Below are positions 1 through 39,479 of a stretch of 39,479 nucleotides of DNA, piece after piece. Origin of the DNA: Methanosphaera sp. (GTDB lineage Archaea > Methanobacteriota > Methanobacteria > Methanobacteriales > Methanobacteriaceae); contig JAFRMD010000017.1 of the NCBI GenBank assembly GCA_017430835.1, forward strand, positions 1 to 39,479, read 5' to 3'. Position numbers and translations under genes: made by a program. Positions within the stretch are counted from its first letter, which is position 1. Each line of letters begins with the position of its first letter. Under the pieces are notes generated by a model. The model was not told the DNA's origin. It saw only the letters and a program-made list of their open reading frames with translations, and did no database searches.

Positions 1-64
1 AAAATGAAAATCAAATAGAAATATAAAATATAAAAAAATATAAAATATAAACTAATTATAATAA

Positions 65-145
65 TCTAATAAGAGACACCAACTCGGCTTGGAGTAGGAA
101 TAGAACATACTCTCAAATCACAATTGTTGCACGGTCTCAATAGAA
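65..145 (+). repeat. probable insertion-sequence end relic, foldable
   Basis: The outer arms GAGAC (about 73) and GTCTC (about 136) can pair, as can inner CAAC and GTTG, and there are further local hairpins (ACTC/GAGT, GAGTA/TACTC). The right part resembles the element at about 30965-31052: both contain GTTGCAC or GTCGCAC just before the closing arm and a related A/T-rich core. That second copy lies directly behind an IS1182-like transposase remnant, so the likeliest reading is the right end of a related insertion sequence whose body lies left of the window. A structured RNA is the alternative. Confidence 0.4.
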
Positions 146-269
146 TAAAAAATAATACATTTTCATAATTAATTTTTTTACAAAAACCTTGTAAAAAATA
201 TTTTAAAAAGAGTATATGAAAAATAAGCTAATAAATGCTTTTCACTTTTATAATCTAATAATAAACTCA

Positions 270-839
270 TTATTTTTCCAGGACTATAAGATCACTGTCC
301 TCATATTTATGCAATCCATTAAGATTCTTCTTATAATTCCAACATTTAACTGCATCCTTAAAAGATTTATCCTTATTGTACTTAAAAAAATCTCGGATAT
401 AAGTATTATATTGGAATTGACTGTCAATAGTTGTATCACTATTTTTAAGAGTATTGGTTATTTCTTCATATGCCATGATGGCATCGGCAAAATTCTTATC
501 GGGGTTAGACTTTAACCACTTCTGAAATCCTACCTTAAATTTGAAGTTTGAACCAATCTTGTTTTGAAAAAACGTTCTTACTTCCTGTGAACAAACAAAG
601 TTTTCACCTATAACGGTGTCCATTGATATATCCACATGTTTATTTCTTTTTAAGGCAGTCTCGGTATTGTCAAGGCTTTTATCATTATCCAAGTAGTATA
701 TGATTCTTTCTTCAAGATCCTTTTTATTGCCCGAGACCTTAAGGCCTTCACTTCTGCAAAAATCAACCAAGTCCTCCTTTAAGAAATAATACTCCCTAAA
801 TTCATCACTTGACAAGTTCTTATTTAGTTTGGAATTCAT
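270..839 (-). CDS. SAP-domain protein, DUF6434-like
   Basis: The protein has 189 residues. Residues 10-50 fit a SAP helix-extension-helix nucleic-acid binding motif (FREYYFLKEDLVDFCRSEGL, then a SGNKKDLEERI turn). Residues about 80-150 contain repeats of the pattern FK-VGFQKWLKSNPDKNFADAI and FFKYNKDKSFKDAVKCW, as in the DUF6434 domain often attached to SAP. It has no signal peptide or membrane segment, so it is probably a cytoplasmic DNA- or RNA-binding protein of unknown role. The ATG start has only a weak AGGG upstream. It stands alone, divergent from the secreted hydrolase at 1055. The domain match is by eye. Confidence 0.7.
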   Translation of the reverse strand: MNSKLNKNLSSDEFREYYFLKEDLVDFCRSEGLKVSGNKKDLEERIIYYLDNDKSLDNTETALKRNKHVDISMDTVIGENFVCSQEVRTFFQNKIGSNFKFKVGFQKWLKSNPDKNFADAIMAYEEITNTLKNSDTTIDSQFQYNTYIRDFFKYNKDKSFKDAVKCWNYKKNLNGLHKYEDSDLIVLEK

Positions 840-1040
840 ATTAAAATACCCTTATCTTAATTATAGATATTTATATCATTACTTGGATATATCATTTAAT
901 TTGATTTACATGACAATTTTATTAATTTAATGTTTAATATCGGGTATTATATGAGTCTTGTTAATAAATTCCTAAATCTTTTTAACAGTTAACTATTAAA
1001 TATAATATATAATATGAAAGTTAAAAAAATTTATAAAAAT

Positions 1041-1057
1041 AAGGAGGTCTCAACATA
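1041..1057 (+). promoter_or_regulatory. strong Shine-Dalgarno followed by an ATA start codon
   Basis: AAGGAGGTCT at 1041-1050 is the strongest ribosome-binding site nearby. The next in-frame candidate at normal spacing is ATA at 1055-1057. The first in-frame ATG lies at 1073, about 25 bases after the site, too far for it. Starting at ATA gives MKNKTIMILFILFA, a proper signal-peptide N-terminus with two lysines that the ATG start would remove. Confidence 0.65.
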
Positions 1058-2539
1058 AAGAATAAAACGATTATGATATTGTTTATTCTATTTGCATTAA
1101 CCATCATTTCAAGTGTATCTGCCACATCAAATGATACAACAATGGTTAATGCTGAGAGTACAATTGATAATACAATCAACCAAGAAAATGACTATCAACA
1201 ATCATTGCAGGATTCTTCTATTAAGGATTCTAAGGATTTAAAGACGGCAACTGCAAAGCATAGCTCAAAGATCAAAGTTGCCAATACAACAGTAACCTAT
1301 TCTAATAAGGCATTGCTTAAGGCAACCATAGTGGATAAAACTTCAAATAAATATATCACCACAGGAAAGGTACTCTTTAAAATAAATGGTGTTAGTATCG
1401 GATACACTGATATTAAAAACGGTAAAGCCAGCATACTTTATAATACTAAAAACTTGACTGCAAAAAACTATAACATCAGTGTTGTATATGGCGGTACAAA
1501 ATCAATCAATGGCTACCGTTCTAACGCAACGCTTAAGGTTAACAAGATGCCAACGGTCGTAACATTAAGTAATGTCAATGCCAAAACAAACACATCATGT
1601 GTAATAAATGCCCTTGTTAAGGATAAAAATGGTGTAAAAGTCAATGAAGGTACAGTAGTATTTAAGATAAACGGTGTCAGCATATCTCAGGTAAAGGTAG
1701 TTAATGGTGTAGCCAGCTTAAAGTACACACCATTGAACGTTGTTAAAAACTATACGATAACAGCCAAATATAGCGGTACAAAAAGATACACATATAGCAG
1801 TAGGGATAGTAAATTATTGGTTTCACTTAAGGTAAACTTGCTTAACTGGAATAGCAAAGGAAACATTAAGGCAAATAAGATATTATACAATAACCTGACC
1901 AAGTCATCCCTTACTAACGAACTGATAAATGCTGCATCAAAGGGAACACCTTACGTATGCTTAGGAAATGGCAAGGGAAATACAGTATTTATCGTAAGCG
2001 GTATACATGGAAGTGAACTTTCATCACAATCAGCTTGTGTTAAACTGATAAATGACTTGTCCACAGTTAATATTCATGGAACGGTATATATCATACCATT
2101 TGTTGCTCCAAGCTATACGGGAAACAATACACGAACATTAAATGGTATAAATCTTAATAGTGTGGCAAATAAGAAGGGAACAATTAGCAATAACGTCTAC
2201 AACTTTGCAAAAAGTAAGAAAGCTGTTGCATTGGGTGATTTCCATTGTACAATGCCCGGTGGTGAACCTGGACGTGATGCGGTATTTGGTTCATATAAAC
2301 CAACCGCCGGCAGTGCCACGCTGTCAAAGTACATTGCAGGTAAAACCGGCAGCAGTTCAATAATTTATAATAGGGCCGGTACTGAATATCCTGGATCATT
2401 GGAGGATTACTGTAATCTAAATTCCATAACCAGTGTAACATGTGAAGTCAAGACAGCTCATGGTACTATAGCAAAGGGCAGTGTTGAAAAATCATATAAG
2501 ATGATGAAATCCTTCCTGGCATACTATAAGCTAATATGA
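1055..2539 (+). CDS. secreted Ig-like protein with AstE/AspA-type (M14-like) zinc hydrolase domain
   Basis: With the ATA start the protein has 494 residues. It has a signal peptide (cleavage near SSVSA), a Ser/Thr-rich linker, and two Ig-like repeats at about 75-165 and 166-258, each with the FKINGVSI motif. The C-terminal 235 residues resemble the succinylglutamate desuccinylase/aspartoacylase branch of the M14 zinc hydrolases: GIHGSE supplies the His and Glu ligands of HxxE, GDFHCT a second His, and TCEVKTAHG a candidate catalytic Glu. Ig-like repeats are common in methanogen surface proteins. Export plus this fold suggests an extracellular amidase or carboxypeptidase, perhaps on pseudomurein peptides; the substrate is inference. 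It is followed after 56 bases by the membrane HhH gene. Confidence 0.75.
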   Translation: MKNKTIMILFILFALTIISSVSATSNDTTMVNAESTIDNTINQENDYQQSLQDSSIKDSKDLKTATAKHSSKIKVANTTVTYSNKALLKATIVDKTSNKYITTGKVLFKINGVSIGYTDIKNGKASILYNTKNLTAKNYNISVVYGGTKSINGYRSNATLKVNKMPTVVTLSNVNAKTNTSCVINALVKDKNGVKVNEGTVVFKINGVSISQVKVVNGVASLKYTPLNVVKNYTITAKYSGTKRYTYSSRDSKLLVSLKVNLLNWNSKGNIKANKILYNNLTKSSLTNELINAASKGTPYVCLGNGKGNTVFIVSGIHGSELSSQSACVKLINDLSTVNIHGTVYIIPFVAPSYTGNNTRTLNGINLNSVANKKGTISNNVYNFAKSKKAVALGDFHCTMPGGEPGRDAVFGSYKPTAGSATLSKYIAGKTGSSSIIYNRAGTEYPGSLEDYCNLNSITSVTCEVKTAHGTIAKGSVEKSYKMMKSFLAYYKLI

Positions 2540-2595
2540 TTGAAAAAAAATAAAAATATTGATGTAATTATCATTAATAGATAGATGTGATAATA

Positions 2596-3678
2596 ATGAT
2601 TTTAGAAGCAATAGGTGCAATAATAATCTTTCTGGAAACTCTTATGATAATAGGGAGTCGATTACCGGATAAATATGACATTTGTGCAATTCCAATATTG
2701 ATTTTTACAATGTTATTTTATTTGATATTTAATAATGGTGTTAGGCTTCTATTGCTTCTAATATTTACATTGATATCAGCTTATCTGGCAAAAAATTATG
2801 ATGAAAATCAGGATAATAATAATAACAATAGCAATTACAATCAAAACACAAGCTATAACAATAATACGAACAGGACATATAGATTTAATAACAACAACAA
2901 TTACAATAATAATCGATACAACAACAATTACTATGATCATATAGTGGATGAATATAGTCCCAAAGAGAAAATCAAGCTACCAAATAATCCTAAACCGACA
3001 CATACCAATCCGTTTAAGGATAATGTCAATCTACATAAAAAGATTCCTTATAATGGTAAAAAAATCAACATCAACACTGCAGATTATAATCAGTTATGTG
3101 CTCTTCCTCATATAGGTGATAATCGTGCAAAGAGGATTATCGAGTATAGAAGTAACAAGAAAATTGAATCAATAAATGAATTGGCATTTGTAGCAAGCCT
3201 AGCCAAGACGGAGGCAAATGACTTAACAGAAAGGGTCATATACAACACGGAAACTGTAAACAATAGTGACAATTCTGATGAGACATTGAATCGGATACTT
3301 GATGAAATAAGAAATGAACGTGCTGAGTTAAAAAAGGAAAGGGATGAATTGGATAAAAGAATAGAGGAAAAATTAAACGTTCCCTATGAGGATACAAATC
3401 CACAGCAAGATAATGATAATAATCAGGACATACCTAGAGAATTTACAGTAATTGACATTAATACCGCTACTGAAGAACAACTGAAAGAGTTGCCTTCTAT
3501 CAATATTATAAAGGCAAAGAAGATTATTCAGTTAAGGGATGCCGGTGTGTACATTAAATCATTTGACGATTTGCAGGAAAAGCTGAACCTGAAGGATTAT
3601 GAATTGGAACAAATAAGGCCTCTTGTTAAAATAAATATAAGTGATACATCAAATAGCGGCAGACGCCTTGATTTATAG
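2596..3678 (+). CDS. membrane-anchored protein with two ComEA-like helix-hairpin-helix domains
   Basis: I place the start at ATG 2596, four bases after GTGAT; an in-frame GTG at 2587 is the alternative. Residues 1-70 form two or three membrane segments. Residues about 75-120 are an extremely Asn/Tyr-rich linker. Two ComEA-type HhH units follow, ININTADYNQLCALPHIG with AKRIIEYR at about 155-215, and IDINTATEEQLKELPSINII with AKKIIQLR at about 280-340, separated by a charged coiled coil (EIRNERAELKKERDELDKRI). HhH domains bind DNA backbone without sequence specificity. A membrane-tethered form recalls the DNA-uptake protein ComEA, but here the HhH face probably lies in the cytoplasm, so nucleoid tethering is equally possible. 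Topology is inferred. Confidence 0.7.
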   Translation: MILEAIGAIIIFLETLMIIGSRLPDKYDICAIPILIFTMLFYLIFNNGVRLLLLLIFTLISAYLAKNYDENQDNNNNNSNYNQNTSYNNNTNRTYRFNNNNNYNNNRYNNNYYDHIVDEYSPKEKIKLPNNPKPTHTNPFKDNVNLHKKIPYNGKKININTADYNQLCALPHIGDNRAKRIIEYRSNKKIESINELAFVASLAKTEANDLTERVIYNTETVNNSDNSDETLNRILDEIRNERAELKKERDELDKRIEEKLNVPYEDTNPQQDNDNNQDIPREFTVIDINTATEEQLKELPSINIIKAKKIIQLRDAGVYIKSFDDLQEKLNLKDYELEQIRPLVKINISDTSNSGRRLDL

Positions 3679-3725
3679 ATATATCATCAAAAAATAAGTA
3701 GATGAAGAAGTATTTTAATCCCCAT

Positions 3726-4161
3726 TTAATTTTTTATCTTTAATTTTTCAATATGCAATCTGTTGTTATATTCATATGCCATTGATTCCTGATTAAGAAT
3801 GTCATTGTTATCATCAAACCATTTCTTAAATATCAGATGAGGCTTTAGCTGACTATCCTCTTCTGATGCAAATATTGTTATCAACAGTTCATCAAAGCAT
3901 CTTGATTTATAAAAACCTTTTGCCTTTATCATATAAAAGCTATGATATCCGTTATCGTTTAGATTATCGATTAATTCATCCAAGAGCTCATCAATATCTA
4001 TTTCTATTAATCCTTCATCGTTATGTGTATATAATGGTATATGAAAAACGTATTTGTATTCTAATGTTAAGATTTTATCACCCTCACGGTCAAGTAAATA
4101 AAAATCAGTAATGAATAGAAAAATTATTATGGGATAGATTAACTTTTAAAAAGTCATCCAT
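3726..4161 (-). pseudogene. unrecognised gene, probably frameshifted near its 5' end
   Basis: An open frame without ATG runs from about 4130 down to the stop at 3726 and encodes an acidic protein (FITDFYLLDREGDK, then a segment with YKYVFHIPLYTHNDEG). The only TTG start (3983) would cut off this protein-like N-terminal half. A second frame begins with ATG at 4161 behind GGTG, reads MDDFLKVNLSHNNFSI and stops just where the first frame becomes protein-like, near 4110. A single-base shift there would join them into about 140 residues. I do not recognise the family. Alternatives are a non-AUG start around 4124-4130 (ATA, ATA, ATT) or a sequencing error. Confidence 0.4.
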
Positions 4162-4253
4162 CACCGTTTTTTTCTAGGGATGTTATTAATAATTGTCTGT
4201 ATTGCTTTTTAATATTTCTACTATGAGTTAATTGAATATGTATCATTTGGGTG

Positions 4254-5099
4254 TTATATTGATTTTAATAAATCATATAAGTCCGGAATTACCTGTTCGA
4301 ATTTAACTCCATATGCATGGTTTGAATCCCCAATTGTTTTTTCAATGGCTTTTTTGGTAAATTCACCTGCTATTTTTGCTGATTGTGTTGGGGTTTTACC
4401 ATTCATTGTTGAACCCACAAATGCTGATGCGAATACGTCTCCTGTTCCATGTGATAAATGATCTATCTTATCGTTGTAAACGATTTCTGATTTGTTATCA
4501 TCCTTGTCAAAGACAATCATTCCAAGTTCGTTTTCACGATGATTGTCTCCTTTAAGAATAACATGTTTTTTGGTAAACCGTGAAAGTTCTTCTGACATTT
4601 CAAGCATTTCTTCCTTTGTGAAGTTTGGCTTCCACTCTTTATGAAGCAGGTAGCATGCTTCGGTAGTATTCGGTAGGACATAGTCTCCCAATTTACATAA
4701 TTCTCCCATTTTATCGGCAAATTCTTGGTCAAATCCATAATAGAATTCTCCATAGTCTGCCATGGCAGGATCAACAAATACCACTCCATCCTCTTTTAGT
4801 CTTGAATCTATAATATCCTTAATGTAGTCTAACTGTTTTATTGAACCGATATATCCTGTATATATTGCATCAAAGTAGATGTCCTCTTTTTCCCAGTGTT
4901 CTTTAATTGCCGGTAAATCCTCGGTTAGATCCCTAAATGTGTAATCTGTAAATCCTGAGGTATGTGTTGATAATACTGCTGATGGTAAAACGGCCGTTTC
5001 AATTCCAAATGCAGATATGATTGGAAGTGCTACTGTTATTGAGCACTGACCGTAACATGAAATATCCTGGATAGTTAAAATTTTTATTGTATCACTCAT
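4254..5099 (-). CDS. pyridoxamine/pyridoxal kinase, ribokinase family
   Basis: The protein has 281 residues, the usual length for PdxY/pyridoxamine kinases. It phosphorylates the 5'-hydroxyl of pyridoxamine, pyridoxal or pyridoxine with ATP in the vitamin B6 salvage pathway, in the cytosol. Family marks are the N-terminal ILTIQDISCYGQCSITVALP, VFVDPAMADYGEFY, DYVLPNTTEACYLL, and HGTGDVFASAFVG near residue 230, which holds the anion hole and catalytic Asp of ribokinase-like kinases. A related ThiD-type hydroxymethylpyrimidine kinase is less likely because of the N-terminal motif. The start ATG is preceded by AAAGGTGAAAAG. It is transcribed alone. Confidence 0.85.
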   Translation of the reverse strand: MSDTIKILTIQDISCYGQCSITVALPIISAFGIETAVLPSAVLSTHTSGFTDYTFRDLTEDLPAIKEHWEKEDIYFDAIYTGYIGSIKQLDYIKDIIDSRLKEDGVVFVDPAMADYGEFYYGFDQEFADKMGELCKLGDYVLPNTTEACYLLHKEWKPNFTKEEMLEMSEELSRFTKKHVILKGDNHRENELGMIVFDKDDNKSEIVYNDKIDHLSHGTGDVFASAFVGSTMNGKTPTQSAKIAGEFTKKAIEKTIGDSNHAYGVKFEQVIPDLYDLLKSI

Positions 5100-5307
5100 C
5101 TTTTCACCTTTATATTTATTCTGTTAATTATAGTATTAATAATTATATTTTTTATAATTTATAAAATATAACATTGATATATTATTAAATCGTATATTTA
5201 TTTTAAATTAATATAAAATAATACTAGACAAATGACAAAAGAGTTAAAATATATAATAAAACAATAAAAAAAGTGGGAAAAATGGAAAAACGGTTTGGAT
5301 AATAGTA

Positions 5308-5556
5308 TCATTTATGATAATATATCATAGCTCTTATAATAAATGCTATGATAATTGCAATAATAACTACAATGGTTGCAATTAAGCTAGATTCAGGACC
5401 AAACGCTCCACCATTTATCAAAGTTTGACCTGCTTACCGAAAATAATCTACACCATGCTTTGTTAGGTGTGGTACTACAAATATAATATTGATGAAAAAG
5501 GATATCATTGTTCAACCGATTATGCTCTTATTAATATCTTTTTGAATAATACTCAT
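5308..5556 (-). pseudogene. decayed small membrane-protein fragment
   Basis: One reading frame from ATG 5556 to TGA 5308 encodes hydrophobic protein-like sequence (MISFFINIIFVVPHLTKHG, then NGGAFGPESSLIATIVVII) broken by in-frame TGA at 5512-5514 and TAA at 5434-5436. The TGA stands where a Trp (TGG) would fit. The tail resembles C-terminal ends of CPBP-type membrane proteases as I remember them, but no catalytic motif remains, so the family is only suggested. The rest of 5100-5980 is AT-rich with no gene that I can see. Confidence 0.4.
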
Positions 5557-5982
5557 TTGAGTTACCCTATGAAAAATTCCTTCTTTTAAATAAATAACTT
5601 TAATGGGTATAAGTAAAACCTATATTCAAATCCTAAAAGTATTGATATGATGTTAAAGGATTAAGTGTTTCTGGAAAAAAGAGATAAAAATGGCATATTA
5701 TTTAAAAAAATTAATTATAAAAAAATCCTATTAAAGAAAATCCTTTAAAGCATATATAAGACATGCTATACTAAGTATTAAATAGTATTATGATATTTCA
5801 TTATAAAAATTTCATATTTTGTGATGAAGCAATTATCATAATATTTCATAAACATTCATATATTCGGAATACTTTATAGAAATATTTATATACCATTAAT
5901 TCCATAGACATAATTACAAAAAATATAGAAAAAAAGTATGTCATTCATAGATAATTATTAAATCATTGATGGAGTAAGGATT

Positions 5983-6336
5983 ATGAAAGAAAAAGGTATA
6001 TATTTTACAGTCAATGGCGTGAATCATTTTCATGGCATTAAAGTATTTAAGATAAATTCCCTAATGAAACTAGTAAAAGAACCTGAAAATAACTATGATG
6101 ATGAGGCAATACGTGTTGAACTACGATATGCTGGCCCATCAGGTTATGTGGCTAACAGTGTTAAAACCGTAGCCAAAGGATCTTATAGTGCAGGACGTTT
6201 ATATGATAAGATATTGGATGTTGACTATGCAAAAGTTAAATTCATTATAGGGGATGCAATAATTGCTAAGGTTCTTACTAGTGATGAAGTTGACCAAGAA
6301 AAAAGCAATCCCGATAGTGATATTAACTATATCTAG
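5983..6336 (+). CDS. HIRAN-domain protein
   Basis: The protein has 117 residues, nearly all one HIRAN domain: FTVNGVNHFHG at the start, LVKEPENNYDDEAIRVE, then GYVANSVKTVAKGSYSAGRLYD. The HIRAN domain of eukaryotic HLTF/Rad5 binds 3' ends of single-stranded DNA; stand-alone bacterial and archaeal forms are thought to recognise damaged or stalled DNA. The start ATG has GGAGTAAGG upstream. It leads a three-gene run; the next gene follows after 11 bases with its own GGAGGT site, so they are probably co-transcribed. The role in this context is unknown; DNA stress or defence is an inference. Confidence 0.75.
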   Translation: MKEKGIYFTVNGVNHFHGIKVFKINSLMKLVKEPENNYDDEAIRVELRYAGPSGYVANSVKTVAKGSYSAGRLYDKILDVDYAKVKFIIGDAIIAKVLTSDEVDQEKSNPDSDINYI

Positions 6337-6347
6337 GAGGTATTGAA

Positions 6348-7292
6348 ATGACCGAGGTTTTAGATGAAATATTAAACGATATAAACACATTTGCTCCACA
6401 GCATTTTGGTAACATGACCATTATTGGATTGAACATACCTGAAAAGAGGGATGTTGACTTGATGAGTCTGAAAAAAGGATTGGAACTAGGATTGGTTGAA
6501 ATATCCGAAGTCGACGAGGGCGGTTCAGTAGGTGAAGTAAGAGTAATCAACAACGCCGTAACCCCATTGCTTATATTGGATGGTGAAGAAATTATAGGTG
6601 CAAAACAAAATAGAATCGCTAATGCTACAATAATCATAGAGGCAAAAAGCGAAAAAATCATACCAGTAAGCTGTACGGAAGCCGGTAGATGGCATTACAA
6701 TTCACAACATTTCTCATCCTCCAGACACATGGCATCCAGCCTTCTAAGACGTGACAAATCAAGCAGCGTTTACAATTCATTAAAATCCCGTAGAGGTTAT
6801 AAATCAGATCAACAAAAAGTTTGGAACAACATTGCTATTACAGAAAATACCCTCTCTTGTGATAGTCCAACCAATTCATTGAATGATGTTTACCGGGAAA
6901 AAACATATGATATAGACAAATACAGGGATGCATTTAAGTTACAAAAAAACCAGAATGGATTCATTGTATATATCAATGGAAGACTGGTTGGTTTGGAAAT
7001 GTTATACAACAGTGACAGATACAAGGAGTATCATGATAGACTGGTAGAAAGCTATATCATAGATGCCATGAGAAAGCAGGATGAAGAAGTCAAAATTGTT
7101 GATGAAAGAAGTGAAGACTTCCTTAACGATATTAGAAAATCCAAAATGGAATCCTATGATTCTGTAGGTTTAGGTATTGATTACAGGGTTGATGATGAGG
7201 ATATCACAGGTAGTGCCGTGGTATTTGATGAAACATTAATCAACGCATCATTCTTTAAAAAACGTGACGAGTCACTAGAGGCTGACATTTAA
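6348..7292 (+). CDS. ARPP-1-like domain protein
   Basis: The protein has 314 residues. The N-terminal 120 residues fit the ARPP-1 family (formerly DUF6569): GNMTIIGLNI, LKKGLELGLVEISEV, VRVINNAVTPLLILDGEEII, GAKQNRIANATIIIEAKSEK, then IPVSCTEAGRWHY. This domain was named from comparative genomics of prokaryotic conflict systems, where it sits beside ADP-ribosylglycohydrolase and rhodanese-phosphatase genes; its biochemical activity is not known to me. The remainder (RHMASSLLR, DVYREKTYDIDKYRDAF, FIVYINGRLVGLEML) is typical of longer members. GGAGGTATTGAA precedes the ATG. It lies between a HIRAN gene and an unknown gene, 2 bases from the latter. Confidence 0.75.
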   Translation: MTEVLDEILNDINTFAPQHFGNMTIIGLNIPEKRDVDLMSLKKGLELGLVEISEVDEGGSVGEVRVINNAVTPLLILDGEEIIGAKQNRIANATIIIEAKSEKIIPVSCTEAGRWHYNSQHFSSSRHMASSLLRRDKSSSVYNSLKSRRGYKSDQQKVWNNIAITENTLSCDSPTNSLNDVYREKTYDIDKYRDAFKLQKNQNGFIVYINGRLVGLEMLYNSDRYKEYHDRLVESYIIDAMRKQDEEVKIVDERSEDFLNDIRKSKMESYDSVGLGIDYRVDDEDITGSAVVFDETLINASFFKKRDESLEADI

Positions 7293-7294
7293 AT

Positions 7295-7744
7295 ATGATT
7301 TCCATTAAATTAAATGCTGATGAGAAGAAGTTAACGGATAGGTATAAATTAATTATCAGTAGAACTAGGGTAAAAGACAAAAATGGTAACTTGAAGGAGT
7401 ATCATTCATTTACCTGTAGTTTTCCTTACCCATTCGTTGAATTCTTTTCCAAACCCGATGGTATTTATTTCTATGAACGTATGGATAATTATTATATCAC
7501 CACTAAACAGCCACCCAATTATTATCCATACAAGTATGTCAAGTTAAAAACCAGAAAGAATGCAAATCAAAAAAGCAGCAAGGAAAATGAGAATAAACAA
7601 TGGGCTAAGATTGTCAGTATTCCAAAGGATGTCATGGGCAAAATGGATAACACCATGGAATTGTTATACGAATTACATCTTGATAAAAAGGACTACGTTA
7701 CCGGTAAACAGGGTTTACTGCAGGTTTCCTTATTGAACAAATAA
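7295..7744 (+). CDS. unrecognised protein, third gene of the HIRAN/ARPP-1 operon
   Basis: The protein has 149 residues, is Lys- and Tyr-rich, and has no signal peptide or membrane segment. The sequence alternates beta-like stretches (YKLIISRTRVKDKNG, YHSFTCSFPYPFVEFF, GIYFYERMDNYYITTKQPP) and ends in an alpha/beta region with KQWAKIVSIPKDVM. The start lies two bases after the stop of the ARPP-1 gene, so translation is probably coupled and the protein works in the same process. I do not recognise a family and see no catalytic motif. Confidence 0.6.
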   Translation: MISIKLNADEKKLTDRYKLIISRTRVKDKNGNLKEYHSFTCSFPYPFVEFFSKPDGIYFYERMDNYYITTKQPPNYYPYKYVKLKTRKNANQKSSKENENKQWAKIVSIPKDVMGKMDNTMELLYELHLDKKDYVTGKQGLLQVSLLNK

Positions 7745-7881
7745 AATAGGCAGTTGAAGATTATTATCTATTGGTGAATTGTATAATTATTTACAATTCA
7801 TACTATCTTTTTTTAGAATAAATTTATTATTGATTTATATGGTGAAGATTGATTAATTTAATAAAAAAAAAGTTTGTGTGT

Positions 7882-8406
7882 TTATATGAGTTTTTCATAT
7901 AAGTTGAAAGTCTTTAATCCGCGTTCGTCTGCTTTTATGGTTATTGTATCGATATATTCAAAGTCCAATTTCTTATATACTTTTTCGGCGGGAAGATTGT
8001 TTTCCATTATGCTTAATCGTACGCTTTTTATTGAGTTTTCCTTTGCCAAATCAAAGACATAGTTTAGCATTTTCTTGGCTATTCCCTTGTTTCCATGGCC
8101 ATGCTTTACGGCTACCAGATGAACTACATAAATATTATCATATTCATCATCTATTTTCCATCTGACTTGATTATAGCCCTTGCTTGGCTTGTGGTTAATT
8201 ACTATGGAGGATACAATTTCAGAGTCAATTTCTCCCACGTATAGTTCTTCATCTTCTATTGCAGTCAAAATGTTTTCATCTTTGGGATAAACACCATATT
8301 CCCATTGTGGTGTATATTCATTATCTTTAATGGCATCAATTAATTCTTCGTAGAGATTTGTCACGGCATCTGCATCGTTTATACTTGCTTTTCTGATTTT
8401 TAACAT
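7882..8406 (-). CDS. GNAT family N-acetyltransferase
   Basis: The protein has 174 residues. It has the GNAT layout: LKIRKASINDADAVTNLY at the start, ELYVGEIDSEIVSSIVI (beta 2-3), IYVVHLVAVKHGHGNKGIAKKML (beta 4, pyrophosphate loop of the R/Q-x-x-G-x-G/A type as H-G-N-K-G-I-A), and ENNLPAEKVYKKLDFEYI for the last helix and strand. Such enzymes acetylate an amine from acetyl-CoA; the substrate cannot be told. The start ATG follows AAAGGAGGGGTACC, a strong ribosome site. It is a single gene. Confidence 0.85.
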   Translation of the reverse strand: MLKIRKASINDADAVTNLYEELIDAIKDNEYTPQWEYGVYPKDENILTAIEDEELYVGEIDSEIVSSIVINHKPSKGYNQVRWKIDDEYDNIYVVHLVAVKHGHGNKGIAKKMLNYVFDLAKENSIKSVRLSIMENNLPAEKVYKKLDFEYIDTITIKADERGLKTFNLYEKLI

Positions 8407-8577
8407 GGTACCCCTCCTTTATTGATGATTGCCTGTTCTAATGGTAATATTGATAGTTTAATCAAGGTTGAACAATATGTGTATTTCTATTCTTATTATA
8501 TATTTTGTATATAATAAACTTTTTCATAATATTTTTTTATAATACCGGCCTTAAAAATATGAAATATGGATAATTGT

Positions 8578-9123
8578 TTATTGTTTCATTAAATGCTCCA
8601 TTTTAATTAATTCCGTTAAACAGATGCATCCAAATCCATCATTATACTTGCCAATGTTGTCTTTTTTGTCACGGTTATCTACACATATTGCACCCAGATA
8701 ATCACATATGGTTGGTATATTGTACTTTTTTATCGCTGGATTGATGCTTGATGTGGACAGGTATTCATCCTGTGTAACTATACATAAATTGTTGTGATAT
8801 GCATAGGTTATGAGGTATTGATCTGCATCAAATGGCTTTTCAACGCTTACCGTGTCAAAGTAGTCTGGTATTCTGGATCTTAAGTTATTGTATGTTTCAG
8901 TTATCTCGTTTGTGATACTGGCTTTGAAAATGTCTTCATATTCAACGCAGAAGAATTCATCATCCAGTTCATCTTTAACTTTGTCTATGGATATGGCAGT
9001 ACCGTCATCCAATAGTTTAAGGAAGTTATCATAATGAGTGGGGAAACAATCCCTATCATATTCCTCACCGGTCTGGAATCTGAGAAAAATATTGGTATCT
9101 ATTAGATATTTGGCTTTGTTCAT
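8578..9123 (-). CDS. DUF4411 family PIN-like protein, putative toxin
   Basis: The protein has 181 residues. It begins KYLIDTNIFLRF, the first PIN Asp, continues with SIDKVKDELDDEF, a candidate acidic residue pair, then DADQYLITYAYHNNLCIVTQDE, the third and fourth acidic positions. These marks and the length fit DUF4411, a PIN-like nuclease family paired with XRE-ImmA proteins. The ATG overlaps the stop of the upstream regulator by four bases, so the two are translationally coupled. By family, an RNA-cleaving toxin is likely; the target is unknown. The C-terminus (DDGFGCICLTELIKMEHLMKQ region) is longer than the PIN core. Confidence 0.75.
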   Translation of the reverse strand: MNKAKYLIDTNIFLRFQTGEEYDRDCFPTHYDNFLKLLDDGTAISIDKVKDELDDEFFCVEYEDIFKASITNEITETYNNLRSRIPDYFDTVSVEKPFDADQYLITYAYHNNLCIVTQDEYLSTSSINPAIKKYNIPTICDYLGAICVDNRDKKDNIGKYNDGFGCICLTELIKMEHLMKQ

Positions 9124-10301
9124 CTTCGCACCCCACTGATTTTGTTTATTAGATATGGTATTACGCTATGTGGTACTCCCAATTCATTGGATAAATCCAA
9201 GTCATTTATAATGTTATTGTCATATGCCTCCAGTAATATCTGTGTATATAGTCGTCCATTTTGGTTAATGTTTCTGGATGCTAAGTTTTTTAATCGTTTT
9301 TGATTGTTTTTCTTTTTATCGGTTGATTTTTTGACAAGTTTTGTATTATCCACGAGTAGTTCTGACTGTGTATCCTCTTGTTCTATTGTTTCTTCATCGC
9401 TGTTGTAGACTCTTTTGTTTAACTGTTCTTCCAATTCCTCATCGGTTAATAGATTGAGATTTCGTAATCGGTACAATACGGTTTCCATATTTACGTTATA
9501 ACGTGTTGAAACTATTCTAATAACACTATTTATGTTTGCTATTTTTATCTTTTTAATTTCCTTCTCAGGTAGCATTATCTCGGATGCTATTGAATTACAG
9601 AGTCGTTCATCCTTTTGTGTATTATAATCTCCGCTTATACCATCCTTGCTGATAAGAAGGTGTGCATATTCATTGAATAATGAATAGATTTTTTCAATCT
9701 CGGAGTTTCTATTGTTAATACCTATTATTGGTAGGTATTGGTTGTTGAATGCATATCCATTTATGTCACTTGGCTTTATATTGTAGAATTTAAATATTAG
9801 TATGTTGAGTGCTTCGAATTCCTTAATCCAATCATCGGTTGTGTAGTTGTTTAATTTGTCTGCATTGATATCCAATGATTCTCTGATTATTTCGACGATT
9901 TTTGTTTTGCTTTTGTTTTCGTTTTGATAGTATTTGAATGACAAATCCTTGTCCAGCTTATCGGCTATTTCCAATAGAAGTAGTCTTTTACGTTTTGCAT
10001 GTTTTATTTCCTTTAATATTTCAGGACTTGAAAGTATCCTTTTATCATTCATTGTCCTATAGTCCTTGACGTATTGTTCTATTTTTGGTGGAGGTGTATT
10101 GTTTAAAAACAATAGTGGACTAACATCATATACCTTTGCCAGTTTGTTCATGTTTTTATAGGTCAGTATTCCAGTTTCTTCCCACTTGGATAGTGTTGAC
10201 TCCTGGACTTTCAACTTCTTGCTGGCACTTTCAAGTGTATAGTTTAATGATTTTCTTGACCATATGATCCATTCTGGATTTATCTTGATGCTTTCTGTCA
10301 T
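9120..10301 (-). CDS. XRE helix-turn-helix / ImmA-IrrE-like protein, putative antitoxin partner
   Basis: The protein has 393 residues. Residues 13-67 form an XRE-type HTH (SLNYTLESASKKLKVQESTL, then SKWEETG). Residues about 160-260 match ImmA/IrrE metallopeptidases, including FNEYAHLL and KDERLCNSIASEIMLP. The zinc motif HExxH reads N210-E-Y-A-H214, so the first ligand is Asn, while E232 of the downstream motif is kept. The C-terminus from about 280 is charged, followed by a short helical domain (GRLYTQILLEAYDNNII). Arrangement with DUF4411 is the usual one for this two-gene module, in which the HTH protein controls the promoter and restrains the toxin. GAGGTGTGTC precedes the ATG. Confidence 0.75.
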   Translation of the reverse strand: MTESIKINPEWIIWSRKSLNYTLESASKKLKVQESTLSKWEETGILTYKNMNKLAKVYDVSPLLFLNNTPPPKIEQYVKDYRTMNDKRILSSPEILKEIKHAKRKRLLLLEIADKLDKDLSFKYYQNENKSKTKIVEIIRESLDINADKLNNYTTDDWIKEFEALNILIFKFYNIKPSDINGYAFNNQYLPIIGINNRNSEIEKIYSLFNEYAHLLISKDGISGDYNTQKDERLCNSIASEIMLPEKEIKKIKIANINSVIRIVSTRYNVNMETVLYRLRNLNLLTDEELEEQLNKRVYNSDEETIEQEDTQSELLVDNTKLVKKSTDKKKNNQKRLKNLASRNINQNGRLYTQILLEAYDNNIINDLDLSNELGVPHSVIPYLINKISGVRR

Positions 10302-10489
10302 GACACACCTCTTTATAGAATTATTGATTGAATTTATGTTAATATATATTTATGTCTGTTTTCATTAAAAAAATTTATTTCTAATTATTTTTGGGAAGTG
10401 ACACTTAAGAACTTACATGTCTTCATGCATAATAGAATACTTATTAATATACTATTAAATAGATATATACATAATAATATATTATTATA

Positions 10490-10504
10490 GGGGGTTTTCG
10501 TATT
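10490..10504 (+). promoter_or_regulatory. ribosome site followed by an ATT start codon
   Basis: GGGGG at 10490-10494 is followed after seven bases by in-frame ATT at 10502-10504. There is no in-frame ATG, GTG or TTG between this site and the first ferredoxin cysteine. The first usual start, GTG 10586, would delete the whole first Cys cluster, which is clearly coding. AUU is therefore the likely start. Confidence 0.6.
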
Positions 10505-11302
10505 AAACATTTAATCATAGATGAAAACAAGTGTATAGGATGTGGATTATGTAAACAGGTATGTATCAGGGACAATATTGAAATAGTGGATAAAAAGGCG
10601 GTTGATGTTGAAAGCAATTGTTTTGACTGTGGACAGTGCTCTACGTTATGTCCTACAAATGCCATTTCTATAAAGGCATACTCCAATCAAATAGACCGTG
10701 TAGAGGAATATAATCCGGATGACATTCCTGTATGTTATGATGATTTACTTCAGTTCTATAAGCAAAGAAGAACATGCAGATGGTTTAAGGATGAAAAGAT
10801 ACCTCTTGATGTAATTGAAAAATTGATGGAAGCTGCATATTACAGTCCCAACAGACAGAATATACAGGATGTGGAATTTGCTTTGGTTGAAGAGAATCTT
10901 GACGATTTTATAGATCATGTCTATGATATCATAAAAGCCAAGGAAAATGAATTCTTTAGAATAAAACAGGTTGGTGATTATTTAAGGGATGAAAACAGAA
11001 ATTCTAAAAGACATCCATTGTTATGGGAAGGTCAACAGCTGTTGTTGGCATTTAGTGAAAATAAGACCGATGCCGTTATAGCAATGACACGTATAGAATT
11101 AATGGCATATACTTTAGGTTTGGGTGGATTCCATTCCCTCTTTATAGGCATGGCTGAAGAGGTTGATAATGATAAGTTAATGGAATTCTTCCCTGAAATA
11201 GATTCAAACAAACACATGTATGCCGCCTTTGTCATAGGAATTCCAAGAGTTAAGTATAGGCGGACACGGCCTCATAAAAATATAAACTTAACAGTTAAAT
11301 AG
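10502..11302 (+). CDS. ferredoxin-nitroreductase fusion protein
   Basis: With the ATT start the protein has 266 residues. Residues 8-60 are a 2[4Fe-4S] ferredoxin: CIGCGLCKQVC, then CFDCGQCSTLCPTNAI. Residues about 75-266 are a nitroreductase-fold FMN domain with FYKQRRTCRWFKDEKIP, AAYYSPNRQNIQDVEF and a late GGFHSLFIGMAEE segment. Such fusions are common in methanogens and clostridia and pass electrons from ferredoxin-type centres to FMN; the physiological acceptor is not known. It is a single gene, divergent from the DUF4411 module across about 200 bases that hold an AT-rich promoter region. Confidence 0.85.
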   Translation: MKHLIIDENKCIGCGLCKQVCIRDNIEIVDKKAVDVESNCFDCGQCSTLCPTNAISIKAYSNQIDRVEEYNPDDIPVCYDDLLQFYKQRRTCRWFKDEKIPLDVIEKLMEAAYYSPNRQNIQDVEFALVEENLDDFIDHVYDIIKAKENEFFRIKQVGDYLRDENRNSKRHPLLWEGQQLLLAFSENKTDAVIAMTRIELMAYTLGLGGFHSLFIGMAEEVDNDKLMEFFPEIDSNKHMYAAFVIGIPRVKYRRTRPHKNINLTVK

Positions 11303-11743
11303 GAATTTTTTTTAAATCATATATTAATATGCAATGATATTACCATTAAAAAAGGAGCAGTATATACCATATGAAGCATGCAGGTGATGTGAAAGATATC
11401 CATGGATAAACTCGATATCACCTGAAATAATTATAACACCACTAACCATAGAAAATTCAATGGTTCTAGAGGGGATTTTTATAGGACTATTTATGAAAAG
11501 TTCCATCATGAAGACCTAAAACGGCAGATGAAGAGGATAATCTAGCACAGTTATAATTGAATGATGACACTACATTCATTACTGGCCTAATTTTCTTGAT
11601 AGATGTTGAAAAATGCTATCCTATTTCTATGGAAAACTAAAACACTGATACTCTTAAATATATTCAACAATAAATAATTAAATGAACACGAGAAGTATAA
11701 TATATTTTGATACTACTTCTTTTATTAGAGGGTAGGTATTAAT
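11303..11743. other. 440-base intergenic stretch, no convincing gene
   Basis: Both strands carry short frames of similar size around 11340-11515, including one on the plus strand reading SPEIIITPLTIENSMVLEGI and an antisense one of 61 residues. Neither has a convincing start or a recognisable family, so this may be a decayed gene of unknown orientation. The last 80 bases hold the promoter of the flavodoxin-family gene. Confidence 0.3.
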
Positions 11744-12373
11744 ATGAAAACGATAGTAATAAATGCAAGTCCACGTAAGGATTGGAACACGGCAAAACTA
11801 ATGAAAGAAGCTCAAAAGGGTGCCGAGTCTGTAGGAGCCGAAACAGAATATGTTGACTTATATGACTTGAACTTCACCGGTTGTAGAAGCTGTCTTATAT
11901 GTAAGATGAAGAATATGGAACGCTGTAAATGTTTCTGGAAGGATGATCTTTCACCACTTATAGATAAGGTATATGAAGCCGATACATTACTTATAGGTAT
12001 TCCTATCTATATGGGAGAACCTGCAAGCCAATACAAGGCATTTATTGAAAGATTGATATTTGTTGCACTATCCTATGATGGTGGAAACTATTTTGAAGGA
12101 AAAATTAATGTCGGATTGATATATACGATGAACGCTCCACTTGAATATTATGAAAGTGACTATAAGGATAAATTTGCCAGCTTTGAAGGATTGTTTAACT
12201 TCTTGAATGGTGAAGTTGAGATATATCCTTCATGCAATACATTGCAGGTAAATGATTACAGCAAATACAATATGGGAATGTTCAATGAGGAAGATAAGAT
12301 AAAATCTAATGAGAACCAGTTTCCAATTGACATGGAAGAAGCATTTAAAATGGGTGCTAATCTAAGCAGGTAA
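11744..12373 (+). CDS. flavodoxin-family NAD(P)H-dependent FMN reductase
   Basis: The protein has 209 residues. The N-terminal IVINASPRKDWNTAKLM is the FMN phosphate-binding loop of the NADPH-dependent FMN reductase/iron-sulfur flavoprotein group, and LLIGIPIYMGEPASQYKAFIERL is the second flavin contact. Between them, CRSCLICKMKNMERCKCFWKDDL has the closely spaced cysteines (C-x2-C-x2-C and later C-x-C) seen in iron-sulfur flavoproteins, so an additional Fe-S cluster is possible. Its role is probably electron transfer or oxidant removal. GGGTAGG lies before the ATG. Confidence 0.8.
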   Translation: MKTIVINASPRKDWNTAKLMKEAQKGAESVGAETEYVDLYDLNFTGCRSCLICKMKNMERCKCFWKDDLSPLIDKVYEADTLLIGIPIYMGEPASQYKAFIERLIFVALSYDGGNYFEGKINVGLIYTMNAPLEYYESDYKDKFASFEGLFNFLNGEVEIYPSCNTLQVNDYSKYNMGMFNEEDKIKSNENQFPIDMEEAFKMGANLSR

Positions 12374-12447
12374 CCTATTTTTTTATAATCCCCATTTTAT
12401 TTTTTTATAAAAACATAAATGAATTATGGCCTTTACGATAAATAATA

Positions 12448-12666
12448 TTACCTAAAAAAAAGAAAAAAGTTTGAATATTTAACCATCCGTATTTTTAAAA
12501 CAATCCTGTTTACTAGACATATTAATAGCAATATGCTAATTATTATTACACATATTATATCCATACTAAATAAGAGCATATTCACATTGGTTGTTATCTT
12601 ATCAAGGCAAAAACCGGAAACATAAAAAGCAAACAGGTTATTTACAATATGAATTCCCGCAGCCAT
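12448..12666 (-). pseudogene. C-terminal fragment of a CPBP-like membrane protease
   Basis: A 72-residue frame starts MAAGIHIVNNLFAFYVSG, which looks like the last conserved HxxxN helix of CPBP (CAAX/Abi) intramembrane proteases, and continues into a further hydrophobic segment. The in-frame codon just before ATG is TAA, and nothing upstream encodes the earlier catalytic EExxxR motif. It is therefore a leftover 3' end. The family call rests on one motif. Confidence 0.45.
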
Positions 12667-12773
12667 TTATATACCTTTTGTATAATGATTTAATATTTAT
12701 CCATGTTAATTAAAAAAATACTTCAATAGAATAGGAGATTTTTTAAAAAAATTAGTAAAAGAGGGAGATTAAA

Positions 12774-13808
12774 TTATTGTCCATATAAGCTATATTTAAT
12801 TATTTTATCAGAAATCTGATCTATCACGCCTGCAGGTATTTTCGTCTGCAGTACAGCTATTGGTATCTGTTTTCCACTTAAGCTATATGAACCCATATGT
12901 ACAATGGATTCCTGGAAGGTAGACTTGCCTTCTTCCTCATTCAACCTAGCCGTTTTAATCTGATTGCTAGTTAAAGCCTTGATGTATAGCTGCATTTTCT
13001 TATTATCCATTTTGACAACTATTTTTCTTGGAATCATGCAACCTATATTATCCTCATTTGTCACATAGTCAACAAAATCAATATTGCTATCGACTATTTC
13101 ATCATTTCTGTTAATGGAGGTATTTACAAGTTCATCATCGGATTCAATTATTTGACCGTCACGTACTGTTATTATTCTATCGGCCTGATTGGCAACAGCC
13201 GGATCATGGGTAACCACTATCAGCGTTACGTTACGCTTTTTATGTAACTTTTTAAGCAAATCCATTATTTTCTGGCTGGTTTTAGTATCCAATGCACCGG
13301 TTGGCTCATCGGCTATGATAATTGATGGTTCATTTACTAGTGCCCTTGCTATTGCTACACGCTGTCTTTGACCACCGGACATCTTTGTAGGATTTTGATG
13401 AATCTTATCCTCCAAACCAACACTTTCAAGTAATTCCACAGCCTTATTCTCATTGGATTTATTAACTCTTAAGTGTTTTCCGATTAATGGTATTTCCACG
13501 TTTTCAAGTACACTGAGATTTGGTATAAGATTATGCAACTGGAATATGAATCCAATCTTTTGGCTTCTAAACTTTGATAAATTCTCCTTTGAACTGTTCA
13601 GGTCAATACCATCAACTTTTATGCTGCCGCTGTCGGGATAGTCAAGTGCACCGATCATATTAAGAAGTGTTGATTTACCACTACCTGACGGGCCGATTAT
13701 GGATACGAATTCACCTTTCTTAATGTCAAGGTTGATTCCATTTAATGCCTTCGTTTCACCGTTATCATAGAATTTCTTAAGGTCTCTGATACTTACAATA
13801 TTTGACAT
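12774..13808 (-). CDS. ABC transporter ATP-binding protein, MacB/LolD type, with extra C-terminal domain
   Basis: The protein has 344 residues. Walker A is GPSGSGKS at 39-46, the Q-loop FQLHN lies near 89, the signature SGGQRQ at 144-149, Walker B IIIADE at 163-168, and the switch His is in VVTHD near 200. This is the MacB/LolD class that powers FtsX-type permeases. Ordinary members end near residue 225-235; here another 110 residues follow, including IGCMIPRKIVVKMDNKK and SYSLSGKQIPIAVLQTKIP, a beta-rich extension that I do not recognise. It lies 11 bases after the permease gene, so the two form one exporter or lipoprotein/peptide handling complex in the cytoplasmic membrane. Confidence 0.88.
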   Translation of the reverse strand: MSNIVSIRDLKKFYDNGETKALNGINLDIKKGEFVSIIGPSGSGKSTLLNMIGALDYPDSGSIKVDGIDLNSSKENLSKFRSQKIGFIFQLHNLIPNLSVLENVEIPLIGKHLRVNKSNENKAVELLESVGLEDKIHQNPTKMSGGQRQRVAIARALVNEPSIIIADEPTGALDTKTSQKIMDLLKKLHKKRNVTLIVVTHDPAVANQADRIITVRDGQIIESDDELVNTSINRNDEIVDSNIDFVDYVTNEDNIGCMIPRKIVVKMDNKKMQLYIKALTSNQIKTARLNEEEGKSTFQESIVHMGSYSLSGKQIPIAVLQTKIPAGVIDQISDKIIKYSLYGQ

Positions 13809-13819
13809 TCAAAACACCC

Positions 13820-14950
13820 CTATTCATACCGTAATGCCTCGGTAGGTGATAACCTTGAAGCCTTGATTGCAGGATATAAACCACCTATAATACCTACGCT
13901 TAAAGCTACAATAAATGCCTTGATAAATATGTTAATATTAAATATCAAAGTCATGTTATCCCCATTTACTTTAAATAATATGAAAACGGCAATCACACCT
14001 AATATTGACCCGATAATACCTGATAGTATAGTCAGTACAATTGATTCGCCCATAATCATTGCAAGGATTCTTTTTTTAGTCCAGCCCACTGACTTTAAAA
14101 CACCTATTTCACGTGTTCTTTCAAATACTGTCATCATCATGGTATTGATAACACCCAGTCCTCCAATGATTATGGCCAATGCCTCTATAGCGGTAGTGGC
14201 CGAATTAATCATGTCCAGTGTATCATCTATTGTTTGAGCCATCTCCTCGGTTGTGATGGTATTTAATGTATCGTTATATTCATCCTTTATCTTATCATTT
14301 ACTGTGGTTAGATTAGCGTCCTTTTTAATCTTGATGGATATGCTTGATATCTTATCTTCATTATCTGTTAAGTTCTGTAATTTCCTTAAGCTGGTATACA
14401 TCGCTGAATCATAGAATATGGAACCCGTTTCATAGATACCGGTTATTTTAAACTCGTCACCGTATACGTCTATCTTATCGCCGATGGTATAGTTTTCCTC
14501 ATCTGCCAGGTTTTTTCCTACTATAAGTTCATTTTCATCTTCATTAAATATGCTACCGTTTACATTGCTTATGCCCACAATGGACAAGTCATCTTTTTTT
14601 GCCCCATAAAGACTAAAACCATAGCGTCTCGAATCACTGTTTTTTGATGTGTCGATGACGTTGCTTTCTAGCATTCCTGCTGTTTTTTCAACACCGTCAA
14701 TTTTGGATAGTTCTTCCACATAGCTTTCATTAAGGTTACCTGAGGATGATGCCAGAGAACTGCCAATCTTAGTAGCTGTAATTTCAGCTGAACCATCCTT
14801 CAATGTCGTCTCTGTTGAATCCTCAAGGGATGCTGTTATAAGCCCCAATGCTACTATTGTAGCAATGCCTATAGCTATGCCTATTATTGCAAGTAAACTT
14901 CTTGTCTTGTTTCTAAATGGGTTTTTAAGAATTAGTTTAAAGTAATTCAT
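13820..14950 (-). CDS. ABC transporter permease, MacB/FtsX family
   Basis: The protein has 376 residues. It has one N-terminal membrane helix (TRSLLAIIGIAIGIATIVAL), a large extracytoplasmic MacB-type domain (about 45-240, with GKNLADEENYTIGDKIDVYG), and three C-terminal helices starting at AIEALAIIIGGLGVINTMMM and ending with GGLYPAIKASRLSPTEALRYE, the typical FtsX C-terminus. It works with the ATPase encoded next to it. It lies 35 bases after the tocopherol-cyclase-like gene on the same strand, so all three are probably one transcript. Confidence 0.9.
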   Translation of the reverse strand: MNYFKLILKNPFRNKTRSLLAIIGIAIGIATIVALGLITASLEDSTETTLKDGSAEITATKIGSSLASSSGNLNESYVEELSKIDGVEKTAGMLESNVIDTSKNSDSRRYGFSLYGAKKDDLSIVGISNVNGSIFNEDENELIVGKNLADEENYTIGDKIDVYGDEFKITGIYETGSIFYDSAMYTSLRKLQNLTDNEDKISSISIKIKKDANLTTVNDKIKDEYNDTLNTITTEEMAQTIDDTLDMINSATTAIEALAIIIGGLGVINTMMMTVFERTREIGVLKSVGWTKKRILAMIMGESIVLTILSGIIGSILGVIAVFILFKVNGDNMTLIFNINIFIKAFIVALSVGIIGGLYPAIKASRLSPTEALRYE

Positions 14951-14985
14951 ATTACACCTCTGATATAGTTAGATAATGCTGACTT

Positions 14986-16101
14986 TTAACAATATTCTCC
15001 ATATTCACATCCGGCATTTTCTATTTTAACGTGATCTATTAGTTTTCCATTCTTTTCGTATAATTTTAGTTCTCCGTATCCTGTTCCACCATTCCATAGG
15101 CGATTATGTAATTTCAGTCCGGTTGGTGCCTCATAGTTAATAAGTAGCATCTCGTCACGCTTACAATGTAGGGTCAGTTCCATGTATGAATCCTTGTTTG
15201 ATGCGTTGACTGTCCATGTATGAATATCTTCTCCTTCCTTGAAGTCAAAGTCTATCTTTACCATATTCCAGAATCTTGCAAAGTTATATTCATACATTTT
15301 TCCCTCATAGTAGAAACCTATTAATAGCTTTCTTGGTATTTCTATTCCAAATGCTTTTGGTCGTCCTCCACCGGCTTCGAATGCTGAGTTGTTTAATTTT
15401 TTTCCACTTATCAGGCTGGTTATGTTACATGAGGATATCCATAGCCATGGACTGGTAAAATCTCCTCCCCAGTTTTTATCCGCGTATCCATAGGATTTTT
15501 CCGGGATTACCTCATATTCCACTCCATCAAGTATTATTGTACCTGAGTATTGGGTTTTTATTCCTTCTGCATGCCAGAACATCTCGAAGGAATTTAGTTT
15601 TCTGAAGAGTTTATTTGCTCCATAGCCTACGTTGAATGTAATCTGTTTATCTATATCCAAGTTCCATGTCATATTTCCTGCATCACACATATACTCGGGA
15701 TGTTCTTTTGCTTCTTGTTGGCTTACGATACATGATCCTTCCATATGTGTTTCAGTTAGGCTACAGTTTCCTACTTTTATGTCAAGTTTATCATTGGGAC
15801 ATGAGAATTCTTTCATTGAATAGAAGTTGTGTATCTGCTTTGCATCCTTTCCCCAACTTCCAACTTTTATCATGCAGTATGATGGTTTTTTACCTAATTT
15901 TTGATTTTCAGGATGTTGACCTAATGTTGGTTTATCTTCAGCTAATGCAGGGTTACATACAAAATACTCTATAAAGAATGCTTTTGCTTCTTTTGTTTCT
16001 TTATTGTATGCCGTTAATGAATGCCACCACCAATCATAGCCTTTTTTAGCCAGTGAGCCATGTAACATATAATAATCACGTTCTATGTCACTTTTATTCA
16101 A
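14986..16101 (-). CDS. tocopherol-cyclase-like protein
   Basis: I choose TTG 16101 as start because GGTGAT (16112-16107) ends four bases before it; the upstream in-frame GTG at 16110 overlaps that site. The protein has about 371 residues. Segments such as MLHGSLAKKGYDWWWHSLTA, YSGTIILDGVEYEVIP and YGYADKNWGGDFTSPWLWIS resemble the beta-barrel family containing tocopherol cyclase and related lipocalin-like proteins, in which the aromatic K-N-W-G segment is characteristic. Methanogens make no tocopherol, so the substrate must be another lipid or hydrophobic compound. Its place before an exporter suggests that the three act together. The family call is moderate. Confidence 0.55.
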   Translation of the reverse strand: MNKSDIERDYYMLHGSLAKKGYDWWWHSLTAYNKETKEAKAFFIEYFVCNPALAEDKPTLGQHPENQKLGKKPSYCMIKVGSWGKDAKQIHNFYSMKEFSCPNDKLDIKVGNCSLTETHMEGSCIVSQQEAKEHPEYMCDAGNMTWNLDIDKQITFNVGYGANKLFRKLNSFEMFWHAEGIKTQYSGTIILDGVEYEVIPEKSYGYADKNWGGDFTSPWLWISSCNITSLISGKKLNNSAFEAGGGRPKAFGIEIPRKLLIGFYYEGKMYEYNFARFWNMVKIDFDFKEGEDIHTWTVNASNKDSYMELTLHCKRDEMLLINYEAPTGLKLHNRLWNGGTGYGELKLYEKNGKLIDHVKIENAGCEYGEYC

Positions 16102-16321
16102 AAAAATCACCTTTTATATTTTAATTAAACCGATAGTCGTATATTTATCATTTATATATAAATGTCTACTCATTATTTTTATTATATTTTATGATTTTTT
16201 ATAAAACAACCCAAAGTGAATTCGTTTTTTATGCATTTTATATGTGTATAATGATTATTTTTTTTGCATTATTAATTTAAATCTTAAATTTCATTTTTGA
16301 TTAGTAACATAAATATGGTTA

Positions 16322-16347
16322 ATTTTGTTTTCTATATTTAACAAAAA
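16322..16347. promoter_or_regulatory. inverted repeat upstream of the AAA ATPase, copy 1
   Basis: ATTTTGTT at 16322-16329 and AACAAAAA at 16340-16347 form an inverted repeat with a 10-base spacer, the size expected for a dimeric regulator. A related repeat lies about 79 bases downstream. Confidence 0.4.
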
Positions 16348-16400
16348 ATAAATCATTTAGTGATATGTGATATTAACTAAATTTAATTATGATTTTTATT

Positions 16401-16427
16401 AATTTGTTGTCTTCACTCAACAAAATT
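16401..16427. promoter_or_regulatory. inverted repeat upstream of the AAA ATPase, copy 2
   Basis: AATTTGTTG (16401-16409) and CAACAAAATT (16418-16427) are inverted around eight bases. A further half-site AACAAAAT starts at 16499, nearly the same step away (AACAAA starts at 16340, 16419 and 16499). Three sites at about 80-base steps in the leader suggest a regulated promoter. Confidence 0.45.
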
Positions 16428-16548
16428 AAAAAAATTTTTTTATAAAAATAATTTATGTAACATATTATAAAAAAATTTATCATAATATATTTATACTTAA
16501 CAAAATATAATTATAACTAGATTAATTAATCTAAAAAAATATTTATTC

Positions 16549-17784
16549 ATGGGGATTTCTTTTATGATTAAAAGAGAAAAGTATTTTAATATAATCAACG
16601 AGTTTATTGACACGAATTTTATTAAAATTATTACAGGCATACGTAGATCTGGAAAAACAACTTTACTTCATAGTATAATAGATGAATTAGAAGAAAAAGG
16701 AGTTAAAAAAGAAAACATATTTTATTTTTCCTTTGAATCTATTAAATATCAAGATATCACTACTTCTAAAAAGTTAAATGAATTAATTCTTGGAGTATGT
16801 GATGATATTACAGATAAGGTATACTTGTTATTTGATGAAATACAATTAGTAAAAAATTGGGAAAAAAGTATTAATGGTTTTTATACAGATTTAAACTGTG
16901 ACATTTATATTACTGGTTCTAATTCAATGTTACTTTCTGGAGAATACGCTACATTATTATCTGGAAGATATATTCAGATAGATGTTTATCCCTTCTCATT
17001 TAAAGAATTCTTACAGTATTATTCTGAAGTTAAAAAATTGGAATTAACTGATACAATTGAAAAGGAACTCTTTGAAGAATATCTTGAATTTGGTGGAATG
17101 CCAGGTATATTAGAATTAAATGACAAACAAGCTAAAAAAGCTGTTTTAAAAGATATTTATGCTTCTATTGTTTATAATGATATTTTTGGAAGATATACCA
17201 TTAAAAAAATGGATTTATTTAAAAGATTTGCTAATTATATTATGAATACCATGGGTGAAACATTTTCTTCAAAAAGTATAACCAATTATTTAAAGAATAA
17301 TACTGAAAAAACTTCAAGAAATACTATATTAAATTTTACAAATTATTTAGAAAACGCTTATTTCATATCTATGCTTAGAAGAGAAGATATTATTGGAAAG
17401 AAAATTCTCAGTACTGAACAAAAATATTACTTAATGGATCATGGCTTTCATAATGCTTTAATAGAAAGCAACTGGACTAAACAAACACATGTTATTGAGA
17501 ATATTGTTTATATTGAATTATTACGAAGAGGATATGAAGTAAAAATTGGAAAGATATATGACAAAGAAATAGATTTTCTTTGTAAAAAAGATGGAAATAA
17601 ATGTTATATACAAATAACTTGGCAATTATCCAGTCCAGAAACTATTGAAAGGGAGATTACTCCACTACTAAAAGTTCGGGATCAGTATGATAAATATATT
17701 TTCAGTATGGATGAACATGACATGTCTCAAAAAGGAATAAAACATAAAAATATTATTGAATTTTTAAAAAATGATGACTTATAA
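16549..17784 (+). CDS. AAA ATPase of the DUF4143 family
   Basis: The protein has 411 residues (or 406 from ATG 16564, which has GGGGAT in front). Walker A is GIRRSGKT near residue 31-38, Walker B VYLLFDEIQ near 91-99, sensor-1 region DIYITGSNSMLLSG. The middle YPFSFKEFLQYY and FGGMPGILEL segments and the C-terminal nuclease-like part (VIENIVYIELLRRGYEVKIG, then DKEIDFLC and YIQITWQL) are typical of AAA_14/DUF4143 proteins, whose C-terminus looks like a restriction-endonuclease fold (E, D-x-x-D, Q-x-T pattern). Function is not established; many occur in mobile or defence contexts. It is a single gene behind inverted repeats. Base composition is even more AT-rich than the neighbours. Confidence 0.85.
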   Translation: MGISFMIKREKYFNIINEFIDTNFIKIITGIRRSGKTTLLHSIIDELEEKGVKKENIFYFSFESIKYQDITTSKKLNELILGVCDDITDKVYLLFDEIQLVKNWEKSINGFYTDLNCDIYITGSNSMLLSGEYATLLSGRYIQIDVYPFSFKEFLQYYSEVKKLELTDTIEKELFEEYLEFGGMPGILELNDKQAKKAVLKDIYASIVYNDIFGRYTIKKMDLFKRFANYIMNTMGETFSSKSITNYLKNNTEKTSRNTILNFTNYLENAYFISMLRREDIIGKKILSTEQKYYLMDHGFHNALIESNWTKQTHVIENIVYIELLRRGYEVKIGKIYDKEIDFLCKKDGNKCYIQITWQLSSPETIEREITPLLKVRDQYDKYIFSMDEHDMSQKGIKHKNIIEFLKNDDL

Positions 17785-18121
17785 ATATTGGTATAATTAT
17801 TTACTGTAGAATTTTAAGTATAATAAATAGATTGTAAATATCCCTTTCTTTCTTAACCATATCTCCCTTTTTATGTTTTTTTCAATTTGATATCCTTTTT
17901 TGATTATATTATTCTTTTAAAAAATTTTAATTTATTTAAATATTTTTTTTTATTCATTATGAGTTAAATAGTTAATTTCTTTAAATTATTAGTTTATTCA
18001 ATTAATTAATTATAATGAATGAATATTATCATATATGATTATTGATTTTGATTTATTTTTATCATTAATTAATTTAATTATATGTTTTGTTGATGTATTT
18101 TTTCTTTTTTTTTTAAAAACA
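17785..18121. other. AT-rich intergenic stretch
   Basis: No coding sequence is visible between the ATPase stop and the glnA promoter. The stretch is almost entirely A and T with runs of T that may end transcription from the ATPase gene. Confidence 0.5.
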
Positions 18122-18130
18122 TTTATATAT
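18119..18130 (+). promoter_or_regulatory. glnA TATA box
   Basis: ACATTTATATAT lies about 115 bases before the glnA start. With the usual archaeal distance, transcription should begin near 18148-18155, just at the NrpR-type operator. Placement is by pattern only. Confidence 0.55.
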
Positions 18131-18153
18131 AATGAACATCATAATAGGAAGTA

Positions 18154-18167
18154 GGAAGCATACTTCC
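18154..18167 (+). promoter_or_regulatory. NrpR-type operator of glnA
   Basis: GGAAGCATACTTCC is an exact GGAA-N6-TTCC palindrome, the operator consensus described for the methanogen repressor NrpR, which represses nitrogen genes until 2-oxoglutarate rises. It sits at the expected transcription start, a position for repression. The same motif occurs twice before the glt operon. Confidence 0.8.
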
Positions 18168-18243
18168 GAAAAAATTATAAAAACAGAATATAAAATCTCA
18201 ATAAGAATTATTTTAATATCAACAAAAAAAACTGGTGAAAATC

Positions 18244-19581
18244 ATGTCAGAACGAGATGACAAAATAGATGATGTAATAAAACAGATAGACGAATCAGGA
18301 GCAAAATTTTTAAGACTACAATTTTCAGATATCCATGGTACCCCAAAAAGCATGGCAGTATCACTAAAAAAAGCTGACGATGCAGAAGATGTCATAAACG
18401 ATGGATTGTTATTTGACGGTTCTTCAGTACCGGGATTTACTGATATCAATAACAGTGACCTGGCATTGAAACCAGATCTGGATACATTCTCAGCACTACC
18501 ATGGAGACCAGAAGATAAAGGAACATGCAGATTTATCTGTGACGTCTACAATACTGATGGAACACACTTTGAAGGAGATCCAAGGGGAGTACTAAAAAAA
18601 TCATTAAAAAAAGCAGAAGAACGAGGATATCAATTCAATATGGGACCGGAACCGGAATTCTTCATCATAGAAAAAGATGAATTTGGCCAATATAAACCGG
18701 CAGACAAAGCTGACTACTTTGACGTAGAACCATTAGACAAAGGAACAGATATAAGAAGGGAAATCGTATTAGGACTTGAAAAACTGGACTTCAACATAGA
18801 GGTAAGCCACCACGAAGTAGCACCAGGACAACATGAAATAGACTTCAGATTTGCAGACGCACTAAAAACAGCAGATGCAGTAATCACATTCAAACAGGCA
18901 ATCAAAGCATTGGTAGATAAACTAGGTTATCACGTAACATTCATGCCAAAACCATTCTTCGGTGTAAACGGTAGTGGAATGCACTGTAACCAGAGTCTAT
19001 TTAAAGACGGCAAAAACATATTCTATGACCCAGATACAGAAACACAATTATCACAGGAAGCAATGTATTTCATCGGTGGATTACTAGAACATGCACCAGC
19101 ACTGTCAGCTATACTTAGTCCAACAGTAAACTCATATAAAAGATTAGTACCAGGATACGAAGCACCATGCTACATAGCATATGGACTTAAAAACAGATCA
19201 ACACTACTAAGAATTCCAGCATCACGTGGAATCGGAACAAGAATCGAATGCAGATCAGCAGACCCATCATGTAACCCTTACCTGGCATTTGCAGTATTAC
19301 TAGAAGCAGGACTTGATGGTATGGACAATAAAATGGATCCAGGAGAACCAACAGAATTCAACGCATTCGAGTATACTCCAGAAGAACTGGCAAATAAAGG
19401 AATAAATACACTACCTACAAGCTTATGGGAAGCATACCATGCATTGGAAGAAGACAATATAGTTAAAAATGCACTGGGTGACTTTGTATACAACCAATTC
19501 TATCAAATCAAACGTCAGGAATGGGATGACTACAGAATACAGGTATTCGACTATGAACGTGAAAGATACCTGAACATATAA
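18244..19581 (+). CDS. glnA: glutamine synthetase type I
   Basis: Forms glutamine from glutamate, ammonia and ATP in the cytosol. I choose ATG 18244, seven to nine bases after GGTGA, giving 445 residues; an in-frame GTG at 18235 lies inside that ribosome site. Family marks include [25 protein letters not shown] (metal Glu), [35 protein letters not shown], and the ATP/phosphate region [20 protein letters not shown]. Length fits the I-alpha class without the adenylylation loop. Expression is probably controlled by NrpR through the operator at 18154. The product feeds the convergent glutamate synthase operon, together making a GS-GOGAT pathway. Confidence 0.97.
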
Positions 19582-19617
19582 AGATAAATAGTACATAATT
19601 AAAAAAATCGTATTGAA

Positions 19618-19654
19618 GGTGATAGATATGTAACTAAATCTTGCCCTATTTAGT
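19618..19654 (+). other. ribosome site with start-stop codons, then a hairpin
   Basis: GGTGAT (19618-19623) is followed at normal spacing by ATG (19628) and immediately TAA (19631). ACTAAAT (19633-19639) and ATTTAGT (19648-19654) then form a 7-bp hairpin with an eight-base loop. This could be the broken start of a lost gene or a small downstream element of glnA. I see no coding sequence after it up to about 19830. Confidence 0.3.
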
Positions 19655-19834
19655 CAATAATTATTAAATCTCCTTATGTCCACCCTCATATAAAATGATA
19701 AGATGATTCATATATCATATCTTTTTTTATTATTTTTTTTAACAATTCCCATCAGTAATTTCATAAAAAAATTACGTTATAGTCACTGATTAAATATTAT
19801 AAAATATAAGTATACATAGGTTTAAGTAATTTCT

Positions 19835-19863
19835 AAAAAAAAAGTAATTGGGAATAGCTTCCC
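19835..19863 (-). terminator. terminator of the glutamate synthase operon
   Basis: Read on the minus strand, GGGAAGCTATTCCC (19863-19850) folds into a 5-bp hairpin with a 4-base loop, followed within six bases by a run of nine T (19843-19835). It lies about 40 bases after the last glt gene. Archaeal termination mainly needs the T-run, so this is a good end point. Confidence 0.6.
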
Positions 19864-19903
19864 ATAATATTAAATATTAAACTGATTAATGATAGTTCAA
19901 TGA

Positions 19904-21394
19904 CTATCTGAATCCTTTTCTTACCAGTGGGACACCAGTAATGTGAGATGCTTCCATTGTTAATGAAACCAAATCCTCTTTCTCCAATTTCTGTATGTCG
20001 GTATTACCCGCCTGTTGGGTTAACATCTTTGCCTCTTCAGTCATTACCTTAATGTAATTTGCAACATGTTCTCCACCCCTGACGGGATCCAATCTACGTC
20101 TGAATAATCTATTCTGTGTTGCAATACCTTTAGGACATGTTCCCTTACTACAACCCTGACAAACCTTACAACCCAGTGATATCAAAGCAGCAGTTCCAAT
20201 ATAAGCCGCATCCGCACCCAATGCTATGGCCTTAGCCACATCAGCTCCTGAACGAATACCCCCCGCTGCAACAAGACTTACCTCTTCTCTTAGATTTATT
20301 TCCCTAAGTGTTTCATCAGCTTCAAGAATAGCCTGTATAGTAGGAATACCAGAGTGCTCCGTTACAACCTCAGGTCCTGCACCAGTTCCACCCTGCATAC
20401 CGTCAACGACTATAATATCGGCTCCTGCCTTAGCAGCAATTTTAACGTCCTGTTCTACACGGCCCGACGTAAATTTAACCATAATAGGTATTTTCCAATC
20501 TGTAATGTCACGCAGCTGATTGATTTTTAATCTCAAATCCTCCGGACCCACAATATCCATATGTCTGGCAGGACTTAATGCATTGGTACCCTTAGGAATG
20601 TTTCTAATCTTAGCAACCTCTGCAGTAACCTTTTCAGCCAGTAAATGACCACCCATACCAGCCTTTGAACCTTGACCAATCTTGATTTCAATTGCATCGG
20701 CGTTATTCAAGTAATTGGCTGATACTCCAAATCTACCTGATGCATATTGGGCAATAAGCTTATCTGCATAATGTCTTTCTTCAGGAAGCATTCCACCTTC
20801 ACCTGTATTTGTTATAGTTCCGGCAAGCTTAGAACCCCGTGCCAATGCTATTTTTGCTTCCTTACTGATAGCACCAAATGACATAGCTCCTATCATTATA
20901 GGTGTGGATATCTTTATAGGATTTTCGGCAAATCTGTCACCCAATACGACCTCAGAGTTACATGGCTCCCTGTATTTATCTATTGGAGGCCTTGATACCT
21001 GAGCAGGAAGTATGGTTAAATCATCAAATGATGGGACATGCCTGATTGCTCCACATCCTCTTACCTTGTATGATCCTTCGATGGATTTACGTTTAATTTC
21101 AAGCATCGTGTAATTGGACCATATTCCTCTATGTTCATCCGGCAATGGCGTTACATATATGGCATTATTTGGACACATCTCTTCACATATCTTACATCCA
21201 ACACATTTTTCCTGGTGGACAGGTTGTGGCTCATCATTTATTATCTCATATACGCCATGGGGACAATTACTGTAACAGCTATAGCAATTTTTACATAATG
21301 ACTGTTTAGGATTGTCACATAAATACCAACAACATCCAGGCCGGTTGTTGTTTCGTTTACATATTTCTGATCTTCGGTTAACGTCAAATGGCAT
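19904..21394 (-). CDS. glutamate synthase, ferredoxin plus FMN synthase domain subunit
   Basis: The protein has 496 residues. The N-terminal 90 residues carry two Fe-S clusters (CKNCYSCYSNCP and CVGCKICEEMCP). The rest is the alpha/beta-barrel synthase domain of GltB: KISTPIMIGAMSFGAISKEA, GEGGMLPEERH, KIGQGSKAGMGGHL, VVDGMQGGTGAGP, ending in GCKVCQGCSKGTCPKGI, which has the three cysteines of the 3Fe-4S centre. It joins ammonia to 2-oxoglutarate and reduces it to glutamate. It corresponds to archaeal-type GltB lacking the amidotransferase and GXGXG parts, which are encoded upstream in the same operon. Its ATG directly follows the stop of the FrhB-like gene; AAGGAGGATGTG is the ribosome site. 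Confidence 0.93.
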   Translation of the reverse strand: MPFDVNRRSEICKRNNNRPGCCWYLCDNPKQSLCKNCYSCYSNCPHGVYEIINDEPQPVHQEKCVGCKICEEMCPNNAIYVTPLPDEHRGIWSNYTMLEIKRKSIEGSYKVRGCGAIRHVPSFDDLTILPAQVSRPPIDKYREPCNSEVVLGDRFAENPIKISTPIMIGAMSFGAISKEAKIALARGSKLAGTITNTGEGGMLPEERHYADKLIAQYASGRFGVSANYLNNADAIEIKIGQGSKAGMGGHLLAEKVTAEVAKIRNIPKGTNALSPARHMDIVGPEDLRLKINQLRDITDWKIPIMVKFTSGRVEQDVKIAAKAGADIIVVDGMQGGTGAGPEVVTEHSGIPTIQAILEADETLREINLREEVSLVAAGGIRSGADVAKAIALGADAAYIGTAALISLGCKVCQGCSKGTCPKGIATQNRLFRRRLDPVRGGEHVANYIKVMTEEAKMLTQQAGNTDIQKLEKEDLVSLTMEASHITGVPLVRKGFR

Positions 21395-22471
21395 TTAGAT
21401 CACATCCTCCTTTAATTGTTTTAATGGTTTGAATATTGGACATACGGAGTACTTTGTTCCTGAAGCTTTAACTATTTCATCTATATCCTTGGTTAGTTTA
21501 GCATAAGGTTTCCATGACAGGTCCTCTTTTTTATCAACAATAAGGGCTTGATTAACTATACCTTTTGTTATGAGATAATCAAGTATTGTAGTAACCACTA
21601 CTCCATCCTGACCTTTATTGTGTTTTAATGATTTTACAGTTAGAATTTTCTTATAATCACCTATTGATTTTTTCAGGTCATTTCTTAAATTAACAGGTGC
21701 AAATGTCCTTGGACATACTGCAAAGCAGTTATGACAATCAGGAGGACATTCTTTTCGTTTCTTTCGTGGCTTTGTATTTTTTATGAGTATCAATTCCTCA
21801 GGACATACATATTCACATGCTCCGCATAGTACACATGCTCCTACATTTATCACATTTGCCCTCAGGTCGTCAAAGTTTGATTCTGATATTTCCTCCATAA
21901 TATTCTCATCAGTCTTGTCTCTTTGATATAATACCGGGCGTGCCTTTGCTTCACGTTCTTCTATATTTTCATGATTTGCTTTCTTCTTATTTGATGCTAT
22001 ACGTTCCAATAGTTTAAGTTGGGATGGTGTTAATTCCTTGGCCTTAATGTATTTGTGTTTTATAGCATCTTTTATGATTTTTTCTCCCTTATCTGTTCTT
22101 ACTATTACCGTTGACCATCCGTTTTCTGATCCTATGGAACCTACTGATATGTCTGATGTTTCCGATGTCAGCTCTACACAGATATTGCAGTTTTTTCTTA
22201 CAACGGTTTTTGCCTTTGATAATGAAATTTTTACCTGGTCTCCATTTTTCAGGTTAAAGAATGCATATCCTTTTTCTATTCTGAATTTTTCAATGTCATC
22301 CATAGTCAAATCTAATTCTTTTAACAGTTTTGTGAAGTATAGATAGGAGAAGTTTTCCATACAGAATAAACCTATTTTAAAGTATATTGGACTGTCTGTA
22401 TAATGCTGTATTTTTGAGGCAGCCATTATTCCACAGGGAGTTCCTACCATAGCTATTTTTCCTTTTGACAT
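21395..22471 (-). CDS. circularly permuted FrhB-like (F420-dehydrogenase) subunit with ferredoxin module
   Basis: I place the start at ATG 22471, five bases after GGAGTGA; GTG 22480 overlaps that site. The protein has 358 residues. Residues 1-150 match the C-terminal half of FrhB/FpoF proteins (IAMVGTPCGIMAASKIQHY, GLFCMENFSY, KNCNICVELTSETSDISVGS, GWSTVIVRTDKGEKII). Residues about 205-265 hold two Fe-S motifs (CVLCGACEYVCPEE and CPPDCHNCFAVCPR). Residues about 285-358 match the N-terminal half of FrhB (GQDGVVVTTILDYLITKGIV, WKPYAKLTKDIDEIVKASGT, KYSVCP). FrhB binds FAD, F420 and a 4Fe-4S cluster. Here it probably feeds electrons to the synthase in place of GltD; the donor F420H2 is inferred. 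Confidence 0.85.
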   Translation of the reverse strand: MSKGKIAMVGTPCGIMAASKIQHYTDSPIYFKIGLFCMENFSYLYFTKLLKELDLTMDDIEKFRIEKGYAFFNLKNGDQVKISLSKAKTVVRKNCNICVELTSETSDISVGSIGSENGWSTVIVRTDKGEKIIKDAIKHKYIKAKELTPSQLKLLERIASNKKKANHENIEEREAKARPVLYQRDKTDENIMEEISESNFDDLRANVINVGACVLCGACEYVCPEELILIKNTKPRKKRKECPPDCHNCFAVCPRTFAPVNLRNDLKKSIGDYKKILTVKSLKHNKGQDGVVVTTILDYLITKGIVNQALIVDKKEDLSWKPYAKLTKDIDEIVKASGTKYSVCPIFKPLKQLKEDVI

Positions 22472-22476
22472 CTTTT

Positions 22477-23148
22477 TCACTCCATTAAGTGGTTATTGGA
22501 TTTGTTTGTAATCTTTTTGAAGTTTGTATAATCTATATCGGTTATTTCAAATCCATATTTTGTTAGTAATCTTTTCAACTCTTTTTGATCTTCTAGTGTG
22601 GATTGTTCCATTTTTGCATTTTTTCCAAGGCTTTTTACATCTCCGAGTACGTATATTGTTCCACGCATGATGGATTCACCGGCATCATCTGTTACGTTTC
22701 CCAGTACTATCAGTCGACCACCCATCATTAATAGTCCGGTCATGAAACCGCTGTTTCCACCGATTATTACTGTTCCTCCTTTCATGATTTCTCCGGTACG
22801 TGAACCTGCATCACCTTTTATGACTACTGTTCCTCCATATATTCCTTGGCCTGCTCCATCACCTACTCCACCTTCGATGATTAATTCGCCACGGGTCATG
22901 TTGTCTCCTGCAAACCATCCGGCGTTTCTTTTGATATGTATTTTTGGACCGTCTATCATTGTTCCAACAAAATATCCTGCTGATCCATCTATTTCTATTT
23001 CCACTTCTTCGGTTACACCTGCAGCAATGTTATGTCTTGATTGTGGATTTTTAATTATTAGTTTATCATAATTTACTGCATGTTCCTTTATTGAACGATT
23101 CAATTCTTTTTCGTCCATATCTTCAGCATCAATTATATATTTACTCAT
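22477..23148 (-). CDS. glutamate synthase GXGXG-domain subunit
   Basis: I choose ATG 23148 (after GAAGTGA) rather than the in-frame GTG at 23157, giving 223 residues. The centre is a right-handed beta-helix of G-rich turns: GYFVGTMIDGPKIHIKRNAG, GELIIEGGVGDGAGQGIYGG, GDAGSRTGEIMKGGTVIIGG, GGRLIVLGNVTDDAGESIMR. It corresponds to the C-terminal domain of large GltB, which shapes the ammonia channel and holds the subunits together; it is also related to formylmethanofuran dehydrogenase subunit C. It lies between the amidotransferase and the FrhB-like gene; GGAGTGA spanning its stop serves the next gene. Confidence 0.9.
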   Translation of the reverse strand: MSKYIIDAEDMDEKELNRSIKEHAVNYDKLIIKNPQSRHNIAAGVTEEVEIEIDGSAGYFVGTMIDGPKIHIKRNAGWFAGDNMTRGELIIEGGVGDGAGQGIYGGTVVIKGDAGSRTGEIMKGGTVIIGGNSGFMTGLLMMGGRLIVLGNVTDDAGESIMRGTIYVLGDVKSLGKNAKMEQSTLEDQKELKRLLTKYGFEITDIDYTNFKKITNKSNNHLME

Positions 23149-23163
23149 ATTATTCACTTCTTT

Positions 23164-24081
23164 TTATATGGTGTATGACCTGGTTTCTCCTGGTGCTATT
23201 TGTTCTACCTGATTTGTATCCAGTACGTCCTGCAGTGACATTTCCTCTGATGCTATTGCAAATACGTCATCATTTTCTGCCATTACTCCTGGTCTTAGTC
23301 CTAGTTTGTCTTTTGCTATTCCTATTCCATTTGGTGTTCCTACAAGTATTGAAAATGGGCCATCCAAATCCTTTACTGCTTCTTCAAGGGTTTCTTCCAG
23401 TTTGTATCCGTGGGATAGTTTTTCTGCTATGTAGTGTACTATGCATTCTGTGTCGTTTAATGTTTTGAATTCGTGACCTTTTCTTTCGAGAGGGTCTCTT
23501 ATTTTCCAGTAGTTTGTGATTTGTCCGTTATGTACTACGGTTATGTCGGGTGTTATGTAGCTTTGATATGGGTGTGCATGGTATCGGTCTATTCCGCTTT
23601 CTGTTGCAAATCGTGTATGTCCTATTCCATGTGTTCCTTTTCTTTTGGGTACGTTGTATCTTTTTGCTATGTCCTTTACTTTTCCTATGTCTTTTATCAT
23701 TTCAAATGAGTGTGATCCGTTTATTACTTGGATGTCTTCTATTTCATCCAGATTTTGAATTAATGGCTTTAACATGGAATATTCTTTGAGTTTTATTTCA
23801 CAACGGTATACATTATGTTTTTGGTCTGATTTGATTAGTTCTTCATTATATATTGAACTTGTTTCTTTGATTGTTGTTTTTAGTTTGTCTAATATTTCTT
23901 GTTCGTTTTTTACTTCTACATTTAATTGGTAGTTGTTTTTTGGTAGATTTAATCCACCATATATGGCAAATCCTGCTGAATCCGGTCCTCTGTGTTGTAG
24001 GGATTCCAGCATTGATGTTAATGATTTTCCAACATTGTGTGTTTTTTTATCTTTATATATTACTCCTGCTATTCCACACAT
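23164..24081 (-). CDS. glutamate synthase amidotransferase subunit (class II glutamine amidotransferase)
   Basis: The protein has 305 residues. MCGIAGVIYKDKK puts Cys2 as the N-terminal nucleophile after Met removal. LQHRGPDSAGFAIYGG, GIGHTRFATESG, VVHNGQITNYW and LNDTECIVHYIAEKL are the substrate-binding and structural motifs of the class II (Ntn) amidotransferases; DGPFSILVGTPNGIGIAKDK and LRPG follow. It hydrolyses glutamine and passes ammonia to the FMN subunit. It is the first gene of the glt operon. The ATG follows GAGGTATAAAAAA. Two NrpR-type operators lie upstream. Confidence 0.92.
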   Translation of the reverse strand: MCGIAGVIYKDKKTHNVGKSLTSMLESLQHRGPDSAGFAIYGGLNLPKNNYQLNVEVKNEQEILDKLKTTIKETSSIYNEELIKSDQKHNVYRCEIKLKEYSMLKPLIQNLDEIEDIQVINGSHSFEMIKDIGKVKDIAKRYNVPKRKGTHGIGHTRFATESGIDRYHAHPYQSYITPDITVVHNGQITNYWKIRDPLERKGHEFKTLNDTECIVHYIAEKLSHGYKLEETLEEAVKDLDGPFSILVGTPNGIGIAKDKLGLRPGVMAENDDVFAIASEEMSLQDVLDTNQVEQIAPGETRSYTI

Positions 24082-24109
24082 TTTTTTATACCTCTTAATT
24101 TTTTTGATA

Positions 24110-24123
24110 GGAAAGTATCTTCC
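24110..24123 (-). promoter_or_regulatory. NrpR-type operator, glt operon, proximal
   Basis: GGAAAGTATCTTCC is an exact GGAA-N6-TTCC site 29 bases before the first glt gene and about 20-30 bases downstream of the expected transcription start. Such a position suits repression. Confidence 0.78.
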
Positions 24124-24166
24124 GATAGTATTTTATGAAGATACATTTATGATTGTTAAGTTATTG

Positions 24167-24176
24167 ATAAATATTT
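24167..24176 (-). promoter_or_regulatory. TATA box of the glt operon
   Basis: On the minus strand AAATATTTAT is the best TATA-like element in the leader, lying between the two operators, with transcription expected near 24142. Found by pattern only. Confidence 0.45.
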
Positions 24177-24187
24177 TTAATATCATA

Positions 24188-24201
24188 GGAAATGCTCTTC
24201 C
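24188..24201 (-). promoter_or_regulatory. NrpR-type operator, glt operon, distal
   Basis: GGAAATGCTCTTCC is a second exact GGAA-N6-TTCC site, 78 bases upstream of the proximal one and just upstream of the TATA box. Paired operators are known from NrpR-controlled nif promoters, where they give graded repression. Confidence 0.75.
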
Positions 24202-24549
24202 GATGCATTTTTATGAAAAACCAAAAAAAGGTTTAATTGATTATAAAAACATTATTATCCATTTAAATGAAATTTCACGCCTGTATACACATTAATTTGA
24301 AATTCCAATAAATATCATTACTTAATTTAGATTTACATTAAATTCAAATAAATTCAAATTTAGAACATAAAAATATCTCTAATAATATATTAGTTAATTT
24401 AATATATATAATTAAGTATAATGTTTAAGTCAATATATAAATAAAATAGAAATAATATTAAAAAAATAGAACAAAATGAAATCAGATTATACAATAAGCC
24501 AAACATAAGGACATTCAATGAAAAAAAAATAGAAAAAAATATTAACAGA

Positions 24550-25740
24550 TTAAATCTGCCTGTAAGGATATACACCCTTCTGTTTATACTCCAATTCCAA
24601 CCATCTTTTTAGTATGGGTTCTGAAAGTGCATACTTATTATTATCTAATAGAATCAATCCCTCATTTTGAAGTTTAGTCAGATAATTACTTAATGAACCC
24701 GGAGAAATATTCAGGTTATCAGCTATATCCTTACGTCTTAATGGCTTACTGATTAATTCCACAATAATGCTTTGTTCCCGATAGGATAATCTGGTCCAAA
24801 TATTAATCAAGTGGGAACTAATCGCGGATATTTTTCTATCAAATTCAAATACAATATCATCTTTGTCTAATTGTTTATCGATAGGCAGAAGTGAAGCAAA
24901 AATATTTACATAGGAGGGTATTCCTGAAGTACAGCTATAAAACCTTTCAAATCCATCCTCTGTAAATGATATTTCCGGTGCTTTCTCATCCAGATAACTT
25001 TTTACAGTTTCCTTAGTAAATGGATATATAGTTAATGTTAACATTCTACCTCCAAAGACACCGTTATATCCTGCAACATCACTAATTAACTTATCCTGCA
25101 TACTCATGGATCCAGAAAACAGATATGCTATATTTCTCTGATTTTGAATATAACTTCTCATATTCCATAAGAAGGATTCCATATATTCATTCAAGTCCTT
25201 AATGATTTGAAATTCATCAATAAATATTAGGATACCTTTCAGTTTCTCCCTGTTTTCATCGTATAATTTTTCTAATAATTTAAATACAAAATCCATAGTT
25301 TTTTCACTATTATTTTCAGATGAAAATAGGGGTATTGGTATTGAATTTACCCGAATAACATCCTTTATCTTGAAATCATTTGTTTTTAGATATTTTTCAA
25401 TTTTTTTATTCAATGTATTCAAGTTTCTTTTTTGACATTCAATCATTATTTCCTTGAAGAAATAGTTCAATAAACCGGTTATGCTCATCCGATTTTTTTG
25501 AAAGCATTCGGCACGTGAAAAATCAAGGTAAATAACCAGATATTCATCATCCAGTTCTCTTTTAATTTTTTGTAAAAAAACCGTTTTACCTACACCTCTT
25601 AGACCTGTTAAAAAGATATCGGGTGCATGACCTTGACTTGTAGTTTCAAGTAGGTTTTTCAAAGTACTTAATTCACCTTCACGATTATAAAATTCATTAT
25701 CTGTTAAATTTTGATTATTTCCCCATGGTAAATTAGACAT
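24550..25740 (-). CDS. archaeal AAA ATPase with winged-helix C-terminus
   Basis: The protein has 396 residues. NREGELSTLKNLLE opens the AAA_16/archaeal ATPase module; Walker A is GLRGVGKT near 45-52, Walker B GILIFIDEF near 165-173, and AYLFSGSMSMQDKL a sensor-1 segment. Residues about 310-380 form a winged helix (SYREQSIIVELISKPLRRKD, then NLNISPGSLSNYLTKLQNEG). Such ATPases resemble Orc1/STAND-type switches that bind DNA, but their roles are mostly unknown. It is a single gene, divergent from the MarR gene. It differs from the two DUF4143-like ATPases of this window in lacking a nuclease-like tail. Confidence 0.85.
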   Translation of the reverse strand: MSNLPWGNNQNLTDNEFYNREGELSTLKNLLETTSQGHAPDIFLTGLRGVGKTVFLQKIKRELDDEYLVIYLDFSRAECFQKNRMSITGLLNYFFKEIMIECQKRNLNTLNKKIEKYLKTNDFKIKDVIRVNSIPIPLFSSENNSEKTMDFVFKLLEKLYDENREKLKGILIFIDEFQIIKDLNEYMESFLWNMRSYIQNQRNIAYLFSGSMSMQDKLISDVAGYNGVFGGRMLTLTIYPFTKETVKSYLDEKAPEISFTEDGFERFYSCTSGIPSYVNIFASLLPIDKQLDKDDIVFEFDRKISAISSHLINIWTRLSYREQSIIVELISKPLRRKDIADNLNISPGSLSNYLTKLQNEGLILLDNNKYALSEPILKRWLELEYKQKGVYPYRQI

Positions 25741-26263
25741 GTATTATCACTTCATTATAATCCTATTTATATCACATTTTTTAGCATCTATTATAATGTA
25801 TAATATATTTATTATATGATATAAAAGTTATCATGTATTAAATTTTATAGCATATTTTATTTATGCTAATAAAAATAGTATATAATAAAAATTTTAATAT
25901 ATTTTATAAGTACTAATAATATTAGTACATACCATGATTTATATTATATTATGAATTAACTTTGATAATTACAACTCCCATTTCAAAAAATTACTAAGAA
26001 TAGTATTTTTCAATAATTACATGTATATGTCTTCAAATATTTTTAGTGTTTTAATAAGATTTAATATTAAAGAGTAAAATTCCGAATTTATAATAAAAAT
26101 TATGGATATATCAAACATCAATTAGATGATTATTTTTAATAAGATTATGAGCATATTTTAATGAATAATAAAATGTTAATCATTGAATTATTTTAAACCC
26201 ATTTTTCATATTAATGATTATTATTAATATTTTAGTGGATATAATAATATATAAGGTGAAATT
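25741..26263. other. AT-rich divergent intergenic stretch
   Basis: No coding sequence is visible. The two ends hold the promoters of the AAA ATPase (minus) and the MarR gene (plus). The middle contains short A/T repeats such as TACTAATAATATTAGTA near 25910-25926, an inverted repeat that could be an operator. Confidence 0.4.
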
Positions 26264-26713
26264 ATGGATAAATATAATCTGGATGAAAGGATGCCTTTTA
26301 CTCCAATAACATTTTATATGGAATATGTACTCTTACGATACAATAATTACCTAAAAAATAAGTTAACAAATTTTGATATTACCCCGGGTGAAATAACATT
26401 CATATATAATATATTTTATTATAAATCATTGTCACAACGCGAATTAGCTAATTTATTATTTGTTTCTGAAGCGTATGTGACAAAAATATTGAAAAAATTA
26501 GAGAAAAAGGGATATATTGTTCGTAAAGTTGATGAAAACAATTCATCTAAAAAAATTGTATCCTTAAGCCAAAAGGGGGAATTATTGGTTCATCAAATAC
26601 TGAAGTTGACTTATGAATGGGAAACATTGTTCACACAAAGTTTAAGTGATGCCGAAAAAGACAAATTTAAAGAGAATCTGCATAAAATAACAATAAATTC
26701 CATGGAGTTATAA
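26264..26713 (+). CDS. MarR family transcriptional regulator
   Basis: The protein has 149 residues. The core winged helix runs FDITPGEITFIYNIFYYKSL, SQRELANLLFVSEAYVTKIL, KKLEKKGYIVRKVDENNSSK, then KIVSLSQKGELLVHQIL, with flanking helices for dimerisation. Such regulators usually repress neighbouring genes and release DNA on binding a small molecule or oxidant. There is a good GGTGAAATT before the ATG. The next two genes, a ferritin-like protein and an MBL hydrolase, are preceded by a palindrome that could be its operator. It has one His-rich and no Cys-rich site, so a thiol switch is not evident. Confidence 0.88.
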   Translation: MDKYNLDERMPFTPITFYMEYVLLRYNNYLKNKLTNFDITPGEITFIYNIFYYKSLSQRELANLLFVSEAYVTKILKKLEKKGYIVRKVDENNSSKKIVSLSQKGELLVHQILKLTYEWETLFTQSLSDAEKDKFKENLHKITINSMEL

Positions 26714-26752
26714 TCAACTTTATATATTATTAATTATATACTAATGTATAGT

Positions 26753-26767
26753 CTTAACTTAGTTAAG
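26753..26767 (+). promoter_or_regulatory. palindromic operator, probably for the MarR protein
   Basis: CTTAACTTAGTTAAG has perfect 6-base arms about three bases. It lies some 25-30 bases after a TATA-like TTTATATATT (26720), that is, at the expected transcription start of the ferritin-like gene. Binding there would block transcription. Confidence 0.55.
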
Positions 26768-26793
26768 TCTTATATATTTTGAGGTTAAAAAAA

Positions 26794-27252
26794 ATGGCAA
26801 ATAAAGAAGAAACAATTAAAACATTACAAATGATCATAACGGAATTATCCGCAAATTCATTCCAACACAGAATCCAATCAAAAATATTCAACTCACAGGG
26901 ATTCACAAAACTTGGAGAAAAATATGCAGAACATGCAACAGAAGAACTCGACTTTGTAGAACAATTCATGGACAGAATATTAGACCTAGGAGGAACACTA
27001 GTACAACAGCAACAACCTGAAAAACCGGTATATGAAGATGTACTTGAATTTATCAAGGCAGACTACCAGGTATCAGTAGATGGAATAAATACAATAACAG
27101 AGCTTATGGAATCAGGCATCTTTGATATAACAACATATGACTTAATGAAAGAATATCTTAAAGATGAAGAAGAAGACATGTACTGGAGCGAAGAACAGAT
27201 AGAATTAGCTGAAAAAATCGGATTACAAAACTTTTTATTCAAATTCTTATAA
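26794..27252 (+). CDS. ferritin-like protein (bacterioferritin/Dps-like)
   Basis: I choose ATG 26794, seven bases after GAGGT, giving 152 residues; an earlier in-frame ATG-like start at 26779 precedes that site. The four-helix pattern is visible: LQMIITELSANSFQHRIQSK, KLGEKYAEHATEELDFVEQF (E-x6-Y-x2-HA-x2-E type metal ligands), EDVLEFIKADYQVSVDGINT, and YLKDEEEDMYWSEEQIELAE. The acidic and His residues suggest a di-iron site. It likely stores iron or removes peroxide. It lies 18 bases before the MBL gene and behind a MarR-type palindrome. Confidence 0.75.
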   Translation: MANKEETIKTLQMIITELSANSFQHRIQSKIFNSQGFTKLGEKYAEHATEELDFVEQFMDRILDLGGTLVQQQQPEKPVYEDVLEFIKADYQVSVDGINTITELMESGIFDITTYDLMKEYLKDEEEDMYWSEEQIELAEKIGLQNFLFKFL

Positions 27253-27270
27253 TCAAGTTGAGGTTTTCTA

Positions 27271-28050
27271 ATGGAAATAAAGGCAGTTAAGTTATATGAA
27301 AATGGATTTATGACCCAATCATTTGCCTTTGGTGGAGAAGAAGGAGTAAACAAATTTGATTCTTCAATCAAGTACAGATCCAGCCTACAAAACTATGTGA
27401 TAGATACCGGTGATGAAGTAATCTTGGTAGACACAGGAATGCCAAAAGAAACCCCTGATATGCCAAGAGATGAAGATGCACCACTATATATGGGCGAAAA
27501 GATTACCGATTATGTAACTGCACTAGAAAATTTGGGATATAAGAAAGAAGATGTAACAAAAATTCTCATAACACATAAACATCCAGACCATACAGGTGAA
27601 ATAAGAAGCTTTCCAAATGCCAAAGTATACATCTCCAAAATAGAAGCTGAGGAAATGAAACTTGAAGGAGAGAATATAATTCCCGTAGAATTTAACAATG
27701 GTTCATATTATAACTTTACAAATTCAGAAAAAATTACTGATAATATATACCTAATAGAAGCAAATGGCCATACTACCGGAAACAGTATTGTGATAGCAGA
27801 AAAAGAGGATAAATATTACATGTTTCATGGAGATGTAACATATACCGATGAGGCATTATATGCCAATAAATTATCCGTAGTATTTGAAGATTTAGAATTA
27901 GCACGAGAAACTTTGGATAATGTACGTGAATTTGTTTCCAATAATCCAACAGTATACCTTTCTACCCATACACCATTAGGGCCGGAAAATCTTGAAAACG
28001 ATTATATAATCGATTTGGATAATCAACCAGAAAGTATTAAACCTATCTAA
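27271..28050 (+). CDS. MBL-fold metallo-hydrolase
   Basis: The protein has 259 residues. LVDTGMP is the first strand-turn, ILITHKHPDHTGEI holds the HxHxDH zinc motif at about 100-106, ANGHTTGNSIVI a third His region, FHGDVTYTDEA the bridging Asp and STHTPLGPEN the last His. Pattern and length fit the lactonase-like (AHL-lactonase AttM/AiiA) branch of the superfamily, but substrate cannot be assigned. TTGAGGTTTTCTA precedes ATG. Together with the ferritin-like gene it is probably controlled by the MarR protein, which suggests stress or xenobiotic response. Confidence 0.85.
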   Translation: MEIKAVKLYENGFMTQSFAFGGEEGVNKFDSSIKYRSSLQNYVIDTGDEVILVDTGMPKETPDMPRDEDAPLYMGEKITDYVTALENLGYKKEDVTKILITHKHPDHTGEIRSFPNAKVYISKIEAEEMKLEGENIIPVEFNNGSYYNFTNSEKITDNIYLIEANGHTTGNSIVIAEKEDKYYMFHGDVTYTDEALYANKLSVVFEDLELARETLDNVREFVSNNPTVYLSTHTPLGPENLENDYIIDLDNQPESIKPI

Positions 28051-28218
28051 TGGTTTAAACTTCTAATTTTTCTATTTTTTTGATAATAATACATAAAATA
28101 TTCTAAAAAGACAAAAATTTCCATTCAACAAGTGATATTGGGTTGTTTAGATAAATCATTATTAGAACTTCGGAATAATGAGAAAAAGAGGAGTCCTTCT
28201 TCTTAAAATTTAAAAAGT

Positions 28219-28308
28219 ATGCAAGATAAAAAAATTAACAAAATTGTCAGTTTTGATAGTGATTTTGATAAAATTAAAGGAATTGAAAGATTTACTGATT
28301 ATTTTTAG
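28219..28308 (+). pseudogene. C-terminal remnant of a PIN-domain toxin
   Basis: Thirty codons read MQDKKINKIVSFDSDFDKIK and GIERFTDYF, the strand-Asp-Asp end of VapC/PIN proteins (compare LVSFDKEFKK in the intact VapC at 34007). Nothing upstream encodes the rest of the domain. It ends seven bases before the zeta-toxin remnant on the other strand. Confidence 0.5.
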
Positions 28309-28314
28309 CAGGTT

Positions 28315-28557
28315 TTATATCTTTTTATAGTTTGGATGATAATCAAATAAATCTTTTTTTAGTCCCATTTCTTTAGCTTTTTTAAGTAATTTAAGCTTTC
28401 TATCTGTAGATAGTACAGTTTCAAACATAAATTCTTCTTGTTTTTCTAATAATGATTCTCTAAGTTCTTTAGCTTTTATTGCTACTTCTAAGTTATCATA
28501 TATAGTTGTTCTTTTTATGTCATCTGTATTAATGTAAAAACCAAATGTTTTAACCAT
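28315..28557 (-). pseudogene. zeta-toxin-like fragment lacking the P-loop
   Basis: The 80-residue frame begins MVKTFGFYINTDDIKRTTIY and continues KAKELRESLLEKQEEFMFET, then LSTDRKLKLLKKAKEMG. The second copy at 29597-29860 has the same order behind a P-loop (AGSNGSGKTTITHMAKT), and here the homology starts exactly after that loop. A stop codon precedes the ATG by three codons. Without Walker A this fragment cannot act as the zeta kinase, which phosphorylates UDP-N-acetyl sugars. The C-terminus is also short of a full toxin (about 190 residues or more). Confidence 0.6.
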
Positions 28558-28622
28558 ATGTGTTTAATAAATAATAACGATTTCTACAATTTATCGATCA
28601 TAACATATTTTTTCAAGAATAA

Positions 28623-29045
28623 CTAAAATTCTATCTTGATTGCATCAAAATCACATACTGGTATGCTGTTATTTTTATTTCCATTTATAAATTCTATAAT
28701 TCCCTGTTTTTCAAGTTTTTTAACGTGTGGCTGAACAGTACTGATATTTTTGTTTAATTTTGCAGATAATTCTCTAATGCTATTTGGATGTTCTGATTTA
28801 ATTATAGAAATAATGGCATAATCTATTTCATTAAAGGATAAATCATCCGAGATGAACGTAAATTCTTCTTCAATCAATTCCTCAGAATGATCAACATAAT
28901 ATTTCCAATTATCCAAATCAACCAATAACTTCATATTATTGGTTTTATCAACTATTTTTTCAAGATTTTCAATAGTTTTATACTGATTTTCAAGGTTTTC
29001 GACGAACGTTTTTCCTTTTTGTCGTTTAACTAAGGAGATTATCAT
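28623..29045 (-). CDS. HVO_A0114-like winged-helix protein, putative antitoxin
   Basis: The protein has 140 residues. The C-terminal half is a winged helix (FNEIDYAIISIIKSEHPNSI, RELSAKLNKNISTVQPHVKK, LEKQGIIEFINGNKN) ending in SIPVCDFDAIKIEF, the tail typical of the archaeal HVO_A0114 family of DNA-binding proteins. The N-terminal half is helical. Its start directly follows the stop of the upstream 91-residue gene, so they form a pair. In archaea this family is found next to TumE-type proteins, where it acts as the presumed antitoxin and repressor. Confidence 0.7.
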   Translation of the reverse strand: MIISLVKRQKGKTFVENLENQYKTIENLEKIVDKTNNMKLLVDLDNWKYYVDHSEELIEEEFTFISDDLSFNEIDYAIISIIKSEHPNSIRELSAKLNKNISTVQPHVKKLEKQGIIEFINGNKNNSIPVCDFDAIKIEF

Positions 29046-29321
29046 TTAAATCAACTCCTTCAATAATTCTTTTAACTTCAATTTTTTATTATTTTTAATA
29101 TGTTGGAAAATTATTAAAAACAATTCATCTAAATCATATTCTTTGATTTTTAACCACTCATTATGATTGGAAGGATTAAAATGGACATGAACACCCTTTG
29201 AATGATAATTATCAAATAATATGTTATCATCCATGATTACTATACTCCAACCATTGGGTGTGATAACTTTATACAAAGAATAATTTTCAATTTTTATTAT
29301 TGTTTGGTTCTTACGTGTCAT
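29046..29321 (-). CDS. TumE-like (DUF6516-like) small protein, putative toxin
   Basis: The protein has 91 residues. SLYKVITPNGWSIVIMDDNI and LFDNYHSKGVHVHFNPSNHN, followed by EWLKIKEYDLDELFLIIFQH, recall the short TumE/DUF6516 toxins with their D-N and H-x-H stretch before an acidic helix. The assignment leans on the partner gene, an HVO_A0114-like protein, which begins right after its stop. No ribosome site lies before the ATG, and a TATA-like TATTAATAATTATATG is 10-20 bases away, so the transcript may be leaderless. Confidence 0.5.
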   Translation of the reverse strand: MTRKNQTIIKIENYSLYKVITPNGWSIVIMDDNILFDNYHSKGVHVHFNPSNHNEWLKIKEYDLDELFLIIFQHIKNNKKLKLKELLKELI

Positions 29322-29596
29322 AATATTTTATATTAATAATTATATGGACAATAATATAAATATGTTTGTATTTTTCGAACACTAAAACTCCAAAAATCTC
29401 ATAACATACTTCATCAAAGAAAAATTGTAATTCAATAAGTTAGCCTAGTTAATGGATAAAACTATTTATGGCTTAAGAACCAGTCAAAAGAATATATGCC
29501 GGTATCTCAGAACCAACACTTAATTTATCATAGAATGCCCCGGAATGACAAAGAACAAATAAACATAGATGCATCGGATAAAATAACCATTATCCT
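29322..29596. other. intergenic stretch without a supported gene
   Basis: It holds the leaderless promoter of the TumE-like gene and a plus-strand stretch (29470-29590) with a protein-like frame (YHRMPRNDKEQINIDASDK), too short and without a start to assign. It is possibly another gene remnant. Confidence 0.3.
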
Positions 29597-29860
29597 TTGC
29601 TTTTTTTTAAGTAATTTAAGGTTTCTATATGTTGAAAGTAGAGTTTCATGTAAAATCTTTTTTCTCTTTTAGCATTAATTCTCTAATTTCTTCAGCTTTA
29701 ATTGTGGATTCTAAATCACTACATGAATTTGATTTTTTAATATCATCTGCATTAATGTAAATTCATTAGTTTTAGCCATATGGGTTATTGTTGTTTTTCC
29801 ACTACCATTTGATCCAGCAAATACAATAATCTCTGGTAGTTTATATTTATTTTTTGACAT
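29597..29860 (-). pseudogene. zeta-toxin-like gene, frameshifted
   Basis: ATG 29860 opens MSKNKYKLPEIIVFAGSNGS, with the P-loop GSNGSGKTT, then THMAKTNE. There the frame shifts: the continuation in another frame reads INADDIKKSNSCSDLESTIK and AEEIRELMLKEKK, followed by LYFQHIETLNYLKKSKG in yet another. All three pieces align in order with the copy at 28315. At least two frameshifts have killed the gene. Its start overlaps the end of a small antitoxin-like frame by 14 bases, the usual layout of such modules. Confidence 0.65.
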
Positions 29861-30041
29861 ATTCTTTTCTTCCATCAGGGTATTCCAGATAAGTTTCCTT
29901 ATGTTCATAATCATAACGTGCTATGGGCAGTCCTTTAATTTTACATATTTCTTGATCTATTCTGATTGATGCCTTGAATCTTCTGGTGAGTTCTTCATCT
30001 GATATTCCACATGTTGAATCTAATTCATTTTCTTTTTTTAT
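29847..30041 (-). CDS. small antitoxin-like protein upstream of the zeta-toxin relic, no ATG
   Basis: The open frame ends at TAA 29847-29849 and is bounded upstream by TGA. It encodes KKENELDSTCGISDEELTRR, FKASIRIDQEICKIKGLPIA, then RYDYEHKETYLEYPDGRKEY. The ending GLPIARYD-x-Y-LEYPDGRKEYV is the hallmark of the short antitoxins encoded before archaeal and bacterial zeta-like kinases. There is no ATG, GTG or TTG; the best candidate start is ATA at 30041, giving 64 residues, with only weak GTGA in front. As the toxin is broken, the start may simply have been lost (ATG to ATA). Confidence 0.55.
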   Translation of the reverse strand: MKKENELDSTCGISDEELTRRFKASIRIDQEICKIKGLPIARYDYEHKETYLEYPDGRKEYVKK

Positions 30042-30063
30042 ATTATTTCACTACTTTAAATAT

Positions 30064-30381
30064 TTAGTTGTTATCTTCTTTTAGTAATTCCAAGTTTTTT
30101 TCACTTATGGAATCCAGATTTATTAGGTTAATCTCTTCATTTTTCTTAAATCCCTCATCAAATGATACTAATGTAGGAATGTCATAGTATTCCATTAGCA
30201 GTAGAATGGATGCATCTGTTAATGATAGTTTTATATCATATTCTTCGTAAATATCCATAACTTTATCGTAGAAGTTGTCTATTTCTTGTTCATTTAGTAT
30301 TGTAAAGTTATCTTTTAATAGTAATATGTTTCTTTTGCTAGGTTAAGATTTGATTTATTTCCTATTATTGTGACAACTTCA
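30064..30381 (-). pseudogene. partial VapC (PIN) copy, truncated by insertion
   Basis: The frame 30064-30258 encodes MDIYEEYDIKLSLTDASILL and so on, nearly the same as the C-terminal half of the intact VapC at 34007-34453. DNA similarity continues upstream, with a small insertion near 30321, up to about 30381 and then stops abruptly where transposase-related sequence begins. The N-terminal Asp and the Glu of the PIN site are missing, so the product is inactive. Confidence 0.75.
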
Positions 30382-30402
30382 TTATAATGTAATACATAAC
30401 CT

Positions 30403-30899
30403 TATTTTTATCAGACAAAGGATTGGCATCACAAGATAAAGATAAACTGCGAAGAACCAACAACCAGAAAAAGAACAAGAAAAAAGATTATGGAAAAGAG
30501 GACATGACATGGGATGAAAAAAACAACTGCTACATATGTCCCGAAGGACAAAAACTCCTACAAAAAAAGATATACCACCTATAAGACCGAGATAAAATAA
30601 TATACTACGGAGCAATCTGTACAAACTGCCCATCACGACCCAAATGCCTAACAGATAAAATGACAACCAAAGTAATAAGCGATTACGTGAGTGATGCAAC
30701 CATGAAACTAAAACACCGAATGTACACCAAAGAAGCACAAGACAGATACAAAGACAGGATGCTGAAAGTAGAACCACAATTCGCATACAACAAATACGCC
30801 CTTAAATACAGACAATATCACATAATAGGCGAAGAAAATGCAAGAACACAACAATTACTAATGGCAACGGCCCAAAACATAATAAAAATACATACCTAG
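30403..30899 (+). pseudogene. IS1182-family-like transposase, 3' remnant
   Basis: One frame reads DYGKEDMTWDEKNNCYICPE, then CTNCPSRPKCLTDK, HRMYTKEAQDRYKDRMLKVE and QFAYNKYALKYRQYHIIGEE with an ATAQNIIKIH end at TAG 30899. This is the Cys-rich and C-terminal part of IS1182-type DDE transposases. There is an in-frame TAA after KKIYHL, and the N-terminal half with the first two catalytic Asp is absent. The codon use (AAC, ACA, CTA) differs from the neighbours. Confidence 0.7.
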
Positions 30900-30964
30900 A
30901 ACAAAACATGATATCAATAGAAGTATAAAAATAAGAGTATAATAAGAAAATAAGATATTATAAT

Positions 30965-31052
30965 ATAAGAAGGAGTTAGCCTAAGTCAACTCCAACCAGA
31001 GGGACTAACACGACAAACTTTCAAAAGAGTATTGTCGCACACCCTCCAAAAT
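30965..31052 (+). repeat. foldable right end of the IS1182-like remnant
   Basis: GGAGTT/AACTCC form a hairpin at about 30971-30992. GAGGG and CCCTC enclose CGACA/TGTCG and ACTTT/AGAGT as a long nested stem from about 30998 to 31048. It lies 70 bases after the transposase stop, so the terminal inverted repeat probably ends near CACCCTCC (31042-31049). It resembles the element at 65-145. Confidence 0.5.
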
Positions 31053-31255
31053 ATTCTACTGACAGCTTCTATGAATCTGAAAAAAGGGCGTTCTATATTG
31101 ATTGTGGATTGTTAGAAAATATATGAAATGTTCTATCCCCAATGTAACCTGAATTATGATGGAAATTGATTATAACTATATTTATCATTGAATCATAACT
31201 TTGTATTTCGCTGACCTAAACTGCTTATGTTGAATTGCTTAATTGGATCTTATAT

Positions 31256-31369
31256 TCCAATCTAATAAAATATAGATTTTTTATTATATTCTAATGTAAT
31301 AAATTTATAGTTTAATATTACATTACAATGTAATAAATAGTTATTTATATATACTATCGGAATGTAATA
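31256..31369 (+). repeat. four 9-base repeats phased at exactly 34 bases, upstream of an ATPase gene
   Basis: AATCTAATA at 31259 and AATGTAATA at 31293, 31327 and 31361 are spaced by 34 bases each. The third is also the right half of a perfect inverted repeat ATTACATT-AC-AATGTAAT (31317-31334). A TATA-like TTATATATAC lies at about 31346 between the last two. This looks like an array bound by a cooperating regulator; the last repeat ends 22 bases before the ATG. Confidence 0.6.
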
Positions 31370-31390
31370 TATACTTGTAGGTGTTTAAGC

Positions 31391-32839
31391 ATGCTAAAAA
31401 ATCAAAATGAAATAATCAAATTTATAAAAAATGAAGTGATAAATATTCCTTCAGTATTAAATAATGAATTAACATACAATAATAAGAGATTTAATCATAG
31501 AACGGATTTTAACGAAATCAAAAGTTTAGTTGATGAGTTTATAGATGATGATTCTATTGATAGATATATTGTACTTCCTGGATTACGTGATGTTGGTAAA
31601 TCTACATTATTGTTTCAGATATATGAATATCTAATGAAAAAGAGGGATGTGAACCCACAGAACATATTATATTTATCTGCCGATAATTTAGTTAAAATCT
31701 TTAACTGCAGTATTATGGATGCGATAGATATATTCTTAAATGTGTATCATACTGGTAATCTAAGGTCAATTGATGAAAAAATATTTCTTTTAATAGATGA
31801 AGCTCAATATGATGTAAATTGGTCAGTTACCGGAAAAATAATATTTGATTCTTCAAAAAATGTTTTCATGATTTTTACAGGTTCATCAGCACTGGATTTG
31901 GAATATAATGTTGATTCAGCTAGAAGACTTTTAAAAATACCAATAACTCCTTTAAATTATTCACAACATTTAAAATTAAAATATGATTATGATTCTCCTG
32001 ATATTTCAAATGCATTAATTGAATTGATTTTTAATGGAGATATCGACCAAGCATGCAAAATGGAAAATAAAATTATTAAATCTTATCCATCCATTGAAGA
32101 TTATTCATCTGATGAATGGAATAATTATTTAAAGTATGGTGGATTTCCATCGTCATTTTATCATGATAAATATAGGACTTTAAAAAAGCTTGAAGAGACT
32201 ATTGAAAGAGTAATACTGGTTGATATGCCCAACATATCTCAACTATCCAGAGAAAGTATTTTATATTCTTCACGATTATTATATTTCTTTGCACAACAAA
32301 ACCCCGGTCAAATTTCCAGAAATTCAATATCAAATTTTTTAGATTGTCATATCAATACAGTAAATAATATCATTGATACATTGGAAAGAACGTATTTGAT
32401 TTTTCATCTTGAAAGCTTCACATCATCTCCTAAAAGAAGAAATAAACCATTCAAATATTATTATGCAACACCTAGTTTAAGGCATGCTTTAAGTTATAAT
32501 TTAGGCATTGCTTCAACAGATCCTAAAGGTTATGAGGGAATATTATTTGAAAATCTAGTGGCATCAACATTCAATAATTTGAAGATCAAGAATAATAGAA
32601 TGTTTAACATTTATTATGATTCAAGAAAGAAGGATAATGTCGACTTTTTAATCCAAAGATGTTTTGAAAATCCAATTCCTATTGAAGTTGGAATAGGTAA
32701 AAAAACTAAACGTCAGGTAAAAAATGCAATTGAAGCCTATGACTCTTCACATGGAATAATAATATCAGACACCACCCAAAAAATTAAAAAGGATGGAAAC
32801 ATTATTTATTTACCGTTAGAAACATTTTCATTCTTATAA
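31391..32839 (+). CDS. AAA ATPase, DUF4143-like
   Basis: The protein has 482 residues. Walker A is GLRDVGKST near 64-72, Walker B IFLLIDEAQ near 132-140, with MIFTGSSALDLEYN as sensor 1. The middle has PITPLNYSQHLKLKYDY and the C-terminal half a winged helix (ISRNSISNFLDCHINTVNNI) and a nuclease-like tail (GILFENLVAS, YDSRKKDNVDFLIQR, IPIEVGIGKK), an E, D-x-x-D, E-x-G pattern as in PD-(D/E)XK folds. It resembles the 16549 ATPase but is longer. It stands behind a phased repeat array and is isolated among gene remnants, which suits a mobile or defence-type gene. The function is unknown. Confidence 0.82.
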   Translation: MLKNQNEIIKFIKNEVINIPSVLNNELTYNNKRFNHRTDFNEIKSLVDEFIDDDSIDRYIVLPGLRDVGKSTLLFQIYEYLMKKRDVNPQNILYLSADNLVKIFNCSIMDAIDIFLNVYHTGNLRSIDEKIFLLIDEAQYDVNWSVTGKIIFDSSKNVFMIFTGSSALDLEYNVDSARRLLKIPITPLNYSQHLKLKYDYDSPDISNALIELIFNGDIDQACKMENKIIKSYPSIEDYSSDEWNNYLKYGGFPSSFYHDKYRTLKKLEETIERVILVDMPNISQLSRESILYSSRLLYFFAQQNPGQISRNSISNFLDCHINTVNNIIDTLERTYLIFHLESFTSSPKRRNKPFKYYYATPSLRHALSYNLGIASTDPKGYEGILFENLVASTFNNLKIKNNRMFNIYYDSRKKDNVDFLIQRCFENPIPIEVGIGKKTKRQVKNAIEAYDSSHGIIISDTTQKIKKDGNIIYLPLETFSFL

Positions 32840-32927
32840 TGTATGAATTAATATATTTTACTTTTCTTTATATTTTCATGACTTTCTTTTTTTCGTGGGA
32901 TACATTCCTTCTTTGAATGATATTTTA

Positions 32928-33481
32928 TTATTCACATTTGTAGTGAATTATTTTATATGAAATAGCTTTAGTTAAGTATACTGCTTCGATTGTTGAACCA
33001 TCTTTTGCCCAGTCTGAAGGTATTTCATAGTTTTCTATGGTAGCGGTACCATTTACCACTTTTGCATAGATTACTTTACCAGATGAGTCTTTTAGTGTTT
33101 TGCCGTTTACCTTGAAGGTGACTTTTCCCTTGGTGATGTTGGTGTTTACTTGGGTTGTGTAGTATATGCTTGCTGTGATTGTGGCAGTTTCGCCTGCTGT
33201 GAAGTTTGTGGTTTCGATAATTAGTTCGTTTTGTGGTTTGTGTTTGATGTGTGTGTTGTTGTGGAGGGTGTTGTTTTCTATAGAATTGGAGATGGTTGTT
33301 CTATTGCCAAGTGTAACTCCTTCACAAAGAGTTAATGTTCCACCACCATTAAAACGTGCATTATTTGGAGTAGTAACTCCACTAAGAGTCATTTTACCAT
33401 CATTACATATTGAACTACCGGTAATCTTGGTATCATTAATGGTAATATTGGTAGTTTTCTGATAGTTACTTATACCAATTT
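32928..33481 (-). pseudogene. 3' remnant of an adhesin-like surface protein
   Basis: The open frame has a first ATG at 33392 but runs on upstream to the junction near 33481 (NYQKTTNITINDTKITGSSI). It encodes a beta-helix end (ATPN-like GVTTPNNARFNGGGTLTLCE) and one Ig-like domain (IIETTNFTAGETATITASIY, then GKVTFKVNGKTLKD). Such repeats end the large adhesin-like proteins of Methanosphaera and Methanobrevibacter. The N-terminal signal and nearly all repeats are missing. Confidence 0.7.
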
Positions 33482-33995
33482 GAATTATATTAATTGGGAT
33501 ACCATCATACTGTTATTTGTGATAAGGATTATCGTTGAGGTTTTAAAGAATCTGGCAGTATTCGAGCTGCTGGTTAGAAGACTGTTGACAAGAACCGCAA
33601 ATACACGTATGCTTGTTTTTGTATTGGTGTTTATCACTTTTTTAAGTTCAATTTTCATCACGAATGATGTTTCCTTAATCCTATTTGTAACATTTTCTAT
33701 CATGGCACTAAAGAAGGTACGTCGTGCTGATTTGATAATAATTACGGTTTGTCTACAGACTATTGCCGCAAAGGTGGGATGTATGGTTCTGCCTGTTGGT
33801 GCTCCACATAATATTGTCGTATACACCACGTCAAACATATCATTCGAGGCATTTTTGTTGGTTCTGTTGCCGTATATTATTGTTTCAGTGTTATTTATTG
33901 TTGCTGTATTGTTATTTATCAGAAAGGAGGAGATACTTTTGCTACAATTGATAAAATTCCATTTACTTGGCATTTTTATAGTTGTTACTCCATGA
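33480..33995 (+). pseudogene. fragment of an ArsB/NhaD-type ion transporter
   Basis: The 171-codon frame starts with no ribosome site at INWDTIILLFVIRIIVEVLK and has VFITFLSSIFITNDVSLILF, then VGCMVLPVGAPHNIVVYTTS, the N-D and G-A-P-x-N motifs of the ion-transporter superfamily (ArsB/NhaD/CitM). It lacks the first membrane helix and about half of the usual 380-420 residues; the last residues after FIRKEE look frameshifted. It directly abuts the adhesin remnant. Confidence 0.65.
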
Positions 33996-34006
33996 ATTAA
34001 ATATTC

Positions 34007-34453
34007 TTATTTATCTTCTAATAGTTTAGTTTTTTCACTTATTGAATCTAAATAAATTAGGTTTATCTCTTCATTTTTCTTAAATTCTTTATCAAATGAT
34101 ACTAAAGTATCAATATCATAGTATTCCATTAGCAGTAGAATGGATGCATCCGTGACTGATAGGTTTATATCATATTCTTCGTAAATATCCATAACTTTAT
34201 CGTTGAAGTTGTCTATTTCTTGTTCATTTAGTATTGTAAAGTTATCTTTTAATATGTAATATGTTTCTTTAGCTAGATTAATATCTGATTTATTTCCGAT
34301 TATTGTGATAACTTCATTTATTACATAATTTGATATGTAACAGTCTTGTTCGAATATATTTTCTTGTTGTATCAGCATATCGGCTTTTTTGAAATTTTCA
34401 TCACTTTCTAGTGCAAATGATATTATAAATGATGAGTCTAAAAATATTTTCAT
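34007..34453 (-). CDS. VapC-like PIN-domain toxin
   Basis: The protein has 148 residues. FLDSSFIISFALE gives the first Asp (residue 5), NYVINEVITIIGN the Glu, VTDASILLLMEYYDI the third (Asp) and LVSFDKEFKK the fourth acidic residue, so all four PIN site residues are kept. By family it cuts RNA (tRNA, rRNA or mRNA). It overlaps the antitoxin gene by four bases. A second, inactive copy of its 3' part lies at 30064. Confidence 0.85.
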   Translation of the reverse strand: MKIFLDSSFIISFALESDENFKKADMLIQQENIFEQDCYISNYVINEVITIIGNKSDINLAKETYYILKDNFTILNEQEIDNFNDKVMDIYEEYDINLSVTDASILLLMEYYDIDTLVSFDKEFKKNEEINLIYLDSISEKTKLLEDK

Positions 34454-34683
34454 TCATACATGCTCCTTTTTAGTTCTACTGAATTTGTTTTATATGGTAA
34501 TTTTACCATTCCTCTTAATTCATTGATGTTTCTTTTTCTTCTGACTTTAATTTTTATTTCTTCATCATTTAGTTTTTCCCATGTGAGTATTGATTCTTCT
34601 GTTATATTATATTCTTCTCTTATTTTTTTTGGTATTAGTGTTTGATGATTTTTATACATTTTTGTAGTTTCCATTATTTTCAT
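34450..34683 (-). CDS. AbrB/SpoVT-type antitoxin (VapB-like)
   Basis: The protein has 77 residues. KNHQTLIPKKIREEYNITEE and ILTWEKLNDEEIKIKVRRKR form the swapped-hairpin AbrB fold, and the C-terminal VELKRSMYE would bind the toxin. It precedes and overlaps the PIN gene, the usual arrangement in which this protein neutralises the toxin and represses the operon. The start ATG has GAGTGATAT before it; a second ATG two codons later is possible. Confidence 0.85.
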   Translation of the reverse strand: MKIMETTKMYKNHQTLIPKKIREEYNITEESILTWEKLNDEEIKIKVRRKRNINELRGMVKLPYKTNSVELKRSMYE

Positions 34684-34935
34684 TATATCACTCTCATTAA
34701 TATATTTATATATAATTGTTTATATATTTTATTTTTATTTTTTTACTTTAATTTTTTATTTTCCTCTAATATTTTTTTTTATAGTTAAAATTTTTGGAAT
34801 TTTTGGGTAAAAATCAATTTCTTTCTACTTTTCATTTTTGGGTATGTTACATCTATATGTCGTGGTTGATTTTTGGTGTTTTTGTAAGGTTTTGTTTTTG
34901 GTACTTTTTTGGATTGTTAGATGTTGTAATTTTAG

Positions 34936-34959
34936 TTCGTTATACTACCGTATAACGAA
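34936..34959. repeat. perfect 10-base inverted repeat
   Basis: TTCGTTATAC and GTATAACGAA are inverted around TACC. The next repeat follows 14 bases later. It lies in a 580-base gene-free stretch between vapB and the surface proteins. No T-run follows, so it is not a clear terminator; it could be an operator or recombination site. I see nothing else in 34684-35264. Confidence 0.5.
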
Positions 34960-34973
34960 GTAAAAACATATGG

Positions 34974-34996
34974 TTTGTTCGTAGTTTGAGAACAAA
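34974..34996. repeat. 7-base inverted repeat
   Basis: TTTGTTC and GAACAAA are inverted around nine bases, beside the longer palindrome at 34936. Together they may be a regulator array. Confidence 0.35.
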
Positions 34997-35264
34997 TAGT
35001 GTTATAAAAGTGAACATTTTTGGACCATTTGACAAAATACTTTTTTCGAAAACATCAAAAAATTATATCATCAACATGATATAAATAAATATCATAATTA
35101 TTAATTAAAATAAAGAAAGTAATACTAAAATGAGATGGACTAAAGTATTAATGTTAGAAAACAATAGTAATAATTTATGTGATGAAAAATAAAGAGTATC
35201 ATATTTATTAATTTTCTTATTTAATAAAAAAAATATTTAAAAAAAATGAAAAATGGTGATGAGA

Positions 35265-36116
35265 TTATTCGATTATAATATTTTCATCATAGGTGTTGGT
35301 ATTGTTGTTGGCATCAGTAAATTCTATTTTAATGTTATGATTACCAAGATATTGTTCAATGAACTGTAGTATGGTAAATGATAAATCATCAGTTACAGTA
35401 CCATTGAATACTACCTGACCATCCATGAAGACTACTAAATGTCCATTAGCTATATTTTGACCGAATATTTTGTTTATTGCATCTAGTGTCAATGAGTTTC
35501 CTTGATATACTACACTATTGTCACTAGCTTTTTTGATAGTATGTGTTTTATATACTTTCTGTTGGTTGTTAGTTGTTTTTGTTGGACTTTGTTTGACAAC
35601 TTTCTGTTTTTGAGCAGTTGGTGCTGGTTGGGAATTTCCCTGACTTTGATCAGCGTTACTTGGACTAGCTTCTGGTGTTGTGTCATTTGTGGTTGTGTTC
35701 ATACCTGGTATTAAATCGGACATGTTCATACCTGGTATCATATCTGACATATTCATATCAGAGAAGTTCATTCCAGAGAAGTTCATACCGGACATGTTCA
35801 TTCCAGAGAAGTTCATACCGGACATGTTCATTCCAGAGAAGTTCATACCGGACATGTTCATACCAGACATCATATCTGACATGTTCATACCAGAGAAGTT
35901 CATTCCACTCATGTTACCCATTGAAAATCCACCAGTTGACTGGGAATTTCCATTTCCATTTGTATTAAAAATGTTTCCTGTACTAGGTGCATTAGAATCA
36001 GCTGTACTGCTATCAGTTGCAGCAGTATCTTGTGAACTGTTATCTGCAGCACTGACACTAGCTAGAGTTACGAAACATATTAATAATAATATACTTATTA
36101 ACAATTTTTTTGACAT
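35265..36116 (-). CDS. secreted Met-rich pentapeptide-like repeat protein
   Basis: I choose ATG 36116 after GGAGGTATATA, giving 283 residues; the longer frame to 36284 has no ribosome site. A signal peptide (KKLLISILLLICFVTLASVSA) is followed by an Asp/Ser-rich stretch. Then come about 18 repeats of the type SGMNF/SGMNM/SDMNM, a pentapeptide-like pattern with Met instead of Leu at the central place. A linker rich in Gln/Lys leads to a C-terminal domain (HTIKKASDNSVVYQGNSLTL, then ANGHLVVFMDGQVVFNGTVT) shared with the next gene, ending TYDENIIIE. It is probably a surface or extracellular protein; role unknown. Confidence 0.7.
   Translation of the reverse strand: MSKKLLISILLLICFVTLASVSAADNSSQDTAATDSSTADSNAPSTGNIFNTNGNGNSQSTGGFSMGNMSGMNFSGMNMSDMMSGMNMSGMNFSGMNMSGMNFSGMNMSGMNFSGMNFSDMNMSDMIPGMNMSDLIPGMNTTTNDTTPEASPSNADQSQGNSQPAPTAQKQKVVKQSPTKTTNNQQKVYKTHTIKKASDNSVVYQGNSLTLDAINKIFGQNIANGHLVVFMDGQVVFNGTVTDDLSFTILQFIEQYLGNHNIKIEFTDANNNTNTYDENIIIE
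35766..35855. repeat. three tandem 30-base repeats within the Met-rich protein gene
   Basis: Three identical 30-base units start at 35766, 35796 and 35826; each encodes ten residues (two pentapeptides, NMSGMNFSGM in register). Degenerate units flank them. Identity between copies suggests recent slippage expansion. Confidence 0.8.
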
Positions 36117-36620
36117 TATATACCTCCATTTATTATATTGTTTAAATAAGTATTTAAAGTTATAACTTTTATTTAAATATGATTTATTCGATATATAAAA
36201 AAATGACATGAAAAAAGCAGTAAAAATAAAAATCATACAGTAATAAGATATTTTATAAGTTATATATATAAATATTTGATTCAATAGTTATATTTTTATA
36301 TAAATGTCTAAATATTTGATTATAATATTTTTGTTTTTATATAAATTTTTAGATAAAAGTATTAATTTTAAATGGTGCATCACTAAAATCTTTTTCAATT
36401 TTAAAATTATCCAAAAAGAGAGTTTCATCATATTAAAGTAGAAAGATTTTAACTAAACTTAAATTATTATAAAATGTTTAGTAAGTAAAAATTGGCTATC
36501 AAAATCAATATATTAAAGAAATATAGTCTTATATTATTTTATACGGATATTTAAATCAGTAGAAGAAGTTTATAGTTATAGAATATAGTTTAAAAAAAAT
36601 GAAGTAAATAATTGAAATAT

Positions 36621-38552
36621 TTATTCAATTATTATTGTTTCTTTATAAGTGTTTGTTTGTCCATCAGCACCAGTAAATTCTACTTTTATTTCATGTTCGC
36701 CTAGGAACTTTTCAATAATTTCAAATATTACTTGTGATAAGTCTCCTTTAACATCACCATCAAATACAACTTCACCATCAATCATGACTTTTAAATGTCC
36801 ATTAATGAAATCAAGATCAAATAATGTATTTAAATCACCTAAAGTAAACACGTTTGACTGACAGATAATCTTGTTATCAGATGCTCTTTTAACAGTGAAT
36901 GTTTTAGCTGCCTGTGTTACTTTATTGTTTTGTTTTAATGTAGTTTTTGGCATAGCGTTATGTTTTATTGGCTGGGATGGTGTTTGACCATTCTGGTTGA
37001 ATAAGTCTTTAAGTAAATCCATCAAGTTACAGTTCTTTAATAAATCTGTCATATTAAAACTTGATAAATCAAATCCACCCATCATACTACCTAAATCGAA
37101 GTTTCCTAGGTCTAATTGATTAATTAAATCAGACATATTTAGATTAGATAAATCTAGGTTTGATAAATCCATACCGGTTGAATTAAATAGACTTGAATTT
37201 AAAACGGACATATTTAAATTATCCATTAAACTTGATAAGTCAAGGTTTGACAAGTTAAGACCGGATAGATTTAAATTGGATAAATCCATGTCAGATAAGT
37301 TTAATCCACTTAAGTTTAAAGTACTGGTATTTAAGTTCATTCCATTAAATATTTCTGTTAGATTGAACTTTGAAAAGTCCAGACCGGATAAATTAAATTT
37401 TGAAAAGTCTACATTACCTAAATCTAAACCACTGGAATCAATAGGTATTCTATAACTGCTTGCATCATATCCTGAACCTAAGAGGTCTACAAGACCTGAA
37501 AAGTTTAGGGTTGATAAATCAAAACTTGATGTTAAGCCAGATAGATCTAGTTGTGATAAATCTAATCCGGTAACGTTAAAGTTAGTGAAGTTTATACCAC
37601 TAATGTTAAATGCTGGTATATTAAGTCCACCTGATTCAAATCCACTATAGTTAATATTGGATATTGAAGCATTTGAATCAAGATTTGATGAACCTGTCAA
37701 CGGTGATAATGTAACATTAACATCTGTTAGATTTAAAAATGTGTCTTTAAAGTCAGTATAGTTTAAACCAGACATAGCTATGCCTATAGTAAGATCTGTT
37801 GATTTTGTATCTGGAATGTTGATTTTTAAATCAAGATCAGTTAAATTCAATGCATTCGTACCATAATTTATAATCTTTAAGCTAGGTAATAATACTGATA
37901 CATAAAGACTTGATGAATCCAAACTAGGTATAATTGATAAATCCAAATCTGAAAAATCAAAATATCTAGTATCGAACTCTGTATAGTTTAATGTTGACAT
38001 TAATAATGATAAATTAAGAGCTGATAAATCTGCAGTTGGTAATAATGCAAAATCAACACCGGTTAAATTTAATTTATACTTATTAAAGTCTGTTATATTT
38101 AAACCTGACATAGTAAATGTTAAGTTAAGAGTTTGTGGATCCTTACTTGGAATAATATTTAAATCTAAATCAGAAAACTGGAATGCTGTTGTTTCATAGT
38201 CTGAATAGTTTAAATTACCCACATCTACTCCTATGTTCACAGAGTTGGAGTCTGCACTAGGAGTTATTGTCACGTCAACACCGGTAGTGTTTATGTTTTT
38301 ATCATAGTTACTGACGATATTGCCTGTAAACTCATTTGCAGATTTCAAGTTTTTCTGTGAACCCGTTGAACTAACTTTACTGTTAGAGTTATCATTGGCT
38401 GATGTTGTAGATACGTCAGAGGATGCTGGTTCTGTAGCAGTTACTGCATCGCTTGATGAATCATCTGATACATCTGCTGCACTAACGGCACCTATTGCTA
38501 AGAACAATAGCATTAAAAAAACCAAACATCCTTTAGTTTTTCTATTCATCAT
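36621..38552 (-). CDS. secreted Leu/Asn-rich repeat protein sharing the C-terminal domain of the previous one
   Basis: The protein has 643 residues. A signal peptide (CLVFLMLLFLAIGAVSAADV) and Ser-rich linker are followed by longer repeats of the form LNLTGVDFALLPTADLSALN (about 42 residues each, roughly 100-300), then by pentapeptide-like repeats (LSGLNLSDMDLSNLNLSGLN, about 310-500), which should form a right-handed beta-helix. The C-terminal 100 residues (FTVKRASDNKIICQSNVFTL, then INGHLKVMIDGEVVFDGDVK) match those of the 35265 protein, ending TYKETIIIE. No membrane anchor or sortase signal is visible. It probably is a cell-surface protein; the domain may bind pseudomurein or another surface part. 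Confidence 0.72.
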   Translation of the reverse strand: MMNRKTKGCLVFLMLLFLAIGAVSAADVSDDSSSDAVTATEPASSDVSTTSANDNSNSKVSSTGSQKNLKSANEFTGNIVSNYDKNINTTGVDVTITPSADSNSVNIGVDVGNLNYSDYETTAFQFSDLDLNIIPSKDPQTLNLTFTMSGLNITDFNKYKLNLTGVDFALLPTADLSALNLSLLMSTLNYTEFDTRYFDFSDLDLSIIPSLDSSSLYVSVLLPSLKIINYGTNALNLTDLDLKINIPDTKSTDLTIGIAMSGLNYTDFKDTFLNLTDVNVTLSPLTGSSNLDSNASISNINYSGFESGGLNIPAFNISGINFTNFNVTGLDLSQLDLSGLTSSFDLSTLNFSGLVDLLGSGYDASSYRIPIDSSGLDLGNVDFSKFNLSGLDFSKFNLTEIFNGMNLNTSTLNLSGLNLSDMDLSNLNLSGLNLSNLDLSSLMDNLNMSVLNSSLFNSTGMDLSNLDLSNLNMSDLINQLDLGNFDLGSMMGGFDLSSFNMTDLLKNCNLMDLLKDLFNQNGQTPSQPIKHNAMPKTTLKQNNKVTQAAKTFTVKRASDNKIICQSNVFTLGDLNTLFDLDFINGHLKVMIDGEVVFDGDVKGDLSQVIFEIIEKFLGEHEIKVEFTGADGQTNTYKETIIIE

Positions 38553-38583
38553 GTATACCTTATTAATTTATTTTATTAATTGA

Positions 38584-39183
38584 TATTATAAATCCCTATC
38601 AATTTGAATTCTACTTCCAATAATAGTGTCATACTCAAATAATAATTTTTATAATATCATATATTTATTTATAAATAATTATTAATAAATATAATGATTT
38701 TTTGCATGTTAATTAAAGTTACAGCATATTTTTGTTGGTATAACTTTTTAGTATATTATATTATTTATGTTTAATATGGCAGAGATTTAATTAAAAGATA
38801 TGATAATACTGGTAATAAATATTGTAGAATCGTAGAATATTGATTTTATTTCTTGTTAAACATATTATAATAGCTAAGAATTATAAATTTATGATGGAAA
38901 AAATAGTTAATATTTGTATAATAGTTTAAACATGTAGATTGATGAAATTATACAATCTTATTTTAAGACCGATAATTAAATGTTTTTTCAAGGATTTCTA
39001 ATGTTTCATCAATGTTTATTGTTGCATTGTTATCATGTATGTACTCTTATATTTTAATTGAATCTTATATTAAATTGTTATGGTGTTTTTTCTAATATTA
39101 TATTATTTTTTATGTATTTTTATGCAATGCTGTCAAGTTAAGGTATTTTTTGTGTGAGATTTTTTTGTATCGTGTATATTTTT
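38584..39183. other. AT-rich stretch without a gene
   Basis: It contains the promoter of the 36621 gene at its left end. A 27-codon minus-strand tail (39035-38960, INIDETLEILEKTFNYRS) may be a remnant of an unknown gene. Nothing else is visible. Confidence 0.35.
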
Positions 39184-39479
39184 TTAGAATGATCTTCTGT
39201 TGTTGTCGTGGAATTTGTGTCCGTAATCGGTCGGTTCGCGAGTTGTTGTTTCTGTTTCTTCTTTTACATATATTAAGTTTTTCTGCAGTATTTTGAATAT
39301 TTTGGATATTGCTTGGTGTTGTTTTTCTTCATCAGGGAATAAGAGGTTGAGTAATTCTTTTTTTACTAGTCCTACTGCTATATTGAAGTTTGCCGAGTAT
39401 TCTTTGTATCTGTGTTTGTTGTTTTTTCGTGGTTGTCGTGTTATTATTTCATTTACGTCGTGTTTGATTACTGTTGCTA
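39184..39479 (-). CDS. probable transposase, 3' end, running out of the window
   Basis: The open frame continues to the window edge and ends at TAA 39184-39186. It encodes at least 97 residues with a basic stretch (TRQPRKNNKHRYKEYSANFN), then IAVGLVKKELLNLLFPDEEK and a hydrophilic tail (YGHKFHDNNRRSF). Base composition (AAC, CGA, GAC-rich codons) and the basic core resemble transposase ends, like the IS remnant at 30403. Neither the family nor the catalytic residues can be seen here. Confidence 0.4.
   Translation of the reverse strand, partial: ATVIKHDVNEIITRQPRKNNKHRYKEYSANFNIAVGLVKKELLNLLFPDEEKQHQAISKIFKILQKNLIYVKEETETTTREPTDYGHKFHDNNRRSF

Follow-up and report, generated by a model that had tools for sequence, protein, structure and literature searches.

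Glutamate synthase (GOGAT) forms 2-iminoglutarate from 2-oxoglutarate and ammonia and reduces it to glutamate. The bacterial enzyme, GltBD, has Glu_synthase, GXGXG and amidotransferase functions. For the glutamate synthase of methanogens, F420H2 has been proposed as the electron donor since at least 2011. The proposal of an F420-dependent GOGAT is found in PMC3087415, where it 'remains to be proven', and in PMC3448663, a part of which names two forms, FGltS(I) and FGltS(II), and assigns to FGltS(II) a subunit homologous to FdhB; trees in the same part place FGltS(II)-alpha with FrhB and FGltS(I)-alpha with Fpo/FqoF. The word stem 'permut' is absent from the main text of that paper. A circular permutation was stated in the eLife paper on Frh, in the legend of its Fig. 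9, for the 'F420-dependent glutamate synthase' of M. marburgensis (PMC3591093, 2013). In passages of later papers, FGltS(I) is again called putative (PMC9295563), and the F420-dependent glutamate synthase was still 'putative' in July 2026 (PMC13381448). The literature searched, a set outside which most subscription journals lie, contained neither biochemical proof of an F420H2-dependent GOGAT nor a further description of the permutation. Both ideas are already in print, the donor since 2011-2012 and the permutation since 2013, and the novelty that the original prediction had attached to the permutation falls away with that Fig. 9 legend.

Several described systems share parts with the protein encoded in the window, by which we mean the whole 39,479-nucleotide stretch of Methanosphaera sp. 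DNA that was analysed. FrhB of the F420-reducing hydrogenase differs from it in having the N-C order and no ferredoxin (Fd) module of its own, that module being in FrhG. The F420 reductase subunits of the ethanotroph CODH and formylmethanofuran dehydrogenase (8riu_B, 8rja_E) have, in the sections of PMC11493965 that describe them, the same three modules as the window protein, but in the unpermuted order Fd-N-C and with other enzyme partners. FGltS(I) is like the window system in its proposed feed of F420H2 to GOGAT, whereas its subunit appears in a part of PMC3448663 as unpermuted and Fsr-N-like, i.e., with Fd at the N-terminus. In ANME, FrhB paralogues share clusters with genes for PFOR, CODH and glutamate synthase, according to a passage of PMC9012536. 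The M. marburgensis subunit has the same swapped order as the window protein (window residues 273-355, 83 in all, and 8-182), as PMC3591093 gives it in the legend of its Fig. 9; the likeness is drawn from this published description, and the subunit is from a genus other than that of the window, whose nearest named relatives are Methanosphaera. The Methanothermobacter marburgensis protein ADL58239, MTBMA_c06440/MTH193 and FGltS(II)-alpha are probably one protein.

The operon and its permuted subunit

Four tightly packed genes on the minus strand of the window encode an amidotransferase, a GXGXG subunit, a permuted FrhB and an Fd-FMN synthase core, as read from the open reading frames and Pfam. 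The first gene specifies a glutamine amidotransferase subunit of 305 aa (23164..24081; GATase_7 and GATase_6, E 4.8e-18 and 5.6e-17), the second a GXGXG-domain subunit of 226 aa (22477..23157; PF01493, E 3e-29), and the third the permuted FrhB-type subunit of 361 aa, composed of a C-half, a ferredoxin module and an N-half in that order (21395..22480; ORF, Pfam, phmmer and AlphaFold2). Directly 3' of the permuted gene lies that of the glutamate synthase core (19904..21394, 496 aa; PF01645, E 1.3e-129), to whose N-terminus 4Fe-4S models match in two stretches (Fer4, E 1.9e-08). These models (GATase_7/6, GXGXG, Glu_synthase plus 4Fe-4S) bear out the operon partners named in the original prediction. 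Its limits for the permuted gene, 21395..22471, agree with the ORF at the stop; at the other end the ORF opens with a GTG at 22480, and 22471 is an alternative ATG start three codons in. A glutamine synthetase gene on the plus strand (18235..19581; PF00120, E 1.1e-135), convergent with the operon, represents the other half of GS/GOGAT and gives the operon its context. With a permuted FrhB/FdhB-like subunit inside an archaeal GOGAT operon, the window enzyme is the one that others call F420-dependent glutamate synthase or FGltS(II).

Within the permuted subunit, Pfam places FrhB_FdhB_C at residues 8-151 (22028..22459, minus strand; PF04432, E 2e-44, 151.5 bits against a cut-off of 23.3), the ferredoxin module at residues 210-259 (21704..21853, minus strand; Fer4 over its cut-off, Fer4_17 at its cut-off and other Fer4 models below theirs) and FrhB_FdhB_N at residues 287-354 (21419..21622, minus strand; PF04422, E 8e-17, 61.5 bits against a cut-off of 22). 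With both halves over cut-off the protein belongs to the FrhB/FdhB family; in its C-Fd-N order it reaches 177.2 bits with the FrhB equivalog TIGR03289, below the cut-off of 331.5. Among PDB chains, the best phmmer matches are to 8riu_B (E 5e-50) and 8rja_E (E 6e-44), both Fd-N-C, in which the Fd and N parts match query residues 202-350/358 as one piece. The match to 8riu_B consists of query 202-350 on chain residues 8-164 and query 8-185 on 177-357, and that to FrhB (3zfs_C) of query 273-355 on 3-87 and query 8-182 on 96-278. Because the halves match the PDB chains separately and in swapped order, the window protein is a circular permutation of an Fd-N-C protein, and the limits of the 3zfs_C match put the cut between FrhB residues 87 and 96, in the short linker between the N- and C-halves. 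The FrhB halves are thus exchanged and the break falls at the domain junction, both as predicted.

A decayed gene, or an assembly or frame error, would be another reading of the unusual order; no support for it was found, and we regard its probability as negligible. The frame is open, the cofactor sites named below are conserved, and the AlphaFold2 model of the subunit is confident (pLDDT 90.2, pTM 0.91). A near-full-length match with the C-Fd-N order was present in 34/41 genomes of the first genome search, and the same order in 216 of the 240 database matches listed (120/120 in the first search, the best 120 of 1394, and 96/120 in the second, the best 120 of 244); these counts rule out an artefact or frameshift. 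The nearest genome, G001, has a protein 99% identical to the window's, and the closest named relatives among the matches listed are Methanosphaera proteins (about 86%, and 85% or lower in a second search). Two structure aligners, both bound to sequence order, matched essentially the C-half of the model, two FdhB-type chains being matched over residues 1/2-266. Residues 187-361 modelled alone gave a weaker model (pLDDT 80.2, pTM 0.52) with poor rmsd to Fd-N chains (about 9-12 Å), and the matches of this model back the residue correspondence rather than a fine fit.

Residue mapping locates the cofactor sites of FrhB in the permuted protein. The [4Fe-4S] ligands Cys104, 134, 192 and 195 of FrhB are Cys16, 40, 98 and 101 in the window protein and are kept in 58/58 permuted rows, and the ferredoxin module has eight cysteines (Cys216/219/222/226 and Cys245/249/252/256). 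In the N-half, the FAD pyrophosphate helix starts at Asp292-Gly293, and the FAD loop Lys75-Tyr76 of FrhB becomes Lys343-Tyr344, with Tyr kept in 58/58 and Lys in 15/58 permuted rows. The F420-site regions lie in the C-half at residues 68-72 and 115-116. FrhB Ser209-Val210 corresponds to Ser115-Ile116, kept or similar, and the loop 163-IGKGK reads I-E-K-G-Y, Gly164 being replaced by Glu69 and the second Lys (Lys167) by Tyr72. The FAD and Fe-S sites and most positions of the F420 site are retained; Lys167 and Gly164 are not. These two replacements, and the small share of permuted rows with the FAD-loop Lys, count against F420H2 input through this subunit.

Co-occurrence with the GOGAT core and the source of electrons

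The permuted gene (E <1e-100) and the core (E <1e-170) were counted in 151 genomes of the window's phylum, with scoring confined to the top 13 candidates in each genome for the former and the top 10 for the latter. The permuted gene is found in 123 of them: 119 have both genes and 21 neither, seven have the core only, and four, all 63-80% complete, the permuted gene only. Among the core-only genomes, G066, G146 and G174 have contig-edge fragments that were taken as the permuted gene, and in G091 the core is at a contig start. When only near-complete genomes are considered (completeness ≥90%, contamination ≤5%), the permuted gene is present in 81 of 84 with the core (83 of 84 counting fragments) and in 0 of 7 without it; these are raw counts that ignore kinship.

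In 31 genomes, many of them draft assemblies, the two genes are separated by a long distance or assigned to different contigs, as read by eye from the tables; this number leaves out G115 and G134, whose separation may stem from a contig break. They share a contig at a distance in G074 (about 0.25 Mb, if the contig is circular), G098 (0.25 Mb) and G103 (0.22 Mb). In the four split genomes examined around the core (G074, G021, G126 and G103) the amidotransferase, GXGXG and core genes stay together, and the permuted gene is missing there and present elsewhere. Co-occurrence in split genomes is the more telling, because adjacent genes are lost together anyway, even without a functional link. Since the permuted gene lies away from the core in the 31 genomes, it may serve other partners. 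In G022 (L076:350-3325), a GOGAT-type permuted FrhB gene has no linkage to GOGAT; thiG and a radical SAM/BATS gene come after it on the same strand. G009 (L172:3439-5370) has a second, shorter GOGAT-like pair, formed by a GXGXG gene and a gene for a core-like protein of 415 aa from which residues 1-90 of the window's core are missing.

Two genomes keep amidotransferase-GXGXG-core and have no permuted FrhB, G024 (99% complete; L160:4151-7319), even with all candidates scored, and G131 (87% complete). The core can therefore exist without the permuted subunit, which argues against an obligate role, and ferredoxin could feed the core directly because the core has its own 4Fe-4S domain. It is conceivable, but in our view unlikely, that the core is ferredoxin-dependent in vivo and that the permuted FrhB acts as an accessory module of the F420H2:ferredoxin type or as a loose link to the pool rather than as an obligate subunit. 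The 4Fe-4S domain of the core, G024 and the 31 split genomes are in line with such an arrangement, whereas the co-occurrence in near-complete genomes (81-83/84 against 0/7) and the position of the permuted gene between GXGXG and core in the window, L156 and L157 speak against it. Less likely again, and improbable overall, is a free-standing F420 oxidoreductase with another enzyme as its main partner, which would owe its place in the operon to shared regulation only. Permuted homologues beside PFOR, Mtd and Nap-type genes elsewhere, and the neighbours of the gene in G022, would suit this; within the window's phylum, however, the distribution of the permuted gene tracks the GOGAT core, and the GOGAT-type rows form one tree group (92/100 support).

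No GltD is present among the operon's ORFs (ORF list and Pfam), as the original prediction had it, and TIGR01316 is over its cut-off in 0/47 genomes of the phylum, in a search whose controls worked. The window system thus has the Glu_synthase, GXGXG and amidotransferase domains in common with bacterial GltBD and differs from it in that the parts are separate genes and GltD, the NADPH subunit, is over cut-off in none of these 47 relatives. Sub-cut-off matches to TIGR01316 occur in 39/47 genomes, mostly in frames of about 300-340 aa, which by their length are probably thioredoxin reductases, with five of 483-490 aa. Supply of NADPH via a GltD elsewhere in the genome is not supported by the 0/47 count.

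The reading that we favour, with a probability of roughly 0.8, is that the operon encodes an archaeal-type glutamate synthase in which the circularly permuted Fd-FrhB is the electron-input subunit and F420H2 the donor. Its support consists of the gene order, the domain order, the conserved sites, the confident fold model, the co-occurrence with the core and the lack of a GltD over cut-off; complex formation, cofactor content and F420H2 as the physiological donor are what we infer. FAD bound between the two FrhB halves would accept a hydride from F420H2, and electrons would then pass to the [4Fe-4S] cluster of the C-half (Cys16/40/98/101), to the two clusters of the ferredoxin module, to a further two in the N-terminal part of the synthase core and to FMN. 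There, 2-iminoglutarate, made from 2-oxoglutarate and ammonia released by the amidotransferase, would be reduced to glutamate. The predicted flow from F420H2 to GOGAT is in keeping with the conserved sites and the co-occurrence; its donor retains the standing of a proposal, one that was published in 2011-2012.

Permuted FrhB beside other enzymes

The C-Fd-N order is not peculiar to GOGAT and is also found beside PFOR, Mtd and Nap-type genes. Permuted FrhB is common in the 23 genomes analysed from a second archaeal phylum, probably Hydrothermarchaeota, to judge from the database names of close proteins (Candidatus Pyrohabitan..., Candidatus Hydrot...). Among the 30 matches listed in this phylum, 26 are permuted and four unpermuted. 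Fifteen of the 26 permuted loci are beside porG, nine are beside mtd, and two, on short contig stretches, have no called neighbour; porG and mtd were called by similarity to Pfam-checked genes. At three loci of the phylum (L074:3939-7054, L138:4339-8444 and L144:2093-6139), permuted FrhB is directly followed by genes for PFOR gamma, delta and alpha, with a beta gene as well in L144, called by Pfam, and in L138, called by position and length. The PFOR-linked form is possibly part of an F420-coupled pyruvate oxidoreductase. The mtd-linked form has a C-terminal extension, which brings it to about 486 aa, and is encoded next to mtd, the gene for F420-dependent methylene-H4MPT dehydrogenase (L146:5210-7494, L147:2421-4703 and L073:745-3027). 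A third type, with at least five matches (three examined: L148:812-8358, L149 and L150), belongs to an operon that also encodes a molybdopterin oxidoreductase, multi-4Fe-4S proteins, NapD and a multihaem cytochrome. NapD has a Pfam model of its own, and NapA, NapG and NapH are presumptive names based on domains and order; the permuted FrhB of this operon may provide F420H2 input to a Nap-type reductase. In G051 (L151), a permuted copy has no called PFOR, mtd or Nap-type neighbour.

A sample of 297 archaeal genomes, in each of which at most six candidates were scored, yielded permuted full-length matches outside the two phyla only in G179 and G195 among the matches listed (E 1e-60 or better); PFOR genes accompany both. 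The one fusion seen, in G195 (L178:5036-6667), is an in-frame continuation of permuted FrhB into PorB, the thiamine diphosphate subunit. Some of the ferredoxin cysteines are gone from the PFOR-linked copy of L074 and from a number of database copies. A portion of PMC6775978 reports por, mtd, nap and F420-reducing hydrogenase beta genes in Hydrothermarchaeota and draws no link between them there; a description of the wider permuted family was not found in the literature searched.

Origin and meaning of the permutation

A quick tree, built from 73 rows thinned by identity, of which 43 are permuted and 30 standard, sets the permuted rows on one side of a branch (SH-aLRT 91). A careful tree of 70 rows, which leaves out three long-branch rows (two standard and one permuted), needs two changes, and one change is found in only 10% of the bootstrap trees. 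The tree of the Fd-N half has two changes, of which the starred branches force only one. Two changes are forced by starred branches in the tree of the C-half, where the permuted group is broken by the long-branched FdhB-like L164 and L166; long-branch attraction is likely in this tree because these two rows are long-branched. A constraint that keeps the permuted rows in one group is not rejected (AU p 0.57) and gives a slightly higher log-likelihood. A single origin of the permutation is the parsimonious, though still putative, reading. In G260, two unpermuted FrhB genes lie in tandem, separated by a stop, and from such a pair duplication and trimming could yield a C(1)-Fd(2)-N(2) gene. At L179:1-1746, unpermuted FrhB genes stand in head-to-tail tandem beside genes that look, by sequence, like heterodisulfide reductase genes; a permuted gene could come from an arrangement of this kind.

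The chances are about even that one ancient permutation gave rise to a portable C-Fd-N F420 module, which was plugged into at least four enzymes across archaeal phyla: GOGAT, PFOR (including the PorB fusion), an Mtd-linked form and a Nap-type reductase operon. If true, pyruvate oxidation in those lineages would be coupled to F420, and the electron input to a Nap-type reductase would be linked to F420H2.

With its conserved four-gene operon, the absence of GltD and the co-occurrence with the core, the system offers a clean test case for the electron donor of GOGAT in methanogens. The core claim is already known and an F420-dependent GOGAT appears likely; the part worth following is the wider permuted family, which, if confirmed, would represent one rearranged F420 module reused across central carbon and nitrogen metabolism.
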